Origin: Duganella sp. 1224
Lineage (GTDB): Bacteria > Pseudomonadota > Gammaproteobacteria > Burkholderiales > Burkholderiaceae_D
Reading direction: 5' to 3'
Assembly: GCF_013408245.1 (NCBI RefSeq)
Contig: NZ_JACBYS010000001.1
Coordinates: 806,001-870,000 of the forward strand
Length of the DNA: 64,000 bases
Below, in pieces: positions 1 to 64,000 of this stretch. Made by a program: the position numbers and the translations under genes. The notes beneath the pieces were generated by a model. That model did not search any database. It saw nothing but the letters and a program-made list of their open reading frames with translations, and was not told the origin of the DNA. Numbering within the stretch: the stretch's first letter is position 1; every line of letters begins with the position of its first letter.

Positions 1-492
1 TTGTACCGTGAATGCGGCGAGCACCGCACCGAGTAAATGCGCCTGCCACGCCACGGCCACGCCGGGCGGCAGGCCCGACCAGCTGGCGACATAGCCCAGC
101 GCTTCTGCAGCGATTTTGACCGACAGCGCGACACCCAGCAGCACCAGCGCCGCCCGCGCACGGCGGCCGGCGCGTGGCCACAAGGTGCCAGCCGCCAGCA
201 CCACCAGCATCACCGCCATGCCGGACGCGCCACGGTAATAGAGGAGATCCGGCGCCAACAGCAGCAGCCCGGCGGAGATCAGCGGTGCGCTGAGCGCCAC
301 GATCAGGCAAAGGCGTCGCCAGCCCAGCGCCGGCAGGGCGATGGCGCCCGCCGCCAGCGCCGTCGCAAAGTCCATCAGCGCGTGGCGCGCCGAATAGTGG
401 ACCAGATGGCAGGTCCACAAGCGCCAGATCTCGCCGGACAGGATGGCGTGGCGGTCAAACTGCCACAGTTCAGGCACGGCGGCGGACGGCAT
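1..492 (-). CDS. rrtA: Rhombosortase (rhomboid-family intramembrane serine protease), C-terminus cut by window edge
   Basis: The reading frame is open from an ATG at 492 down to base 1 (164 codons), so the C-terminus lies outside the window. Visible marks are a membrane-embedded WRLWTCHLVHY segment (His29, His32), GASG at residues 88-91 with the presumed nucleophile Ser90, and the presumed catalytic His152 in WQAHLLGA, as expected for rhombosortases. These inner-membrane proteases are known to cleave GlyGly-CTERM tails. The ATG lies inside the last codons of the lipoprotein gene (23-base overlap), whose product carries exactly such a tail, so the pair looks like enzyme and substrate. The family call rests on motifs and context. 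The short N-terminus fits the compact rhombosortase form. Confidence 0.85.
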   Translation of the reverse strand, partial: MPSAAVPELWQFDRHAILSGEIWRLWTCHLVHYSARHALMDFATALAAGAIALPALGWRRLCLIVALSAPLISAGLLLLAPDLLYYRGASGMAVMLVVLAAGTLWPRAGRRARAALVLLGVALSVKIAAEALGYVASWSGLPPGVAVAWQAHLLGAVLAAFTVQ

Positions 493-1312
493 AGGCCACG
501 CCGGCCAGCAGCGCCGCCAGCACAAGGCTGATCCAGCCCATGCCGCCGCCGCCATGCCCGCCGCCGTGGTAACCGGCCTTGTTCTCGACCTGGTAATTGG
601 CGTCGTTCTTGATCCGCTCACGGAAATTATCCAATTCCGTTTGCAATTGCGGGATCAGTTGATCGACAGCGCGCTCGTAACCCTCGCCGGCGGCCTGGCG
701 CTGTTTCTCGGTCAGGCCGGCCAGACTGGCGCCTCCCTTGATGCGGCTGGTGCCCGGCGCGCGGAACAGCAGCTTGTGGCTCTGGACGTCGAACACGGCG
801 GCATCCACCATCGTCTGCACGTCATACTGGTCACCATGGATCACGTAGGCGCCGATGATGGTCCAGTACAGCACCGACAGCGCGTTGCTGTCGTTGAACT
901 GTACCTGGTCGTAGGAGAGCAGGGTGACCACTTCCACATCGAACATGCGCGCCACCTGTTCCAGATTGGTGAAGCCGCCCTTGGCCTGCAGGTACTGGCT
1001 TGGGATGATGTCGATCTTGCCGATGTACTGGTGTTTGGAGAACGCGTCGCGCACGCGCTCCAGCAGTTTGATTTTTGCGGCTTCCGGCAATCCGTTATTC
1101 CAGTTCGATCCGGGCACGAAGGCAATCCCCACCTTGACCGGAGGCCGCAGCCTGACCACGCTCGGCGCCAGCGACGGCGATTCCTTCGCATTCGGATACA
1201 GATAGTCGACCAGGCTACCCGTCTGCTTGGCGCCATTCGGGTTATGCCAGACAGCGCAGCCGCTCATCACGACAGCGACAGCGACAATCAACAGGGCTTT
1301 AAGAAATTGCAT
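470..1312 (-). CDS. Rhombotarget lipoprotein with GlyGly-CTERM tail
   Basis: The 280-residue product begins with a lipoprotein signal whose lipobox VMSGC places the lipidated Cys at residue 19. It ends with a Gly/His-rich stretch (GGGHGGGGMG), one hydrophobic helix and a terminal Arg cluster (RRRA), the tripartite GlyGly-CTERM signal read by rhombosortase. The middle resembles a globular periplasmic domain with no recognised enzyme motif. The start at 1312 is chosen because GGAG lies about 8 bases upstream and the lipobox follows at the right distance; a longer reading frame to 1357 adds residues that do not fit a signal. The gene overlaps the upstream protease gene by 14 bases and the downstream rhombosortase by 23. 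A protein anchored by both an N-terminal lipid and a C-terminal processed helix is unusual but known for this family. Confidence 0.87.
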   Translation of the reverse strand: MQFLKALLIVAVAVVMSGCAVWHNPNGAKQTGSLVDYLYPNAKESPSLAPSVVRLRPPVKVGIAFVPGSNWNNGLPEAAKIKLLERVRDAFSKHQYIGKIDIIPSQYLQAKGGFTNLEQVARMFDVEVVTLLSYDQVQFNDSNALSVLYWTIIGAYVIHGDQYDVQTMVDAAVFDVQSHKLLFRAPGTSRIKGGASLAGLTEKQRQAAGEGYERAVDQLIPQLQTELDNFRERIKNDANYQVENKAGYHGGGHGGGGMGWISLVLAALLAGVAYAVRRRA

Positions 1313-1994
1313 GTGGTTCTCCACTAGGTTGCTGATGCAGGATGTGGTAGCTGCCAATCGCGCCGACCAGCGGCAGGCCTATATGGATGGCGATTAGCCA
1401 CCATAGGCTGCCGGTCAGCACATAGCCCGCGCCGAACAGCAGCGCGGAGACAATGCTGCCGCCGAGCTGGATCGGAGTGCGATAACCATGTGCCAGGCCA
1501 TACGCCAGGCCGGTGATGGCGACCGCGCCCCAAGCGCCGGCATAGGGCGTCAGCACCAGCGTGAGAAAGCCGCGGTATAGCAGCTCCCAGCCGGCGCCGA
1601 CGAAGAGTGTCGTCAGCAGGAAGAGCCGGAACTCGCGCGGTGTGCGTGGCATCTTGTCGTTGGACTCCGCCAGGGCACGCAGCTTCGCGGCCTTGTCCGG
1701 CGTGGTCTTCTTCGTGGCGGCGGCGTACATGGCGGACAGGCCGATGGCGGGAATCAGCAGGCACCATAGCGCGGCGCCGGCGCGGGGCATATCCAGTCCC
1801 AGATCATGCGCGGAGTAGCCGTTGGCCCAACAGGCCGCCGCCAGCGCCATCAGCGCCAGGCTGATGGTGCGCATGGTTCTGACGTAGCCTTGCGCGCGCG
1901 GGCGCGAAGCCACATCGCGTTGGCGTACGCTGCGCCACAGCTGGACTGCGGGGTAAATCAGGATGAGGTAGAACGCCAGCGCCAGGTCTATCAT
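1299..1994 (-). CDS. CPBP-family (CAAX-like) intramembrane metalloprotease
   Basis: This 231-residue integral membrane protein has several hydrophobic segments. Its CPBP core consists of WELLYRGF (Glu137, Arg141) followed by YGLAHGYR (His169) and a final HIGLPL segment. The first Glu of the usual EExxxR pair is replaced by Trp, so activity is not certain. Family members cleave membrane proteins or act in surface-protein and bacteriocin systems. It is the first gene of the CPBP-lipoprotein-rhombosortase unit, and its stop overlaps the lipoprotein start, so translation is probably coupled. A role in maturing the lipoprotein is inferred from context only. Confidence 0.85.
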   Translation of the reverse strand: MIDLALAFYLILIYPAVQLWRSVRQRDVASRPRAQGYVRTMRTISLALMALAAACWANGYSAHDLGLDMPRAGAALWCLLIPAIGLSAMYAAATKKTTPDKAAKLRALAESNDKMPRTPREFRLFLLTTLFVGAGWELLYRGFLTLVLTPYAGAWGAVAITGLAYGLAHGYRTPIQLGGSIVSALLFGAGYVLTGSLWWLIAIHIGLPLVGAIGSYHILHQQPSGEPHAIS

Positions 1995-2074
1995 GTTTCG
2001 GCCACGATGAGTGCAAACAGCGGCCGATTATACGTTACGAATTATGCAATTCCCAAGCGCTGGACGTGATGGTA

Positions 2075-2584
2075 TCAACGGATGCTGCACGCGGTATCGT
2101 CGCACTGCACCGCTTGCGTTGCGGCTTCCGCCACCAGCTGAGCGATCAGCGCGCCGACGTGCATGTCGTCGGCGCGGCCAAAGTGGCTGGCACGCAGCCG
2201 TCCCTGGCGGTCGATCAAGAGCAGCGTGGGCGTGCCGCGCAACTGGTAGTTCTCCATCGTCAGCGGAATCGGGCCGTGCGCGGACGGCTGGTCGATTGCC
2301 ACCGGGAAGTCGATGCGATATTCGTGCACGAACGCTTCCAGCGCGGCGCGCGTCATCACGTCGTGGTGCTCGAAGACCGAGTGCAGTCCGATGACCGCCA
2401 CATCCTGTTCGGGAAAGGTGGTGCGTATCGTCTTCGCTTGCGGAATGCCGTGGGAAACGCAGCCAGGGCACAGCATCTGGAAGGCGTAGATGGCGACGAC
2501 TTTGCCGCGCAACTGCGCCATCGACAGCGGCCTGGCGGTGTTCAGCCAGGCCGCCACCTGAAGTTCAGGGGCGACCGGTTTCAT
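2075..2584 (-). CDS. Thioredoxin-fold redoxin/peroxiredoxin-like protein
   Basis: A 169-residue soluble protein with a thioredoxin-fold pattern: LRGKVVAIYAFQMLCPGC gives a CPGC redox motif (Cys39, Cys42), and a cis-Pro loop RGTPTLLLIDRQG follows. No signal peptide is seen, so it is probably cytoplasmic. The start at 2584 is preceded by an AAGGAG site; the frame stays open upstream but would overlap the preceding gene. It lies 10 bases downstream of the AhpD-like gene and is almost surely co-transcribed with it, which suggests a peroxide or electrophile detoxification pair. The exact substrate cannot be read from the sequence. Confidence 0.88.
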   Translation of the reverse strand: MKPVAPELQVAAWLNTARPLSMAQLRGKVVAIYAFQMLCPGCVSHGIPQAKTIRTTFPEQDVAVIGLHSVFEHHDVMTRAALEAFVHEYRIDFPVAIDQPSAHGPIPLTMENYQLRGTPTLLLIDRQGRLRASHFGRADDMHVGALIAQLVAEAATQAVQCDDTACSIR

Positions 2585-2594
2585 GACAGCTCCT

Positions 2595-3137
2595 TTATTT
2601 GGCGCGCAGTTTGACCGACGGGAAGTCGACCGGCACCTTGAACGCCACGTTGACGTAGTTGGTGAACAGGTTGAGCGCCACGTGGGCCAGGATCTCGACG
2701 ATTTCTTCATCGCTGAAGCCCACTTCACGCAGCGACGTCACTTCCTCGTCGCTGATCTGCGCGCGGTTGTTGACGACGGCGGTGGCGAAGCGCAGCGCGG
2801 CGGCGGTTTTCGGGTCGTCCGAGCGGCCGGCCTGCGCCGCGCTCATTTCCTCGGCCGTGGCGCCGGCCTTGCGGCCCAGCGCCGTGTGCGCGGCCAGGCA
2901 GTATTCGCAGTCATTGCGGTCGGCGATGGCGACGGCGATCTGCTCACCGAGCTTGGCGCCAATGACGCCGCCGCCCAGCGCGCCGAACGAGCCCCACATC
3001 GATTTCAGCGCGGCGGTGGAATTGGCTACGGCCTTGAACATGTTCGGCGTGGCGCCAAAGGCGCCGTCGATCTGCGCCAGCAGCTGTTGGCGTTCGCCGT
3101 TGGTGTCGGCAGGGGTAACGAGAGCGATGCGGGACAT
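2595..3137 (-). CDS. Carboxymuconolactone decarboxylase / AhpD-like protein
   Basis: The 180-residue product has the AhpD/CMD signature DCEYCLAAH with Cys77, Cys80 and His84, the site used by alkylhydroperoxidase-type proteins of this fold. It is an all-helical cytoplasmic protein of usual family length. The ATG at 3137 follows a GAAAGGAA ribosome site. It is the first gene of a two-gene unit with the redoxin at 2075-2584. Its promoter carries the AGGAnTCCT operator also found at the marR-type gene next door, so repression by that regulator with release under oxidative or electrophile stress is likely (inference). Confidence 0.92.
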   Translation of the reverse strand: MSRIALVTPADTNGERQQLLAQIDGAFGATPNMFKAVANSTAALKSMWGSFGALGGGVIGAKLGEQIAVAIADRNDCEYCLAAHTALGRKAGATAEEMSAAQAGRSDDPKTAAALRFATAVVNNRAQISDEEVTSLREVGFSDEEIVEILAHVALNLFTNYVNVAFKVPVDFPSVKLRAK

Positions 3138-3159
3138 GATGTTTCCTTTCAGTGGTTGA

Positions 3160-3188
3160 AAAATAGGAGTCCTAACTATTATGGTCAA
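3160..3188 (-). promoter_or_regulatory. Promoter of the AhpD-redoxin unit with MarR-type operator
   Basis: On the minus strand a -35 box TTGACC (3188-3183) and a -10 box TATTTT (3165-3160) are separated by exactly 17 bases. The spacer holds the perfect interrupted palindrome TAGGA-N-TCCTA (3164-3174). The same core occurs at the regulator's own promoter (3883-3891), so bound regulator would block RNA polymerase at both. Confidence 0.7.
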
Positions 3189-3194
3189 AAAAAC

Positions 3195-3848
3195 TCAGGC
3201 AAACACTTTCCAGTTGCGCGCCTTGGCCGCCGGATCGGCCGGCTGGTGTTCAAGGCAATCCATGCGCAACAGCGGTACCGACAGCGGCGCATCCACCAGG
3301 GTGCAGTGGTGCGGCGCCTGCTTGCCCGGATGCCGATTCGGTTCGAAGAACCGGCACGACAGGCAGGCACGCATCTCGGGGAAGCGCTCGGTCTTTTGCA
3401 GCTGCGCGATCAGCTTGAACAAGCCGGTCAACAACTCCGCCTGCTGTGACGCAGGCAGCGCGGCCGCCGCTTGTTCGGCAAATGCCAGGGCACCGCCGAT
3501 ACGGGCCGCCATGGCCGCACCTTCCGCTGTCAGGAAGAGCGCAGTGGCGCGGCCGTCATCCTCCGCCCGGGCCTTGACCAGCAAGCCCTTGGACACCAGC
3601 GCCGATACCGAATCGCTGGCGCTGGCGGCGCTGATCGACAACTGCGACGCCAGCCAGGACAGGCGCACACCCTTGGGCCGACCCTGCAGCAGTTGCAGCA
3701 TGTCGGCCTGGGTGGGATTCAGGTTTTCGGCCGTGGCAAACTCCCACATACCGGAACGCATCACACTGGCGATGCGTCCGATCGAGGTGATGATGCGCGC
3801 TGAAACATCAGGCGTATCCTGCCACGGCTTTTTCGATTTGGTGTCCAT
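3195..3848 (-). CDS. MarR-family regulator with Cys/His-rich C-terminal tail
   Basis: The product (217 residues) has a MarR winged-helix domain: helices from about residue 40, recognition region around SISAASASDSVSALVSKG, and wing EDDGRATALFLT. The last 60 residues carry Cys162, Cys165, Cys182 and Cys198 plus His173, 180, 181 and 201, which could bind a metal or sense thiol oxidation; this tail is not part of the standard MarR fold. I place the start at 3848 rather than the in-frame ATG at 3857, because the -10 box overlaps the latter; the transcript would then begin at or next to the 3848 ATG (leaderless). It sits next to the AhpD-redoxin unit and shares an operator with it. Function as a redox- or metal-responsive repressor is inferred. 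Confidence 0.88.
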   Translation of the reverse strand: MDTKSKKPWQDTPDVSARIITSIGRIASVMRSGMWEFATAENLNPTQADMLQLLQGRPKGVRLSWLASQLSISAASASDSVSALVSKGLLVKARAEDDGRATALFLTAEGAAMAARIGGALAFAEQAAAALPASQQAELLTGLFKLIAQLQKTERFPEMRACLSCRFFEPNRHPGKQAPHHCTLVDAPLSVPLLRMDCLEHQPADPAAKARNWKVFA

Positions 3849-3855
3849 GCCGTGC

Positions 3856-3891
3856 ATGATACACCCTCAAAACCGATTGTCAAGGACTCCT
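3856..3891 (-). promoter_or_regulatory. Promoter and operator of the marR-type gene
   Basis: A consensus TTGACA (3883-3878), 16-base spacer and TATCAT (3861-3856) lie just upstream of the gene. AGGA-N-TCCT (3883-3891) abuts the -35 box, giving autoregulation. The predicted transcript start falls on the ATG at 3848. Confidence 0.7.
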
Positions 3892-3899
3892 AATCAAAT

Positions 3900-6029
3900 T
3901 CAGAAGCTGGTCGACAGGCCGGCGTACAGCGAGCGGCGCTCGCCGTATTGCGGCGCGCCCACGCCCACGCCGGAGCCATCGCGCAACAGGTATACCTTGT
4001 CGAAGGCATTGATCAGCGCCAGGCGGCCTTCGACGGTGCCCACCGGCGTGGCTTTCCAGGTATGGGTCAGCGCCAGGTTGACAGTGGTGTAGTGCGGCAG
4101 GTGGCCGGAGTTCGGCGCGCCGCCTTCCGGCGTCAGGCGCAGGCCGCTGCCGTACAGGGCATCGGCGCTGATCTGCGAATCGCCGAAGTGGTAGTGCGCG
4201 CCGCCCGATACGGTTACCGTCTGGTCGTGGTCCACGTGGATGTAGTGGTTGGCGATGTAGGCCAGTTCGTCCGGACCAAACAGCGACTGGCCGGAGATGA
4301 TGTTGGTGCCTTCCGCCTTCTGCGTGGTCACGTTGAGGAAGCCGCCCCAGTTCTTCTGGCTGTAGACGCCGGACAGTTCCAGGCCCTTGGCGAAACCGCG
4401 GTCGTAGTTGAACGGCGACAGGATCAGCGCCTGGCCAAACTGGCCCTCATCCAGCATGTTGCGGATCTTCTTGTAGTAGGCGTCCGCCGTCACGGTCAGC
4501 GCGGAGGTCAGCTGGTGGCTGATGCCGATGTCGTAGTAGTTGGTGCGCTCGGACTTGACGTTGTCCGACACCGGCACTTCCGGCGCGTTCGAGGTGCCGG
4601 CGTATTTGTCGATGCTGGACTGCGCCGCCAGTTCCTGCGGCGGTGGCGTGAAGTAGCGCGAGTAGCCGGCATGCAGGGCCGTGCCCTTGGCCAGCTGGTA
4701 GGCCACGTTGATGCGCGGGCTCCACTGCTGCTCGTTGACGAAGGCGTCGACCTTGTCGAAACGCACGCCGTAGTTGACGGTCAGCGGCGCGCCGATGTGC
4801 CACTCATCCTGCAGGTACAGGCTGGAGATCCGGCCGGTCTTGCTGCTGTTGTCGATGATGGTGCGCGGATCGGTGCTGGCCTGCGAGCCGTCGTCATTCA
4901 GGTCGAACACGCCGACGTTGTTGTCGCTGTGCGTGGTCTGGCGGGTGTAGGCCAGGCCGGTGCGGAGCGTGTGGGTGTTATTCAGCTTGTAGCTGGCGTC
5001 GAACTGCACGCCGTTGGCGGTATTCGAGCGTAGCGTGTCGGAGGCCACGCCGTTGTAGGCCAGGTCACCGATGGCGTCCGGCAGGTAGTGCAGTTCCGAA
5101 TACTGGTGGAAGGCCGACACCTGGTAATTCAGGTCGCCCAGGCTTTTCTGCAGCGACAGCACCAGGAAGCGGTTTTTCTCGCGCTGGTTTTCATCCAGCC
5201 GCGCCGAATCGGGCGCGCTGGCGCCGGTGACGGCAAACGCCGGTTCCTGGTTCGGATTGTTCGGAATCTGGAAACGGCCGTTGTAGGTGCCGAACATCAG
5301 GCCGAGGCGCGTGTCGTCATCCAGGAAGTACGACAGCACGCCGAAGGACTTGGTCTGGTTGGTCTTGTCGTGCAGCGCGCTGCGGGTCGGCAGCGGATTT
5401 TCGATCCCCAGCTTGTCGGTCAGGTAGCTGCCGGACAGGTAGTAGTTGAAGGCGCCCTGGGTGCCGAAGAATTCCGCGCTTGGCTGCACGTAATCGTGGC
5501 TGCCCACCAGCACACCCACGCGGCCGCCCGATTTGGGCTGGCCTTCCTTGGTCTGGATGTCGACGATGCCGGCGGTGCGCAGGCCGAATTGCGCCGGCAA
5601 CGCGCCGGTGATGAAGTCGGTCGATTCGACGAAGCGGGTATCAATCGACTGGCCAAAGCCGCTGATCGATTCCGGCAACTGCACGCCGTTGACGCGGTAC
5701 TGCACGTTGGCGTGGTCGTCGCGCACGTGGATCGAGCCGGAGCCCTTGGAATCCTGGCTCACGCCCGGAAGGCGCAGCAGCACTTCGTTGAACGGCGTAT
5801 TGTCGCCCTGGCCCAGCTGGTCGACCATGTGCTTGTCGATGCTGTAGATGGTGGTGCCGACGTTGGGCGACAGATCGATGCGCGCGCTTTTCAGGTGCGC
5901 GGCGGTGACTTCCACTTGCTGCATCGGCGCGGCGTCCGGCGCGGCGGCATCCTCCGCATAGGCATGGTTGGCATAGAAGGCGGCGGCGATCAGCAGCGGC
6001 AGAATACGGAGTTGTGGCTTGTGTTGCAT
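3900..6029 (-). CDS. TonB-dependent outer-membrane receptor
   Basis: The 709-residue product has a cleavable signal peptide (ending near ANHAYA), an N-terminal plug domain (VEVTAAHLKSARIDLSP... VLLRLPGVSQDS...YRVNGVQLP) and a long beta-barrel ending in Phe (LYAGLSTSF), as needed for outer-membrane insertion. Length is typical of the family. No ligand is defined by sequence. It lies 73 bases downstream of a small secreted Cys/His protein, and both are probably on one transcript. That neighbour suggests, but does not show, metal or metal-chelate uptake. Confidence 0.93.
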   Translation of the reverse strand: MQHKPQLRILPLLIAAAFYANHAYAEDAAAPDAAPMQQVEVTAAHLKSARIDLSPNVGTTIYSIDKHMVDQLGQGDNTPFNEVLLRLPGVSQDSKGSGSIHVRDDHANVQYRVNGVQLPESISGFGQSIDTRFVESTDFITGALPAQFGLRTAGIVDIQTKEGQPKSGGRVGVLVGSHDYVQPSAEFFGTQGAFNYYLSGSYLTDKLGIENPLPTRSALHDKTNQTKSFGVLSYFLDDDTRLGLMFGTYNGRFQIPNNPNQEPAFAVTGASAPDSARLDENQREKNRFLVLSLQKSLGDLNYQVSAFHQYSELHYLPDAIGDLAYNGVASDTLRSNTANGVQFDASYKLNNTHTLRTGLAYTRQTTHSDNNVGVFDLNDDGSQASTDPRTIIDNSSKTGRISSLYLQDEWHIGAPLTVNYGVRFDKVDAFVNEQQWSPRINVAYQLAKGTALHAGYSRYFTPPPQELAAQSSIDKYAGTSNAPEVPVSDNVKSERTNYYDIGISHQLTSALTVTADAYYKKIRNMLDEGQFGQALILSPFNYDRGFAKGLELSGVYSQKNWGGFLNVTTQKAEGTNIISGQSLFGPDELAYIANHYIHVDHDQTVTVSGGAHYHFGDSQISADALYGSGLRLTPEGGAPNSGHLPHYTTVNLALTHTWKATPVGTVEGRLALINAFDKVYLLRDGSGVGVGAPQYGERRSLYAGLSTSF

Positions 6030-6102
6030 GTTAAATCCTTGAATAAAAACAGACGTGACGGCGCATCAGGCCCTCGCGGGACGTCAGTGCGGCGATAACA
6101 AT

Positions 6103-6438
6103 TCAGATGGAAAAAACAGCAACGCCGGGCGGCGCGTGGGAAGGCGGGGTGAGATAGCTGGTTTGCGCGGCGCGCACCACGGCGGGCGGCGCGAGTACAG
6201 GCAGGCTGCCTTGCAGGCCGACCGGCACCACTAGCAGGGTGGCCGGCGGCACGCCACCGGCGGGCAGGTGCACCACCGCGCAGGCCGCGCAATCCGGCTC
6301 GTGATCCGTGTAGGCGTGCGTATGCGAACCCGCGCCGATCAGTTGCAGCGCCAGGAACATTAGCACGAAGAACATCATGACGCGTTGATAACGCGTCTGG
6401 CGATGTGGTGTGCTCATGGTGATGGTCTGGGCGTACAT
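6103..6438 (-). CDS. Small secreted/membrane protein with His/Cys motif (DUF2946-like)
   Basis: A 111-residue protein with a hydrophobic N-terminal segment (MMFFVLMFLALQLIGAG) and a short metal-ligand-like motif HTHAYTDHEPDCAACAVVH. This pattern fits small DUF2946-type proteins often found beside TonB receptors; that assignment is tentative. The ATG at 6438 coincides with the predicted transcript start (-10 box TAAAAT at 6450-6445), so it may be leaderless; an in-frame ATG at 6417 is the alternative, and neither has a clear ribosome site. It probably heads an operon with the TonB receptor. A role in metal handling is inferred from the ligands and the neighbour. Confidence 0.7.
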   Translation of the reverse strand: MYAQTITMSTPHRQTRYQRVMMFFVLMFLALQLIGAGSHTHAYTDHEPDCAACAVVHLPAGGVPPATLLVVPVGLQGSLPVLAPPAVVRAAQTSYLTPPSHAPPGVAVFSI

Positions 6439-6474
6439 CCCCTGATTTTACAGGGGATCTGCCAGGTTAGACAA
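6437..6474 (-). promoter_or_regulatory. Promoter with perfect palindrome spanning the -10 box
   Basis: Minus-strand TTGTCT (6474-6469), 18-base spacer, TAAAAT (6450-6445). The -10 box is flanked by perfect 8-base arms ATCCCCTG and CAGGGGAT (6437-6458), a likely repressor site at the start of the small-protein/TonB receptor unit. Confidence 0.6.
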
Positions 6475-6484
6475 CGTTTTCACG

Positions 6485-7180
6485 TCAATGCTGCTGATTG
6501 GCGACCGAATCGCCCACCAGGCCGCGGCGCGTGGCCAGCACCACCGCGTGGGTGCGGGCGGTTGCGCCCAGCTTGTCGAACAGGCCCTTGACGTGGGTCT
6601 TGACGGTGCCCACGCCGATGCCCAGTTCACGCGCGATCGACTTGTTGCACTGGCCTTGGGCCAGCAGTTGCAGCACGTCGGTTTCGCGGCTGGTCAGACC
6701 GATGCGGGTGAAGCTGTCGGCCACGCAGCGGCTCAATTCCGCGCTCAGGTAGCGCATGCCGCGGCTCAGCGTGCGCACGGCGGTCAGCAGTTGTTCGGCA
6801 TCGGAGTTCTGCAGCAGGTAGCCATGCACGCCGGCCATCATGGCGGTGCGCACTTCCCATTCGCGTTCCAGCTGGGTGACGATCAGCACCCGTGGCTGCT
6901 GCTCGCCGTGGTGGGCGTTGGCGGCGCGGCGCATGTGTTCCAGGCCGTTGCGGTGATCGAGGATGATCACGTCGGCCGCGGCGTGGCTGGCCGCCTCGCT
7001 GTTGGCGGCGGTGATCTGCATGTCGCCTTGTGTGCCCAGCAGGGCGCACAGTCCGGCGTTGACGATAGGGTCAGCATGGGCGACCACCACGCGTACTTGA
7101 TCGCCTTGCTGGACGGCGGCGCTGGTGTTACCGGTGCCGCCAACGGCGGACTGTGGCCAGGATCGGGTATCCACTCGCAT
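6485..7180 (-). CDS. NarL/LuxR-type response regulator with degenerate receiver
   Basis: The 231-residue product carries a receiver-like domain (about residues 29-145) and a C-terminal LuxR helix-turn-helix (LTSRETDVLQLLAQGQCNKS through VKTHVKGLFDKLGA). The presumed phospho-acceptor is Asp75 (VIILDHRN). The usual acidic pair is reduced to HADP, and the conserved Lys of the GYLLK motif is replaced by Gln124 (GYLLQNSD). Phosphorylation may therefore be weak or absent. An AGGAG site precedes the ATG at 7180. It has no partner kinase adjacent on its strand; the divergent neighbour is an intact NarL-type regulator. Confidence 0.9.
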   Translation of the reverse strand: MRVDTRSWPQSAVGGTGNTSAAVQQGDQVRVVVAHADPIVNAGLCALLGTQGDMQITAANSEAASHAAADVIILDHRNGLEHMRRAANAHHGEQQPRVLIVTQLEREWEVRTAMMAGVHGYLLQNSDAEQLLTAVRTLSRGMRYLSAELSRCVADSFTRIGLTSRETDVLQLLAQGQCNKSIARELGIGVGTVKTHVKGLFDKLGATARTHAVVLATRRGLVGDSVANQQH

Positions 7181-7276
7181 GTCACTCTCCTAAAAATAAA
7201 AAACTGGTGACTAGAAGATTAATCTTTACAAGCCGTTTTGCCACGCCCCGATCCGGGAGGATCCTCATCCCTAGAT

Positions 7277-7313
7277 GGAGGTATAGGACAGGGCTTGCGT
7301 TTTGTGGCATTCT
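7277..7313 (+). promoter_or_regulatory. Putative activator site and promoter of the 7370 response regulator
   Basis: GGAGGTAT (7277-7284) lies 23 bases before a weak -10-like CATTCT (7308-7313). The same 8-mer lies 22 bases before TAAAAT at the sensor kinase promoter on the other strand (11061-11096). Confidence 0.3.
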
Positions 7314-7369
7314 TACGGTACCTGCCAAAACTTTATTCACGATGCCCCCCTCCGATGTACGAGACGCCT

Positions 7370-8017
7370 ATGACCGCTACGCCTATCAAGATCCTCAGCG
7401 TGGATGACCACCCGATGTTCCGCGAAGGCATAGCCAGCGTCATCGCCGACGAGGAGGACATGCAGCTGCTGGAGGAGGCCACCAACGGCGTACAGGCCGT
7501 GGAAGCCTATCGCCGATTGCAGCCGGATGTCACGCTGATGGACATCCAGATGCCGGACATGAACGGCATCGATGCCACCATCGCCATCCGCAAGGAATTC
7601 CCCAACGCCCGCATCGTGGTGCTGACCACCTACGAGGGCGACGTGCTGGCGCAGCGCGCCATCGCCGCCGGCGCCGCCGGCTATCTGCTCAAGAGCATGC
7701 TGCGCAAGGAACTGCTGGCCACCATCCGCGCCGTGCACCAGGGCCGCCGCAGCATTCCGCCGGCGGTGGCCAGCGGCATCGCCGAGCACTGGCATGAGGG
7801 CGCGCTGAGCAAGCGCGAAGTCGAGGTGCTGCAACTGGTGGCCGGAGGCCAGAGCAACAAGCGCATCGGCATGCACCTGGTGATTTCGGAGGAAACGGTC
7901 AAGGTGCACATGAAGAGCATCCTGGCCAAGCTGAATGCCAGCGACCGCACCCACGCGGTCACGCTGGCCATCGAGCGCGGCATCCTCGATCTGCACTCCT
8001 GCGGCGTGATCCACTGA
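7370..8017 (+). CDS. NarL-family response regulator
   Basis: A complete 215-residue regulator: receiver with VDDHP acidic pair, phospho-acceptor Asp58 (TLMDIQMP) and Lys108 (GYLLKSM), then a LuxR-type DNA-binding domain (LSKREVEVLQLVAGGQSNKR, VKVHMKSILAKLNASDRTHAV). The ATG at 7370 is preferred because the receiver begins five residues later; an in-frame ATG at 7355 is possible and neither has a strong ribosome site. It converges on the sensor kinase gene with only 10 bases between stops, and the two are the obvious partner pair. Confidence 0.93.
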   Translation: MTATPIKILSVDDHPMFREGIASVIADEEDMQLLEEATNGVQAVEAYRRLQPDVTLMDIQMPDMNGIDATIAIRKEFPNARIVVLTTYEGDVLAQRAIAAGAAGYLLKSMLRKELLATIRAVHQGRRSIPPAVASGIAEHWHEGALSKREVEVLQLVAGGQSNKRIGMHLVISEETVKVHMKSILAKLNASDRTHAVTLAIERGILDLHSCGVIH

Positions 8018-8027
8018 CAGCCGCCAG

Positions 8028-11000
8028 CTAGGCCGCTTCGCGCATCAGCCAGCGCCGCAGCGTGCCGGGCTTGCGCTCGTACACGGCCGATCCCGGCGCG
8101 CTGACCTGCGCCACCGTGCCCATGCCGGGGCGGCACCACAGGTCCAGCGCGGCGTCGATCTTCACGGCGCGCTCGCGCATGCCGATCAGGCCCCAGTGGC
8201 CGGGCAACTCGCCGGCCGCCAGCACTTTCTCATCGATGCCGCGGCCGTCGTCGCGCACCACCAGCGTGAAGTGATCCTGCGCGTAGCCCAGTTCCAGCTC
8301 GATGCGGCTGGCGCCGGCGTGGCGGAAGGCGTTCAGCAGCGCCTCGCGGCCGATGTGGTACAGGTGTTCGCGCGCCGCCTCGGTCAGCGTGGTTTGCTGG
8401 CCGGTGACGATCACCGCGAAGTCGGCCGCGTGTTCCTCGCGCAGTTGCTGTCCCAGCTCGCCGAACATATGCGGCAGGTCGTCCAGGTGCGGCACGCTGC
8501 GCAAGCCGCGCACCTGGTTGCGGCCCTCGGCCAGCACCTGGTCGGCCTGATTCAGGATCTTTTCCACCAGCTGGTACGCTTCGCCTTCCTGCGGCAGGCG
8601 CTTGAGCAGCGTTTGCACCCGCAGCATCAGGCCTTGCACGCTTTGCAGGAAGGTGTCGTGCAGCGTGCGGGCGATGCGTTCGCGCTCGTCGGCGCGGTCC
8701 TCCAACCGGGTGCGCAGCTGGCGGGTCACGTGGCGCAGGCGCAGGCGGTACACGGCCCACAGCAGCGCCGCCAATGCCAGCACGCACAGCAGCTTGAACC
8801 ACGCGGTCTCGATGAACGTCGGCGGAATGCTGAATACCAGTTGCGCCTCCCGCGGATTCCACACGCCGTCCTCGTTGGCAGCCATCACGCGGAAGCGGTA
8901 CTGGCCCGGCGCCAGATTGGTGTAGAAGGCCTGGCGCCGCGCGCCCGGATCCTGCCAGTCCTGGTCGACGCCGTCGAGGCGATAGCGGAAGCGGACCCGC
9001 TCGGGGATGCTCAGGCTCAGCGCCGTGTAGTCGATGCGCAGGCTGTTGGTGGACTTGGGCAGGGTCAGGCCGGGCAGGGCGCTGTAGCGCTGCTCGCCGA
9101 CGGCGATGCCCTGCACCAGCACCGGCGGCGGCACCGGGTTGCGGGCGATGCGCGCCGGGTCGATCCAGTTGATGCGGTTGGCGGTGGCCATCCACAGCAG
9201 GCCGTCGTCGCCCAGCACCAGCGACGGCATGGGGCGCAGCTGCGAGGCGGCGCCGAGCAAACCGTCGTGGGCGTCGAAGCGCTCGAACTCCACCGCTTGC
9301 GCCGGCTCGCGCAGCGCCCGCGCCAGTTGGGCGGCGGCGATGCGGGTCAGGCCCTCGGTGCCGAACAGCCACAGGTCGCCCTGGGCGCTGCGGGCGATGC
9401 CGGACACGCCGCGAAACGCCTCGCCGCGCTGGCCATGCAGCATGAAGAAGCGTTTGCCGTCGAACCAGGCGACGCCACGTTCGCCGCCGGCCCACAGCTG
9501 GCCGCCGGCGCGGTGCAGCGTCAGCACGTGGCCCAGGTCCAGGCCTTGTTCGGCGCTGTAGATGTCGGTCTTGCCGCCGGCCAGGCGCACGATGTAGTTG
9601 CGGATATAGCCGGCCCACAGCGCGCCGTCGCGGCCGGTCACCAGCGAGGTCGGAAACTGGTCGCTCATGCCGGGCGTGGACAGCGGCAGCGCAGGTTGGT
9701 GGCGCCACTGGCCGTCCTTGAGCAGATACAGGCCGGCCCGCACCACCGATACCCACAGGCCGCCGCCGGCGGCGCCGCTGATCGCCTGCACCTCGTAGCT
9801 GCGCGCTTCCGGCGGCAGCGGATAACGCTCCACGCGGCCGCCTTCCACGCTCCACACCTCCTCGTCGTTGCCGGCCCAGAGCACGCCGGCCGGATCGCGG
9901 TACAGCGCCGACACGTGCCCGGCCAGCACGCTGCGGCGCGCGCCTTCCGCTCCCAGCACGTGCAGCACGCCGGTACGGTCGCCGGCCCAGACGCCGCCGC
10001 CGGCCACCGGCGCGATGGCCGGATGGTTGAACACGATCTGCAGCGGCAGCGTCATGAGACGGTTGTGGCGGAAACGGTTCAGCCCCGCCGAGCTGCCGAT
10101 CCACACATTGCCCTCGCGGTCCTGGAAAAAGCTTTGCGGCAGGCCGCCGTTCAGGTCCTGCTGCTGCGCCTCGCCACCGCCGGCGTTGCGCCGTTCCAGC
10201 CCGCCGGCGCGAAATACCCACTGGTTGCCCTCGCGGTCGAAGTACATATTGCTGCCCTGGAGCGAGGCCTGCGCGCCGACGTCGCCGGCCGGCGCCTCAG
10301 GCAGCATGCGGTAATAGCTGCCGATGTCGGACGCCCATACCGTGCCGTCCGGCGCCAGCGCCAAGCCACTCAGGTCGCCGTGCGGCCAGGCTGGCCGGAA
10401 CGGCGCGGCGCTGTTGGCGCGGCTGTAGATCCCGCCCTGCATGGCCACCCACTGGCGGCCGTCGCGGTCGAACAGCACCTGGCGCGCGCGCCGTGGCGGC
10501 AGGCCGTAGTCGGCGCCGACGCCGACGAAATGGTCGCCTTCGAGCCGCGCCAGGCCGTCGCGCGCGGCCACCCACAGCACGCCGTCCGGCCCGCGCGTGA
10601 TGCTGGTGACGGCGCCGGAGGGCAGTCCCTGGCCGGCGGCGAAGTGGCGCACCTGGTTGCGGCTGTAGTAGCTGATGCCGCCGCCGATGCGGTAGCCGAC
10701 CCACAGGCCGCCCTCCGGCGGCGCATACAGCGTGCGCACATTGGACGACAGCAGCGCGTGGCCGTCGACGCTGTCGACGCGCTCATAGCGCTTGCCGTCG
10801 AAGCGGTACAAGCCGGTGCCGGCGGCGAGCCATAGCCAGCCATCGCTGGTCTGGGTAATATTCAGGATGTCCACCGGGGCGCTATCGAGCGCGCCCCAGC
10901 TGGTATGGGTGAATTGTTCGAGGAGGCGGGCCGGCGGTTGCTGGGCGAGGGCGGGCGGCGGGACGCACAAGAGCAGGCCGCACAAGGCGGCAACGGCGGC

Positions 11001-11033
11001 ATGCAGGAGCTGTACGGCGCGTGCAGTCGTCAT
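8028..11033 (-). CDS. Propeller-type sensor histidine kinase (HisKA_3 / NarX-UhpB class)
   Basis: The 1001-residue product has a signal peptide (ending near PPALAQ) and a long series of two-component propeller repeats (DGWLWLAAGTGLYRFDG-type, about residues 40-640). A Y_Y_Y domain (about 665-735), one membrane helix (LLCVLALAALLWAVYRL) and a dimerisation/phospho-acceptor region with His792 in IARTLHDTFLQS follow. The ATPase domain has DDGRGID and WGLIGMRERA. Such proteins sense polymers or sugars in the periplasm through the propeller. It is convergent with a NarL regulator (10 bases) and divergent from the XapX/amidohydrolase operon, which is a plausible target. Confidence 0.95.
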   Translation of the reverse strand: MTTARAVQLLHAAVAALCGLLLCVPPPALAQQPPARLLEQFTHTSWGALDSAPVDILNITQTSDGWLWLAAGTGLYRFDGKRYERVDSVDGHALLSSNVRTLYAPPEGGLWVGYRIGGGISYYSRNQVRHFAAGQGLPSGAVTSITRGPDGVLWVAARDGLARLEGDHFVGVGADYGLPPRRARQVLFDRDGRQWVAMQGGIYSRANSAAPFRPAWPHGDLSGLALAPDGTVWASDIGSYYRMLPEAPAGDVGAQASLQGSNMYFDREGNQWVFRAGGLERRNAGGGEAQQQDLNGGLPQSFFQDREGNVWIGSSAGLNRFRHNRLMTLPLQIVFNHPAIAPVAGGGVWAGDRTGVLHVLGAEGARRSVLAGHVSALYRDPAGVLWAGNDEEVWSVEGGRVERYPLPPEARSYEVQAISGAAGGGLWVSVVRAGLYLLKDGQWRHQPALPLSTPGMSDQFPTSLVTGRDGALWAGYIRNYIVRLAGGKTDIYSAEQGLDLGHVLTLHRAGGQLWAGGERGVAWFDGKRFFMLHGQRGEAFRGVSGIARSAQGDLWLFGTEGLTRIAAAQLARALREPAQAVEFERFDAHDGLLGAASQLRPMPSLVLGDDGLLWMATANRINWIDPARIARNPVPPPVLVQGIAVGEQRYSALPGLTLPKSTNSLRIDYTALSLSIPERVRFRYRLDGVDQDWQDPGARRQAFYTNLAPGQYRFRVMAANEDGVWNPREAQLVFSIPPTFIETAWFKLLCVLALAALLWAVYRLRLRHVTRQLRTRLEDRADERERIARTLHDTFLQSVQGLMLRVQTLLKRLPQEGEAYQLVEKILNQADQVLAEGRNQVRGLRSVPHLDDLPHMFGELGQQLREEHAADFAVIVTGQQTTLTEAAREHLYHIGREALLNAFRHAGASRIELELGYAQDHFTLVVRDDGRGIDEKVLAAGELPGHWGLIGMRERAVKIDAALDLWCRPGMGTVAQVSAPGSAVYERKPGTLRRWLMREAA

Positions 11034-11060
11034 GGCGTATCGGTTCCCGGGAGTCAGACC

Positions 11061-11096
11061 ATTTTAGCACCTATTCAAGTGCAAGTTCATACCTCC
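11061..11096 (-). promoter_or_regulatory. Putative activator site and promoter of the sensor kinase gene
   Basis: On the minus strand GGAGGTAT (11096-11089) lies 22 bases before TAAAAT (11066-11061), with no good -35 box, as in activator-dependent promoters. Its counterpart lies at the partner regulator's promoter (7277-7313). Confidence 0.35.
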
Positions 11097-11196
11097 CAAA
11101 AGAGGGGGGAATTGTCGATCAATCCCGGTGATGTCATAGGAGAGAGGGATCACTACACTACGGGCACGATTCACCTGACCGGAGTACCGCTCAATC

Positions 11197-11460
11197 ATGA
11201 AAATGTATATTGTATCGCTGGCCGTCGGCCTGCTGGTGGGCCTGATTTATGGCTTTTTGAACGTGCGTTCGCCGGCGCCGCCGGTGATCGCGCTGGTCGG
11301 CCTGCTGGGCATGCTGCTCGGCGAGCAGCTGCCGCCGCTGCTGCGCCCCTTGTGGCAGAAGGAAGCGCCCAAAGTGTCGTGGATCGAAGACCACGTCAAG
11401 CCACATTGTTTCGGCCAGCTGCCAACCGCGCAGAAGTCCGATGAAACCCGGAGCACCTGA
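11197..11460 (+). CDS. XapX-domain small membrane protein
   Basis: An 87-residue protein with two membrane segments and the XapX core GLIYGFLNVRSPAPPVIALV followed by GLLGMLLGEQ. The biochemical role of the family is unknown. It is the first gene of a plus-strand unit; the amidohydrolase starts four bases after its stop. GGAG lies 12 bases upstream of the ATG, rather far, so translation may be modest. The hydrophilic tail after residue 50 is slightly longer than the bare XapX motif. Confidence 0.88.
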   Translation: MKMYIVSLAVGLLVGLIYGFLNVRSPAPPVIALVGLLGMLLGEQLPPLLRPLWQKEAPKVSWIEDHVKPHCFGQLPTAQKSDETRST

Positions 11461-11464
11461 TTAA

Positions 11465-13393
11465 ATGACCCAAGCGAACCCCACTCCCGATCTGATCCTG
11501 CACCGCGGCCTGTTCACCACCCTGGACCGCGCCAACCCGCACGCCGAAGCCGTCGCCATCAAGGATGGCAAATTCATCGCCGTTGGCCGCGCCAACGAGG
11601 TGATGGCCCTGGCCGGCCCGACCACCCGTATCATCGACCTGCATGGCAAGCGCGTGCTGCCAGGCCTGATCGACAACCACTGCCACATCATCCGCGGCGG
11701 CCTGAATTTCAACCTGGAGCTGCGCTGGGACGGCGTGCGCTCGCTGGCCGACGCCATGGCCATGCTGAAGGCGCAGGTGGCCATTACGCCGGCGCCGCAG
11801 TGGGTGCGCGTGGTGGGCGGCTTCACCGAGCACCAATTCGCCGAGAAGCGCCTGCCGACCATCGAGGAGCTGAACGCGGTGGCGCCGGATACCCCGGTGT
11901 TCATCCTGCACCTGTATGACCGCGCGCTGCTGAACGGCGCCGCGCTGCGCGCCGTCGGCTACACCAAGGACACGCCGGAACCGCCGGGCGGCCAGATCCT
12001 GCGCGACGGCAGCGGCAATCCCACCGGCCTGCTGCTGGCCAAGCCGAATGCCTCGATCCTGTACGCCACGCTGGCCAAGGGCCCGAAACTGCCGCTGGAA
12101 TACCAGGTCAACTCGACCCGCCACTTCATGCGCGAACTGAATCGCCTCGGCGTGACCGGCGTGATCGACGCCGGCGGCGGCTTCCAGAACTATCCGGAAG
12201 ACTACCAGGTGATCCAGCAACTGGCCGACGAAAAGCAGCTGACGGTGCGCATGGCCTACAACCTGTTCACGCAAAAGCCCAAGCAGGAGAAGGAAGACTT
12301 CCTGAACTGGACGCAGAGCGTCAAGTATCAGCAGGGCGACGACTACTTCCGCCACAACGGCGCAGGCGAGATGCTGACCTTCTCGGCGGCCGACTTCGAG
12401 GACTTCCGCCAGCCGCGCCCGGACATGCCGGAATCGATGGAGGACGACCTGGAAGGCGTGGTGCGGGTGCTGGCGCAGAACCGCTGGCCGTGGCGCATGC
12501 ACGCCACCTACGACGAAACCATCAGCCGCGCGCTGGACGTGTTCGAGCGCGTCAACCAGGAGATTCCGCTGGAGGGCCTTAACTGGTTCTTCGACCACGC
12601 GGAAACCATTTCGCAGCAGTCGATCGACCGCATCGCCGCGCTGGGCGGCGGCGTGGCCGTGCAGCACCGCATGGCCTACCAGGGCGAATACTTCATCGAA
12701 CGCTATGGCCACGGCGCCGCCGAGGCCACGCCGCCAATCAAGAAGATCCTGGAATCGGGCGTGAAAACCTCGGCCGGCACCGACGCCACCCGCGTGGCCT
12801 CGTACAATCCATGGGTGTCGCTGGCCTGGATGATCACCGGTAAAACCGTCAGCGGCGCGCAGCTGTACCCGCGCGCCAATTGCCTGGACCGCGAACAGGC
12901 GCTGCGCATGTGGACCGAGAACACCACCTGGTTCTCCAACGAGGAAGGCAAGAAGGGCCGCATCGAAGTCGGCCAGCTGGCTGACCTGATCGTGCCGGAC
13001 AAGGACTTCTACGCCTGCGCCGAAAGCGAGATCTGGGACATGACCTCGGAGCTGACCGTGGTGGGCGGCAAGATCGTCTACGCCGCCGGCGCCTTCGCCA
13101 GCCACGACCTGCCGCCGCCGCCGGCCATGCCGGACTGGTCGCCGGTGCGCCGTTTCGGCGGCTACGCCGGCTGGGGCGAGAAGCAGGGCACCAGCCGCGC
13201 CGCGCTCAAGGAACTGGAACAGCGCCAGTTGCGGCAGCAGCGGGAACGCCAGCAGCAGGCCGCCGCCTGCGGCTGCGCCAACAACTGCAATCTGCACGGC
13301 CACCAGCACGCCAACTCGTGGGCCAGCAAGCTGCCGGTCTCCGACCTGAAGAGCTTCTGGGGCGCCCTGGGCTGCGCCTGCTGGGCGGTGTAA
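11465..13393 (+). CDS. Amidohydrolase family protein (YtcJ-like) with Cys/His tail
   Basis: The 642-residue product has the composite metal-dependent amidohydrolase architecture. An N-terminal beta-sandwich (ILHRGLFTTLD...AVAIKDGKFIAVG) is followed by the metal site GLIDNHCHI (His72, His74), later FDHAE and GTDA motifs, and closure of the sandwich (GRIEVGQLADLIV). No signal peptide is seen. The last 50 residues form an unusual tail with CGCANNC, HGHQH and a terminal GCACWAV, which could bind metal. It is translationally linked to DoxX (TAATG overlap) and four bases from XapX. The substrate cannot be deduced. Confidence 0.93.
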   Translation: MTQANPTPDLILHRGLFTTLDRANPHAEAVAIKDGKFIAVGRANEVMALAGPTTRIIDLHGKRVLPGLIDNHCHIIRGGLNFNLELRWDGVRSLADAMAMLKAQVAITPAPQWVRVVGGFTEHQFAEKRLPTIEELNAVAPDTPVFILHLYDRALLNGAALRAVGYTKDTPEPPGGQILRDGSGNPTGLLLAKPNASILYATLAKGPKLPLEYQVNSTRHFMRELNRLGVTGVIDAGGGFQNYPEDYQVIQQLADEKQLTVRMAYNLFTQKPKQEKEDFLNWTQSVKYQQGDDYFRHNGAGEMLTFSAADFEDFRQPRPDMPESMEDDLEGVVRVLAQNRWPWRMHATYDETISRALDVFERVNQEIPLEGLNWFFDHAETISQQSIDRIAALGGGVAVQHRMAYQGEYFIERYGHGAAEATPPIKKILESGVKTSAGTDATRVASYNPWVSLAWMITGKTVSGAQLYPRANCLDREQALRMWTENTTWFSNEEGKKGRIEVGQLADLIVPDKDFYACAESEIWDMTSELTVVGGKIVYAAGAFASHDLPPPPAMPDWSPVRRFGGYAGWGEKQGTSRAALKELEQRQLRQQRERQQQAAACGCANNCNLHGHQHANSWASKLPVSDLKSFWGALGCACWAV

Positions 13394-13785
13394 TGCGGTC
13401 GCAGTGGATAGAACGTTGTTGTCTGCTGCTGTTGTGTGCCGCCTATCTGCAGGGCGGCATCAACAAGCTGACGGATTTTGATTCGGCCATCGGCGAGATG
13501 CGCCACTTCGGCCTGGCGCCGGCGGCGCCGCTGGCGGCGCTGGTGATCGCGCTGGAACTGGGCGCCTCGGTCGCCATCGTGGCCGGTTTTTACCGCTGGC
13601 TGGGCGCCGCTTTCCTCGGCGTGTTCACGCTGATGGCCACCTTTGTCGCCAACCGCTTCTGGGAGATGGGCGGCCAGGAACGCTTCATGGCGGCCAACAG
13701 TTTTTTCGAGCACCTCGGCCTGACCGGCGCTTTCCTGCTGTTGGCCTGGCTCGATCTTCAGAAAGGGAGTAATGGAACGCGGTGA
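13393..13785 (+). CDS. DoxX-family membrane protein
   Basis: A 130-residue four-helix membrane protein with the DoxX pattern (LQGGINKLTDFDSAIGEM near the N-terminus, later WEMGGQERFMAANSFFEHLGLTGAFLL). The ATG overlaps the amidohydrolase stop as TAATG, which fixes the start; the frame is open further upstream but only inside the previous gene. DoxX proteins are membrane partners in redox or quinone-linked processes in various bacteria. Its precise role in this operon is unknown. Confidence 0.88.
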   Translation: MRSQWIERCCLLLLCAAYLQGGINKLTDFDSAIGEMRHFGLAPAAPLAALVIALELGASVAIVAGFYRWLGAAFLGVFTLMATFVANRFWEMGGQERFMAANSFFEHLGLTGAFLLLAWLDLQKGSNGTR

Positions 13786-14428
13786 CATCAAACAAGGCGC
13801 GGCACTGGGCTTTTTGGCCGGCTACGTCGACACGCTGGGCTTTGTCGGGCTGTTTGGCCTGTTCACGGCCCACGTCACGGGGAACTTTGTGCTGATCGGC
13901 CGCGCGCTGATCGAGCCATCGCAAGCCATCTTCATCAAGCTGCTGGTATTCCCGGTGTTTATCGTGTTTGTCGCGCTGGCGCGGCTGGCGATCCTGCACT
14001 GGGACCGGGCCGGCGCCAAAACGCTGCGCAACAGCTTCCTGTTGCAGCTGTTCCTGATGCTGGCCACGGTGTTCTGCGCCTGGCGGGCGGCGCCGGTGAT
14101 CGAGGCTTCCGAGCCGCTGACGCTGCTCACCGGCTCGCTATGCGCGGGCGCGATGGCGATCCAGAACGCCTACGGCAAGCTATTGCTTGGCAAGACGGCG
14201 GCCACCACCGTCATGACCGGCAACGTGACCGGGCTGGTGATCGAGTTGGTGGATTCGTTGCGCGGTGACCCGGAAGCGATCGGCCGCTGCAAGAAGCTGA
14301 CCTGGCCGGTGGTGATGTTTGCCGCCGGCTGCATGAGCGGCGGCCTGGCTTTCGTGCAGTTTGGCTTCCACGGCCTGCTGCTGCCGTGCGCCATCCTGCT
14401 GGCGCTGGCGGGCACCGCCAGGGATTAA
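13772..14428 (+). CDS. YoaK/DUF1275-family membrane protein
   Basis: The 218-residue, six-helix product has the DUF1275 hallmarks GFLAGYVDTLGFVGLFGLFTAHVTGN and a second TTVMTGNVTGL repeat. The family is of unknown, possibly transport, function. An AAAGGGAG site precedes the ATG. The gene overlaps DoxX by 14 bases and ends the XapX operon; its stop overlaps that of the opposite response regulator by four bases. Confidence 0.9.
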   Translation: MERGDIKQGAALGFLAGYVDTLGFVGLFGLFTAHVTGNFVLIGRALIEPSQAIFIKLLVFPVFIVFVALARLAILHWDRAGAKTLRNSFLLQLFLMLATVFCAWRAAPVIEASEPLTLLTGSLCAGAMAIQNAYGKLLLGKTAATTVMTGNVTGLVIELVDSLRGDPEAIGRCKKLTWPVVMFAAGCMSGGLAFVQFGFHGLLLPCAILLALAGTARD

Positions 14429-15063
14429 ATCGAAATAATCCCGCGCTTGAGGGCGATCGTCACCGCGTGGGTGCGGTCGTTCGCGGCCAGCTTGGCCAGC
14501 ACGTTCTTCATGTGCGCCTTGACGGTTTCCTCGGAAATCGTCAGGCGCTCGGCGATGCGGCGGTTGGAATGGCCGCTGGCCGCCAGATTCAACACCTCCA
14601 TCTCGCGTGAGCTCAGCGGGCCCTGACCCATGTGCTGGGCCAGTTCCATGGCAATTTCCGGCGGAATGCGGCGCTGCCCCATGTGCACGCCGCGCACCGT
14701 GTCCAGCAGTTCGCGGCGCAGGGTGCTCTTCAGCAGGAAGCCGGCGGCGCCGCCCTGGACGGCGCGCAGGATCTGCGCGTCGCCCTTGTAGGTGGTCAGC
14801 ATGACGACGCGGGCGTTGTTATGCTCGCGCCGGATCTCGTGCAGCGCCTGCACGCCGTCCAGCTCCGGCATGGCGATGTCCATGATGGTGACGTCCGGCC
14901 GCAGCTGGGTGTAGGCGTCCACCGCCTCGCGGCCGTTGCAGGCTTCGCCCACCACGCACATGTCGGACTGGCTGGAAATGGCCTCGCCCAGGCCGGCGCG
15001 CAGCAAGGGATGGTCGTCGACGACGAGCACGGAAATAGGGCTGGGTGAGGTACGCATGTCCAT
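14425..15063 (-). CDS. NarL-family response regulator
   Basis: A complete 212-residue regulator: VVDDHP acidic pair, Asp62 (TIMDIAMPELDG), GFLLKS Lys, and a LuxR DNA-binding domain (LSSREMEVLNLAASGHSNRR, VKAHMKNVLAKLAANDRTHAV). It closely resembles the regulator at 7370-8017 along its whole length, which suggests duplication. No kinase is adjacent; the large sensor kinase at 8028-11033 could serve both. It lies 38 bases downstream of the metallo-hydrolase gene and may be read from its transcript. The ATG at 15063 has only a weak ribosome site. Confidence 0.92.
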   Translation of the reverse strand: MDMRTSPSPISVLVVDDHPLLRAGLGEAISSQSDMCVVGEACNGREAVDAYTQLRPDVTIMDIAMPELDGVQALHEIRREHNNARVVMLTTYKGDAQILRAVQGGAAGFLLKSTLRRELLDTVRGVHMGQRRIPPEIAMELAQHMGQGPLSSREMEVLNLAASGHSNRRIAERLTISEETVKAHMKNVLAKLAANDRTHAVTIALKRGIISI

Positions 15064-15101
15064 GATGACCAGTCTTTCAGAGTTTGCTGACGTGCCGCTG
15101 A

Positions 15102-16049
15102 CTAGCGCAGCTGGGAATAGGAAACCGGCAGCCAGTCGTAGCCCTTGCCGTCCACGCGCAGGTGGCCCAGGCCGGGGAACGACAGGTGGGCGGCGCCGAC
15201 CAGCGCGCCCTCCCTGGAGAGCGCCTGGAACACCTTGGTGCGCGACGCCAGCGCGGCTTTCGGATCGCTGTCGAAGCCGATCGTCACTTCCGGATGCGCC
15301 AGCTGCACGGCGGCCACGTGGATCAGGTCACCCACCAGCACCAGCTTCTTGGCTTTGCTTTCGAAAGTATAAATGGTATGGCCCGGCGTGTGGCCATAAC
15401 TCGACGTTGCGCGCACGCCCGGCGCCAGTTCGGTGTCGCCGCTGAACGGCTTCAGGTGCTGGGCGGCGGCGTAGGGCGTCAGCGAGGCCATCGCGCCCTG
15501 GAAGAAGCCCTTGCTGTCGGCCGGGGCCTTGTCCAGGTTGGCCTGGCTCAGCCAGAAATCGGTGTCGCGCTGGTCGGCGCGCACCACGGCGTTGGGGAAC
15601 ACCAGCTGGCTGTTGGCGGCCAGGCCGCCCACGTGGTCGGGATGCAGGTGGGTCAGGTAGATTTCGTCGATCTGTTCCGGCTGATAGCCGGAAGCCTTGA
15701 TGTTGGCCAGCACCTTGCCCAGCGTCGGGCCGAACAGGCCGCCGGCGCCGGTGTCCACCAGGATCAGCTTGGCGCCGGTGTTGACCAGGAAGGCGTTGAC
15801 CGAGGCTTCGGTCGGCACCGACTGGTAGTTGCGGGCCAGCGCTTTTTTGGTGACGTCGGCCGGTTCGTGCAGCAGCTTGTCAAACGGCAGGTCGACGGTG
15901 CCGTCGCTGAGGGCGGTGACTTCAAAGTCGCCCAGCATCACCCGGTAGAAGCCGGGGGCGTTGGTGCCGGCCAGCGGCGCGGCGGCAAAGGCGGGGGTGG
16001 AGGCGGCGGTGGCAATGGCCAGTGCGGCAAACAGTGGTGTGAATTTCAT
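15102..16049 (-). CDS. Secreted MBL-fold metallo-hydrolase
   Basis: The 315-residue product has a signal peptide (FAALAIATAASTPAFA) and the metallo-beta-lactamase-fold zinc motif THLHPDHVGG, with later His/Asp ligands in GHTPGHT and VGDLIH. It groups by pattern with periplasmic lactonase/hydrolase-type MBL proteins rather than classic beta-lactamases. The start at 16049 follows AAGGATG and gives a clean signal sequence. It is divergent from a LysR regulator with an inverted repeat between them, the usual arrangement for control by that regulator. Confidence 0.92.
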   Translation of the reverse strand: MKFTPLFAALAIATAASTPAFAAAPLAGTNAPGFYRVMLGDFEVTALSDGTVDLPFDKLLHEPADVTKKALARNYQSVPTEASVNAFLVNTGAKLILVDTGAGGLFGPTLGKVLANIKASGYQPEQIDEIYLTHLHPDHVGGLAANSQLVFPNAVVRADQRDTDFWLSQANLDKAPADSKGFFQGAMASLTPYAAAQHLKPFSGDTELAPGVRATSSYGHTPGHTIYTFESKAKKLVLVGDLIHVAAVQLAHPEVTIGFDSDPKAALASRTKVFQALSREGALVGAAHLSFPGLGHLRVDGKGYDWLPVSYSQLR

Positions 16050-16126
16050 GTTGGCATCCTTAACAATCGATGAGCGAAGTATGCAGCTTTGCAAAAAATG
16101 GCACAATATGGAAAAAAGCAAATGAT

Positions 16127-16145
16127 CTTTGCTGGATCTGCAAAG
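16127..16145. promoter_or_regulatory. Inverted repeat, likely LysR operator
   Basis: CTTTGC-N7-GCAAAG, perfect 6-base arms, lies between the divergent MBL-hydrolase and LysR genes. A further half-site CTTTGCAAAA lies about 40 bases to the left. Confidence 0.5.
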
Positions 16146-16167
16146 ATGTATGGCTCGGGAGAAATTT

Positions 16168-17136
16168 GTGATAGATAGTCTCGAATGTTTTGTGACTGTA
16201 GTCGAGTTGCGCAGCCTGTCCAAGGCAGCAGTACACCTTGAAATGGCGGTGTCGTCAGTCTCCCGAAAGATTGATGCGCTGGAGGCGGAACTGGGGGCGC
16301 GGCTGCTGCTGCGCAGTTCGCGTCAAGTGATCCTGAGCGACGCCGGCGAGCGTTTTCTGCCGCGCGCCCGCAATATACTGGCCGAGCTGGCCGAGGGCAA
16401 GAGCGCCGTGCAGGAACTGGACAGCGAACCGCGCGGCCTGCTGACGGTGACGGCGCCGGCCGCCTTCGGCCGCCTGCACGTGGCGCCGGCCATCGCCGCC
16501 TTCCTGCAGCGCCATCCGCTGATCGAGGTCGACCTGCACGTCAGCGACGACGTGGTCGACCTGCTGGCGCGCCGCGTGGACGTGGCGGTGCGCGCCGGCG
16601 TGCTGCCAGCCAGCGACCTGGTGGCCACGCGTCTCGCCGGCATGCAGCGGCTGGTGACGGCCAGCCCGGCCTACCTGGAGCGCCATGGCTGGCCGCGCAA
16701 GCCGGAAGATTTGCTGGATCACCAGTGCCTGACGGTCAACGGGAGGGTGCCGCCGCGCGGCTGGTGGCGTTTTGAAGGTGTCAACGGCAATCAGCCGTTG
16801 CCGGTGAAGGGCAAGCTGCGCTGCGACGATACCGACTCGCTGCTGCATGCGGCCATCAGCGGCGCCGGCATCGCCCACCTGGCCAACTGGCTGACCAGCG
16901 ACGCCATCGTCGCCGGTCAGCTGGTGCCGGTGTTTCCGATGTTGCCGGTCGAGCACGTGGCGTCGCCGCGGCGCTCGCCGGACGAACCGGCCATCCACGC
17001 GGTGCACATGCCGGGCCGCTCCAACCAGGCCAAGGCCCAGCTGTTGATACGTCATTTGAAGGAGTATTTCGGTAGTCCGCCGTATTGGGACCTGGCGCTG
17101 GAGGCTGCCGGGGCGGGCGAACGCCGCGCCCCGTAA
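16168..17136 (+). CDS. LysR-family transcriptional regulator
   Basis: The product (322 residues from GTG) has an N-terminal LysR winged helix (SLECFVTVVELRSLSKAAVH ... VSSVSRKIDALEAELGARLL) and a periplasmic-binding-type effector domain. I choose GTG at 16168 because GGGAG lies six bases upstream and it gives the standard LysR N-terminus. ATG at 16150 and TTG at 16129 are in frame, but the latter falls inside the inverted repeat. Divergent from the secreted MBL hydrolase, its probable target. Confidence 0.92.
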   Translation: MIDSLECFVTVVELRSLSKAAVHLEMAVSSVSRKIDALEAELGARLLLRSSRQVILSDAGERFLPRARNILAELAEGKSAVQELDSEPRGLLTVTAPAAFGRLHVAPAIAAFLQRHPLIEVDLHVSDDVVDLLARRVDVAVRAGVLPASDLVATRLAGMQRLVTASPAYLERHGWPRKPEDLLDHQCLTVNGRVPPRGWWRFEGVNGNQPLPVKGKLRCDDTDSLLHAAISGAGIAHLANWLTSDAIVAGQLVPVFPMLPVEHVASPRRSPDEPAIHAVHMPGRSNQAKAQLLIRHLKEYFGSPPYWDLALEAAGAGERRAP

Positions 17137-17158
17137 TCGTAATTAGTGACAGGCGGGA

Positions 17159-18115
17159 TTAATCCCAGTCGCCGCCACCGCCGCTGTCGCCGCCGCCGCC
17201 GCTGCCGCCGTCATCCCAGCCGCCGCTGACGCCGAAGTCGTTGCCGCCCATGTCATCGCGGCGCAGCAGGTCGTCGCGGGCCGACGGGTCGTCGTAGACG
17301 ATGTCGTTGCGCGACTGGTCGAGGTTGCTCGACCCCGAGCCGCTGTCATGGCCGCCGGTGAACTGGCGGGCGATCGCCTCGCCGGCCACGATGCCCGCGC
17401 CCACCGCCGCGCCGGTCGCCAGGCCGCCCATGATGCGCGAACCCATGCCCGGCTGCGCCGGCTGTTGCGGATAGCCTTGCTGGCCCCAGCCGGCCTGGCC
17501 ATAGCCCGGCTGCTGCGGATAGCCGCCGCCCGGCGCATAGCCCGGCGCCGCGCCCGGATTGTAGCCGGCGGGGCTGTAGCCGTCATTAACAGGCGGCTGC
17601 TGGCGACGCTGCATGAAGCGGGTCGCCAGCCAGATAAAACCCGCCAGGCCGGCGCCGATGATCAGGATGCCGCCCCAGCCGATGCCGCTGCTCTGCGGCG
17701 CGTTGGCGTACCCGCCGCTGCCATAGTTGTTGCCGCCACCGCTAGTGGTGGCGTGGCTGCGCTTTTGCGCATAGTCCAGCTTCTGGCCGTCGGCCAGCAG
17801 CGCGCGCAGCTTGCTGACCGCTTCAGGCTTCACCTTTGGCAGGCCCGGCGCCAGTTCTTCCGCCTTGGCCAGCGAGGCCTGGGCGGCGGCGAACTTGCCT
17901 TGCTTGGCCAGCAGCTCGGCCTCGACGAAGTGGGCGTTGGCGCTTTTCGGATGCGCGGCCAGCACCTGGTCCATCATGGCCTGCGCTTCGGCGTACTTGC
18001 CAGCGTTGGCTGCCGCGTACACCTCCTGGATGGTGGGCTCGGCGGCAAATACGGGGGCTGCCAGCGCCAGGGCGCCGGCCAGCAAAGTGATACGTGCGAT
18101 AGATTTAGCCGTCAT
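17159..18115 (-). CDS. TPR-containing, Gly-rich membrane protein
   Basis: The 318-residue product has a signal peptide (ending PVFAA), two to three tetratricopeptide-like repeats (about residues 25-100: EVYAAANAGKYAEAQAMMDQ, HFVEAELLAKQGKFAAAQAS) and one membrane helix (about 145-165, IGWGGILIIGAGLAGFIWLA). A Pro/Gly/Tyr/Gln-rich low-complexity region and an acidic Gly-rich tail ending GGGGDWD follow. No enzymatic motif is visible. Its neighbours do not reveal a role. It may be a cell-envelope scaffold; this is a guess. Confidence 0.85.
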   Translation of the reverse strand: MTAKSIARITLLAGALALAAPVFAAEPTIQEVYAAANAGKYAEAQAMMDQVLAAHPKSANAHFVEAELLAKQGKFAAAQASLAKAEELAPGLPKVKPEAVSKLRALLADGQKLDYAQKRSHATTSGGGNNYGSGGYANAPQSSGIGWGGILIIGAGLAGFIWLATRFMQRRQQPPVNDGYSPAGYNPGAAPGYAPGGGYPQQPGYGQAGWGQQGYPQQPAQPGMGSRIMGGLATGAAVGAGIVAGEAIARQFTGGHDSGSGSSNLDQSRNDIVYDDPSARDDLLRRDDMGGNDFGVSGGWDDGGSGGGGDSGGGGDWD

Positions 18116-18156
18116 GTCATACCTCCTAGTGAAGACGAGCCTTAGATGAAGCTAGT

Positions 18157-19416
18157 TTACGCCATTTTCAAGGGCGTGGTTGTGCGTTGCCGCACAGCCT
18201 CCCAAGAGGAATGGATGGCGCTCGCCACCATGTCGGCCGTGGCGGCCGACAAGGTCCAGCCCAGGTGGCCGTGGCCGGTATTGTAGAACACGCCCGGCGC
18301 CTTGCCGGGGCCGACGCGCGGCATCAGGTCCGGCATCATCGGTCGCAGCCCGGCCCAGGGCGTGATGGCGCGGGTGCTGACATCGGGGAAGTTGTGTTGC
18401 ACCCAGTCGGTCAGCGGCGCGATGCGGTCGGCGCGGATGTCGCGGTTGTGGCCGTGGAACTCGGCGCTGCCGGCCACGCGCAGCCGGTCCTCGCCCAGCC
18501 GGCTGCACACCAGCTTGACCGTGTCGTCGACCAGGCTGACCTGCGGCGCGGCCGCGCGGCTGGCGGCGTCCTCCAGCTGGACGGTGACCGAGTAGCCCTT
18601 GACCGGATAGACGTTGACGCTGTCGCCGACCTGCGCCGCCAGCGCCCGGCTGGCGGCGCCGGCGCAGATCACCACCGCGTCGTAGCGCGTGGTGTCGGCG
18701 CGCTCGTCGTGCAGCACGGTGATGTCGACGCCGTCCTCGCCGGCGTTCAGGTGCACCACCTGCTGATTGCAGCGCAACTGCGCGCCGAGGCGCTGCGCCG
18801 CCTGCGCCAGGCCGGTGGTGAACTTGTGGATGTCGCCGCTGCTGTCGCTCTCGGTGTAGTGGCCGGCGTAGAACTCGCCGCGCAGCGCCGGCTCGATGGC
18901 GCGCATCTCGTCCGGCGTGACCGCGCGGCGCGGCACGCCGCCGCGCGCCAGCAGCTTGCTGACCGCCACGGCGTGCTCGAATTCCGCGCGGTCGCGGTGG
19001 ATGTGCAGGATGCCGGCGCGCCGCAGGTCGAAGGCGATGCCCTCGTCGTCGGCCCACTGGAACAGGTGGTCGCGCGCCGCCACCGCCATGCGCGCCAGCG
19101 CGACGGTGTTGCGGTGGTAGTCCGGCATGGCCGAGATGAATTCGGCAAACCACGACAGCTTGTGCCAGGTGGGGTGCGGATGCACCAGCAGCGGCGCGTC
19201 GCCGCGCAGCATCCATTGCAGCGCCCTGGCGATGGTCGAGCGGTGGTTCCACACTTCCGCGTTGGAGGCCGACAGCTGGCCGCCGTTGGCATAGGAAGTT
19301 TCCATCGCCGGATAACGATGACGCTCCAGCAGGGTGACGGCGAAGCCGCGCTTGACGAGGGCATAGGCGGTCGTCACGCCGGTGACGCCGCCGCCGATGA
19401 TGGCGATGGTTTTCAT
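18157..19416 (-). CDS. dadA: D-amino acid dehydrogenase-type FAD oxidoreductase
   Basis: A 419-residue DAO-family flavoprotein: N-terminal FAD motif AIIGGGVTGVTTAYALVKRG, an internal ETSYANGGQLSASNAE stretch typical of DadA, and a C-terminal FAD loop (NTGHGHLGWTLS). DadA oxidises D-alanine and other D-amino acids to 2-oxo acids, feeding electrons to the respiratory chain at the inner membrane. Length is near that of E. coli DadA. No alanine racemase is next to it. The start ATG has no strong ribosome site. Other DAO-family substrates cannot be excluded. Confidence 0.87.
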   Translation of the reverse strand: MKTIAIIGGGVTGVTTAYALVKRGFAVTLLERHRYPAMETSYANGGQLSASNAEVWNHRSTIARALQWMLRGDAPLLVHPHPTWHKLSWFAEFISAMPDYHRNTVALARMAVAARDHLFQWADDEGIAFDLRRAGILHIHRDRAEFEHAVAVSKLLARGGVPRRAVTPDEMRAIEPALRGEFYAGHYTESDSSGDIHKFTTGLAQAAQRLGAQLRCNQQVVHLNAGEDGVDITVLHDERADTTRYDAVVICAGAASRALAAQVGDSVNVYPVKGYSVTVQLEDAASRAAAPQVSLVDDTVKLVCSRLGEDRLRVAGSAEFHGHNRDIRADRIAPLTDWVQHNFPDVSTRAITPWAGLRPMMPDLMPRVGPGKAPGVFYNTGHGHLGWTLSAATADMVASAIHSSWEAVRQRTTTPLKMA

Positions 19417-19465
19417 GATAGTCGTGACAAGCTTACAAGAAAACCATGGCGCGATAAACGACTTT

Positions 19466-21334
19466 TTATGCCTTCTGTTGTTTCGCGCGCTGGGCGTTGA
19501 TGTAGCGGTCGATCACGGTCGGCAGCACCGTCAGCGGCACGCCGCAGCTCTCCACCAGCGCGTCGTTGAAGCCGGCCAGGTCGAATTTGCCGCCCAGCGC
19601 CTTCTGCGCGCGCTGGCGCTGGCGCAGGATCTCGTTGTGACCCATCTTGTAGCCGCAGGCCTGGCCCGGCGACACGGTATAGCGGTCGATTTCGCTGGTC
19701 ATGGCCTGCTGGCCGCGGCCGGTGTTCTCGACCAGGAAGCGGATCGCCTGTTCGCGCGTCCACTGCATCGCGTGGATGCCGGTGTCCACCACCAGGCGGC
19801 AGGCGCGGAACTGCTGCGCCTGCAGGTAGCCGATCTGGCTGAACGGATCGTTGGCGTACAGGCCGAATTCATCGACCAGCTGTTCCGCGTACAGCGCCCA
19901 GCCCTCGACGAAGGCGTTGAAACCGATCAGCGATGAAATCAGCGGCAGCTCGTCGTGGTGCTCGGCCAGGTAGGCGCCTTGCCAGGCGTGGCCCGGAATG
20001 CCTTCGTGCGCGGTGAGCGTGGACAGCTCGGACTTCGGCCACAAGGTGGTCGACTTCAGGTTAACGTAGTAGATGGCCGGGCGCGAACCGTCGAGCGAAG
20101 CGAAGTTCATATAGCCCAGCGGCGCGCCGTCCTGAATGTCGACCGGCACGCGCTTGATCTGCAGCGGCGCCTGCATGTTGAGGTGCGAGATCTGCGGCAT
20201 CAGCTTGCGCACGGCGGCCACGCGCTCGTTGCAGAAGGCGATCAGCTCTTCGCGGCCCTTGTCGTTGTCGGCGTAGAAGCGCTGCGGGTCCTTGGTCAGG
20301 CCGAGCAGGCGCTGGCCGACGGTGCCCTGCGTGATGCCTTGCTTTTTCAGGATGGCGTCGATGCGCGACTGCAGTTGCTTGTTCTGTTCCAGGCCGATGG
20401 CGTGGATTTCCCTGGCGCTGTGGGTGGTCGAGGTGCCGAGGCGCAGCGCCCACTCGTAATAGGCCGCGCCGTCCGGCAGGCGGTGCACGCCGGCCACGTT
20501 GGTGGCCTTGGCGGCGGCCTTGCCGAAGGCGGCGATCTGGCGGTCCAGCGCCGGGTAGACCGAGCCTTCCACCAGTTTCAGGGCGCGCGCGTGCCAGTCG
20601 CCGGCGAGGTTGAGCTTCTGCGCGCGCTCGGTGACCGAGGTCACCAGCTTCTGGTCGGCGGCGGCGGTTTTGCGGAAGTCCTGCAACTGGCCCAGCGCGG
20701 TCTTGCAGATGAAGTCCGGCGGCATGATGCCTTTGCCGGCTTGCTCTTCGATGCGGGCGGTTTCGTCATCCAGCAGCTTGGCCATGCCTGCCAGGCGCGC
20801 CAGGTAGGCCTCGGCGTCGGCGGCGTCGGCGATCTGGTGCTGCGAGTCGAGGAACTCCGGCAGGCGGGTGATGGTGCCGTCCTGCTGCGTGACCGGGAAC
20901 GGCGCGGTGCCGCCATTGAAGCCGCTGGCGGCGCCGCCGAACGGGAAGCGCAGGCCCTGCAGGCCGGATTCGGCGGCGTAGGCGATGGTGTCGTAGCGGA
21001 TCTGCGCGTTGGCGCTGAGCGTGGCGCGGTTGATGGCGCGCAGGCGCGCCTGAATCGACTTTACTTCCTCCGCCCAGGCCTTGTCACCGGCGGGCGACAG
21101 GTCTTCCAGCTGCGACTTGAGCGCGGTGCGCGGGCCCTTGTCCAACCCCAGGCCGGTGGCGCTGGTTGGCGACAGGCGCAGGACTTCTTCGGCAATGTCG
21201 TCCAGCAGCTTGCTGAAGCGGGCGTCGGCCGGCGATGCGTCGGCGGCCAGCGCGAGGCCTGGCAGGGCGCTGACGGCGGTGGCGGAGAGGGCGGCCAGCA
21301 GCAGCTCGCGGCGGGAAGGGTTGTGAAGGCTCAT
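19466..21334 (-). CDS. Secreted DUF885-family metallopeptidase
   Basis: The 622-residue product starts with a twin-arginine-like leader (SRRELLLAALSATAVSALPG). It contains the family's zinc motif TAHEGIPGHAWQG with the downstream Glu helix FVEGWALYAEQL, the gluzincin-like arrangement of DUF885 proteins, which are thought to act as dipeptidases or carboxypeptidases. The start at 21334 follows AAAGGATG; the frame is open upstream, but this ATG gives the leader. It sits upstream of dadA on the same strand (49-base gap), so released amino acids could feed DadA; that link is speculative. Confidence 0.9.
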   Translation of the reverse strand: MSLHNPSRRELLLAALSATAVSALPGLALAADASPADARFSKLLDDIAEEVLRLSPTSATGLGLDKGPRTALKSQLEDLSPAGDKAWAEEVKSIQARLRAINRATLSANAQIRYDTIAYAAESGLQGLRFPFGGAASGFNGGTAPFPVTQQDGTITRLPEFLDSQHQIADAADAEAYLARLAGMAKLLDDETARIEEQAGKGIMPPDFICKTALGQLQDFRKTAAADQKLVTSVTERAQKLNLAGDWHARALKLVEGSVYPALDRQIAAFGKAAAKATNVAGVHRLPDGAAYYEWALRLGTSTTHSAREIHAIGLEQNKQLQSRIDAILKKQGITQGTVGQRLLGLTKDPQRFYADNDKGREELIAFCNERVAAVRKLMPQISHLNMQAPLQIKRVPVDIQDGAPLGYMNFASLDGSRPAIYYVNLKSTTLWPKSELSTLTAHEGIPGHAWQGAYLAEHHDELPLISSLIGFNAFVEGWALYAEQLVDEFGLYANDPFSQIGYLQAQQFRACRLVVDTGIHAMQWTREQAIRFLVENTGRGQQAMTSEIDRYTVSPGQACGYKMGHNEILRQRQRAQKALGGKFDLAGFNDALVESCGVPLTVLPTVIDRYINAQRAKQQKA

Positions 21335-21417
21335 GGCATCCTTTAAGTGAGTAAATAAGGTCGGGCATCGGCGCGATGCTGACCTTAGCTTGCTCACCGC
21401 CGGGCTGTCAATGGCAT

Positions 21418-22920
21418 TTAGCTATCCCTGCCGAAGCGCAGCTTGAGGCGCGTGGCCAGTGCCTGCAACACGTCGGTTTCCTGGCGCGGCAGGGCCAGCG
21501 CCACGTGCATGTCCGGGCGCACCAGGTAGGCGGCATCTTCCAGCAGGCCGGCGTGGGCGTGGGCCTCGGTCCACGGCCAGGCGTGCAGCGGCAGGCGCAG
21601 CGCCTGCGCGGCGGCGGCCAGCGCCGGATCGGTGTGGCCATAGACGTGCAGCTGCCAGTCCAGCGATTGCAGCGGCACGAAGTTGTCCGGCACCCAGGGC
21701 AGCCGGTCGCCGCCGATGATGTCGCCTGCGCGGCCGGCGCTGAGCGGGCTGTCGGGATAATGGATCATCACCTGCGAGACGGTCTTGAACAGCGTGCGGC
21801 GCGCGGCGGACAGGCCGCTCAGCGCCGGCAGCACGTGCGGCAGCAGCCAGTTGCGCAGCAGCTGGCCGCCCGGCCCCTGCGAGACGATCAGCTGGAAGGC
21901 GCGGTCGGTGGTGGTCACGAGCTTGCGGGCGAAAACGATGCGTTCGGCCTCGTAGGTGTCCAGCAGCGCGGCGTCGGCCCGGCCCTGCAGCACGTGGGCC
22001 AGTTTCCAGGCCAGGTTGATGGCGTCGCCGATGCCGGTGTTCATGCCCTGGCCGCCGGCGGGGCTGTGGACGTGGCCCGCGTCGCCGGCGATAAAGCAGC
22101 GGTCGACGCGAAAGCGTGTGGCCACGCGGTGGTGCACGCGGTAGGTGGAGAACCAGTTCACCTGTTCCACGCGGATGCCCAGCAGCGGCTCCAGTACCGG
22201 GCGCACCGCCTCGAAGTCCGCGTGGGCTGGCGCGCCGTCCGGCAGGATACCGATCAGGCGCTGCATGCCGCGCGAGCGCACCGGCAGCATCAGCGCAAAG
22301 GTGTGGGCGGCCAGGTGGCCGACCAGGTCCTGGTTGGGCGGGCCGGCGGTCTGCACGTCCGCCACGTAATACAGGTGGTTGTAGGTGCCACCGGCGAAGT
22401 CCAGCCCGAGCGCTTCTCGCACGCGGCTGCGCGCGCCATCGCAGCCGCACAGATAGGCGCTGCTGCAGGTGACGCGGTCGTCGCCGTGTTCCAGCACCGC
22501 GCGCACGCCCCATTCGTCCTGCGTGAACGATTCCAGCTCGGTGTTCCATTCCACCTCCACGCCCTCGGCGCGCAACTGCGCCACCAGCAGGTGTTCGTGG
22601 TCGTCCTGCGGGTAGGCCAGCACAAAGGGGTAGGGACTGAGGCCGGCGCCGATGTCGCGCAGCGGCAGCGCGACGATGTCCTCGCCGTGTTCGCGCAGGT
22701 GGATGGCGTCTATCTGGATGCCCTGGTTGATGACGGCATCGGCGAAGCCCAACTGGCGGTAGAACTCCAGCGTGCGGGCGTGGACCGCCATGGCGCGCGA
22801 GGCCTGTCCGGGGCCGCTGTTGCGGTCGATGATGCGCACGACAACGCCCCTTCTTGCCAGCGCAATGGCAAGCACCAGGCCGGTGGGACCGGCGCCGACG
22901 ATGAGCACCTGGGTAGACAT
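21418..22920 (-). CDS. FAD-dependent class A monooxygenase
   Basis: A 500-residue flavin hydroxylase with all three family motifs: dinucleotide-binding GAGPTGLVLAIALARRG at the N-terminus, the DG motif (CGCDGARSRVR), and the GD motif (CFIAGDAGHVHSPAGGQGMN). A C-terminal thioredoxin-like extension of about 120 residues is as in phenol-hydroxylase-type members. It probably hydroxylates an aromatic or polyketide-like substrate with NAD(P)H. It is divergent from the beta-lactamase gene with about 100 bases between; no dedicated regulator is adjacent. Confidence 0.92.
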   Translation of the reverse strand: MSTQVLIVGAGPTGLVLAIALARRGVVVRIIDRNSGPGQASRAMAVHARTLEFYRQLGFADAVINQGIQIDAIHLREHGEDIVALPLRDIGAGLSPYPFVLAYPQDDHEHLLVAQLRAEGVEVEWNTELESFTQDEWGVRAVLEHGDDRVTCSSAYLCGCDGARSRVREALGLDFAGGTYNHLYYVADVQTAGPPNQDLVGHLAAHTFALMLPVRSRGMQRLIGILPDGAPAHADFEAVRPVLEPLLGIRVEQVNWFSTYRVHHRVATRFRVDRCFIAGDAGHVHSPAGGQGMNTGIGDAINLAWKLAHVLQGRADAALLDTYEAERIVFARKLVTTTDRAFQLIVSQGPGGQLLRNWLLPHVLPALSGLSAARRTLFKTVSQVMIHYPDSPLSAGRAGDIIGGDRLPWVPDNFVPLQSLDWQLHVYGHTDPALAAAAQALRLPLHAWPWTEAHAHAGLLEDAAYLVRPDMHVALALPRQETDVLQALATRLKLRFGRDS

Positions 22921-22967
22921 GTGGCCAGTCTACCGCCAGTAGCGATCGCGCTGCGCGCAATTGGGGA

Positions 22968-22997
22968 TTGGCATTTATGGCAAGACTGTGCTATGTT
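22968..22997 (+). promoter_or_regulatory. Promoter of the beta-lactamase gene
   Basis: TTGGCA (22968-22973), 18-base spacer, TATGTT (22992-22997), about 30 bases before the chosen ATG at 23027. No ampR-type gene is adjacent. Confidence 0.5.
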
Positions 22998-23026
22998 TAT
23001 TTTTACTTAACTCTTATTCGCAGCCG

Positions 23027-23908
23027 ATGACCGATTTCACAACCCGCCGCATGCTGGTGCTGGCGCTGGCCAGCGCCCCGCTGGCGCGCGCCGCCGATCT
23101 GCTGGATCAGGCGCCAGGCACCACGCCGGTGTCGCGCACCGGGCAACTGGCGCGGCTGGAGAAGGAATACGGCGGCCGGCTTGGTGTGGCGGCGTTCAAC
23201 ACGGCGGACGGCCGCCAGTTGCTGCACCGCGCCGACGAGCGTTTCCCGATGTGCAGCACCTTCAAGATGATGCTGGCGGCGGCGGTGCTGGCGCGCGAGC
23301 CGTCGCTGCTGGACCGGCGCCTGCGCTACGACAAGGTGGATCTGGTGCCGCATTCGCCGGTCACTGGCAAGCACGTGGCGGAGGGCATGACGGTGGAGGC
23401 ACTGTGCGAGGCCACGCTGCAGTACAGCGACAACACGGCGGCCAATCTGCTGATGAAGCAGATCGGCGGTCCGGCGGCGGTGACGGCCTATGCGCGCTCC
23501 ATCGGCGACGCCGAGTTCCGGCTGGACCGCTGGGAAACCGAACTCAATTCCGCGCTGCCCGGCGACGTGCGCGACACCACCACGCCGCAGGCGATGGCGC
23601 GTTCGCTGCACAAGCTGGTGATGGGCGACGCGCTGCCGCTGCACTGCCGGCGCCAGCTCAAGGACTGGATGATCGGGAACACCACCGGCGCCACGCGCAT
23701 ACGCGCCGGCGTGCCCGCAGGCTGGGTGGTGGCCGACAAGACCGGCGCCGGCGATTACGGCACGGTCAACGACATCGCCGTGATCTGGCCGCCCGGCCGG
23801 GCGCCGATCGTGCTGGCCGTGTATCTGACCCAGCCCGCCAAGGATGACAAGGCACGCCCCGAACTGCACGGTGACGTGGCCAAGGTGGCGATCGAGGCGT
23901 TCCGGTGA
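23027..23908 (+). CDS. bla: Class A serine beta-lactamase with Tat-type leader
   Basis: The 293-residue product carries every class A active-site motif: Ser77 in STFK (77-80), SDN at 134-136, Glu170 in WETELN, and KTG at 238-240 in DKTGAGDYGT. The C-terminal third (NTTGATRIRAG, NDIAVIWPPGRAPIVLAVYLTQP) resembles CTX-M/L2-like enzymes. The leader TTRRMLVLALASAPLARA has a twin-arginine pair, so folded export by Tat is likely. The ATG at 23027 gives this leader; the frame is open to 22961, but that would precede the -10 box. Hydrolysis of penicillins and perhaps cephalosporins is expected; the spectrum cannot be read from sequence. Confidence 0.94.
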   Translation: MTDFTTRRMLVLALASAPLARAADLLDQAPGTTPVSRTGQLARLEKEYGGRLGVAAFNTADGRQLLHRADERFPMCSTFKMMLAAAVLAREPSLLDRRLRYDKVDLVPHSPVTGKHVAEGMTVEALCEATLQYSDNTAANLLMKQIGGPAAVTAYARSIGDAEFRLDRWETELNSALPGDVRDTTTPQAMARSLHKLVMGDALPLHCRRQLKDWMIGNTTGATRIRAGVPAGWVVADKTGAGDYGTVNDIAVIWPPGRAPIVLAVYLTQPAKDDKARPELHGDVAKVAIEAFR

Positions 23909-23936
23909 ACGAATACGGCTCTCACGACCAAGCTGC

Positions 23937-23962
23937 GCCGCGCAGTGACAAGGTGGCGCGGC
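23937..23962 (+). repeat. Hairpin next to the GFA start codon
   Basis: GCCGCGC-N12-GCGCGGC, perfect 7-base arms, ends four bases before the ATG of the GFA gene, which has no ribosome site. It could restrict initiation, or simply terminate or stabilise the bla transcript. Confidence 0.4.
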
Positions 23963-23966
23963 TGCC

Positions 23967-24368
23967 ATGCTGAAGACTTACCACGGCAGCTGTCATTGCG
24001 GCGCGGTGCGCTTTGCGGCGGACATCGATCTGGCGCAAGGGACCTTGCGCTGCAACTGCTCCATCTGCGTCAAGATGCGTTACTGGCCCGCGATCGTCAA
24101 GCCCGAGGCGTTCCGCCTGCAATCGGGCGAGGGCGATCTGACGCTGTACCAGTTCCTCACCAAGCGCGATAAGCACCTGTTCTGCCGTCACTGCGGCGTT
24201 CACCCCTTCGGCATCGGCGTATCGCCGCGCTGGGGCGAGTTCTACTCGGTCAACCTCACCTGCCTGGATGACGCCAGCGAGGAGGAGCTGGCCAACGCCC
24301 CGATCACCTACCTGGACGGCAAAAACGACAACTGGAACGTGCCGCCAGCGGAAACGAGGCATCTATGA
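23967..24368 (+). CDS. GFA (CENP-V-like) zinc-binding family protein
   Basis: A 133-residue protein with the GFA fold's zinc ligands GSCHCGAVRF, CNCSICVK and FCRHCGVHP. Members bind zinc and sometimes handle glutathione-aldehyde adducts, although most are uncharacterised. It follows the beta-lactamase by 58 bases and overlaps the next gene by four (ATGA), so it is translationally coupled to the acetyltransferase pair. Confidence 0.92.
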   Translation: MLKTYHGSCHCGAVRFAADIDLAQGTLRCNCSICVKMRYWPAIVKPEAFRLQSGEGDLTLYQFLTKRDKHLFCRHCGVHPFGIGVSPRWGEFYSVNLTCLDDASEEELANAPITYLDGKNDNWNVPPAETRHL

Positions 24369-25522
24369 CCCCCGATCCAGAGGTGGACAAAGCCTTGCTG
24401 GCGCTGCACGAAGGCCGGCATGACGAAGCACTCGTGGCGCTGCTTGCGCTATTTGCGCGGGCGGATGACCGGCATTTCATCACCATGTTCGCCTGGAGCC
24501 AGTTGATTGAGCAGTATGCCCCGGCGCGTGCCGCCATGGTGCGTGAACGTGACGCTCAGGCCAGCCGCCTGTTGGCCGAGGATACGATGTTTGGCGAGGA
24601 TGACGGCGGCCGACAGCGTGGCCGGTTCGAGATCATCGTCGAGATGAATGAAATATTAGAGGACAGCCGGACCACCTACGAATTGTTCCTGCAGTTGCTG
24701 GCGGCCCAGCCGGATCTGGCGAAACGAAACGCCTGGCGCGCCTTGCCGGCCGTGGTTGAAGCACAGGATTATGTGCTGGCCGAACGCTATCTCCGCGACC
24801 CGTCGGCCAGGCTGCCCGAGCTAAACAGCCTGGCAGAAAAGGTGCCGCTGATGCCGACCCGCGGCGAGCCGCCGCGTCTGGCCGCCGAGCTGTCGAATTT
24901 TGTCGGCGACCTGTCGCTCTGCGTCGCCGTCTGGCGCGGGCTGGGAAGAAGTGCGGAAGCGGATGCCTTGCAGAGCGCAGCAATCGCCGGCCTGGCCAAC
25001 GACGCGATGCGCGCGCTTGCGCTTCGTGAGCTGGCCGATCCCGGCGTCATTCACCGTGAAACGGCCGATGCCAACATGCATGTTGACGCCGTGCGCGCCT
25101 ACACTGCCGAAGATTTCGCCGCTGTCTGCCGCATTTATCTGGAAGCGAAACCGGATGAACTGCGTTTTGAAACGGCGTCATTCAACATTACGCCGCTGGA
25201 GCAGGACCAAGGGCTGTTGGCTGCCTTCGTCCAGTCGGATGTGATGGTCTACGATGCCGATGGCATACATGGCTTCGCTGCGGTGTTTGACGGGCAGTTG
25301 CGCGCGCTGTTCGTGCAGCGCGCCGCACGTGGGCGGGGCGTAGGCCAGGCGTTGCTGAATGCTGTTTTGGAAAAGACGCCCGGCGAGATCACGCTCAACG
25401 TCGCGCGCTCCAACCACGGCGCCATCAGCTTTTACGAGAAAAACGGCTTCGCCCTCTCCGGGGAGACCATCCGCCAATATGATGGCAAGGAAGTGGCCTA
25501 CGTGCGGATGTCCAGACCATGA
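24365..25522 (+). CDS. Helical-repeat/GNAT acetyltransferase fusion
   Basis: A 385-residue protein in two parts. Residues 1 to about 235 are helical and TPR-like with no catalytic motif. Residues about 245-385 form a GNAT domain with the acetyl-CoA motif LFVQRAARGRGVGQALLNAV and a typical FYEKNGF end. The acceptor is unknown. It lies between the GFA gene and a second GNAT gene with four-base overlaps on both sides, a three-gene coupled unit. The N-terminal part may recruit the target (inference). Confidence 0.85.
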   Translation: MTPDPEVDKALLALHEGRHDEALVALLALFARADDRHFITMFAWSQLIEQYAPARAAMVRERDAQASRLLAEDTMFGEDDGGRQRGRFEIIVEMNEILEDSRTTYELFLQLLAAQPDLAKRNAWRALPAVVEAQDYVLAERYLRDPSARLPELNSLAEKVPLMPTRGEPPRLAAELSNFVGDLSLCVAVWRGLGRSAEADALQSAAIAGLANDAMRALALRELADPGVIHRETADANMHVDAVRAYTAEDFAAVCRIYLEAKPDELRFETASFNITPLEQDQGLLAAFVQSDVMVYDADGIHGFAAVFDGQLRALFVQRAARGRGVGQALLNAVLEKTPGEITLNVARSNHGAISFYEKNGFALSGETIRQYDGKEVAYVRMSRP

Positions 25523-25992
25523 TCGATATCCGATACACGAGAGAAGAAGACTGGCCGGAACTGAAACGCGTGCGGCTTGCGGCGTTGCAGGACGCGCCGA
25601 CCGCCTTTGGCGTGACCTACGCCTCCGCCGCTGCCTACACCGACGACGCCTGGCGCGACCGCGCCGCGAGGCATGGTAAGGCGCGTTTCATTCTGGCGTT
25701 TGATGGCGCGGAAGCTGTCGGCATCGTTGGCTACGTGCCGAATGCGCAGCGCGAGCTGGAGCTGATCGCCATGTGGGTCGCGCCATCGCACCGTGGCACA
25801 TCGACCGCCGCCCGGCTGGTCGATGCGGTCAAGGCCCATGCCGGCCATCGCATCCTGCTCGATGTGGCGCCGACGAATGCGCGCGCGTCGGCCTTCTACC
25901 AGAAACAAGGCTTTGCGTTCCTGCCGCAATGGGAACCGCTGGAAAGCCACCCCCACATCCAGCTGCAAAAGATGGCGTGGTCAAAGGGATAA
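25519..25992 (+). CDS. GNAT-family N-acetyltransferase
   Basis: A 157-residue single-domain GNAT: acetyl-CoA-binding region ELIAMWVAPSHRGTSTAARL and the terminal NARASAFYQKQGF segment. No substrate-specific motif is recognisable. It ends the GFA/GNAT unit and is followed by a perfect 13-base-arm hairpin at 26045-26074. Confidence 0.92.
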   Translation: MIDIRYTREEDWPELKRVRLAALQDAPTAFGVTYASAAAYTDDAWRDRAARHGKARFILAFDGAEAVGIVGYVPNAQRELELIAMWVAPSHRGTSTAARLVDAVKAHAGHRILLDVAPTNARASAFYQKQGFAFLPQWEPLESHPHIQLQKMAWSKG

Positions 25993-26044
25993 AAGTCGAC
26001 CGTCCGCCGCGAGCGGGAACCGTTCACCCCGCACTGCGGCGCGT

Positions 26045-26074
26045 AGGGTCAGACCCCGTAAGGGGTCTGACCCT
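26045..26074. repeat. Perfect palindrome, REP-like element
   Basis: AGGGTCAGACCCC-GTAA-GGGGTCTGACCCT: 13-base perfect arms and a 4-base loop between convergent genes (GNAT and YdeI-like). Such GGGTCAGACCCC elements recur in Oxalobacteraceae chromosomes (from memory). It may serve as a two-way transcription stop, although no U-tract is present. Confidence 0.75.
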
Positions 26075-26099
26075 GACCTTCCGGGGTTAGCTGCGAGGA

Positions 26100-26651
26100 T
26101 CAGTCGTCGAGGCCCTTGCCGTCGAGGATGCGTTGCACGCATTTTTCGATGCGCGATTCGCGCGTTGTTGCTTGCTTGGCCGACGAAAAGTGCAGCAGGT
26201 AGGCGCGCTGCCGGCCAGGCGTCAACCCCTCAAACGCCGTGCGCAGGGCTGGCAGTTCATCCATCTTGCGCTCCAACTCCTCGGGAAAAGAGAACTCCGC
26301 AGTCTTCTTGAACGCCACCTTGGCGCCGGATTTTTCCAGCGCGATGGCGTCCTTGATGTAAGCCTTAAGCGTTTTCTCAAGCCGGGTGATGTCGGCCAGC
26401 GCGGTAAAGCGTATCTGCCGCGCGGCCTGCACGTTTTCCGTCTGCTGAATCAGGATGTTCTTCGGATCCTTCATCAACGCGCCCTTGAAGAACAGCAGCG
26501 CGCAGTACTCCTTGAAACCGTGGATCAGCACCACGTTCTGGCCGTCCAGCGTAAAGCAGGGCTGACCCCATTTGACCTGTTCGTCCAGGCCACAATCCAG
26601 CACGATGACGCGCAGTGCATCAAACTCCGCCTGCCACTTTTTATCGCTCAT
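26100..26651 (-). CDS. YdeI/DUF1801-type protein
   Basis: The 183-residue product has the YdeI/YdhG-like N-terminal half (VKWGQPCFTL, FKEYCALLFFKGALM) and a C-terminal helical region with RQRAYLLHFSSAKQATTRESRIEKC, typical of the bacteriocin-protection/OmpD-associated-like tail. The function is unknown. The start at 26651 is fixed by an ATGA overlap with the deacetylase stop. It is the last gene of the coupled NRPS-PPTase-deacetylase unit. Confidence 0.88.
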   Translation of the reverse strand: MSDKKWQAEFDALRVIVLDCGLDEQVKWGQPCFTLDGQNVVLIHGFKEYCALLFFKGALMKDPKNILIQQTENVQAARQIRFTALADITRLEKTLKAYIKDAIALEKSGAKVAFKKTAEFSFPEELERKMDELPALRTAFEGLTPGRQRAYLLHFSSAKQATTRESRIEKCVQRILDGKGLDD

Positions 26652-27379
26652 TTGGGCGCCTCCCATTCAAGGTGAACGACTTTGTAGCCCTTGTCCTGCA
26701 AGACCTTGAGCAGCGTGGGCAGCGCCCTGGCGGTGGCAGCGTGCTCGTCGTGCATCAGGATGATGCCGCGGCCTGCCTTATCCAGGCTCTCGGTCAGGCG
26801 CTGGGCCAGAATGGCGGTGGTATCCTCCGGGGTCCAGTCGTTGATGGCCATGTCGATGGAGGCGACCGTGATGTTGTCGCGCTTGAGCGCCTCCAGCAGC
26901 GTAGGTGTCTCTTCGAGGTAAGGGAAACGGTAGGCCGGCGGTTCGACGCCGAACACCGACTTGTAGGCGGCGCGGCTCAGTTTCAGGTCGTCCAGTTGCT
27001 GCTCGGGCGTCATCGTTCCCAGGTGCGGGTGCGTGTTGCTGTGGATGCCGGCCGAATGGCCCTCGCGGATCAGGCGCCGCGCCAGGTCGGGCTGCTGCTT
27101 GATATGTTCGCCGATCAGGAAGAAGGTCGCCTTGACGCATTGGTCGGACAGCGCTTTCAGCACCAGCGGCGTGTTGTCGGCGGATGGGCCGTCGTCGAAG
27201 GTCAGCACGACTTCACCTTTTTCCAGCGGCAGCGCGGCGTGCTGCAGCGCGCCGTATTGCGCGCCTTCGCGCTTCAGGGTGATGGTGCGGGCGGTGTTGA
27301 GCTGGTCCGGGCCGCACTGGGCGGCGGCGTTGGCGGTGGCTGTGGCGAGAACGGCGAGCAGCAGTGCGGTCAGTCTCAT
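26648..27379 (-). CDS. Secreted polysaccharide deacetylase (NodB domain)
   Basis: A 243-residue protein with a signal peptide (LTALLLAVLATATANAAA) and the carbohydrate esterase 4 motifs in order: TFDDGP, HSNTHPH, YRFPY, ASIDMAINDW and ILMHDEH. It should remove N-acetyl groups from a glycan, or act on a related amide, in the periplasm using a divalent metal. ATGA overlaps join it to the phosphopantetheinyl transferase upstream and the YdeI-like gene downstream. In this operon an acyl-amide product of the synthetase is another possible substrate; that is speculation. Confidence 0.93.
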   Translation of the reverse strand: MRLTALLLAVLATATANAAAQCGPDQLNTARTITLKREGAQYGALQHAALPLEKGEVVLTFDDGPSADNTPLVLKALSDQCVKATFFLIGEHIKQQPDLARRLIREGHSAGIHSNTHPHLGTMTPEQQLDDLKLSRAAYKSVFGVEPPAYRFPYLEETPTLLEALKRDNITVASIDMAINDWTPEDTTAILAQRLTESLDKAGRGIILMHDEHAATARALPTLLKVLQDKGYKVVHLEWEAPK

Positions 27380-27951
27380 GCGGTTTTGTCTCCGATGTGG
27401 ATGTGGCCTGCCAGATCAGGGTCTGGCAGGATCAGCGATATGGAGACGCCCGGAAGGTCGGCTTGCCATTCGCTGAGTTCTAATGCGTGGTATTTTAGCG
27501 CGGCTTCGCGTTGTGTCCATGCGTTCGCGAAGGCTTGCGGGCGGTGTGATGTGGCGTGCAGCGCGGCGGTGGCGGCTGGGCCGAGGTAGTCGCGGGCGAC
27601 GGCCTGCCAGTCAGGGATGTTCTGGACGCGCATGATGTCGGCGCCAATGGGGCCGTGGAGGTTGATGGCCGCCAGCGAGTAGTGGTCTTCGTGCGTGATG
27701 GAGATGCCGACGCCGCTCTGCGCGCCGGCCAGCAGGAGGCGCGGCGGCGTGCCGGGCGTGGAGGTGATGGCGATGTCGGCAACCGGCACGCCCAGCACGG
27801 CGGCCACTGCCTCGCGCGCCGCCAGGCGGACCTGGCGCCGTGCGGCATCGCGCTGCGCGGCGGCGGTGCGGGTGTCGATCAGGATGGCGAACAGGCCGTC
27901 CCGCGGCATCGGCGTGGGGCCGGGCCAGCGGTGGACGGCCAGCGCCTTCAT
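27376..27951 (-). CDS. 4'-phosphopantetheinyl transferase (Sfp-like)
   Basis: A 191-residue protein with the Sfp-type core: GISITHEDHYSLAAI, a PIGADI metal-ligand stretch and WTQREAALKY (the W-x-x-x-E-A-x-x-K motif). It is expected to load coenzyme A's phosphopantetheine arm onto a carrier protein. The start at 27951 overlaps the stop of the synthetase gene as ATGA, so its partner is almost certainly the carrier domain of that synthetase (Ser578). The acidic motif is somewhat divergent from Sfp. Confidence 0.9.
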   Translation of the reverse strand: MKALAVHRWPGPTPMPRDGLFAILIDTRTAAAQRDAARRQVRLAAREAVAAVLGVPVADIAITSTPGTPPRLLLAGAQSGVGISITHEDHYSLAAINLHGPIGADIMRVQNIPDWQAVARDYLGPAATAALHATSHRPQAFANAWTQREAALKYHALELSEWQADLPGVSISLILPDPDLAGHIHIGDKTA

Positions 27952-30900
27952 GGGCGCGCCGGAGCGGCCGGGCAGCCGGCCCAGTTGCCGTTGGCGGGGA
28001 TGGTTTCGCCCTTCATCACCAGCGTCAGCGCGCCGAGGCGGGCGTTGTCGCCGACGGCCGCGCTGTACAGTACCGCCGCGCGCGGCCCCATGTAGACACG
28101 CTCGCCAATCACCACCTGGTCGATCTTCATCACGCGGTCCTCGAACAGGTGCGTCTGCGGGCAGGTGAGCGCATTCAGTTCGCTGTTGTCGCCGATTTGC
28201 ACGCAATCGAATTCAGTGATGTCGGTGGTGTCCATGTACACGCCCTTGCCGATGCGGCAGCCCAGCAGGTTGAAGGCGATCGGCAGCCACGGCGTGCCGC
28301 GCAGGTAGCGCATGAAGTTGGGCACGGCGATGCCTTCATACAGGTTGGTCACGCCTTCCGACAGCCACACAAACGGCGTCCACATCGGCTCCGACTGTTT
28401 GCGATAGCGGCCGATCAGCGCCCACTTGAGCAGCACCACGAACACATAATTCAGCACGCCATACCCCAGGCCCGCCAGCGCCAGATCCCACGTCACTTCC
28501 GCCCAGCGGCCGGCACCGGCCGCCGGCATCACCGCCAGCACCAGCGTGTAGCCCACCGCGATCACCAGCGCGTGCGGCGCGACGATGCGGAAGGCCTCGA
28601 TCAAGCCGCGTCCCAGGCGGCGCAGCGGCGACGGGTGGAAGGTCAGGTGTTCCGGATAACCGCTGGTCTGCTCGCGCGCCGGCAGGTTGATAGGCGGGGA
28701 ACCGAGCCACGTATCGCCGTCCTTCATGTGGTGATTATCCGGCGCGCGCGAATGCACGCCGATCAGCACATGCTCCGGCAGCACAGTGCCGTCCGGGATG
28801 TAGGCACCGTTGCCGACGAAGCTGCGGTGCGACACCACGGTTGGCTTCATCACCATCCAGCCGCCGTCGATTTCTTCGTCGCCCAGCATGACCGCGTCGG
28901 CGATGAAGGTTTCGTCGCCCAGCGTCAGCATGTCCGGCACCACGCCCAGCGCGGTGGAGATTTCTGCGTCCTTGCCCACCTTGGCGCCCAGCAGGCGATA
29001 CCAGTACGGCGCGAACACGGTGGCGTAAATACCATGCAAAACGTTCAGGCTCGATTCCTGGATCTGGCTCACCAGCCATTTGGCACAGTAGGTGTTGCCG
29101 TGCACCGGGAACTGGCCGGGCTTCAGGCGTGGCAGCGCGCTCCAGCGGATACCGGCCGAGATCAGGGCGGTCAGCACGATCAGCACCGTGCTGGCGGGGA
29201 AGGCCAGCAGGAAGTAGCGCAGCAGTTGAATGCGCACGTCGTCGCCCTGAATCCACGGCAGCCAGCCCGCTTCGTCAAACCAGTCGATCAACACGAAGCT
29301 CGGGAACACCGGCATGAAGAACAGCGTGACGATGCCGAGGATGCCGAGCACGAAGAACAGCGCCTCGGCGGCGCGGCGCGCGGCGGTAACTGGTGGGCGC
29401 GGCGGCAGGCGGGTGGTATCGAAGGCGCCCATGTCGCGCGCCGGTGAACCGGCCCACACGCGGCCGGCCGGCACCACGCCGCCGTCGCTGAGCGCCGACT
29501 GGCCTTCCAGATGGCCCAGCGTCTCCACGCGCGTGTTCCCCTCCAGGATGGCGTAGGAGCTGACGCAGGCGTCTTTTTCCAGCGTGATCTGGCCAAGGTG
29601 CAACTGGCCGCGTTCGACGCGGGCGTTTTCAAAATTGACGGCGTTGCCGATGCTGACCTGGTCGCCGATGTGCAGCAGGTCCGGGGCCCGTAGCGTGTAG
29701 GAGCCGATCGTGACTTCCTTGCCGATCCTGGCGCCGAGCGCGCGCAGCCACCAGATGTTGAGCGAGGAACCGCTGAGCAGATAGGCCGGCGCCGCCTCCA
29801 CCAGGCGGTCTGCCAGCCACCAGCGGTAGTAGGTCAGCCCCCATAGTGGGTAGCTGCCGGCTTGCAGGCGGCCGGCGATCAGCCACTTGCCAAGAATGGC
29901 GATGCCGAATTCGCCGATGGTCGCCAGCAGGAACACGCCGACCGAGGCGGCAATGGCGCGCGCCACCGAGTCGCCGGGGTCGCCGGTGAAGAAGTGATAG
30001 GTGAAGAAGGGCGCCAGCCATTGCGCCATGCGCAGCGTGACCAGCGGCGGCATGGCAGCGGCCTGGGCGATGCCGCATACCCAGCGTTTTACCCGCGATG
30101 GCGGCGTCCAGTCCTGTTCCTGCTGGCCGCCGCCGGGAGCGTCGGCCAGCGCCTGGGCGATCTTGCCGATCTGGCGTTGCTGGTAGATGTCCCTGACGGT
30201 GACGTGGGCGTAGCGCGGGTCGGCGCGCAGCGCGGAGGCCAGGCGGGCGGCGAAGAACGAGTGGCCGCCAAGATCGCTGAAAAAATCGGCGTGGCGCAAG
30301 ATCGGCTGGCCGGGGAACAGCGTGGCTAGCGCGGCGAACAGCGCTTCCTCTGCTGGCGTTTCAGGCAGGTCGGATTCGGCGACGCTGCCGGCCGGCGGGG
30401 CGCTGAGCGGCGTGGCCTTCAGCGTTTTGCGGTCGATTTTGCCCGAGGTCAGGCGCGGCATGGCGTCCAGCATTTGGTAGCGGCCGGGGACCATGTGCGG
30501 CGGCAGTTTTTCGGCCAGCGCGGCGCGCAGCGTGCGGTTGTCCAGCGTGACGCCGGAATCGGGCACGATGTAGGCCACCAGCTGGTCGATGCCGTCATCC
30601 TTGCGCAGCAGGACGGCGACCGTGCCGACGCCGGGTTGCTGCGCCAGCAGGGCTTCGATTTCGCCCAGCTCCACGCGGAAGCCGCGGATCTTGACCTGGT
30701 CGTCGGCGCGGCCCAGGCAGGTCACTTCCTCGTCCGGGCCGATGCGCGCCAGGTCGCCGGTGCGGTACAGGCGCGCGTCGTGCGGGCCGGTGGACCAGGG
30801 ATTGGGCAGGAATTTTTCCGCCGTCAGGTCAGGGCGGCCGAGGTAGCCGGCCGCCAGGCCTGGGCCGGTGATGCATAATTCGCCGACTTCGCCGTAGGGC

Positions 30901-31991
30901 AGCAGGCGCAGGACCGGGCCGGAGGCGCCGGGCGCGGCGTCGGTATTGGCGTCGATGACCAGCAGGCCGTAGTTGGGCAGCGGGCGGCCGATGGTGACCG
31001 GATAGCCCGGCTGCAGGCGCGCCAGACTGGCCGACACCGTGGCCTCGGTCGGCCCATAGGTGTTGAACATCTGCCGGCCCTCGCGCGACCAGCGCGCGAC
31101 CAGCGACTCCGGACAGGCCTCGCCGCCGAGGTTAATCAGCCGCAGGCCCGGCACGTCCTGGTTGAACAGCGCGAGCAGCGTCGGCACCGCATGCAGCACC
31201 GTCACGTGGTGCTGCTCCAGCATGCGCGGCAGCGTCTCCGGATCGCCGCTGATTTCCTTGGGCCCGATCCACAGCGTGGCGCCGACCAGGTACGAAATCC
31301 AGATCTCCTCGAACGACATGTCGAAGGCCACCGAAAAGCCCTGATACACCTTGTCGTCGGCGCGCACGCCCAGCACCTCGTTCTCGCTGCGCAGGAAGTG
31401 GCAGATGCTGCGCTGGGTGATCAGGATGCCTTTCGGCTTGCCGGTCGAGCCGGACGTGTAGATCACATACGCCGGCACGTCCGGCGACACGGTGCCGCGC
31501 CGCGCCAGCACCTCGCCGTCCGCCGGCGCGGCCAGCAGCGCCTCCGCGGTCCACACCGGACGGCCGGACGCCACGAAATCGGCCAGCGCGGCCAGGCGCG
31601 GCGCGAACGCGGCGCTGGTCAGCACACCGGCGCCGGACGCGTCGTCCAGGCACACCTGCAGCCGCTCGACCGGCGTATCCTCATCCACCGGCAGCCACGC
31701 GGCGCCGGCCTTGGCGATGCCCGCCTGCAGCACCAGCAACTCGATCCCGCGCGGCAGCCACAGGCCGACGATCTGGCCCGGCCGGACGCCCGCCGCGATC
31801 AGCCGCGACGCCACCAGGTCGGCCTGCCCGTTCAGCTCACGGTAGCTCAGCGACCGTTCGCCGAAAATCAGCGCGGTCTGGTCGGGCGTGCGGGCGGCGC
31901 TGGCTTCCAGCAGGTCGGCGAGGATCTCCTCGCGCAGCAGGCTTTCCTGCTGAGGGCCAAAAAGGACGTGCGGTGTTGCGGCTTGATTCAT
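27948..31991 (-). CDS. Pls/PosA-type non-ribosomal peptide synthetase (A-T-membrane-tandem beta-helix)
   Basis: The 1347-residue product has an adenylation domain (about 1-525: YVIYTSGSTGKPKG at 175-188, NTYGPTE, YRTGD, GRADDQVKIRGFRVELGE, Lys518 in SGKID) and a carrier domain with Ser578 in LGGHS. It has no condensation or thioesterase domain. The rest alternates membrane helices with three left-handed beta-helix-like blocks (starting near GARIGKEVTIG, GAKVGKDAEIS, GCRIGKGVYMD). This order is that of the epsilon-poly-lysine synthetase Pls and polyspermidine-type PosA proteins (TIGR02353-type C-terminal part). The pocket begins Asp224-Met225 with Glu228, compatible with a basic amino acid but not decisive. 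It leads a four-gene unit with its own PPTase. Product: probably a membrane-made isopeptide homopolymer (inference). Confidence 0.9.
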   Translation of the reverse strand: MNQAATPHVLFGPQQESLLREEILADLLEASAARTPDQTALIFGERSLSYRELNGQADLVASRLIAAGVRPGQIVGLWLPRGIELLVLQAGIAKAGAAWLPVDEDTPVERLQVCLDDASGAGVLTSAAFAPRLAALADFVASGRPVWTAEALLAAPADGEVLARRGTVSPDVPAYVIYTSGSTGKPKGILITQRSICHFLRSENEVLGVRADDKVYQGFSVAFDMSFEEIWISYLVGATLWIGPKEISGDPETLPRMLEQHHVTVLHAVPTLLALFNQDVPGLRLINLGGEACPESLVARWSREGRQMFNTYGPTEATVSASLARLQPGYPVTIGRPLPNYGLLVIDANTDAAPGASGPVLRLLPYGEVGELCITGPGLAAGYLGRPDLTAEKFLPNPWSTGPHDARLYRTGDLARIGPDEEVTCLGRADDQVKIRGFRVELGEIEALLAQQPGVGTVAVLLRKDDGIDQLVAYIVPDSGVTLDNRTLRAALAEKLPPHMVPGRYQMLDAMPRLTSGKIDRKTLKATPLSAPPAGSVAESDLPETPAEEALFAALATLFPGQPILRHADFFSDLGGHSFFAARLASALRADPRYAHVTVRDIYQQRQIGKIAQALADAPGGGQQEQDWTPPSRVKRWVCGIAQAAAMPPLVTLRMAQWLAPFFTYHFFTGDPGDSVARAIAASVGVFLLATIGEFGIAILGKWLIAGRLQAGSYPLWGLTYYRWWLADRLVEAAPAYLLSGSSLNIWWLRALGARIGKEVTIGSYTLRAPDLLHIGDQVSIGNAVNFENARVERGQLHLGQITLEKDACVSSYAILEGNTRVETLGHLEGQSALSDGGVVPAGRVWAGSPARDMGAFDTTRLPPRPPVTAARRAAEALFFVLGILGIVTLFFMPVFPSFVLIDWFDEAGWLPWIQGDDVRIQLLRYFLLAFPASTVLIVLTALISAGIRWSALPRLKPGQFPVHGNTYCAKWLVSQIQESSLNVLHGIYATVFAPYWYRLLGAKVGKDAEISTALGVVPDMLTLGDETFIADAVMLGDEEIDGGWMVMKPTVVSHRSFVGNGAYIPDGTVLPEHVLIGVHSRAPDNHHMKDGDTWLGSPPINLPAREQTSGYPEHLTFHPSPLRRLGRGLIEAFRIVAPHALVIAVGYTLVLAVMPAAGAGRWAEVTWDLALAGLGYGVLNYVFVVLLKWALIGRYRKQSEPMWTPFVWLSEGVTNLYEGIAVPNFMRYLRGTPWLPIAFNLLGCRIGKGVYMDTTDITEFDCVQIGDNSELNALTCPQTHLFEDRVMKIDQVVIGERVYMGPRAAVLYSAAVGDNARLGALTLVMKGETIPANGNWAGCPAAPARP

Positions 31992-32117
31992 GCGGTGGCT
32001 TTTCTCGGTATCAGGGCATCATTGTACGGTACGCCAGATCGTTCCCATAGAGGGAGAATGCAAGTTCCGCTTACAGCCTTTACAATAGGAAATACGAGCC
32101 AAAACTGAAGGAGCCGC

Positions 32118-33620
32118 ATGTCTACCACCCGCCCATTCATCGCCCCGATGCAGTTTGACGACCCGCAGGCCGCCTACGACCAGGTGCTGGCCATCTACGA
32201 CGCCAATATCGCCTATCTGCGCGACGCCATGAAGCGTTTTGTGGCCGGCGAAAACGTCGGCGACCACGTGCGCGCCTGCTACCCGTTCGTGCGCGTCCAT
32301 ACCGACACCGTGGCGCGCGCCGACTCGCGCCTGGCATTCGGCTTCGTCGCCGGCCCCGGTACCTACGAAACCACGCTGACCCGGCCCGACCTGTTTGCCC
32401 GCTACTATCTGCAGCAATTCAAGCTGCTGCTGAAGAACCACGGCAGCCACCATGTCAAGATCGAGGTGGGCGTCAGCGCGCAGCCGATTCCCATCCACTT
32501 TTCGATCGCCGAACATGAGCACATCGAGGGCAGCCTGACCGCCGAGCGCCGCCTGCTGATGCGCGACGTGTTCGACCTGCCCAACCTGGCCGCCATGGAT
32601 GACGGCATCGCCAACGGCACCCACGAGCCGCCGATGGGCGAGGCGCAGCCGCTGTCGCTGTTCACCGCGCCGCGCGTCGACTATTCGCTGCAGCGCCTGC
32701 GCCATTACACCGGCACCTCGTGCGAGCATTTCCAGAAGTTCGTCCTGTTCACCAACTACCAGTTCTACATCGACGAATTCATCAAGCTGGGGCACGAGCT
32801 GATGGCCAGCCCGTCCTCCGAGCCGGGCAACGACTACATCGCCTTCGTCGAACCGGGCAACCTGGTGATGCGGCGCGTGGGGCAGGCGGTGGAGCCGGGC
32901 GATGCCCACGGCGCCCAGCCGCCACGCCTGCCGCAGATGCCGGGCTATCACCTGATCCGCGCCGACGGCACCGGCATCTCGATGGTCAATATCGGCGTTG
33001 GCCCGGCCAATGCCAAAACCATCACCGATCACATCGCGGTGCTGCGCCCGCACGCGTGGCTGATGCTGGGCCATTGCGCCGGCCTGCGCAACACCCAGGA
33101 ACTGGGCGACTATGTGCTGGCCCACGGCTACGTGCGCGAAGACCACGTGCTGGACGAGGACCTGCCGCTGTGGGTGCCGATTCCGCCGCTGGCCGAGGTG
33201 CAGGTGGCCATCGAGGCGGCCGTGGCGGAAGTCACGCAGCTCACCGGTCACGACCTGAAGCGCGTGATGCGCACCGGTACCGTCGCCAGCACCGACAACC
33301 GCAACTGGGAACTGATGCCGCAGCGGACGCCGGAGCGCCGCTTCAGCCAGAGCAGGGCGATCGCGCTGGATATGGAAAGCGCCACCATCGCCGCCAACGG
33401 TTTCCGCTTCCGCGTCCCGTACGGCACCTTGTTGTGCGTCAGCGACAAGCCGATGCATGGTGAGATCAAGCTGCCGGGCATGGCCAACCAGTTCTATCGT
33501 GACCGGGTCGACCAGCATTTGCGCATCGGTATCCGCGCCATGGAGCTGCTTCGGGCGCTGGGCGTGGACAAGCTGCACTCGCGCAAGCTGCGCAGCTTTA
33601 CCGAGGTGGCTTTCCAATAA
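32118..33620 (+). CDS. amn: AMP nucleosidase
   Basis: The 500-residue product matches AMP nucleosidase in length and order: an N-terminal AMN-specific domain (VRVHTDTVARADSRLAFGFV) and a C-terminal nucleoside phosphorylase-like domain (ISMVNIGVGPANAKTITDHI, MLGHCAGLR, DMESATIAANGFRFRVPYGT, LCVSDKPMHGEIK). It hydrolyses AMP to adenine and ribose 5-phosphate in the cytoplasm. AAGGAG precedes the ATG. It is divergent from the Pls/PosA-type synthetase with a shared 126-base gap. Confidence 0.96.
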   Translation: MSTTRPFIAPMQFDDPQAAYDQVLAIYDANIAYLRDAMKRFVAGENVGDHVRACYPFVRVHTDTVARADSRLAFGFVAGPGTYETTLTRPDLFARYYLQQFKLLLKNHGSHHVKIEVGVSAQPIPIHFSIAEHEHIEGSLTAERRLLMRDVFDLPNLAAMDDGIANGTHEPPMGEAQPLSLFTAPRVDYSLQRLRHYTGTSCEHFQKFVLFTNYQFYIDEFIKLGHELMASPSSEPGNDYIAFVEPGNLVMRRVGQAVEPGDAHGAQPPRLPQMPGYHLIRADGTGISMVNIGVGPANAKTITDHIAVLRPHAWLMLGHCAGLRNTQELGDYVLAHGYVREDHVLDEDLPLWVPIPPLAEVQVAIEAAVAEVTQLTGHDLKRVMRTGTVASTDNRNWELMPQRTPERRFSQSRAIALDMESATIAANGFRFRVPYGTLLCVSDKPMHGEIKLPGMANQFYRDRVDQHLRIGIRAMELLRALGVDKLHSRKLRSFTEVAFQ

Positions 33621-33630
33621 GCCTGATACG

Positions 33631-33655
33631 TTTTCCGGTATCGAAAACCGGAAAA
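33631..33655. repeat. Inverted repeat after amn
   Basis: TTTTCCGGT-N7-ACCGGAAAA, perfect 9-base arms. It has no U-tract on either strand, so an operator for galM or an RNA-end structure for amn are both possible. It overlaps the TATCG element at 33639-33643. Confidence 0.5.
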
Positions 33656-33689
33656 ATGTCATTGGCGGATTTGGTATATGCTTTATCAT
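33639..33689 (+). promoter_or_regulatory. galM promoter with shared TATCG-N16-CATTGG element
   Basis: TATCG (33639-33643), 16 bases, CATTGG (33660-33665), then TATCAT (33684-33689) as -10 box. The first two parts have the same spacing as at the dehydratase and ABC transporter promoters. Confidence 0.5.
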
Positions 33690-33710
33690 TCGCCTATTTG
33701 GACAGCCGAA

Positions 33711-34769
33711 ATGCAAGCCACCATCACTGACGCTCCGTTTGGCCTCTTGCCGGATGGGCGTGAAGCCGCCCTGTACACCCTGACCAACGCCAACGGCATG
33801 GTCGCCAGGATCAGCAACCTGGGTGGCGTGATCACCGGGCTGCACGTGCCGGATCGCGACGGTGTGCTGGCCGACGTCTGCCACGGCTTCGACAACGCTG
33901 CCGCCTACCTGGGTGAGTCGCATTACTTCGGCGCGTTGATCGGCCGTTACGGCAACCGCATTGCCAATGGTCGCTTCACGCTGGACGGGGTGGTGTATCA
34001 ACTCGACCAGAACGATGGCGTCAACCACCTGCACGGCGGCGCCAACGGCTTCCACCGCCAACTGTGGGAGGCGGAAACCTTCGCCACGCGGCAGTCGGTG
34101 GGCCTGATCCTGACTTACATGAGCCCGGACGGCGACCAGGGTTATCCCGGCAACGCCGAGGTCACCGCCATCTACGAACTGCGCAACGACAACGAGCTGC
34201 GCATCGCCTTCCATGCGGTGTCCGACCGGGCCACGCCGATGAACCTGACCAACCACGCTTACTTCAACCTGGCCGGCAAGGGACAGATTCTCGACCACCA
34301 GCTGACGATTGTCGCCGACGCCTACACCCCGGTCGGTGCAGGGCTGATACCGGTCGGCGCGCCGGCGCCGGTGGCCGGCACCCCGTTCGACTTCCGCACA
34401 CCGCACGCCATCGGCGCGCGCATCGACCAGGCCGACGCGCAGCTGGCGCTGGGCTCTGGCTACGATCATAACTTCGTGCTGGCCAAATCAGCCGACAAGG
34501 CGCTGGAAGTGGCGGCCCGCGTGGTGGATCCGGCATCCGGCCGGGTGCTGGAGGTGTGGACGCAGGAGCCGGGCATCCAGTTCTACAGCGGCAATTTCCT
34601 CAATGACGGCGTGCAGGGCAAGGGCCGCGTCTACAGCCATCGCAGCGCTTTCTGCCTGGAGCCGCAGCACTTCCCGGACTCGCCCAACCGTCCGGACTTC
34701 CCGTCCACCATCCTGCGCCCCAACGAGGAATATGCGACGGTGATGGCCTACCGCTTCAGCGTGGCCTGA
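33711..34769 (+). CDS. galM: Aldose 1-epimerase (mutarotase)
   Basis: A 352-residue galactose mutarotase-fold protein with the GalM signatures IGRYGNRIANGRF, NHLHGGANGFHRQLWE, the catalytic His in NLTNHAYFNL, and the catalytic Glu region CLEPQHFPDSPN. It interconverts alpha and beta anomers of aldoses such as galactose and arabinose. The ATG at 33711 is preferred, because the in-frame ATG at 33678 lies before the -10 box. It stands at the head of the arabinose island and appears to share its regulatory element. Confidence 0.95.
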   Translation: MQATITDAPFGLLPDGREAALYTLTNANGMVARISNLGGVITGLHVPDRDGVLADVCHGFDNAAAYLGESHYFGALIGRYGNRIANGRFTLDGVVYQLDQNDGVNHLHGGANGFHRQLWEAETFATRQSVGLILTYMSPDGDQGYPGNAEVTAIYELRNDNELRIAFHAVSDRATPMNLTNHAYFNLAGKGQILDHQLTIVADAYTPVGAGLIPVGAPAPVAGTPFDFRTPHAIGARIDQADAQLALGSGYDHNFVLAKSADKALEVAARVVDPASGRVLEVWTQEPGIQFYSGNFLNDGVQGKGRVYSHRSAFCLEPQHFPDSPNRPDFPSTILRPNEEYATVMAYRFSVA

Positions 34770-34781
34770 GCTGCCCAGCTA

Positions 34782-34846
34782 TATCAATTTCGATATCGAT
34801 ATTGATAAACAATTCATTGGAAAGTTATCTCGGTCCATTTTAGTAT
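34782..34846 (+). promoter_or_regulatory. Dehydratase-operon promoter with LysR-type palindrome
   Basis: A 26-base near-perfect palindrome centred on CGATATCG (34782-34807; outer arms TATCAATTT and ATATTGATA) lies about 58 bases before the predicted transcript start, a typical LysR recognition position. TTGGAA (34817-34822), 18-base spacer and TAGTAT (34841-34846) follow. It aligns without gaps to 46391-46456. Confidence 0.65.
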
Positions 34847-34909
34847 CCCTCATCGATGCGGGGGCGGGGCGGTCGCGCCCCCGCGCAGGAATATATTGAG
34901 GAGAAATGC

Positions 34910-36652
34910 ATGTCTGAGCATGACAAAAAGGTGAAGCTGCGCTCGGCCGAGTGGTTCGGCACGGAAGATAAGAACGGCTTCATGTACCGCAGCTGGATGA
35001 AGAATCAGGGCATTCCTGACCACGAATTCCAGGGCAAGCCCATTATCGGCATCTGCAACACCTGGTCTGAGCTGACTCCCTGCAACGCGCACTTCCGCAA
35101 GCTGGCGGAACACGTCAAGCGCGGCATCCTCGAAGCCGGCGGCTTCCCGGTCGAATTCCCGGTATTCTCCAACGGCGAATCGAACCTGCGCCCGACCGCC
35201 ATGCTGACCCGTAACCTGGCCTCGATGGACGTGGAAGAATCGATCCGCGGCAATCCGATGGATGGCGTGGTGCTGCTGGTCGGCTGCGACAAGACCACGC
35301 CGGCGCTGCTGATGGGCGCTGCCTCGGTAGACATCCCGACCATCGTGGTCACCGGCGGCCCGATGCTGAACGGTAAACTGAACGGCAAGAACATCGGCTC
35401 CGGCACCGCCGTCTGGCAACTGCACGAGCAGGTCAAGGCTGGCGAAATCTCGATGCACGACTTCATCGCCGCCGAAGCGGGCCACTCGCGTTCCGCCGGC
35501 ACCTGCAACACCATGGGCACCGCGTCGACCATGGCCTGTATGGCCGAATCGCTGGGCACCTCGCTACCGCACAATGCCGCCATTCCGGCGGTGGATGCGC
35601 GCCGCTACGTGCTGGCGCACATGTCGGGCATCCGCATCGTCGAAATGGTGAAGGAAGACCTGAAACTGTCGAAGATCCTGACCAAGGAGAACTTCGAGAA
35701 CGCCATCCGCGTCAACGCCGCCATCGGCGGTTCGACCAACGCCGTGATCCACTTGAAGGCCATCGCCGGCCGCATCGGCGTCGACCTGGAGCTGGAGGAC
35801 TGGACCCGCGTTGGCCGCGGCACGCCGACCATCGTCGACCTGCTGCCGTCGGGCCGCTTCCTGATGGAGGAGTTCTACTACGCCGGCGGCCTGCCGGGCG
35901 TGATCCGCCGCATGGGCGATGGCGCCATCCTGCCGCATCCGAACGCGCCGACCGTCAACGGCAAGAGCCTGTGGGACAACTGCAAGGACGCGCCGATCTA
36001 CGACGACGAGGTTATTCGCACGCTGGACAATCCGATCTGCAAGGACGGCGGCATCTGCATCCTGCGCGGCAACCTGGCGCCGCGCGGCGCCGTGCTCAAG
36101 CCATCGGCCGCCACGCCGGAGCTGATGCAGCATCGCGGCAAGGCGGTGGTGTTCGAGGACTTTGAGCACTACAAGGCGCGCATCATGGACCCGGAACTGG
36201 AAGTGGACAAGGATTCGGTGCTGGTGATGAAGAACTGCGGCCCGAAAGGCTATCCGGGCATGGCGGAAGTGGGCAATATGGGCCTGCCGCCCAAGCTGCT
36301 GGCGGCAGGCGTGAAAGACATGGTGCGCATTTCTGACGCGCGCATGTCCGGCACCGCTTACGGCACCGTGGTGCTGCACGTGGCGCCGGAGGCCATGGCC
36401 GGCGGCCCGCTGGGCATCGTCAAGGATGGCGACTGGATTACGCTGGACTGCGCCGGCGGCAAGCTGAATCTGGAAGTGTCGGATGAGGAAATCGCCGCGC
36501 GCCAGGCCGTGCGTGAACGCGGCAGCGCGCCGGGGCCGAAGACCGGTTATCAGCAGCTGTACATCGAACATGTGCTGCAGGCGGACGAGGGCTGCGATTT
36601 CGATTTCCTGGTCGGCAAGCGCGGTTCGGCCGTGCCGCGCCACTCGCATTAA
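34910..36652 (+). CDS. IlvD/Edd-family sugar-acid dehydratase, probably L-arabonate dehydratase
   Basis: The 580-residue product is an IlvD/Edd Fe-S dehydratase: cluster Cys in ICNTWSELTPCN, VGCDKTTPA and AGTCNTMGTASTMACMAE, and the C-terminal ARMSGTAYGTVVLHVAPEA. Pentonate-specific members are of this size. The neighbours (an AraD1-like protein, a semialdehyde dehydrogenase, an SDR, arabinosidases) point to L-arabonate or D-xylonate as substrate, giving 2-dehydro-3-deoxy-pentonate. A GAGGAG site precedes the ATG at 34910, which settles the start. Confidence 0.92.
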   Translation: MSEHDKKVKLRSAEWFGTEDKNGFMYRSWMKNQGIPDHEFQGKPIIGICNTWSELTPCNAHFRKLAEHVKRGILEAGGFPVEFPVFSNGESNLRPTAMLTRNLASMDVEESIRGNPMDGVVLLVGCDKTTPALLMGAASVDIPTIVVTGGPMLNGKLNGKNIGSGTAVWQLHEQVKAGEISMHDFIAAEAGHSRSAGTCNTMGTASTMACMAESLGTSLPHNAAIPAVDARRYVLAHMSGIRIVEMVKEDLKLSKILTKENFENAIRVNAAIGGSTNAVIHLKAIAGRIGVDLELEDWTRVGRGTPTIVDLLPSGRFLMEEFYYAGGLPGVIRRMGDGAILPHPNAPTVNGKSLWDNCKDAPIYDDEVIRTLDNPICKDGGICILRGNLAPRGAVLKPSAATPELMQHRGKAVVFEDFEHYKARIMDPELEVDKDSVLVMKNCGPKGYPGMAEVGNMGLPPKLLAAGVKDMVRISDARMSGTAYGTVVLHVAPEAMAGGPLGIVKDGDWITLDCAGGKLNLEVSDEEIAARQAVRERGSAPGPKTGYQQLYIEHVLQADEGCDFDFLVGKRGSAVPRHSH

Positions 36653-36660
36653 ACCCACCC

Positions 36661-36735
36661 CCGTCGCTCCGGCGAAAGCCGGAGCCCATGCTGAGCATGC
36701 GTTCCATGGGTTCCGGCCTGTGCCGGAACGACAGC
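36661..36735 (+). repeat. Intergenic palindromic repeat, copy 1
   Basis: Two 7-bp hairpins, CTCCGGC-GAAA-GCCGGAG (36667-36684) and TTCCGGC-CTGT-GCCGGAA (36711-36728), flank a CCCATG...CATGGG centre. The reverse complement of 39312-39386 matches it along the whole length. Confidence 0.85.
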
Positions 36736-36751
36736 GCTTAGGAGACTTTAC

Positions 36752-37744
36752 ATGCTACTCGTACAATTCAAAAATGAACAAGGCGCGCGCCAGGTCGGCG
36801 TGCTGGAACAGGATACCCTCCGCATCATCGACGGCTACAGCACCACCTACGCGCTGGCCCTGGATGCGATCCGCAAATCGGTCGGCCTGGCTGCGCTGGT
36901 GGACAAGTCGGTTGGCACGCAGACCGCGTCGTTCGGCGCCGTGGCCGCCGCCGGCCGCCTGCTGCCGCCGCTGGATCACACCGACCACGCCCACACCTAC
37001 GTCACCGGCACCGGCCTGACCCACCTCGGTTCCGCCGACACCCGCGACGCCATGCACAAGAAAATCGGCGGCGATGTCGAATCGCTGAGCGACTCGATGA
37101 AGATGTTCCGCCTCGGCGTGGAAGGCGGCAAGCCCGCCGCCGGCACCGCCGGCGTGCAGCCGGAGTGGTTCTACAAGGGCGATGGCTCGATCGTCGCCGC
37201 CAGCGGCCAGGACCTGTCGATGCCGGACTTCGCGCTGGATGGCGGCGAAGAGCCGGAAGTGGCCGGCCTGTACGTGATCGGCGACGACGGCCAGCCATAC
37301 CGTGTCGGTTTCGCCATCGGCAACGAGTTCTCGGACCACGTGACCGAACGCCAGAACTACCTGTACCTGGCGCACTCCAAGCTGCGCGCCTGCGGCCTTG
37401 GCCCGGCGCTGCTGGTCGGTGAGGCGCCCGCCAGTGTCGAGGGCACTTCGCGCATCTACGACAAGGAAGGCAAGGTGCGCTGGGAGAAGCCGTTCTTCAG
37501 CGGCGAACAGAATATGTCGCACACCATCGCCAACCTGGAACACCACCACTTCAAGTACCCGCTGTTCAAGCGTCCCGGCGACGTGCACGTGCACTTCTTC
37601 GGCACCGCCACCCTGAGCGTGGCCGACAACATCGTCGTGCAGCCTGGCGAAACCTTTGAAATCGAAGCGCCGCAGTTTGGCCCGGCGCTGCGCAACAAGC
37701 TGTCCGTGTTCAAAACCGAAGTCGCGAAAGTGAAAACATTATGA
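36752..37744 (+). CDS. AraD1/GguC-like FAH-superfamily protein, probable 2-dehydro-3-deoxypentonate dehydratase
   Basis: A 330-residue member of the fumarylacetoacetate hydrolase superfamily by pattern (GLYVIGDDGQPYRVGFAIGNEFSDHVTERQ..., RPGDVHVHFFGTATLS, a C-terminal beta-rich end). FAH-fold enzymes of Weimberg-type pathways dehydrate 2-keto-3-deoxypentonate to 2-oxoglutarate semialdehyde (XylX of Caulobacter). The position between a pentonate dehydratase and a semialdehyde dehydrogenase fits exactly that step. TAGGAG precedes the ATG; the stop overlaps the next gene by four bases. Confidence 0.85.
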   Translation: MLLVQFKNEQGARQVGVLEQDTLRIIDGYSTTYALALDAIRKSVGLAALVDKSVGTQTASFGAVAAAGRLLPPLDHTDHAHTYVTGTGLTHLGSADTRDAMHKKIGGDVESLSDSMKMFRLGVEGGKPAAGTAGVQPEWFYKGDGSIVAASGQDLSMPDFALDGGEEPEVAGLYVIGDDGQPYRVGFAIGNEFSDHVTERQNYLYLAHSKLRACGLGPALLVGEAPASVEGTSRIYDKEGKVRWEKPFFSGEQNMSHTIANLEHHHFKYPLFKRPGDVHVHFFGTATLSVADNIVVQPGETFEIEAPQFGPALRNKLSVFKTEVAKVKTL

Positions 37745-39309
37745 TGATTACTGGTGATGCACTGATTGGCGGCAAAGCCGTCAAGGGCACGGGCGCTGGC
37801 GTCCGCGCATACAACCCGGCCCTGGGCCAGGTCATTGAGCCCGAGTTCCGCACCGTGGACGCGGCGCAGATCGACCAGGCCTGCCGCCTGGCCGAGGAGG
37901 CTTTCGACACCTTCCGTTCGCTGAGCGACGAGCAGCGCGCCGGCTTCCTGGAGACCATCGCCGACCAGATCATGGCCTTGGGCGATGTGCTGGTCGAGCG
38001 CGTGATGGAAGAAACCAGCCTGCCGCGCGTGCGCGTGGAAGGTGAGCGCGGCCGCACCGTCGGCCAGCTCAAAATGTTTGCCAACCTGCTGCGCGAAGGC
38101 TCGTGGAACGACGTGCGCTTCGACAAGGCGCTGCCGGAACGGACGCCGCCGCGTCCCGACCTGCGCATGCGCATGATCGGCCTGGGCCCGGTGGCTGTTT
38201 TCGCGGCCAGTAACTTCCCGCTGGCTTTTTCTGTCGCTGGCGGCGACACCGCGTCGGCGCTGGCCGCCGGCTGCCCGGTGGTGCTGAAGGCGCACTTTGC
38301 CCATCCCGGCACCTCGGAACTGGTGGGCCGCGCGGTGGTCAAGGCGGTGGAGATCTGCGGCCTGCCGGCCGGCGTGTTCTCGCTGCTGACTGGCGTTGGC
38401 AATGAGTTGGGCATTGAGCTGGTGCGCCATCCGGCCATCAAGGCGGTCGGCTTCACCGGCTCGCGTGGCGGCGGCATGGCGCTGATGGCCGCTGCCGCCG
38501 CGCGTCCGGTGCCGATTCCGGTGTATGCGGAAATGAGCTCGATCAATCCGGTGTTTCTGCTGCCGCAGGCGCTGAAGAACCGCGCCGAAGATATCGCCGC
38601 CGGTTTCGCCGCTTCGCTGACCATGGGCGTGGGGCAGCTGTGCACCAATCCCGGCTTGGTGCTGGCGATTGATGGTCCCGATCTGGAGCGCTTTACCACT
38701 GCCGCCTCGCAGGCGCTGGTGGGCGGCGCGGCATGCTCGATGCTGTCGCCTGGCATCGCCGGCAATTTCGCGCGTGGCGTGAACCAGCTGGCCGGTCATG
38801 CGGACGTGAAGACGCTGGCGCTGGCGCCGCAGGCGGAAGGCAAGGGGGCGCCGGCGCTGTTCGTGTCGAATGCGTCGGCGTTCCTGTCGCAGCACGCGCT
38901 GCAGGAAGAGATCTTCGGTCCGGCCTCGCTGGTGGTGGTGTGCAAGGATGTGGCGGAGCTGCGCCAGGTGGCTGAGAAGCTGGAAGGCCAACTGACCGCC
39001 ACGCTGCAAATGGACGAAGGCGATATCGACGCGGCGCGCGCGCTGCTGCCGGTGCTGGAGCGTAAAGTGGGCCGCATTCTGGCCAACGGTTATCCGACCG
39101 GCGTGGAGGTCAGCAGCGCCATGGTGCATGGCGGTCCGTTCCCGTCGACCTCCGACGGGCGGTCGACGTCGGTGGGCACCGGTGCGATCGCGCGCTTCCT
39201 GCGGCCGGTGTGCTATCAGAACCTGTCGCAAGCGTTGCTGCCGGAAGTCCTGCGTGACGACGGCAGCGCCACCTGGCTGCGCCGCGACGGTGAATTGACC
39301 CGTAACTAA
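37741..39309 (+). CDS. 2-oxoglutarate semialdehyde dehydrogenase (ALDH family)
   Basis: A 522-residue aldehyde dehydrogenase: PVAVFAASNFPLAFSVAGGD, VGFTGSRGGGMAL for cofactor binding, catalytic Glu in EMSSINPVFLLP, and catalytic Cys in GQLCTNPGLVL. It resembles the ketoglutarate semialdehyde dehydrogenase group, which is longer than ordinary ALDHs. It should oxidise 2-oxoglutarate semialdehyde to 2-oxoglutarate, the last step of oxidative pentose breakdown. ATGA overlap with the AraD1-like gene. Confidence 0.92.
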   Translation: MMITGDALIGGKAVKGTGAGVRAYNPALGQVIEPEFRTVDAAQIDQACRLAEEAFDTFRSLSDEQRAGFLETIADQIMALGDVLVERVMEETSLPRVRVEGERGRTVGQLKMFANLLREGSWNDVRFDKALPERTPPRPDLRMRMIGLGPVAVFAASNFPLAFSVAGGDTASALAAGCPVVLKAHFAHPGTSELVGRAVVKAVEICGLPAGVFSLLTGVGNELGIELVRHPAIKAVGFTGSRGGGMALMAAAAARPVPIPVYAEMSSINPVFLLPQALKNRAEDIAAGFAASLTMGVGQLCTNPGLVLAIDGPDLERFTTAASQALVGGAACSMLSPGIAGNFARGVNQLAGHADVKTLALAPQAEGKGAPALFVSNASAFLSQHALQEEIFGPASLVVVCKDVAELRQVAEKLEGQLTATLQMDEGDIDAARALLPVLERKVGRILANGYPTGVEVSSAMVHGGPFPSTSDGRSTSVGTGAIARFLRPVCYQNLSQALLPEVLRDDGSATWLRRDGELTRN

Positions 39310-39311
39310 AA

Positions 39312-39386
39312 CAGCGTCGTCGCGGCGAAAGCCGTGACCCATAGAACGCATGCTCAGTATGGGCCCCGGCTTTCGCCGGGGTGACA
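39312..39386 (-). repeat. Intergenic palindromic repeat, copy 2 (inverted)
   Basis: CCCCGGC-TTTC-GCCGGGG (39364-39381) and a weaker TCGCGGC-GAAA-GCCGTGA hairpin (39319-39336) flank a CCCAT...ATGGG centre. It matches copy 1 at 36661-36735 in the opposite orientation, two genes away. Confidence 0.85.
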
Positions 39387-39405
39387 GAATAATCACGGAG
39401 ACTGT

Positions 39406-40173
39406 ATGACACAACTGGCCAGGTTCGGCAGCTTGCGCGGCAAGCGCGTATTCATCACCGGCGGCGGCACCGGCATCGGTGAAGCCATGGTGATTTCCTT
39501 CGCGGAGCAGGGCGCGCAGGTGGCTTTCGTCGACATCGCGCGCGACGCCAGCCTGGCGCTGATCCGCCGCGTGAAGGAAGCCGGTTATCCTGAACCGCTG
39601 TTCCGCCAGTGCGACATTACCGACATCCCCGCGCTGCAGTCCACCATGGCCGACATGGCCGGCGTGGTCGGCGACTTCGACATCCTGGTCAATAACGCCG
39701 CCAACGACCAGCGCCATGAAACGGCCGACGTCACGCCGGAATTCTGGGACAAGTGCATCGCCGTCAACCAGCGTCCCATGTTCTTCACCTGCCAGGCCGT
39801 ATTGGAAGGCATGAAGAAAAAGGGGGGCGGCTCCATCATCAACATCGGCTCCATCTCCTGGCACGTCAAGAACGCCGGCTATCCTGCCTACGCCACCACC
39901 AAGGCCGCCACGCACGGCCTGACGCGCGGGCTGGCGCGTGAATTCGGCGCCCATGGCATTCGCGTCAACACCGTCACGCCGGGCTGGGTGATGACCCAGC
40001 GCCAGATCGACCTGTGGCTGGATGACGCCGGCGAGGAAGACATCAAGCGCAACCAGTGCCTGCAGAACAAGCTGATGCCGCAGCACGTGGCATCGATGGT
40101 GCTGTTCCTGGCCGCCGACGACGGCGCCATGTGCACCGCGCAGGAATTCATCGTCGACGCGGGCTGGGTATAA
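39406..40173 (+). CDS. SDR-family dehydrogenase, probable L-arabinose/D-xylose 1-dehydrogenase
   Basis: A 255-residue classical short-chain dehydrogenase: cofactor motif TGGGTGIGEA, NNAAND, catalytic Ser in NIGSISW, and YATTK active site. In this cluster the missing first step is oxidation of free pentose to the 1,4-lactone, which SDR enzymes such as Caulobacter XylB carry out; the assignment is from context. CACGGAG precedes the ATG. No lactonase gene is present; lactone may open spontaneously or by an enzyme encoded elsewhere. Confidence 0.87.
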   Translation: MTQLARFGSLRGKRVFITGGGTGIGEAMVISFAEQGAQVAFVDIARDASLALIRRVKEAGYPEPLFRQCDITDIPALQSTMADMAGVVGDFDILVNNAANDQRHETADVTPEFWDKCIAVNQRPMFFTCQAVLEGMKKKGGGSIINIGSISWHVKNAGYPAYATTKAATHGLTRGLAREFGAHGIRVNTVTPGWVMTQRQIDLWLDDAGEEDIKRNQCLQNKLMPQHVASMVLFLAADDGAMCTAQEFIVDAGWV

Positions 40174-40262
40174 GCCGCAAGCAGTAGCAACACCGTTCGC
40201 CCCCGGAGACAGCGCGCATCGACGCGGCGGGGTATCGCAACCATCAGATAAATGGTAGGAAC

Positions 40263-42218
40263 ATGTTGAAGACAACCGTAGTCAAGGCGCTGACCTGCGC
40301 CACCGCCGCGATGGCCGTGACCGTGGCCGTCGCCACGCCGGCCGCCATCGCCGCGCACGCCCCAGCCGCGCTGCGCAGCCCGGACAAGCACATCGCCGTT
40401 ACCGTCCGCCAGTCCGAGGGCCGGCTGACGTATGCCATCGCCCGTGACGGCAAGCCGGTGCTGCTGCCATCCGACCTTGGCCTGCAACTGGCCGGCGCCG
40501 ACCTGACCGACGGCCTGACGCTGGTTGCCGCCTCCGCGCCGCGTGTGGTGGAAGACCACTACCAGATGGCGGTGGGCAAGCGCAAGGACATCAGCTACCG
40601 CGCCAATGAACAAACCTGGTCGCTGCAAAACGCCAAGGCGCAGAAGATCGACATCGTGTTCCGCGTCTCGAATGACGGCGTGGCGTTCCGCTACATCGTG
40701 GCCGACACCACGCTGCCGCTGAAAAAGCTGGTGCAGGAACACACCACCTTCGCGCTGCCGGCTGGCGCCCAGGCGTGGCTGCAGCCGATGGCGGTGGCGC
40801 AGACCGGCTTTGCCAACACTAATCCATCCTACGAAGAGCACTACCAGATGGAGATCCCGGCCGGCACGCCGTCGCCGTCCGAAGCAGGATGGGTGCTCCC
40901 CGCATTGTTCCGGACCGGCGCCAACTGGCTGGCCATCTCCGAGGCGGACATGGACGGCAGCTGGCAGGCATCGCGCCTCGCGCAGAACGCCCCCGGCGGC
41001 AAATACAGCATCGGCAACCCGATGCCGTCCGAAGTCTTCACCAACGGCGGCCTGATGGCCGAAACGCAGGGCACGCTCACGTCGCCATGGCGCATCATCG
41101 CGCTTGGATCGCTGGCCACCGTCACCAACTCCACGCTGGGCACCGACCTGGCGGCACCCGCGATCGCCTTTGACCCCGCGCGCGTCAAGCCTGGTCATGC
41201 CTCGTGGAGCTGGGTGATCCTGAAAGACGACTCCATCGTCTACGACGTGCAGAAGCAATTCATCGACTACGCGGCCGACATGAAGTGGGACTACACGCTG
41301 GTGGATGCCGACTGGGACCGCAAGATCGGCTACGAAAAAATCAAGCAGCTGGCCGATTACGCCGCCACAAAGAACGTAGGCCTCATCCTCTGGTACAACT
41401 CGTCCGGCGGATGGAACAAGACCGAGTACTCGCCCAAGAGCCAGTTGCTCACGCACGAGCAGCGGGTAAAGGAGTTCAAGCGGCTGACCGACATCGGCAT
41501 CAAGGGCCTGAAGATCGACTTCTTCGCCGGCGACGGCCAGTCGATGATCGCCTACTACAACGACATCCTGCGCGACGCCGCCAACGCCGGCCTGCTGGTC
41601 AACTTCCACGGCTCCACGCTGCCACGCGGCTGGGCGCGCACCTGGCCCAACCTGATGACCATGGAAGCGATACGCGGCTTTGAGTTCGTCACCTTTGGCC
41701 AGAAGGACCAGGACCTGATGCCGACCCACGCCGCCATGCTGCCGTTCACGCGCAACCTGTTCGACCCGATGGACTTTACGCCGATGGTGTTCGGCGACAT
41801 CCCCAAGATCAAGCGGTCTACCCGCAACGGCTTTGAACTGGCCACGTCGGTGCTGTACCTGTCCGGCATCCAGCACTTTGCCGAGACGCCGGAGGGCATG
41901 GCGACGGTGCCGGACTACGTCAAGACCTTCTTGCAAAAGCTGCCGCGCAGTTGGGACGACAGCCGCCTGGTGGAAGGTTATCCGGGCAAGTACGCCGTTA
42001 TCGCCCGCCGCGCCGGCGATACCTGGTACATCGCCGGCATCAACGGCACCACCGCCGACAAAACGCTGATGCTGGACCTGTCCTTCATCGGCAACAAGCA
42101 GGGCATGATCATGACCGATGGCGATGGCGAGCGCAGTTTCACCCAGCGCCCCATCGCCGCCGGCAAAAAAGTAGCGGTAACCATCAAGCCGCACGGCGGC
42201 TTTGTCATTCAACTATAA
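40263..42218 (+). CDS. Glycoside hydrolase family 97 protein
   Basis: The 651-residue product has a signal peptide (ending near AIAAHA), an N-terminal GH97 beta-sandwich (RSPDKHIAVTVRQSEGRLTYAI), a TIM barrel and a C-terminal beta-domain. The barrel motif KGLKIDFFAGDG places Asp419 as the likely nucleophile of the retaining GH97 subgroup, which includes alpha-galactosidases and beta-L-arabinopyranosidases. In an arabinan-oriented cluster the latter is attractive, since beta-L-arabinopyranose mimics alpha-galactose. GGTAGGA precedes the ATG. It starts a run of three secreted glycosidases. Confidence 0.92.
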   Translation: MLKTTVVKALTCATAAMAVTVAVATPAAIAAHAPAALRSPDKHIAVTVRQSEGRLTYAIARDGKPVLLPSDLGLQLAGADLTDGLTLVAASAPRVVEDHYQMAVGKRKDISYRANEQTWSLQNAKAQKIDIVFRVSNDGVAFRYIVADTTLPLKKLVQEHTTFALPAGAQAWLQPMAVAQTGFANTNPSYEEHYQMEIPAGTPSPSEAGWVLPALFRTGANWLAISEADMDGSWQASRLAQNAPGGKYSIGNPMPSEVFTNGGLMAETQGTLTSPWRIIALGSLATVTNSTLGTDLAAPAIAFDPARVKPGHASWSWVILKDDSIVYDVQKQFIDYAADMKWDYTLVDADWDRKIGYEKIKQLADYAATKNVGLILWYNSSGGWNKTEYSPKSQLLTHEQRVKEFKRLTDIGIKGLKIDFFAGDGQSMIAYYNDILRDAANAGLLVNFHGSTLPRGWARTWPNLMTMEAIRGFEFVTFGQKDQDLMPTHAAMLPFTRNLFDPMDFTPMVFGDIPKIKRSTRNGFELATSVLYLSGIQHFAETPEGMATVPDYVKTFLQKLPRSWDDSRLVEGYPGKYAVIARRAGDTWYIAGINGTTADKTLMLDLSFIGNKQGMIMTDGDGERSFTQRPIAAGKKVAVTIKPHGGFVIQL

Positions 42219-42236
42219 AAACCAAGGAGACTGAGA

Positions 42237-43787
42237 GTGAATCCAATCCAACGCGGCGTATTCGCCCTGTGCATGATGGCCGCCGGCGCCGCCTTTGCGG
42301 TCAATCCGGTCAGCCTGACCATCGACGCCGCCAAACCGGGCGCGGTGATTAACAAGGACGTCTACGGCCAGTTTGCCGAGCACCTGGGCACCGGTATTTA
42401 CGAAGGCCTGTGGGTCGGTCCGAAATCGAAGATCCCCAACACCAAGGGTTGGCGCAACGACGTGGTCGGCGCGCTGAAGGATATCCACGTGCCGCTGGTG
42501 CGCTGGCCCGGCGGCTGCTTCGCCGACGAGTACCACTGGCGTGATGGCATCGGCCCGCGCGAGAAGCGTCCGGTCAAGGTCAACACCAACTGGGGCGGCG
42601 TCGACGAATCCAACGCCGTTGGCACGCACGAGTTCTTCGACCTGGTCGATCTGCTGGGCGCGGACGCCTACGTCAACGGCAACCTTGGCACCGGCAGCGC
42701 GCAGGAGATGTCGGAGTGGATCGAGTACATGACCTCCGACAGCAAGTCCACACTGGCCAACCTGCGCCGCAAGAATGGCCGCGACAAGCCGTTCAAGGTG
42801 GCGTATTTCGCCGTCGGTAACGAGTCCTGGGGCTGCGGCGGCAATATGAGCCCGCAGTACTATTCGGACCTGTACAAGCAGACCGAAACCTTCCTGCGCG
42901 CGCCCAAGCAGTATCGCCCGAAGATCATCGCCAGCGGCGGCAACGGCGATGACGTGACGTGGTCCGATGTGCTGAGCAAGGAGTTGAAAAAGCAAACTTA
43001 CGGCATCACCTTCCACTACTACACCCTCCCGACCGGCAACTGGGACACGAAGGGCGCATCGACCGGCTTCCAGGAGAAGGAGTGGATTTCTACGCTGTCC
43101 AACACGCTGCGCATGGATACCTTCATCCAGAATAACAGCGCCGCCATGGACAAGCACGATCCGGAGAAGAAACTGGGCCTGCTGGTGGACGAGTGGGGCA
43201 CGTGGTATGACGTGGAGAAGGGCACCAATCCCGGTTTCCTGTTCCAGCAAAACACGTTGCGCGACGCGGTGGTGGCGGCGCTCAACTTCAACATCTTCCA
43301 CGCCCACGCAGATCGCGTGCGGATGACGAATATCGCGCAGATGGTCAATGTGCTGCAGGCCATGATCATCACCGACAAGGACAAGATGCTGTTGACGCCG
43401 ACCTATTACGCCTTCCAGATGTATGTGCCGTTCCAGGGGGCGACCTCGCTGCCGGTGGCGCTGAAGGACAATCCCGACTACAGCGTGGACAGCCTCAAAG
43501 TGCCGGGCGTGAGCGCCTCGGCGGCGCGCGGCACGGACGGCAAGCTGTATCTGGCGCTGGTCAACACCAACCCGACCAGGGAGACCGAGGTGGCGGTCAA
43601 TGTCGCTGGCCAGGGCATCAAGTCGGCTACCGGCAAGCTGCTGACCGCGTCCGCCATGGACACGCATAACACCTTCCAGGCGCCGAACGCGATCAAGCCT
43701 GTGCCATTCAATGCCACCGCCGGCGCCGACGGCAAGCTGACGATGCGGCTCCCGGCCAAGGCGGTGGTCGTGGTGGCGGTGGAGTAA
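42237..43787 (+). CDS. GH51 alpha-L-arabinofuranosidase
   Basis: A 516-residue exported protein (leader FALCMMAAGAAFA) with the GH51 catalytic pair: acid/base Glu196 in AVGNESWGCGG and nucleophile Glu319 in LLVDEWGTWYD. VRWPGGCFADEYHWRDGIGP is also diagnostic. It releases alpha-linked L-arabinofuranose from arabinan or arabinoxylan side chains. Most GH51 enzymes are cytoplasmic, so a signal peptide is notable. It starts at GTG with AAGGAG upstream, 18 bases after GH97. Confidence 0.94.
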   Translation: MNPIQRGVFALCMMAAGAAFAVNPVSLTIDAAKPGAVINKDVYGQFAEHLGTGIYEGLWVGPKSKIPNTKGWRNDVVGALKDIHVPLVRWPGGCFADEYHWRDGIGPREKRPVKVNTNWGGVDESNAVGTHEFFDLVDLLGADAYVNGNLGTGSAQEMSEWIEYMTSDSKSTLANLRRKNGRDKPFKVAYFAVGNESWGCGGNMSPQYYSDLYKQTETFLRAPKQYRPKIIASGGNGDDVTWSDVLSKELKKQTYGITFHYYTLPTGNWDTKGASTGFQEKEWISTLSNTLRMDTFIQNNSAAMDKHDPEKKLGLLVDEWGTWYDVEKGTNPGFLFQQNTLRDAVVAALNFNIFHAHADRVRMTNIAQMVNVLQAMIITDKDKMLLTPTYYAFQMYVPFQGATSLPVALKDNPDYSVDSLKVPGVSASAARGTDGKLYLALVNTNPTRETEVAVNVAGQGIKSATGKLLTASAMDTHNTFQAPNAIKPVPFNATAGADGKLTMRLPAKAVVVVAVE

Positions 43788-43791
43788 GCGC

Positions 43792-46389
43792 GTGGCTCCG
43801 GCTGCAAACGCAACAAGCGCCGACAGGCGGTCGAGCACCAGCGCACGGCCATCGCGCCGCCGCGCCCTGAAGCTGGCCGCCGGCGCGGCGGCAACCGTGG
43901 CCACGCATGGCGCGTTTGCGGCCAGCACCGGCAATGCCACTGCGGCAGCGGCATCCGCCAACGCCGGGGCATCCGCTGCGGCCAAGGGAGGGACTGCGGC
44001 GAATGCCGTGGCCGGCGACACCATCGCAGCCACCGCTGCGGGTGCCGCAGATGGCGCCGCTGATGGCGCGACCGAAGCGCAGTCCGCGCCACCGGCCGGA
44101 ACGGCGGCGCTGTTCCCGCTGAGCGCCGTGCGCCTCGGCCCTGGCATCTTTCTGGACGCCCAGCGCACCGACCTGCGGTACATCCTGTCGCTGGACCCGG
44201 ACCGCCTGCTGGCGCCGTTCCTGCGCGAAGCCGGCTTGCCGATCAGGCAGCCAACCTACGGCAACTGGGAATCCAGCGGCCTGGATGGCCACATGGGCGG
44301 CCATTATCTGTCCGCGCTGGCGTTGATGTACGCCGCCACCGGCGACCAGCAAGTCCGCCGGCGCCTGGACTACTGCGTCGCCGAACTCCAACGCTGCCAG
44401 CAGGCTAACGGTAACGGCTACCTCGGCGGCGTCCCCGGCGGCGCGGCCGCATGGCGCGACATCGCCCAAGGCAAACTGCACGCCGATAACTTCTCCGTCA
44501 ACGGCAAATGGGTACCTTGGTATAACCTGCACAAAACCTACGCCGGCCTGCGCGACGCCTTCACCTACGCCGGCAACCAGGATGCCCGCGCGATGCTGGT
44601 GGCGCTGTGCGACTGGACGCTGGCGCTCACCGCGCAACTGAGCGACGAACAACTGCAATCCATGCTGCGCGCGGAACACGGCGGCATGAACGAAGTCCTG
44701 GCCGACGTCGCCCACATGACCGGTCAGCAGAAATACATGGACCTGGCCATCCGCTTCTCGCACCAGGCCATCCTGCGGCCGCTGGAAGACGGCAAGGACC
44801 AGCTCACCGGCCTGCACGCCAACACGCAGATTCCCAAGGTGATCGGCTTCAAGCGCATCGGCGACATCACGAGCCGCCAGGACTGGCAGCAGGCTGCCGC
44901 GTTCTTCTGGCAGACAGTTCATGATCACCGCACCGTCGCCATCGGCGGCAACAGCGTCAAGGAGCACTTCCACGACGACAAGGACTTCGGCCCGATGATC
45001 GAAGAAGTCGAAGGCCCGGAAACGTGCAACACCTACAATATGCTCAAGCTCACCGAGCTGTTGTTCCTCGGCGACGCCAAAGGCAGCTACGCCGACTACT
45101 ACGAGCGCGCGCTGTACAATCACATCCTGTCCGCACAGCGGCCGGACAGCGGCGGCTTCGTCTACTTCACGCCGATGCGGCCCAACCACTACCGCGTGTA
45201 TTCGCAGCCGCAAAAGGCCATGTGGTGCTGCGTCGGCTCCGGCCTCGAAAGCCACGCCAAGTACGGAGAATTCATCTACGCCCATCGTGGCGACAACCTG
45301 TATGTAAACCTGTTCATCCCTTCCATGCTGGATTGGCGCGAGCAGGGCATACAAGTCCGCCAGGCCAACCGCTTCCCGGACGAGGACCGCAGCACGCTCA
45401 CCATCAAGGGCAACAAGACCTTTACGCTGAAGATCCGCTATCCGGAATGGGTGGCGCAGGGCGCCTTAAGCATCGCCGTCAACGGCAAGCCGGTCGCCGC
45501 CGCCATCGGCGCGGACCGCTACGTGAACGTGCGCCGCGCATGGCGCGACGGCGACAAGGTCGACATCCACCTGCCGATGACGACGCGGCTGGAACAGATG
45601 CCCGACAAATCCGCCTACTACGCCGTGCTCCATGGCCCGCTGGTACTGGCCGCCAAAACCAATCCCTTCCCCGGCGAGCAGCTGAACTACTTTGCCGACG
45701 ATAGCCGCATGGGCCACATCGCCCACGGCCCGGTATGTCCGCTGGAGCGCGCGCCAATGCTGGTCAGCGACAATACGGCCTTTGCGAGCCGCTTCCGTCC
45801 CGTGCCCGGCCGGTCGTTGACCTTCACCGCACCGGGACTGGTGCAGTCGATAGAAGCCGGGACCACCACGCTGGTGCCGTTCTTCCGCGTGCACGACGCG
45901 CGCTACGTGGTCTACTGGCCGTACGCCACGCCGCAAGGCGTGCAGCAGCGGCGTGCCAAGGCGGCGCAAGATGAGAAGGAGCGGCTCGCGCTGGACGCGC
46001 AAACCATAGACCAGGTGGCGCCCGGCCAGCAGCAGCCGGAGTCCGATCATGGCTTCAAGGCGGAGGGCGGAGACGCCGGCATCCACAGGGGGCAGCACTG
46101 GCGCCAGGCAAAAGGCTGGTTCAGCTACGAGCTGAGCGATCCCAAAGGCGAAGCCCGCGTCCTGCGCCTGACATACTCAAAACGGGATGCCGGCCGCCGT
46201 TTCGATATTCTTATCAATGATGCACTGCTGGCCGAAGTGCGCCTGGACGCCAGCGCGCCGCAGGAACTCTACAGCCGCGATTACCCTGTTCCCATTGGCC
46301 CGGCAAGGGCCGGCAAGCTGGTGGTGCGCTTTGTCGCCCGCGACGGCTCCGTGGCGGGCGGATTATACGGCCTGCGCCTGCTGCGCTGA
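43792..46389 (+). CDS. GH127 beta-L-arabinofuranosidase, Tat-exported
   Basis: The 865-residue product has a Tat leader (SRRRALKLAAGAAATVA), an Ala/Gly-rich linker of about 60 residues, a helical barrel from residue 105, and beta-rich C-terminal domains. The Cys/Glu zinc site of GH127 is complete: Glu410 and Cys412 (EGPETCN), Cys479 and Cys480 (WCCVGSG), one of the last two being the cysteine nucleophile. It should remove beta-linked L-arabinofuranose, as found on plant hydroxyproline-rich glycoproteins. It starts at GTG, four bases after GH51 ends. Confidence 0.93.
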   Translation: MAPAANATSADRRSSTSARPSRRRALKLAAGAAATVATHGAFAASTGNATAAAASANAGASAAAKGGTAANAVAGDTIAATAAGAADGAADGATEAQSAPPAGTAALFPLSAVRLGPGIFLDAQRTDLRYILSLDPDRLLAPFLREAGLPIRQPTYGNWESSGLDGHMGGHYLSALALMYAATGDQQVRRRLDYCVAELQRCQQANGNGYLGGVPGGAAAWRDIAQGKLHADNFSVNGKWVPWYNLHKTYAGLRDAFTYAGNQDARAMLVALCDWTLALTAQLSDEQLQSMLRAEHGGMNEVLADVAHMTGQQKYMDLAIRFSHQAILRPLEDGKDQLTGLHANTQIPKVIGFKRIGDITSRQDWQQAAAFFWQTVHDHRTVAIGGNSVKEHFHDDKDFGPMIEEVEGPETCNTYNMLKLTELLFLGDAKGSYADYYERALYNHILSAQRPDSGGFVYFTPMRPNHYRVYSQPQKAMWCCVGSGLESHAKYGEFIYAHRGDNLYVNLFIPSMLDWREQGIQVRQANRFPDEDRSTLTIKGNKTFTLKIRYPEWVAQGALSIAVNGKPVAAAIGADRYVNVRRAWRDGDKVDIHLPMTTRLEQMPDKSAYYAVLHGPLVLAAKTNPFPGEQLNYFADDSRMGHIAHGPVCPLERAPMLVSDNTAFASRFRPVPGRSLTFTAPGLVQSIEAGTTTLVPFFRVHDARYVVYWPYATPQGVQQRRAKAAQDEKERLALDAQTIDQVAPGQQQPESDHGFKAEGGDAGIHRGQHWRQAKGWFSYELSDPKGEARVLRLTYSKRDAGRRFDILINDALLAEVRLDASAPQELYSRDYPVPIGPARAGKLVVRFVARDGSVAGGLYGLRLLR

Positions 46390-46390
46390 T

Positions 46391-46456
46391 ATATCAAAAA
46401 TAATATCGCAAGATGCGAAAATATCATTGGATAGATATTTGTATTTCTCATAGTAT
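46391..46456 (+). promoter_or_regulatory. ABC-transporter promoter with shared LysR-type element
   Basis: ATATCAA (46391-46397), TATCG (46404-46408), 16 bases, CATTGG (46425-46430), -35 TTGGAT (46427-46432), 18 bases, -10 TAGTAT (46451-46456). It aligns base for base, without gaps, to 34781-34846 at the dehydratase operon. Confidence 0.65.
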
Positions 46457-46498
46457 TGGATCGAATAACATTAGAAAAAATTCACCTGGAGACTTGCC

Positions 46499-47464
46499 AT
46501 GACATGCAACCGCAGAACCGTACTGGCCACCGCGCTGGCCGCCGTCACCGCCCTGGGCGTGCCGTCGGCGTTTGCCGCCAAACCGCTGGTGATCGGTTTC
46601 TCGCAAGTGGGCGCCGAAAGCGAATGGCGCACCGCGAACACCGTTTCGATCAAGGACGCGGCCAAGAAGGAGGGCATCACCCTCAAATTCGCCGACGCCC
46701 AGCAAAAGCAGGAAAACCAGGTCAAGGCCATCCGCTCCTTCATCGCCCAGCGCGTGGACGTGATCGCGTTCTCGCCGGTGGTGGAATCGGGCTGGGATAC
46801 CGTGCTGCTGGAGGCGAAACGCGCCAGGATTCCCGTCATCCTGACCGACCGCGCCGTCAAGGTTAGCGACCCTTCGCTGTACGTGACCTTCCTTGGCTCC
46901 GACTTCGTGGAAGAGGGCCGCCGCGCCGGCCGCTGGCTGGTGGAGCGTCAGAAGAAAACGCCCGATGCCGTTTTGAATATCGTCGAGCTGCAAGGCACGG
47001 TGGGTTCCGCCCCCGCGCTGGACCGCAAAAAAGGCTTCGAGGAAGTCATCGCCGGCAATCCCAAGCTGAAGGTGATCCGCTCCCAGACCGGCGACTTCAC
47101 CCGCGCCAAGGGCAAGGAGGTGATGGAGGCTTTCCTCAAGGCGGAGGGCAAGAAGATCAACGTGCTGTATGCGCACAATGACGATATGGCCATCGGCGCC
47201 ATTCAGGCGATTGAAGAAGCGGGCCTGAAGCCGGGCAAGGACATCATCGTCATCTCCATCGATGGCGTGAAAGGCGCGTTCGAGGCCATGATGGCCGGGA
47301 AGCTGAATGTGACGGTGGAGTGCAATCCGCTGCTCGGCCCTCAGTTGATGCAGCTTGCCAAGGATGTCGCCGCCGGCAAGCCGGTGCCGAAGCGCGTGGT
47401 GACGCAGGAGGGCGTGTTCCCGGCCGAAGTCGCGGCCAAGGAATTCCCGAACCGTAAATACTGA
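46499..47464 (+). CDS. ytfQ: Furanose ABC transporter, periplasmic binding protein (YtfQ-like)
   Basis: A 321-residue type I periplasmic binding protein with a signal peptide (ending near SAFAA). The stretches IGFSQVGAESEWRTANT and DAQQKQENQVKAIRSFIAQ, with VDVIAFSPVVESGWDTVLLEA and FLGSDFVEEGRRAGRWL, are those of YtfQ, which binds furanose sugars. Next to GH51 and GH127, which release arabinofuranose, L-arabinofuranose is the likely ligand here. CTGGAG precedes the ATG; the stop overlaps the ATPase start (TGATG). Confidence 0.93.
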   Translation: MTCNRRTVLATALAAVTALGVPSAFAAKPLVIGFSQVGAESEWRTANTVSIKDAAKKEGITLKFADAQQKQENQVKAIRSFIAQRVDVIAFSPVVESGWDTVLLEAKRARIPVILTDRAVKVSDPSLYVTFLGSDFVEEGRRAGRWLVERQKKTPDAVLNIVELQGTVGSAPALDRKKGFEEVIAGNPKLKVIRSQTGDFTRAKGKEVMEAFLKAEGKKINVLYAHNDDMAIGAIQAIEEAGLKPGKDIIVISIDGVKGAFEAMMAGKLNVTVECNPLLGPQLMQLAKDVAAGKPVPKRVVTQEGVFPAEVAAKEFPNRKY

Positions 47465-49050
47465 TGACGATGAATCCATCCGCCCCCGCGCGCCCGGTGC
47501 TGGAGCTGCGCGGCATCAGCAAGGCCTTTACCGGTGTACAGGCCTTGAATGGCGTGTCGCTCAATCTGTATCCGGGTGAGGTGCATACGCTGATGGGCCA
47601 GAACGGCGCCGGCAAGTCGACGCTGATCAAGGTGCTGACCGGCGTTCATGCGCCGGACCACGGCCAGATCCTGCTGGCTGGCCAGTCGATACAGCCGCAG
47701 TCCACGCTGGACGCGCAGCATCACGGTATTAGCACGGTGTACCAGGAAGTGAATCTGTGCCCGAATTTGTCGGTCGCGGAGAATATTTTTATTGGCCGTT
47801 ATCCGCGCAAGTTCGGCCGCATCGACTGGAAGGGCATGGCGGCGCAGGCCGCCGGGCTGCTGGAGCGGATGCAGATCCGGATCGATGTGACGGCGCCGCT
47901 GGCGCAGTATCCGCTGGCGGTTCAGCAGATGGTGGCGATTTCGCGCTCGCTGCTGGTATCGGCCAAGGTACTGATACTCGATGAGCCGACTTCCTCGCTC
48001 GATGAGAAGGAAGTGGAGCTGCTGTTCAGTGTTCTGCGCGGCCTGCGGGAGCAGGGCATGGCGATTTTGTTTGTTACGCACTTCCTGGACCAGACGTATG
48101 CGATTTCGGACCGCATCACCGTCATGCGCAACGGCGAGCGCGAAGGGGAGTACCTGGCTTCCGAGCTGTCGCGCGTTGAGCTGGTCAACAAGATGGTGGG
48201 CGCGCCCGCCGCGCAAGCCGCGCCGTCCGCTGCGCCAGTCGCCGCCGCCCCGCAACCCTGGGATACCGACCGTGCCGAGGCCGCATTGCGCGCAGACGCT
48301 GGCGGCTCGCGCTTCGGCGCCTTCCTGCGCGCCGTGGGCCTGGGCCGCAAGGGCGCACTGCAGCCGATGGACCTGGAAATCCGCCAGGGCGAACTGCTGG
48401 GCCTTGCCGGCTTGCTGGGCTCCGGCCGCACCGAAGCCGCGCGCCTGCTGTTCGGCGCCGACAAGGCGGACACCGGCAGCATCCACATCGACGGCAAGGA
48501 CCGCAACTTCTCGTCCCCGCGCGACGCCATCGCCGCCGGCATCGGCTTCTGCTCCGAAGACCGCAAGCACGAAGGCGCCATCCTCGACCTGTCCGTGCGC
48601 GAAAACCTGATCCTGGCGCTGCAAGCCCGCATGGGCATCCTGCGCGCCATCCCGCTGAAACGCCAGCAGCAACTGGCGGAAGAATACGTCAAGGCGCTTG
48701 GCATCAAGACCGCCAGCATCGAAACGCCGATCGGATCACTCTCCGGCGGCAATCAGCAGAAAGTGCTGCTGGCGCGCTGGCTGGTGACCGATCCCAAACT
48801 GCTGATCCTCGATGAACCGACGCGCGGCATCGACGTGCGCGCCAAGCAGGAAATCATGAACTACGTCTCCGCCCTGTGCAAGAAAGGCATGTCCATCCTG
48901 TTCATCTCCTCCGAACTGCCGGAAGTGCTGCGCGTGAGCGACCGCATCGTCGTCATGCGCGACCGCAAGCAAGGTGGCGAATACCCGCGCGGCGCGCTCG
49001 ACGAAACCTCCGTGCTGCACGTGATCGCGGCGGGGGACCAGCATGCATAG
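47464..49050 (+). CDS. ytfR: Furanose ABC transporter, ATP-binding protein (YtfR-like)
   Basis: A 528-residue sugar ABC ATPase with two nucleotide-binding domains. The first has Walker A GQNGAGKSTLIK and Walker B VLILDEPTSSLD. The second has a degenerate Walker A (GLLGSGRTEAARLL), an intact signature LSGGNQQKVLLARWL and LLILDEPTRGIDV. A variable linker rich in Ala/Pro (about residues 245-280) joins the halves. It powers uptake with the two permeases that follow; it overlaps the first permease gene by eight bases. Confidence 0.95.
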   Translation: MTMNPSAPARPVLELRGISKAFTGVQALNGVSLNLYPGEVHTLMGQNGAGKSTLIKVLTGVHAPDHGQILLAGQSIQPQSTLDAQHHGISTVYQEVNLCPNLSVAENIFIGRYPRKFGRIDWKGMAAQAAGLLERMQIRIDVTAPLAQYPLAVQQMVAISRSLLVSAKVLILDEPTSSLDEKEVELLFSVLRGLREQGMAILFVTHFLDQTYAISDRITVMRNGEREGEYLASELSRVELVNKMVGAPAAQAAPSAAPVAAAPQPWDTDRAEAALRADAGGSRFGAFLRAVGLGRKGALQPMDLEIRQGELLGLAGLLGSGRTEAARLLFGADKADTGSIHIDGKDRNFSSPRDAIAAGIGFCSEDRKHEGAILDLSVRENLILALQARMGILRAIPLKRQQQLAEEYVKALGIKTASIETPIGSLSGGNQQKVLLARWLVTDPKLLILDEPTRGIDVRAKQEIMNYVSALCKKGMSILFISSELPEVLRVSDRIVVMRDRKQGGEYPRGALDETSVLHVIAAGDQHA

Positions 49051-50128
49051 TCCCGCCGCCCGCGTCCCCGGCGCGCCAACCAAAACCAGTCTGCCCATGT
49101 TCGTGCACCATCCCACCTTCCGCCCGCTGGCCGCGCTGGCGATCCTGCTGCTGATCGACTTCATCATGATCCCCGGCTTCTTCCACCTGGAGATCAAGGA
49201 CGGCCACCTGTACGGCAGCGTGATCGACATCGCCAACCGCGCCGCGCCGCTGATCCTGGCCGCCATCGGCATGACGCTGGTGATCGCCACGCGCGGCATC
49301 GACATCTCGGTCGGGGCCACCGTCGCCATCAGCGGCACCGTTGCCGCGATGCTCATCGGCGGCACCATGGTCATGAACAACGGCGTGCCGGAATACGTGG
49401 CCAACACGCCGATGTGGATGGCGCTGGCCGCCGCCATGGGCGCGGCGCTGCTGTGCGGCGCGTGGAATGGCGCGCTGGTGGCCGGCCTAGGCCTGCAACC
49501 CATCGTCGCCACGCTGATCCTGATGGTGGCGGGGCGCGGCCTGGCGCAGCTGCTGACCGATGGTCAGATCGTCACCGTCTACTACAAGCCGTTCTTCTTC
49601 CTCGGCAGCGGCTACCTGTTTGGCCTGCCGTTCTCGCTGTACATCGTGGCGGCGGTGTTTATCGTCACCGCGCTGTTGATGCGGAAAACGGCGCTCGGCC
49701 TGTTCATCCAGTCGGTCGGCATCAACCCGGTGGCGGCGCGGCTCGCTGGCCTGAAAACGGCGGTGCTGATCTTTACCGTCTACGTGTTTTGCGGCGCCTG
49801 CGCCGGCGTGGCCGGCCTGATGATCACCTCCAACATCAAGAGCGCGGACGCCAACAACGCCGGCCTGCTGCTGGAACTGGACGCCATCCTTGCCGTCACG
49901 CTGGGCGGCACCTCGCTGGCCGGCGGCAAATTCAGCCTGGCCGGCAGCGTGATCGGCGCGCTCATCATCCAGACGCTGACCTACACCATCTACTCCATCG
50001 GCCTGCCGCCGGAGGTCAACATGGTCGTCAAATCGGTCGTGGTGTTTGTAATTTGCGTGTCGCAGTCGGCGGAATTCAAAACCATGTGGCGCCGCGCGTT
50101 TCCGGCCCGCGGAGGTAAAGCACAATGA
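49043..50128 (+). CDS. ytfT: Furanose ABC transporter permease (YtfT-like)
   Basis: The 361-residue inner-membrane permease of the RbsC/BPD_transp_2 type has ATRGIDISVGATVAISG early and LDAILAVTLGGTSLAGGKFSL later. It is the first of two different permeases, as in the YtfQRT-YjfF system. The start lies inside the ATPase gene; the stop overlaps the next permease by four bases (ATGA). Confidence 0.93.
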   Translation: MHSPAARVPGAPTKTSLPMFVHHPTFRPLAALAILLLIDFIMIPGFFHLEIKDGHLYGSVIDIANRAAPLILAAIGMTLVIATRGIDISVGATVAISGTVAAMLIGGTMVMNNGVPEYVANTPMWMALAAAMGAALLCGAWNGALVAGLGLQPIVATLILMVAGRGLAQLLTDGQIVTVYYKPFFFLGSGYLFGLPFSLYIVAAVFIVTALLMRKTALGLFIQSVGINPVAARLAGLKTAVLIFTVYVFCGACAGVAGLMITSNIKSADANNAGLLLELDAILAVTLGGTSLAGGKFSLAGSVIGALIIQTLTYTIYSIGLPPEVNMVVKSVVVFVICVSQSAEFKTMWRRAFPARGGKAQ

Positions 50129-51129
50129 GCAGCATGAGCACCACCAACGTCGCCGGCCTGCCGGCACGGTCCATCACATCGTCCCCATACTTTACGTCGC
50201 TGATCACGGTCTTCCTGCTGGTGGTGTTGCTGGGTGCCGGCGGCGCCGCCTATCCTGGCTTCCTGTCGGTGCAGGTGCTGTTCAACCTCCTGATCGACAA
50301 CGCCTTCCTGCTGGTGATCGCGGTCGGCATGAGCTTCGTCATTCTGTCCGGCGGCATCGACCTGTCGGTCGGTTCGGTGCTGGCGCTGACCACCATGATC
50401 TGCGCCTACATGCTGCACACCTGGCACTGGCATCCGCTGCTGGTCATCGCCATCGCGCTGGCCCTGGGCACCGTGTTTGGCGCGGCGATGGGCGCGATGA
50501 TCCATTACTTCAAGCTGCAACCGTTCATCGTGACGCTGGCCGGCATGTTCCTGGCGCGCGGCCTGTGCTACCTGATCAGCATTAACTCCATCACCATCGA
50601 CAATCCGTTCTTCGTCGCCCTGTCGCAAACGCAGCTGCCGATTGGCGACTGCTTCATCTCGCCGGGCGCGTTGATTGCGCTGGTCACGCTGGCCGGCGCC
50701 ATCTACGTTGCGCACTGCACGTCGTTCGGCCGCGCCATCTACGCCATCGGCGGCAACGAACAGTCGGCGCTGATGATGGGATTGCGCGTGGCCCGCACCA
50801 AGGTGCTGATTTACGCCTTCTCCGGCTTCTGCGCTGCGCTGGCCGGCGTGCTGTTCTCGTTCTACATGCTGTCCGGCTATGGCCTGCACGCGCAGGGCAC
50901 GGAACTGGACGCCATTGCCGCCGTCGTTATCGGCGGCACGCTGCTCACCGGCGGCTACGGCTACGTGGCCGGCGCGCTGACCGGCGTGATGGTGCTGGGC
51001 GCGATCCAGACCCTGATCGCTTTCGACGGGACGCTGAGCTCATGGTGGACCAAGATTGTGATCGGCGGCCTGCTGTTCATCTTCTGCGTCGTACAACGCG
51101 TCATGACGATGCGCACGACTAAAAAATAA
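50125..51129 (+). CDS. yjfF: Furanose ABC transporter permease (YjfF-like)
   Basis: The 334-residue second permease has DNAFLLVIAVGMSFVILSGG-type and LQPFIVTLAGMFLARGL motifs, and a C-terminal stretch FDGTLSSWWTKIVIGG that closely matches YjfF. A channel of two unlike permeases is characteristic of this transporter group. It ends the ABC operon, 94 bases before the LysR-type gene. Confidence 0.94.
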   Translation: MSSMSTTNVAGLPARSITSSPYFTSLITVFLLVVLLGAGGAAYPGFLSVQVLFNLLIDNAFLLVIAVGMSFVILSGGIDLSVGSVLALTTMICAYMLHTWHWHPLLVIAIALALGTVFGAAMGAMIHYFKLQPFIVTLAGMFLARGLCYLISINSITIDNPFFVALSQTQLPIGDCFISPGALIALVTLAGAIYVAHCTSFGRAIYAIGGNEQSALMMGLRVARTKVLIYAFSGFCAALAGVLFSFYMLSGYGLHAQGTELDAIAAVVIGGTLLTGGYGYVAGALTGVMVLGAIQTLIAFDGTLSSWWTKIVIGGLLFIFCVVQRVMTMRTTKK

Positions 51130-51223
51130 ACACTGGTGGAGAGCGCGCTGCCGCTTTTCCCGCGTGATACCAAGACTTGTGGTTTTGAATAATAATTAAT
51201 ATCGAATATGGTATCATTTTTCC

Positions 51224-52162
51224 ATGGACACTAATCCGAACTGGTTCCTGCGCGCGCGCCTGAAAACGCGCCAGCTGCTGCTGCTGATCGCGCTGGACGA
51301 ACAACGCAACATCCACCGCGCTTCCGAGGAATTGCACATGACGCAGCCTGCCGCGTCTAAGCAGCTCAAGGACCTGGAAGAGATGCTGGGCGTGCAGCTG
51401 TTCGACCGGCTGCCGCGCGGCATGGAGCCGACCATTTACGGCGAGACGATGATACGCCATGCCCGCATGGCGTTGACCAGTCTCTCGCTGGCACACGAAG
51501 ATATCGTCGCCATCAAGGCCGGCCTGACCGGACAGGTGGACATTGGCACCATCATGACGCCGGGGATCGCGCTGCTGCCGCAGGCGATCACGCGCACCAA
51601 GCAACAGGCGCCCAAGCTGCGCATCGGCGTGGAGATGGAGCAGTCCAACGTGCTGCTGGAGCAGCTGCAACGGGGCCGTCTGGACTTCATGATCGGACGG
51701 ATTCCGGAGCGCCAAAGCGCCGAGGGGCTGAGCTACGAGGAACTGGGCGACGAACCGGCATGCGCGGTGGTGCGCGTCGGCCATCCGCTGATGAAGTCCA
51801 AAAATCTGCAGCTGCGCGACATCGCCAGCCAGCCGTGGATCCTGCCGCCGCAAGGCTCGATTCTGCGCGCGCGGTGTGAACTGATGTTCCGTCGCGCGGG
51901 CCTGGAGGTGCCGGTCAACGTGGTCGACACCACCGCCGTGCTGCTGATTAAACCGCTGCTGCAGCAGACGGACGCCTTGAATGTGATGCCGATCGCGGTG
52001 GCGCAGTACTACGAAGCGCAGGGCGTGTTGAATATCCTGCCGATCGAACTGCCGTGCCGCATGGACGCTTACGGCATCATCACCGTGGATGGCCACATCC
52101 TGTCGCCAGGCGCCGAGCTGCTGCTCAAGTCCGTCCGCGAAGTGGCGCGCGAGATTTACTGA
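51224..52162 (+). CDS. LysR-family regulator (GbpR-like), probable regulator of the arabinose island
   Basis: A 312-residue LysR protein: winged helix (KTRQLLLLIALDEQRNIHRA, MTQPAASKQLKDLEEMLGVQLF) and effector domain. Its position after a sugar ABC operon is like GbpR beside chvE-gguABC. The ATG at 51224 has no ribosome site, and a -10-like TATCAT (51212-51217) puts the transcript start on the ATG itself, suggesting a leaderless message. AATATCG (51198-51204), as in the island's other promoters, lies just upstream, consistent with autoregulation. Control of the galM, dehydratase and ABC promoters is inferred. Confidence 0.9.
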   Translation: MDTNPNWFLRARLKTRQLLLLIALDEQRNIHRASEELHMTQPAASKQLKDLEEMLGVQLFDRLPRGMEPTIYGETMIRHARMALTSLSLAHEDIVAIKAGLTGQVDIGTIMTPGIALLPQAITRTKQQAPKLRIGVEMEQSNVLLEQLQRGRLDFMIGRIPERQSAEGLSYEELGDEPACAVVRVGHPLMKSKNLQLRDIASQPWILPPQGSILRARCELMFRRAGLEVPVNVVDTTAVLLIKPLLQQTDALNVMPIAVAQYYEAQGVLNILPIELPCRMDAYGIITVDGHILSPGAELLLKSVREVAREIY

Positions 52163-52215
52163 CCGAAGCTGCTCATCGTGCAAGCGCTAAATAATACAAT
52201 GGTCAAGTAAGCAGA

Positions 52216-52620
52216 CTACATTTTGCGCGCGCGATGCAGTCGCTTTCCTGGTATTCCAACGTATCGGTCGACTGATCTGCGGCCGGCGTGATTTTCTACG
52301 GTCACTGTGAAATGCGGGCCATGAACCACGTCAGTGCCAAATCGAACCTGCAGGACGCGAATATCACCTGCGTTTACACCATGCCGCTCGCAGAACTCCG
52401 GCAGGGTATCGCGGTAGAGGTGGACAGCGCGTTGCAAACTTTCTGAAGCGGGAGCGCCGTATGTCGCGCCAGTGATGAAGTCGACGATCAAGTATCCCTC
52501 GTCAGCCGCTGCCGCCTCGGCGAACACATTCATCGCGTAGTATCCGATCAGTAACCCCAATCCACTTGCAAATGAATCAGCGAAATTGTGTCCAATACCT
52601 TTAAGTGTGCCAAGTTTCAT
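52216..52620 (-). CDS. Unrecognised protein
   Basis: I do not recognise this 134-residue product. It has a hydrophobic stretch FASGLGLLIGYYAMNVF near the N-terminus, an acidic region, and a basic C-terminus (GIPGKRLHRARKM). The ATG at 52620 is chosen because it forms an ATGA overlap with the stop of a 54-codon ORF upstream; the frame is open to 52845, but that stretch lies over other ORFs. It is the last gene of a minus-strand unit of unrecognised genes with lower GC than the surroundings. Confidence 0.7.
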   Translation of the reverse strand: MKLGTLKGIGHNFADSFASGLGLLIGYYAMNVFAEAAAADEGYLIVDFITGATYGAPASESLQRAVHLYRDTLPEFCERHGVNAGDIRVLQVRFGTDVVHGPHFTVTVENHAGRRSVDRYVGIPGKRLHRARKM

Positions 52621-52781
52621 AGATTTGCGTGGCGATGCGGGGACGCGCTCTGCGAGTAGTTGTTTTCGGGCGAGGACTGACGATCTTGAACAACCAGTAA
52701 AAGGGCGAGCCGCAGGAAGGCTGCCATTCCGGCGAGATTGATCGCCATCCAGGCGGTTGAACGGCGGTAGACAAAACGCAT
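52617..52781 (-). CDS. Small membrane protein, 54 residues
   Basis: A short frame starting MRFVYRRSTAWMAINLAG and continuing with a hydrophobic segment MAAFLRLALLLVV, then a polar tail. GGAG lies about eight bases upstream of the ATG, just after the stop of the preceding gene. Its TGA overlaps the next gene's ATG. Spacing, ribosome site and coupling all support it as a real gene. A single membrane helix with positive N-terminal residues suggests an inner-membrane protein. No family is recognised. Confidence 0.6.
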   Translation of the reverse strand: MRFVYRRSTAWMAINLAGMAAFLRLALLLVVQDRQSSPENNYSQSASPHRHANL

Positions 52782-52793
52782 TCCTGAAACTCC

Positions 52794-53336
52794 TTACGCA
52801 TCGCCAGGAAGGACCACGTTGAGCGCGTAGCCCAATCGCGAGCATTCTTCGCGGTAGTGGCGCTGAAAACGGGGCAGGTCGAACTCACCGATTCTCTTCT
52901 TTTTATCGGCGAGTCCGGCGGTGGAGGCGTAGATTAAGGACAGGACATAGGGCACGACCTCTTCGCTGTTCAGTGATGTCAGCAGGGAGAAATCCGGCCG
53001 GACGCTGTAGTGGCCGACGTTGTACTTGTCGTCGATTGGCGGCAGCCCGAAATGGGAGCGGCCCGAGACGCGTTTTTGGAATCGAAAAGGATGGCGCGGT
53101 GTGCCGTCGGGCTTGGACCAGTATTCGATGAGTTCCAGATCGATCCACAGGTGCTCCATCGCTCCGCCGTAGTCGCCTTCGAGGGCGTTGCCCAAGGCTG
53201 TGAAGGGCTGGTGTAATGAAAAGGAGATGTGTTGGGTATCTGTATCACATCGGTTTGCGTATATGCCGACTTTCATGTGTGAGGCTGCTGGAATGATGGT
53301 GGAAGCGTTGGCCGGATCGTACCATTTTGTGGCCAA
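52794..53336 (-). CDS. Unrecognised protein, possibly the 3' part of a frameshifted gene
   Basis: A 180-residue frame from TTG at 53336 (the alternative is ATG at 53276, MKVGIYANRC). The sequence (EHLWIDLELIEYWSKPDG, RSHFGLPPIDDKYNVGHYSV) looks like a soluble domain but matches nothing I know. Coding character continues upstream of the TTG only in a different frame, that of the 53245-53643 ORF, so the two may be one gene interrupted by a one-base insertion or two-base deletion near 53335-53350. The stop is 12 bases before the 54-residue ORF. Confidence 0.65.
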   Translation of the reverse strand: MATKWYDPANASTIIPAASHMKVGIYANRCDTDTQHISFSLHQPFTALGNALEGDYGGAMEHLWIDLELIEYWSKPDGTPRHPFRFQKRVSGRSHFGLPPIDDKYNVGHYSVRPDFSLLTSLNSEEVVPYVLSLIYASTAGLADKKKRIGEFDLPRFQRHYREECSRLGYALNVVLPGDA

Positions 53337-53643
53337 GAGGAAATGCGCGCTTTGTCACCGTCAGTGGGTAGAACGTGTAGTCGTTCATCGCGTGGTCCCA
53401 TTTAATGTTGGTCTGGATTGCGTCGCTACTGTCGGTTATGACTACAATATCCCCTTTGGCCAGCAGTAGCGTCCTTTCTTTGCCGCCGGTGTTCAAAGTG
53501 CGGGAGAGCGCGACTCCCACGCTGGATCCCTTGCCGCCGGCGCCGGATGGCGCGTCGTCCGGCAGCTTGCAGAGCATGCAGGCACCGCTGGGCAGCGCAT
53601 TGACGTGGAAGGTTAAATCAAGTGACGCGATCACGTCGCGCAT
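53245..53643 (-). pseudogene. Unrecognised ORF, possible 5' part of a frameshifted gene
   Basis: A 132-residue frame whose first 100 residues look coding (LLLAKGDIVVITDSSDAIQT, NDYTFYPLTVTKRAF). The last 30 (RFHHHSSSLTHESRHIRKP) look like out-of-frame read-through, because the neighbouring frame there (LATKWYDPANASTIIPA) has the better protein character. It may be the beginning of the gene continued at 52794-53336. No ribosome site precedes its ATG, which overlaps the ATG of the opposite gene (CATG at 53641-53644). The plus strand is also open here from 53405 with the same wobble positions, so base composition cannot choose. Confidence 0.45.
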
Positions 53644-54820
53644 GACGGTTAACTATGGCGCCAAACCGGTGTTCGCCCGTTTTGATGGCCTGGGCGCTGC
53701 AGCGCTGAGCCGTTTCAGCACCGATCCCAGTGACTTTTCGCAGACGGTATCGCAAGTGAATGCGGATCCGTCGGTCGGCGCGCAAACCGTGTACAAAGTC
53801 GCCTTGACCATCAAGCTGTCAGACGGCATCAGCGTCAAGGTGAACCTGGAGAGCAAGGGGAATAGCCTGGCGCTCCAGGTCAACAGCAGCGCCAGGATGA
53901 GCGCTGCCGACCGTGCCGCGCTGGCCAGATTGGCCAACGGTTTTCAGAACGCCATCGACGGCATGGGCAATGCGGTGCAGCCGGATTTTGATGGCCTGCT
54001 GCAGTATGATCCTTCGCTGGTGTCGTCCATTGATCTGCAGGCCACCACGCAGGCCAATGGCGCGTTGGTGCAGAAGCAGACCTTCCATGCCGATCGGACC
54101 ACGCGCTCATTTAGCGCGGACGGGCCGGACGGCCAGGTCAACATCAGCGTCGATCTGCGCCAGCAGGCCATCATGGGCAATGCGCAGCGGCGCAAGGCCG
54201 GGCTGGACGCCTATCTGAAACAGTTCCAGGAAGCCGGAGCCCGGGGCCACGCGAATGGCGCCACGCTGGCCACGTTCACGGCGGCGTTCCAGCAGTTGAC
54301 CTATCAGCCGTCGAGCGAAACATCGGTCAGCAGCCTGCCGATTAATTTATCGGATGACGACCACGCGCTGCTGTCCGCGCTGCCGGACTTCAACGCGTCC
54401 ATGACCGACACGCCGACCTCGCCGAATCCGATGCGGCCGGGCGAGCGCGATACGTTCTCTTATCAGGTGTCGCAGCAGACCCTGGTCGGCGGCCGCGATC
54501 AGGCCAACCGCGCGATCTCGCAGCACCGCCACGCGCACCTGGAGGCCAGCTTCCACGAGCCGTTGACGGCGTCGCCGCTGGCATTGGACGATACGCGCGC
54601 GTCACAAAACTACTATTTCAAGCACGTTAGCGAAGACCGCGTCAGCGATACGCGGATCAGCTATCAGAACGGCCTCATGATCGGCGCCACGGCCGATGAA
54701 CATGTGTCCCGCTCCACCCAGGTGCTGAAGTATGTGATGGGGATCCTGACCGAGGACAGCACCACGCCCGAGTCCTCGGACACCCGGCGCGATTTGCTGA
54801 CGCAGCCGCGCCTGGGTTGA
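53642..54820 (+). CDS. Unrecognised protein, start uncertain
   Basis: A 392-residue product from ATG at 53642; the frame is open back to 53405 (471 residues), but that part runs antisense to the minus-strand ORF. The first half looks beta-rich (VYKVALTIKLSDGISVKVNL, LQATTQANGALVQKQTFHAD), the second half helical and polar. No membrane segment or signal is seen from 53642; from 53405 the N-terminus (SLLSVMTTISPLASSSVLS) could be a leader. No ribosome site fits either start. It may have lost its original 5' end. It ends one base before the opposite copper-protein stop (TGATCA). Confidence 0.65.
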   Translation: MTVNYGAKPVFARFDGLGAAALSRFSTDPSDFSQTVSQVNADPSVGAQTVYKVALTIKLSDGISVKVNLESKGNSLALQVNSSARMSAADRAALARLANGFQNAIDGMGNAVQPDFDGLLQYDPSLVSSIDLQATTQANGALVQKQTFHADRTTRSFSADGPDGQVNISVDLRQQAIMGNAQRRKAGLDAYLKQFQEAGARGHANGATLATFTAAFQQLTYQPSSETSVSSLPINLSDDDHALLSALPDFNASMTDTPTSPNPMRPGERDTFSYQVSQQTLVGGRDQANRAISQHRHAHLEASFHEPLTASPLALDDTRASQNYYFKHVSEDRVSDTRISYQNGLMIGATADEHVSRSTQVLKYVMGILTEDSTTPESSDTRRDLLTQPRLG

Positions 54821-55150
54821 TCAGGCGGCCATGGCGCGGCAGCTGCGTTCGCACGCTTCGCAGGCGCGGGCGCATTCTTCCATGCCGTCCAGTTCCAGGC
54901 AGCTTTCCGCGCAGGCGTGGCAGATGTCGGCGCACAGCGCGCACAGGCGGGCGCTGAACGGCGACCCGCTCAGTTGCAGGTTGGCCGAGGTTTCGCAGAT
55001 GGCGGCACAGTCCATCATCAGGCGAAAGTGCTCGGGTGCCACGTGCTTGCCGCCCATTTGCAGGCAGTGCGTCAGCGCGGTTTGCAGACAGGCTTGATGG
55101 CAGTTGGTGCAGGCATCGATGCAGTCCTGCATGTCGGGTATATCGTCCAT
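54821..55150 (-). CDS. Four-helix-bundle copper-storage protein (Csp/DUF326)
   Basis: A 109-residue protein with 16 Cys, nearly all in CxxxC spacing along four helices (DCIDACTNCHQAC, LCALCADICHACAESC, CARACEACERSC). This is the Csp fold, which fills a bundle with Cu(I). It has no signal peptide, so it resembles the cytosolic Csp3 group. AAAGGAG precedes the ATG at 55150; an ATG at 55168 is in frame but lies upstream of that site. It lies downstream of the GAF/receiver pair on the same strand, with a 27-base gap. Confidence 0.93.
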   Translation of the reverse strand: MDDIPDMQDCIDACTNCHQACLQTALTHCLQMGGKHVAPEHFRLMMDCAAICETSANLQLSGSPFSARLCALCADICHACAESCLELDGMEECARACEACERSCRAMAA

Positions 55151-55177
55151 GATCGCTCCTTTGCACAAGCCATCATG

Positions 55178-55606
55178 CTAGGCGCGCGCTGCGCCGATCT
55201 CTGTGCGCTGGGCCGCTTTGGGCGCCGGCGCGGCAAAAGACTCGAATGCTTCCAGCAGGATCCTGGCGCGGAATGGTTTGAGGATGACGCGGTTCACGCG
55301 GCGTTGTCGCAATTCCTGCATCAGCTCCGCCGTCGCCTGGTCGACCATGACGGCGATGGGAATGGCGGCGTCGCTGGCGGACAGGCCGTTGCGCACCTTG
55401 TCCAGCAGCGCCAGGTTGTAGTGGCAGTCGCCTTCCGCGCCACAGTCGATCGAGATCACGGCGCCCTGGAAGGCGCGCTCGCGCAGCATGCGCTCGGCCG
55501 CCTGCACGGTCGCGGCTTCGTGCACCGTGCCCAGGCCGAGCGAGCGCGCGGTCATCGAGACGGTCTTGCGCAGCAGGTTCTGTTCCTCCACCAGCAGCAT
55601 GTTCAT
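55178..55606 (-). CDS. Stand-alone receiver-domain protein
   Basis: A 142-residue receiver-like domain without output domain. The start ML-LVEEQNLLRKT replaces the acidic pair with Glu-Glu, the presumed acceptor is Asp in GAVISIDCGAEGD, and the conserved Lys is in VILKPF. The start at 55606 is fixed by ATGA overlap with the GAF gene. It probably relays a signal with that protein. Phosphorylation is plausible but the acidic pocket is atypical. Confidence 0.85.
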   Translation of the reverse strand: MNMLLVEEQNLLRKTVSMTARSLGLGTVHEAATVQAAERMLRERAFQGAVISIDCGAEGDCHYNLALLDKVRNGLSASDAAIPIAVMVDQATAELMQELRQRRVNRVILKPFRARILLEAFESFAAPAPKAAQRTEIGAARA

Positions 55607-56100
55607 GACGCCTCCGAGCGATCGGCCAGTTCTTCCAGCAGCAAGTCGCGCAGCGACGTCAGGATCGCCATTTCGGTGGCGTCCAGGTTGCGCGGTGTGT
55701 GGTCGATCAGGCACAGCGTGCCGATGGTGAAACCCGATGGCATCCTGAGCGGGGCGCCGGCGTAGAAGATTGCATGCGGCGGGTTGGTCACCAACGGATT
55801 GTCGGCAAAGCGCTCGTCCGCCCGCGCATCGGGAATGATGAACAGGTCGGGCTGCAGGATGACGTGGCCGCAGAAGGAGATGTCGCGCGCGGTTTCGCAC
55901 ATGTCGACGCCGACCTTGGCCTTGAACCACTGGCGGTTTTCGTCCAGCAGCGAGATGAGCGCGATCGGCACATCAAACTCCTGCGCCGCGAAGGCCACGA
56001 TTTTGTCGAAGCGCTCTTCGGGCGGAGTGTCAAGGATGAGCATGTCGCGCAGGACGGCGAGGCGTTCCTTGTCGTAATCGGGTATCGGGGCGGGCAACAT
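55603..56100 (-). CDS. GAF-domain sensor protein
   Basis: A 165-residue single GAF domain (ERLAVLRDMLILDTPPEERFDK, ALISLLDENRQWFKAKVG, FCGHVILQPDLFIIPDAR, GAPLRMPSGFTIGTLCLIDH). The same N-terminal segment usually precedes a diguanylate cyclase or kinase; here no output domain follows. It is coupled by a four-base overlap to a receiver-domain gene, so the pair may act as a split signalling module. It is divergent from the MarR-GNAT gene. Confidence 0.92.
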   Translation of the reverse strand: MLPAPIPDYDKERLAVLRDMLILDTPPEERFDKIVAFAAQEFDVPIALISLLDENRQWFKAKVGVDMCETARDISFCGHVILQPDLFIIPDARADERFADNPLVTNPPHAIFYAGAPLRMPSGFTIGTLCLIDHTPRNLDATEMAILTSLRDLLLEELADRSEAS

Positions 56101-56172
56101 GGCATCGGGCGGCCGGGGGCCGCGTAGTCGTGTTGTGCTTACTTTAACAGCATCGGCGGTGGAATAGCGTGA

Positions 56173-56191
56173 TTGTTGACTGAGTCAGCAA
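56173..56191. promoter_or_regulatory. Palindromic MarR-type operator
   Basis: TTGTTGACT-G-AGTCAGCAA, 9-base arms with one mismatch, lies between the divergent GAF and MarR-GNAT genes, 42 bases before the latter's start. It is probably an autoregulatory site. Confidence 0.6.
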
Positions 56192-56232
56192 TCTGTCGCA
56201 CAATCGGCGCATGTGAAATGACCGGAGTACCC

Positions 56233-57171
56233 ATGCCTGCCCCTGTGTTGAACGACCGCGTCGCCGCGGTCCGTTCGTTCAATCGTTTTTTCACCCGCCA
56301 GATCGGCGTGCTGCGGGAAGGCCTGCTGCACAGCGAATTCACGCTGACCGAGATGCGCGTGCTGTACGAACTGGCGCACCATGGCGACCAGCCATCGGCC
56401 GCGCTGTGCCGCGATCTGGGACTGGACCGTGGTTACCTGAGCCGCATCGTCGCCAAGTTTGAAGGCGCGGGCCTGGTCAGCAAGGTGCCGTCGGCCACCG
56501 ACGGCCGCTCCAAGCTGCTGCACCTCACCGGGCATGGCCGCGCCGTCTACGAGCCGCTGGACCGCCGTTCGCGCGAGGAGGTGGGCGATATGCTGTCGCG
56601 TTTCGATGAGGCGGATCAGCTCCGCATGCTGGATGCGATGCGCACCATTCGCGAGCTGCTGGATACCGAGTCCGGCCTCAAATACGCGCAACCCTTCGTG
56701 CTGCGCCCGCACCGCGCTGGCGACATGGCATGGATCACGCGCCGTCACGGCGCGCTGTATGCAGCGCAGCAGGGCTGGGACGACACGTTTGAAGCGCTGG
56801 TCGGCCAGATCTGCGCCGATTTCGAACGCGATTTCGATCCGGCGCTGGAGCACTGCTGGATCGCCGAGATGCATGGCCAGCCGGTGGGATCGGTGGCGGT
56901 GGCGCGCGGCGGCGAGGAGGGCGTGGCCAAACTGCGGCTGCTGCTGGTGGAGGAGCAGGCGCGCGGCTACGGCCTGGGATCGCGGCTGGTGGACGAGTGC
57001 CACCGCTTTGCGCGCGCGGCCGGCTACCGTAAGATGCGTCTCTGGACCACGGACCAGCAAAAGGAAGCGCGCCACATCTACCAGAGCAAGGGCTACAAGC
57101 TGGTGGCGCGCGAGCCGGTGCACGCGTTTGGCCAGGACATGGTCAACGAAACGTGGGAGTGCGATCTTTAA
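56233..57171 (+). CDS. MarR-type HTH / GNAT acetyltransferase fusion
   Basis: The 312-residue product has a MarR winged helix (about 1-150: FTLTEMRVLYELAHHGDQPS, DLGLDRGYLSRIVAKFEGAGL, TDGRSKLLHLTGHGR) fused to a GNAT domain (about 165-312: LRLLLVEEQARGYGLGSRLVDE, ARHIYQSKGYKLV). The ATG at 56233 follows CGGAG. This fusion is a known architecture of unclear target: it may modify a small molecule while regulating its own gene through the palindrome at 56173-56191. It is followed after nine bases by a penicillin-acylase-type hydrolase, which is probably co-transcribed. Confidence 0.92.
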   Translation: MPAPVLNDRVAAVRSFNRFFTRQIGVLREGLLHSEFTLTEMRVLYELAHHGDQPSAALCRDLGLDRGYLSRIVAKFEGAGLVSKVPSATDGRSKLLHLTGHGRAVYEPLDRRSREEVGDMLSRFDEADQLRMLDAMRTIRELLDTESGLKYAQPFVLRPHRAGDMAWITRRHGALYAAQQGWDDTFEALVGQICADFERDFDPALEHCWIAEMHGQPVGSVAVARGGEEGVAKLRLLLVEEQARGYGLGSRLVDECHRFARAAGYRKMRLWTTDQQKEARHIYQSKGYKLVAREPVHAFGQDMVNETWECDL

Positions 57172-57180
57172 GGAGATGGT

Positions 57181-59556
57181 ATGCGCAGGAGCGGACTGGC
57201 GGAGTGGTCGAAGCGGATCTTACTGGCGGCGCTGATATTGCTGGTGCTGGCGGTGTTGGGGGCCTGGTGGTATTTGCGCGGCAGTCTGGCGCAGCTGGAG
57301 GGCACGCGCCAGGCGGCGGGCCTGGAAACCACGGCCAGCGTGGCGCGCGATGCGCATGGCGTGCCGGTCATCAGCGGCGGCAGCCGCGGCGACGTGGCCT
57401 ATGCCACCGGCTTTGTGCACGCGCAGGAGCGCTTCTTCCAGATGGATTTGCTGCGCCGCGTGGCGGCCGGCGAGTTGTCCGAGCTGTTTGGCGACCGTGC
57501 GCTGCCGCTGGATAAGTCGCACCGCCTGCACCGCTTCCGCGCGCGCGGCGAGCTGGCGCTGAAGTCGATGCCGGCCGCCGATCGCGCGCTGCTGGACCGC
57601 TATGTGGCCGGCGTCAACGACGGTCTCCACGCACTGAAAACCAGGCCGTTCGAATATGCGCTGGTGGGCCTGCCGCCGCGCGCCTGGTCGCCGGCCGATA
57701 CGCTGCTGGTGATCTGGGCGATGTATTTCGATTTGCAGGGCAACCTGGAGTCGCGCGAACTGGCGCGCGGCTGGTTCCGCGACCACGCCACCGAGGAGCA
57801 GCGCGCTTTCCTGGCGCCGGAGTCGACGCCCTGGGACGCGCCGCTGGATGCGCAAACCATCGCCGCCGCCGACGTGGTCGTTCCGGCGGCGGCGCCGGCC
57901 TGGTGGGGCAAGCCGAACGGGGCCGATGCCGGCGCGCCGCTAAAGATGGCGCAGGCCGAATTCCTCAATACGGTGGGCAGCAATAACTGGGCGGTGGCCG
58001 GCAGCCGCAGCGACACCGGCGCGGCCATCGTCGCCGACGATATGCACCTCGGCATTCAGCTGCCGGCCATCTGGTATCGCGCCGCCTTGCAGTTCCCGGA
58101 CGGGAAGGGCGGCCAGCGCCGCATGGTGGGCGTGACGCTGCCCGGCGCGCCATTCGTGGTGGTGGGCAGTAACGGCCACGTGTCTTGGGGCTTCACCAAC
58201 AGCTATGGCGATTACCTGGACCTGATCGCGCTCGATGGCAAGGCGCTCAAGGCGGCGGTGGTGCACGAGGAGACGATTTTGGTCAAGGGCGCGCCAGCGG
58301 TAAAACTGGCGGTGCGCGAGACGCCACTGGGGCCGGTCCGCGAGGTGCTGGGCCGCAGTTATGCGGTGCATTGGGCGGCGCATCTGCCGGGCGCCGTCAA
58401 CTTCAACGCCGGCAAGCTGGAATCTGCCGACACGTTGGAGCAGGCACTGGCGATTGCGCCGACGCTGGGCATTCCGGCGCAGAATTTTGTCGGCGGCGAT
58501 GACAAGGGCAATATCGGCTGGACCATCGCCGGTCCGCTGCCGCGCCGTGGCGCAACGGGTGTGGCGTCCACCTATCCGATGACGGCCGATGATGCGGCGG
58601 GCCGCTGGCAAGGCTGGCTGGCGCCGGACGAGTATCCGAAGGTGGTCAATCCGCCTCAGGGGCAGATCGGTACGGCCAACAGCCGCCAGCTGGCGGGTGA
58701 GGGGGCGGCGCTGATCGGCGATGGCGGCTTTGATCTCGGTGCGCGCACACATCAGGTGCGTGACGACCTGACGGCGCTCGGACCGAAGACGGATGTGCAA
58801 AAAGTGTATGCGATTGGTCTCGATGACCGGGCGGTGTTCCTGACCGCGTGGCGCGAACGGGCAATGGCGGCGCTGGATGCCAGGGCGGTGGCCGGCCACG
58901 CGCAGCGCGCCGAGGCGCTGGCGCTGTTGAAGGACAGCTGGAGCGGCAAGGCCAGTGTGGATTCGGTGGGCTATCGCATCACGCGCGGTTTCATGTACGC
59001 GGTGTATGACTTGCTGTACGGCGGCGCCAACGCGCAGTTGGCGGAGATTGATCCCAAGGCGACCATGGCGTCGGTCAGCGCGCGCTGGCCGGTGGTACTG
59101 GCGCGCTTGCTGGATCAGCAGCCGGCCGGTTGGTTGCCGCCGCAGTATGCGGACTGGCAGGCCTTGCAGGTGGCGGCGCTGGATCGCGTGATCGCGGAGC
59201 TGACCAAAGATGGGCAGCCGTTGAAGGATGCCACCTGGGGCCAGCGCAATACGGCGGCCAGCGCGCATCCGATGGCGTCGGTGATTCCGCTATTTGGCCG
59301 GCAGTTGAAGGTGGCGCCGGATAGGCTGCCGGGCGATCAGCACATGCCGCGCGTGGCCGGGCCGACGTTTGGCCAGTCCGAGCGGCTGGTGGTGTCGCCC
59401 GGGCATGAAGAGCAGGGCGTCTTCAATATGCCGGGCGGTCAGAGCGGCCATCCGTTGTCGCCATACTTCCTCGATGGCCGCACGGATTGGCTTACCGGGC
59501 GGGCGGCGCCGCTGCTGCCCGGACCGGCGCAGCACACGCTGACGTTCACGCGCTAG
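57181..59556 (+). CDS. Penicillin acylase-family Ntn hydrolase
   Basis: The 791-residue product has a membrane-anchor or signal segment (ILLAALILLVLAVLGAWWYL), an alpha-subunit region, and a self-cleavage site at NTVGSNNWAV, where Ser267 would become the N-terminal nucleophile of the beta-subunit. The family hydrolyses amide bonds in penicillins, cephalosporins or acyl-homoserine lactones. Which applies here cannot be told, although acyl-homoserine lactone turnover is a common role in betaproteobacteria. AAGGAG precedes the ATG. It lies nine bases after the MarR-GNAT gene. Confidence 0.93.
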   Translation: MRRSGLAEWSKRILLAALILLVLAVLGAWWYLRGSLAQLEGTRQAAGLETTASVARDAHGVPVISGGSRGDVAYATGFVHAQERFFQMDLLRRVAAGELSELFGDRALPLDKSHRLHRFRARGELALKSMPAADRALLDRYVAGVNDGLHALKTRPFEYALVGLPPRAWSPADTLLVIWAMYFDLQGNLESRELARGWFRDHATEEQRAFLAPESTPWDAPLDAQTIAAADVVVPAAAPAWWGKPNGADAGAPLKMAQAEFLNTVGSNNWAVAGSRSDTGAAIVADDMHLGIQLPAIWYRAALQFPDGKGGQRRMVGVTLPGAPFVVVGSNGHVSWGFTNSYGDYLDLIALDGKALKAAVVHEETILVKGAPAVKLAVRETPLGPVREVLGRSYAVHWAAHLPGAVNFNAGKLESADTLEQALAIAPTLGIPAQNFVGGDDKGNIGWTIAGPLPRRGATGVASTYPMTADDAAGRWQGWLAPDEYPKVVNPPQGQIGTANSRQLAGEGAALIGDGGFDLGARTHQVRDDLTALGPKTDVQKVYAIGLDDRAVFLTAWRERAMAALDARAVAGHAQRAEALALLKDSWSGKASVDSVGYRITRGFMYAVYDLLYGGANAQLAEIDPKATMASVSARWPVVLARLLDQQPAGWLPPQYADWQALQVAALDRVIAELTKDGQPLKDATWGQRNTAASAHPMASVIPLFGRQLKVAPDRLPGDQHMPRVAGPTFGQSERLVVSPGHEEQGVFNMPGGQSGHPLSPYFLDGRTDWLTGRAAPLLPGPAQHTLTFTR

Positions 59557-59574
59557 GGCCAGGCGCCCGGCGCG

Positions 59575-61236
59575 TCAGGCGCGGCGGCGCGACGGCAGGG
59601 CGGCGACGGGCGCGGCCGGCTGCGCGGCCGGGGCTTTCACCAGATGCAGGTCGCGCGCGGCGGTGCGGCCGGAGGTCTGCTGCGCCAGACGGAACACCGA
59701 TACCAGCTCGCTCAGCGCGGTGGCCTGGTCCTGCATGCTCTGCGAGGCGGCGGTGGCTTCCTCCACCAGCGCGGCGTTCTGCTGCGTCACGGCGTCCATG
59801 CCGGCGATGGCGGTGTTCACCTGTTCGATGCCGGCGCGCTGTTCTTCGCCGGCGGCGCTGATCTCGCTCATGATGTCGGTCACGCGGCGCACGCTGGCCA
59901 CCACGTTTTCCATGGTGGCGCCGGCCTGTTCCACCAGCTTGCTGCCGTCTTCCACCTGCTGCACCGAATCGCTGATCAGTTCCTTGATCTCCTTGGCGGC
60001 GGCGGCCGAGCGCTGCGCCAGGTTGCGCACCTCGGTGGCGACCACCGCGAAACCGCGGCCCTGTTCGCCGGCACGCGCCGCTTCCACGGCGGCGTTCAGC
60101 GCCAGGATGTTGGTCTGGAAGGCGATGCCGTCGATCACGCCGATGATGTCGACGATCTTGCGCGACGACTGGTTGATCGAGCCCATGGTCTGCACCACCT
60201 GTGACACCACGGCGCCGCCTTGCTGCGCCACCGCCGACGCGCTCAAGGCCAGCTGGTTGGCTTCGCTGGCGCTGGCCGAATTCTGCTTGACGGTGCTGGT
60301 CAGCTCCTCCATCGAGGCGGCGGTTTCCTCCAGCGACGCCGCCTGCTGCTCGGTGCGCGCCGACAGGTCGACGTTGCCGGCGGCGATCTGCTGCGAGGCG
60401 CTGGCGATGGTGTCGGTGCCGGCGCGCACGCGCTCGACCAGGCCGGACAGGCTGTCGCGCATCGACTTCATCGCGAACAGCAGGCTGTTGCGGTCGCCGT
60501 CGCGGGTCTCGATGCTCACGCTCAGGTCGCCGCCGGCGATCTGGCCGGCGATCGCCACCGCGTAATCCGGCTCGCCGCCGAGGCGCTGCACCAGCCAGCG
60601 GGTGATCAGCGTGGCGCACAGCGCACCCAGCACGATCGAGCCGATCAGCAGGGTGATGATCCACACGCGGGCCGACGCATACAGCGCGTCGCCACGGGCG
60701 GAGGCGGCGTCGCCGCCGTCCTCGTACAGCTTGACCAGTTTGTCCACCTGGCCGCGCAGCGACACGATCAGCTTGTTCGACTCGCCGCGGATCAGCTGGA
60801 TGGCGGCGGCGTCGTCATTGCGGCGCGAGGCGGCGCGGATCTTGGCGTCTTCCGCCATGTAGCGCTCCCACATCGACAGGAAGTCGTCGTACAGCGCCTT
60901 TTCCTCGGGCGTGGCGATCAGCTTGACGTAGGTGTCCTGCATCTTGCCCAGGTCGACCAGGTCGTTGGCGATGACTTTGTCATACTTGTCCATCTCGGCC
61001 GGGTCGTTGGAGATGATGTACTGGAATTCGCGGGTGCGGATGCGGGCGATCTGCGCCTTCAGGTCCTGCACCACGCGCATGGCCGGCATCCAGCGCGACG
61101 ACAGTTCGGTCGAGGCGCTGTTGACCTGGGCCAGCTTGACGATGGCAAACACGTCGACCGCCGCCGCCAGCGCCAGCACCAGCGCAAACGCCAGTCCCAG
61201 CTTGGTCGCCAGCTTGAGATCACGTAACAAAGTCAT
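59575..61236 (-). CDS. Methyl-accepting chemotaxis protein
   Basis: A 553-residue chemoreceptor: first membrane helix ([21 protein letters not shown]), four-helix-bundle periplasmic domain with [13 protein letters not shown], second helix ([20 protein letters not shown]), HAMP, and a signalling domain with the hairpin tip [20 protein letters not shown]. The start at 61236 follows GGGAAGGAA; the frame is open upstream to 61344. The Ala/Pro-rich C-terminus lacks the CheR/CheB-binding pentapeptide. The ligand is unknown, and no che genes are in the window. Confidence 0.95.
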
Positions 61237-61479
61237 AAAAGTATTCCTTCCCGGAGCAAGTGGCCGGCGCGAGTGTGGGGCGCCGTCCTGGTTTGTTATT
61301 AGTGGCAATGTGGAAAATTGTGATATTTCCCATGGGCAACGCATAGTATCACAAGATAATTAATCCCGCTTCTCCCTGCAGTGCAGCAAACACTACGTAC
61401 TTTCCGCATGTTGCGTCGCAGCATGGTTCTGCTTTAGTATGCGGAAATATTTCCTTGCGGCATTTTTATGGAGGTTCGG

Positions 61480-62466
61480 ATGGGCGCACCACTCACACAG
61501 TCACCACACATTTTTGTCATCGAACGCGACTTCGAATGGGGCCAGGATCAGGCGGCCATCGTCGGGCTGGTCAGCCGTTACTTCAGCGACTATAACGGCA
61601 ATGGTTTTTATCCGCATCCCCAAGAAGAGGTGCTGCAGCGCGAGCTGCTGGCGCTTCCTGCGCTGCAGCATCTGCGCCGCCACCTGCGCCACGCCGACGC
61701 CCGCGGCCTGGCCATCACCAACCTCGGTCTGGCCGGCCAGCCGGAGGCCGAGCGCAACGCCGTGCTGTACGCCATCGCGCTGAGCCTGGGCTTCCCGACT
61801 TCCACCGACCAGCGCACCCAGCGCGTGGCGTGGGACATCCGCGCGCGGCCGGGCAGCGCCACGGAAAACCGCTTTGTCACGTTTTCCGAGCGCGTCGGCA
61901 ATGCCGACATGCATACCGACTCTTCGTTTTATCCGATGCCGGAAGAGCAGTTTCTGCTGTACGTGGTCAACGCCGCGCGTTGCGGCGGCGGCGAGTCGCT
62001 GCTGATCGACGTCGACGACATCCACGCCGAATTGCAGCGCACCGAGGCCGGCCGCGCCACCTTTGCGTTGCTGAGCGAGGCGAATGTGCCGTTCCGCGTG
62101 CCGTCGGTGTACGCGGCCAACGAGGAACAGGTGGAGATCGAGCTGGCGCCGGTGTTCGAGCGACTGGCCGACACGCTGGCGATGCGCTGGCGCCATGACT
62201 CCATCCTCAAGGGCCTGGCCGCGCGGCCGGCGCTGGACACGCCGCCGCTGCGCGCCGCGCTGGCGCTGCTGAACGAGGTGATCGAGCAGCACGCGCCGCG
62301 CTTCTGCCAGCACCTGCCGGACGACACGCTGCTGTGGGCCGACAACCGCCGCACGCTGCACGGCCGCGCCACCTACACCGATCCGGCGCGCCACCTGATC
62401 CGCATCCGCATCGCCGACACGCCCAATGCCGAGCGCATCGGGCCGTCCGGCGTGGCCATGGATTGA
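61480..62466 (+). CDS. TauD/TfdA-type Fe(II)/2-oxoglutarate dioxygenase
   Basis: A 328-residue protein with the 2-His-1-carboxylate site MHTDSSFYP (HxD) and the distal His in NRRTLHGRATY, followed by an Arg for 2-oxoglutarate (RHLIRIRIAD). The ATG at 61480 is preferred, since GGAGG lies five bases before it and inside the codons after the alternative ATG at 61468. The substrate is unknown. It precedes an AEC transporter by two bases, so the pair probably handles the same small acid. Confidence 0.9.
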   Translation: MGAPLTQSPHIFVIERDFEWGQDQAAIVGLVSRYFSDYNGNGFYPHPQEEVLQRELLALPALQHLRRHLRHADARGLAITNLGLAGQPEAERNAVLYAIALSLGFPTSTDQRTQRVAWDIRARPGSATENRFVTFSERVGNADMHTDSSFYPMPEEQFLLYVVNAARCGGGESLLIDVDDIHAELQRTEAGRATFALLSEANVPFRVPSVYAANEEQVEIELAPVFERLADTLAMRWRHDSILKGLAARPALDTPPLRAALALLNEVIEQHAPRFCQHLPDDTLLWADNRRTLHGRATYTDPARHLIRIRIADTPNAERIGPSGVAMD

Positions 62467-62468
62467 GC

Positions 62469-63383
62469 ATGCTGAACGCGATCCTGCCGGTCTTGCTGAT
62501 CATCCTGCTGGGCGTGGCGATCCGTCGCTATGGGTGGCTGCCCGAGGCGTTTTTCCCGTCGATCGAGAAGTTCTCGTACAACATCTGCTTCCCGGCGCTG
62601 CTGTTCAGCGGCACCGCCAAGCTGAGTTTTCGTTCGGCGCAGGTGGGCGAGCTGGCGCTGGCGACCTTGCTGCCGACCGCGCTGGTGACCTTGGCAGCGC
62701 TGCTGATGCTGCTGCCGGCGCGCGCCTTGCCGGACGCGTCACGCTCGTCCGTGGTGCAGGGCGCGGTGCGGCCCAACACCTATTTCGGCATTGCCGTGTC
62801 GGCGCTGCTGTTCCCGCCGCAGACGGCGGCGCTGGTGATGCTGTCGCTGGCGCTGTGCCTGCCGGCGGTGAATGTGATCTCGGTGATCGCGCTGTCGTGG
62901 TGGAGCGGCCAGCCAGCCGACGCCCGCCGCATCGGCCGCAGCCTGGCCACCAATCCCATTATCCTGTCGACGCTGGCCGGTGTGGTGTGGAGCGTGGCCG
63001 GCCTGCCGCAGCCGGCGCCGCTGTTCAACACGCTGGACATCCTCGGCCGCGCGGCGCTGTGCCTGGGGCTCATCTGCGTCGGCAGCGGCCTGGTGTTTTC
63101 GCTACAGGGCCTGCGGCCGCTGGCGCTGAGCCTGACCTCGGCGCTGAAGCTGCTGTTGCTGCCGCTGCTGGCCGCCAAGGTCAGCCTGATGTACGCGGTG
63201 TCCACGCCGGTGGCGCTGGCGGCCTGCTTTTACTGCGCCTTGCCGACCGCGCCCAACGCCTACATCATGGCGCGGCAGATGGGCGGCGACACCCGACTGA
63301 TGGCGGCGCTGATCACGGTGCAGACCTTGCTGGCGGCGCTGACGCTACCGCTGAGCAGCCAGTTCATGGAGTGGCTGGCCTGA
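62469..63383 (+). CDS. AEC-family transporter
   Basis: A 304-residue, ten-helix membrane protein of the auxin efflux carrier family (ILPVLLIILLGVAIRRYGWLP at the N-terminus, NTYFGIAVSALLFP, ALPTAPNAYIMARQMGGDT near the end). Bacterial members move carboxylates or amino acids. It is two bases downstream of the dioxygenase gene and overlaps the convergent acyltransferase gene by 39 bases at the 3' ends. Confidence 0.92.
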   Translation: MLNAILPVLLIILLGVAIRRYGWLPEAFFPSIEKFSYNICFPALLFSGTAKLSFRSAQVGELALATLLPTALVTLAALLMLLPARALPDASRSSVVQGAVRPNTYFGIAVSALLFPPQTAALVMLSLALCLPAVNVISVIALSWWSGQPADARRIGRSLATNPIILSTLAGVVWSVAGLPQPAPLFNTLDILGRAALCLGLICVGSGLVFSLQGLRPLALSLTSALKLLLLPLLAAKVSLMYAVSTPVALAACFYCALPTAPNAYIMARQMGGDTRLMAALITVQTLLAALTLPLSSQFMEWLA

Positions 63384-64000
63384 CGCCTGCGCGGCGCGCA
63401 CCGGGCCGAGGCCGAACAGCGGCCGCAGCACGGCCACGCGCCGCACCAGTTCGAAGCCGCCGAAGCTGAACACCAGCGTCAGCACGATCAGGAACACGCC
63501 TTCGATGCCCGGCGCCAGCTGGATCGGTTTCATCCAGTGGGCCATGACCACGATCAGCGTCTGGTGCAGGATGTAGACCGGGAACACCGCCTCGGTCAGG
63601 TAGCGCCGCTTGGCGCTGTCGAAGTTCAGGTGGCGTTGGCCAAAGCCGCACACGGCCAGGATCGGCGTCCACTGGCACACGCAGTAGACCGCGCGCATCA
63701 GCGGTTTCCATTGCAGCACGTCGGGCGTGGCGGCCAGCGCTTCCGGAATCGACCAGTAGCAGACGATCAGCGCCCAGCTGCCGAGCCACAGCGCCAGGCT
63801 GGTCCAGCGCAGCGCGGCGACGCCGGCCCAGAAACCGGTCTGCATCGCCAGCAGCGCGCCCAGCGCGAACAGCAGGAAGTACTGGGCATGGCTGTACCAG
63901 TCGTCGACCAGCGCGTGGGTGGTGGGGAAGCGGTCCGCCAGCGTGTAGCGCGCGACGGCCAGCAGCAGTACCGGCAGCACGATGATGCGCCAGCCGCTGA
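63345..64000 (-). CDS. Membrane acyltransferase (acyltransferase-3 type), N-terminus outside window
   Basis: The frame is open to the right edge, so the N-terminal half is missing; about 217 residues are visible. They form membrane helices (HAQYFLLFALGALLAMQTGFW, RWTSLALWLGSWALIVCYW) and the segment RYLTEAVFPVYILHQTLIV, typical of the late part of acyltransferase-3/OpgC-like proteins that acylate sugars at the cell envelope. The catalytic N-terminal Arg/His region cannot be seen. Confidence 0.85.
   Translation of the reverse strand, partial: SGWRIIVLPVLLLAVARYTLADRFPTTHALVDDWYSHAQYFLLFALGALLAMQTGFWAGVAALRWTSLALWLGSWALIVCYWSIPEALAATPDVLQWKPLMRAVYCVCQWTPILAVCGFGQRHLNFDSAKRRYLTEAVFPVYILHQTLIVVMAHWMKPIQLAPGIEGVFLIVLTLVFSFGGFELVRRVAVLRPLFGLGPVRAAQASGQPLHELAAQR

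Follow-up and report, generated by a model that had tools for sequence, protein, structure and literature searches.

Duganella sp. 1224 carries a PosA-type synthetase with its probable partner PPTase and a lineage-specific CE4 deacetylase in one overlapping gene unit

Four genes on the minus strand of Duganella sp. 1224 (positions 26100-31991 of the window, the whole 64,000-nucleotide stretch that was analysed) form a unit that combines a known kind of synthetase, its cognate PPTase and a lineage-specific coupling to a CE4 deacetylase. The reading that we favour, with reasonable confidence, is that a PosA-type system making a cationic homopolymer forms the core, that the CE4 enzyme was added in Duganella and acts on carbohydrate, and that the fourth gene came last. 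The chemistry of the system is not new. A literature search that included PosA follow-ups, PPTase and deacetylase links and self-resistance, with subscription papers mostly outside its scope, gave among the papers listed none that describes the four genes as a unit.

All three junctions are ATGA overlaps: synthetase/PPTase at 27948-27951, PPTase/CE4 at 27376-27379 and CE4/fourth gene at 26648-26651. The first-pass annotation had already described ATGA overlaps throughout, and its coordinates are exact. A sigma-70-like promoter was sought 5′ of the synthetase and none was found. Genes for an aldose epimerase, an IlvD/Edd-type dehydratase and a GH97 enzyme lie upstream of the synthetase in the window. 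Among loci with a synthetase at least 86% identical the overlaps recur in 23 of 24 synthetase/PPTase pairs, 19 of 20 PPTase/CE4 pairs and 10 of 16 CE4/fourth-gene pairs. Where the loci are PosA-like but less similar, few synthetase/PPTase pairs have the ATGA (1 of 10 and 11 of 76), the PPTase start usually being a few bases past that position. When the four genes are each compared with four chosen relatives (L089, L090, L093 and L099), dN is lower than dS in all 16 comparisons. The low dN and the recurring junctions together indicate that conservation of the unit exceeds chance.

The synthetase (27948-31991, 1347 aa) is a single-module enzyme of the Pls/PosA family, as previously annotated, scoring 846.4 bits against TIGR02353 where the curated cut-off is 423.1. 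It has one A and one T domain, followed by a membrane/beta-helix polymerisation domain; a canonical C or TE domain is absent. The adenylation domain comprises residues 28-518 (30438-31910) and matches AMP-binding. The T domain is recognised by NCBIfam spans and an LGGHS motif, there being no PP-binding Pfam match at E 0.01, and the phosphopantetheine site, Ser578 (30258-30260), is serine in all 176 aligned synthetases. The C-terminal polymerisation domain of TIGR02353 (residues 642-1342; 27966-30068) has hydrophobic segments in three clusters, near residues 675-706, 870-945 and 1129-1188, located by a simple hydropathy scan rather than a trained TM predictor. The A domain alone finds PosA (PDB code 8g95) as its best PDB match; searching with the whole protein places two-A-domain linear gramicidin synthetase chains slightly above PosA.

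The substrate pocket is the most informative feature. Its ten residues, Asp224, Met225, Glu228, His267, Asn287, Gly289, Thr311, Val319, Ser320 and Lys518 (DMEHNGTVSK), are identical to those of Acinetobacter PosA at all ten positions, and the same code occurs in 142 of 176 distinct aligned synthetases. The conserved aspartate and glutamate at code positions 1 and 3 are present as Asp224 and Glu228. The latter aligns with PosA Glu221, which contacts the side-chain amine (PMC10522769), in agreement with the basic substrate that had been proposed from an acidic pocket residue. The full code, suggested earlier as a check, predicts ornithine. Because the ten residues equal those of PosA, the likely product, judged from sequence, is delta-poly-L-ornithine and not polyspermidine. 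PosA had been taken for a polyspermidine-type enzyme, which is wrong as it is a poly-ornithine synthetase (PMC10522769), and with a pocket identical to that of a published enzyme the synthetase does not qualify as an undescribed biosynthetic system. Use of another diamino acid, lysine or diaminobutyrate, or formation of a mixed polymer is distinctly unlikely. Pocket codes predict without certainty and PosA itself activates lysine weakly, but the identity extends to Met225, and the PosA M218A substitution raised lysine use nearly tenfold (PMC10522769). We retain ornithine as the predicted substrate. It would be adenylated by the A domain, gripped by Asp224 and Glu228, and loaded onto the T domain. 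The C-terminal domain, embedded in the membrane, would then join successive units through their delta-amine and carboxyl groups, and the resulting delta-poly-L-ornithine would exit the cell.

The PPTase (27376-27951, 191 aa), whose gene begins 4 nt before the synthetase gene ends, is of the Sfp type. It scores 32.3 bits against ACPS (PF01648, cut-off 25) and has profile matches to AASDHPPT and Sfp. An AlphaFold2 model (pLDDT 95.5) has the Sfp-CoA-PCP complex, PDB code 4mrt, as its best PDB match (E 1.4e-08, TM 0.64). The motifs of Sfp-type PPTases hold a metal-binding aspartate, a second acidic residue and the glutamate of WxxxE(A/S)xxK. Asp105, Glu149 and Lys153 are invariant at the family motifs in 89 rows, 88 of them distinct. 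The position two after Asp105, acidic in Sfp (Glu109), is methionine in 77 of the 89 rows, the window being counted twice. The enzyme would load phosphopantetheine onto Ser578 of the T domain.

That this PPTase belongs with the synthetase, as had been thought, is upheld by its distribution. Of 60 genomes from the genus 37 carry the synthetase, and in 30 of these a close homologue (E <= 1e-27) adjoins it; of the 23 without a synthetase one has such a homologue, a genome 60% complete. Seven of the 37 synthetases have no PPTase beside them, so another PPTase can serve; weaker homologues are widespread (48 of 60 genomes at E <= 1e-4). In 28 distant synthetase rows none was detected, a lower bound since the profile was built from the enzyme's own lineage, and a PPTase-like match anywhere in the stretch was seen in two of 32 loci from class- and phylum-level searches (L204 and L213). 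The PPTase is an old partner of the synthetase.

How widespread are such synthetases, and when did the other genes join? TIGR02353 is matched above its cut-off in 120 of 294 genomes of the bacterial family and in one control, Corynebacterium glutamicum. At E 0.001 it matches 293 of 294 family genomes and 13 of 14 controls, presumably owing to hexapeptide repeats, and only counts above the cut-off were used. The loci compared comprise 80 of the 120 family genomes, a second set of the best 80 of 554 relatives, in which close relatives are over-represented, and the 32 loci of the class- and phylum-level searches. On one quick tree the synthetase and PPTase form the old unit, to which the CE4 gene and then the fourth gene were added; these two look like later additions limited to the genus Duganella.

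The deacetylase (26648-27379, 243 aa) is a CE4/NodB enzyme (PF01522, Polysacc_deac_1, 111 bits) with a signal-like N-terminus, read by eye. Motifs MT1-MT5 are complete and the NodB motifs intact, their roles being as given in PMC10967932. The catalytic and metal residues of these motifs do not vary: Asp62, Asp63, His113, His117, Arg151, Pro153, Asp181 and His210 are present in every one of 27 rows (26 distinct, five non-operon); position 182 is tryptophan in 23 rows and tyrosine in four. The nearest PDB chains are 7y51/7fbw, 'predicted xylanase/chitin deacetylase', and peptidoglycan GlcNAc deacetylases.

Coupling of a CE4 gene to such a synthetase is indeed unusual, as first suggested. It lies near the synthetase in 24 of 43 Duganella-clade rows, but within 2.5 kb downstream in none of 95 other PosA-like rows and none of 28 distant rows; nor was there a CE4 match in the 32 class- and phylum-level loci, though with a profile built from 26 sequences of the same bacterial family very distant CE4s could escape. 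The CE4 joined the unit within Duganella. It is absent beside 17 of the 37 Duganella synthetases, and is therefore not needed for the polymer. In Duganella sacchari (L094) its place is occupied by a gene (c196) with no Pfam match.

The first-pass annotation took the CE4 coupling to suggest further processing of a secreted polymer or of a surface-linked product, here read as polymer attached to a surface glycan. The genes do overlap and the N-terminus is signal-like, but this reading appears highly improbable. CE4 enzymes are polysaccharide deacetylases (PMC10967932), and a plain homopolymer of ornithine offers no acetyl group to remove. By Pfam none of the four genes encodes a glycosyltransferase or ligase, and PosA yields free polymer in vitro (PMC10522769). 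The eight CE4 homologues found outside synthetase loci are 53-60% identical, and six of them (L178-L181, L232 and L233) sit among glycan-degradation genes: GH31, GH97, alpha-L-fucosidase, melibiase, BNR/Sortilin and SASA esterase, identified by Pfam on representatives and otherwise by clustering or BLAST. Since six of the eight have this setting, the CE4 substrate is likely carbohydrate.

The same neighbourhoods raise the possibility that the CE4 and fourth genes are passengers, co-transcribed and unrelated to the polymer, the CE4 being a plant-glycan esterase from a glycan-degradation locus. The epimerase, dehydratase and GH97 genes found upstream would fit this, as would the wide occurrence of the fourth gene described below. 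We regard it as a possible but less probable explanation, for the association is regular: wherever a sampled Duganella genome has both genes (20 of 20), no more than about 1.1 kb separates the CE4 gene from the synthetase, the PPTase/CE4 overlap is kept as noted above, and the operon CE4s cluster together (a branch with support 99/98 sets the 21 operon rows apart), with inner groups that resemble those of the synthetase tree. In the four pCy rows an additional gene lies between the two, and the CE4 start is approximately 0.9-1.1 kb away from the synthetase.

The fourth gene (26100-26651, 183 aa counted from the overlapping ATG) encodes a DUF1801 protein with a PF13376 ('OmdA/YdeI') match. The earlier label 'YdeI-like' does not bring with it the polymyxin-resistance role of YdeI/OmdA, which was rejected, as E. 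coli YdeI matches PF04076 (BOF) only, a family to which the fourth protein has no match. Its model (pLDDT 88.6) has a YdhG/frataxin-like N-terminal domain and weakly resembles YjbR, YdhG and a YdhG-like frataxin in fold, every one of these matches having E above 0.001. No signal-like sequence was seen by eye, and a periplasmic BOF protein was likewise discarded. Orthologues occur in 35 of the 60 genomes, 13 of them inside the unit; this is a general Duganella gene, which joined last and is probably not polymer-specific. In a sister group it lies 4.5-10.4 kb downstream. Gene c33, downstream in locus L183 of a sister group, is without a Pfam match.

We return to the preferred reading, a PosA-type core with a carbohydrate-active CE4. 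One Duganella lineage would have acquired a probably secreted CE4 downstream, which then became translationally coupled; its target, most likely outside the cytoplasm, would be an acetylated carbohydrate rather than the polymer. A possible role is to expose free amines on the producer's own envelope glycan, so that its polycation is repelled. In other bacteria, deacetylation of surface glycans by CE4-type enzymes gives protection against cationic antimicrobials (PMC8807736 and PMC12239567). The stronger proposal, that polycation production is coupled to envelope re-charging, with CE4 deacetylation of a surface or periplasmic glycan as a built-in immunity module, is tentative and we consider it unlikely. 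In a published test the 12-mer was active on yeasts, and for two Gram-negative bacteria its MIC exceeded 0.30 g/L; this makes a need for self-protection less compelling. A literature search for homopoly(amino acid) self-immunity via glycan deacetylation found none among the 10 of 583 papers listed, a weak test of novelty. Close species with and without the CE4 offer a clean genetic case in which to ask if a Gram-negative producer is protected against the polycation that it makes, and by what means.

In Acinetobacter the characterised PosA-type synthetase is a lone gene. Such synthetases are common in the bacterial family, and in the Duganella lineage they usually come with their own PPTase, a natural enzyme pair for delta-poly-ornithine production. 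PosA of A. baumannii, with product shown to be delta-poly-L-Orn (PMC10522769; PDB codes 8G95-8G98), shares domain order, family, the ten pocket residues and the best A-domain structural match with the window synthetase. PosA, however, is a single-gene operon (PMC10522769), whereas the Duganella synthetase is followed through overlapping codons by the PPTase, CE4 and DUF1801/PF13376 genes. Pls, the epsilon-poly-L-lysine synthetase (PDB code 7WEW), has the same family and architecture but carries alanine where PosA and the window enzyme have methionine (PMC10522769), and A-domain similarity is lower, 266 bits as opposed to 504-506 for PosA. The PPTase shares its fold and the invariant Asp105, Glu149 and Lys153 with Sfp (4mrt) and human AASDHPPT (2cg5); it differs in being small and in having methionine for the second acidic residue of Sfp. 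The CE4 has the five motifs of the CE4/NodB1.1 deacetylases (7y51, the peptidoglycan GlcNAc deacetylases and ArCE4A), but unlike them adjoins a polymer synthetase and has RFPYL or RFPFL at MT3 in place of RPPYG. With YdeI/OmdA of Salmonella and E. coli, a BOF protein, the fourth protein shares only the PF13376 family name.

Four minus-strand genes occupy 26100-31991 exactly where the first-pass annotation had placed them, with an ATGA at every junction: a synthetase (27948-31991, 1347 residues), a PPTase (27376-27951), a CE4 deacetylase (26648-27379) and a fourth gene (26100-26651). Divergent sugar-use genes lie upstream (33711-42218; aldose epimerase, IlvD/Edd-type dehydratase, aldehyde dehydrogenase and GH97). 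Directly past the operon, at 26046-26073, is the palindrome GGGTCAGACCCC...GGGGTCTGACCC (fold z = -3.9). It resembles the dispersed elements of REP type, occurring 36 times across the 6.1 Mb genome (20 contigs) as against none for the reversed control, and possibly serves as a terminator between convergent genes. A class A-type beta-lactamase gene is found at 23027-23908 (PF13354); several related loci also have homologues of it close to the synthetase (cluster c5, 33 members). The nearest named synthetase, 94% identical, is from Duganella margarita, which on sequence grounds makes the host a Duganella relative.

Judged by its sequence the synthetase is of a known kind. Residues 642-1342 score 846 bits (cut-off 423) against TIGR02353, the model for 'Pls/PosA family non-ribosomal peptide synthetase'. 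When the A domain (residues 28-518) alone is the query, no solved structure matches better than PosA from Acinetobacter baumannii (8g95); when the whole synthetase is used, PosA is narrowly outscored by linear gramicidin synthetase chains, which contain two A domains. PosA is described as producing delta-poly-L-ornithine of 7-12 units, using the pocket code DMEHNGTVSK in which Asp217 and Glu221 are essential and Met218 limits substrate length (PMC10522769). Reading the full pocket code, a check proposed in the first-pass annotation, gave that same code for the window enzyme (D224, M225, E228, H267, N287, G289, T311, V319, S320 and K518), and we infer its substrate from this identity. The code is present in 142 of 176 distinct aligned synthetases, window included, and the T-domain Ser578 is a serine in all 176. 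Distant synthetases (loci L195-L198, L207 and L210-L223) have DAESIGTIIK, DFECISAVTK, DVEANGTGSK, DLEDLGTVVK and other codes and may use other diamino acids; that of L223, DSECYGGVTK, is the code given for a Bdellovibrionales enzyme in PMC10522769.

TIGR02353 scores above cut-off in 120 of 294 sampled genomes of the family, 8 of 369 of the class and 26 of 398 of the phylum, the window genome counted in each; the synthetase is therefore common in the family and sparser elsewhere. A search of the window genome revealed no further Pls/PosA-type synthetase, the ten other matches covering only A-domain stretches or a C-terminal hexapeptide stretch.

The PPTase resembles Sfp in profile and in predicted fold (pLDDT 95.5; top match the Sfp-CoA-PCP complex, TM 0.64). 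Homologues at E ≤ 1e-27 occur in 31 of 60 genomes of the genus, 30 of the 37 with the synthetase, always within about 120 nt downstream of it, and one of the 23 without (a genome 60% complete). When weaker homologues (E up to 1e-4), located elsewhere in the genomes, are admitted, 48 of the 60 genomes carry one; besides this PPTase, the window genome contains two PF01648 matches, of which one is above cut-off. Among related, non-independent synthetase loci for which 2.5 kb or more of downstream sequence was available, a PPTase begins no further than 250 nt from the synthetase in 34 of 43 from the Duganella clade, 70 of 95 other PosA-like loci (Janthinobacterium, Massilia, Pseudomonas, Polaromonas and others) and none of 28 distant ones. 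This pattern points to the PPTase as a cognate partner kept across a wide lineage. Five loci (L038, L098, L175, L176 and L177) have a cluster c81 gene in its place, between synthetase and CE4; the encoded C-terminus, judged by eye, is PEP-CTERM-like.

Coupling to the CE4 gene is, from its distribution, lineage-specific. Relatives (E ≤ 1e-20) occur in 25 of the 60 genomes: 20 with the synthetase, each having one copy, 63-100% identical, within about 1.1 kb of it, and five without, at 53-54% identity. Six of these genomes hold a second match elsewhere (30-32%), and 245 genomes of the family yielded two more relatives outside the genus at E ≤ 1e-30. Carriers are confined to a 31-row clade of the synthetase tree (53 rows, 50 different; a quick method, SH-aLRT support only), where a single gain would need about four losses as drawn, with some forks unsettled. 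In the CE4 tree the 21 operon copies are set apart from the rest by a branch with 99/98 support, in sub-groups similar to those of the synthetase tree, and catalytic and metal residues are invariant across 26 distinct homologues. Since six of eight non-operon homologues sit among glycan-degradation genes (GH31, GH97, alpha-L-fucosidase, melibiase, BNR/Sortilin-type and SASA esterase-type; Pfam for representatives, clustering or BLAST for the rest), CE4 most probably derives from carbohydrate metabolism. The other two loci, L182 and L231, have none of these gene families, as judged by clustering. The CE4-bearing set, which resembles a xyloglucan-use locus, recurs in Duganella genomes (L178-L181, L233).

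The most interesting candidate role for the operon CE4 is self-protection, because CE4-type deacetylation of surface glycans is reported to shield other bacteria from cationic antimicrobials (PMC8807736, PMC12239567). According to PMC10522769, a synthetic 12-mer inhibits three fungi at MICs of 0.15-0.30 g/L, but with two Gram-negative bacteria the MIC exceeds 0.30 g/L, the latter speaking against a need for protection; biofilm formation was slightly increased in a posA knockout.

The fourth gene, labelled YdeI-like at first pass, encodes DUF1801 plus PF13376 and by eye shows no signal-like start, whereas E. coli YdeI is BOF by annotation and score and Salmonella YdeI is described as a periplasmic OB-fold-family protein (PMC6370654). 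Its model (pLDDT 88.6) weakly matches YjbR/YdhG-type folds (E 0.004-0.012, none reaching 0.001); our guess would be a frataxin-like role in the cytoplasm. Orthologues, 56-100% identical over nearly full length, occur in 35 of the 60 genomes: 13 in the unit (12 with CE4), six on the synthetase contig 4.5-10.4 kb away, eight elsewhere in synthetase genomes and eight in synthetase-less genomes. On the synthetase tree the gene is in 17 of 18 rows of the window's clade and no other row.

Gene presence across that tree suggests that synthetase and PPTase came together first, then CE4, then the fourth gene. Two groups lack the PPTase, several species lack CE4, and one of the 18 rows lacks the fourth gene. 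The unit is of interest as a test case, not as a new biosynthetic principle. All ten pocket residues are common to PosA and the window synthetase; the account of posA in PMC10522769 describes no cognate PPTase, whereas the window synthetase probably has one.
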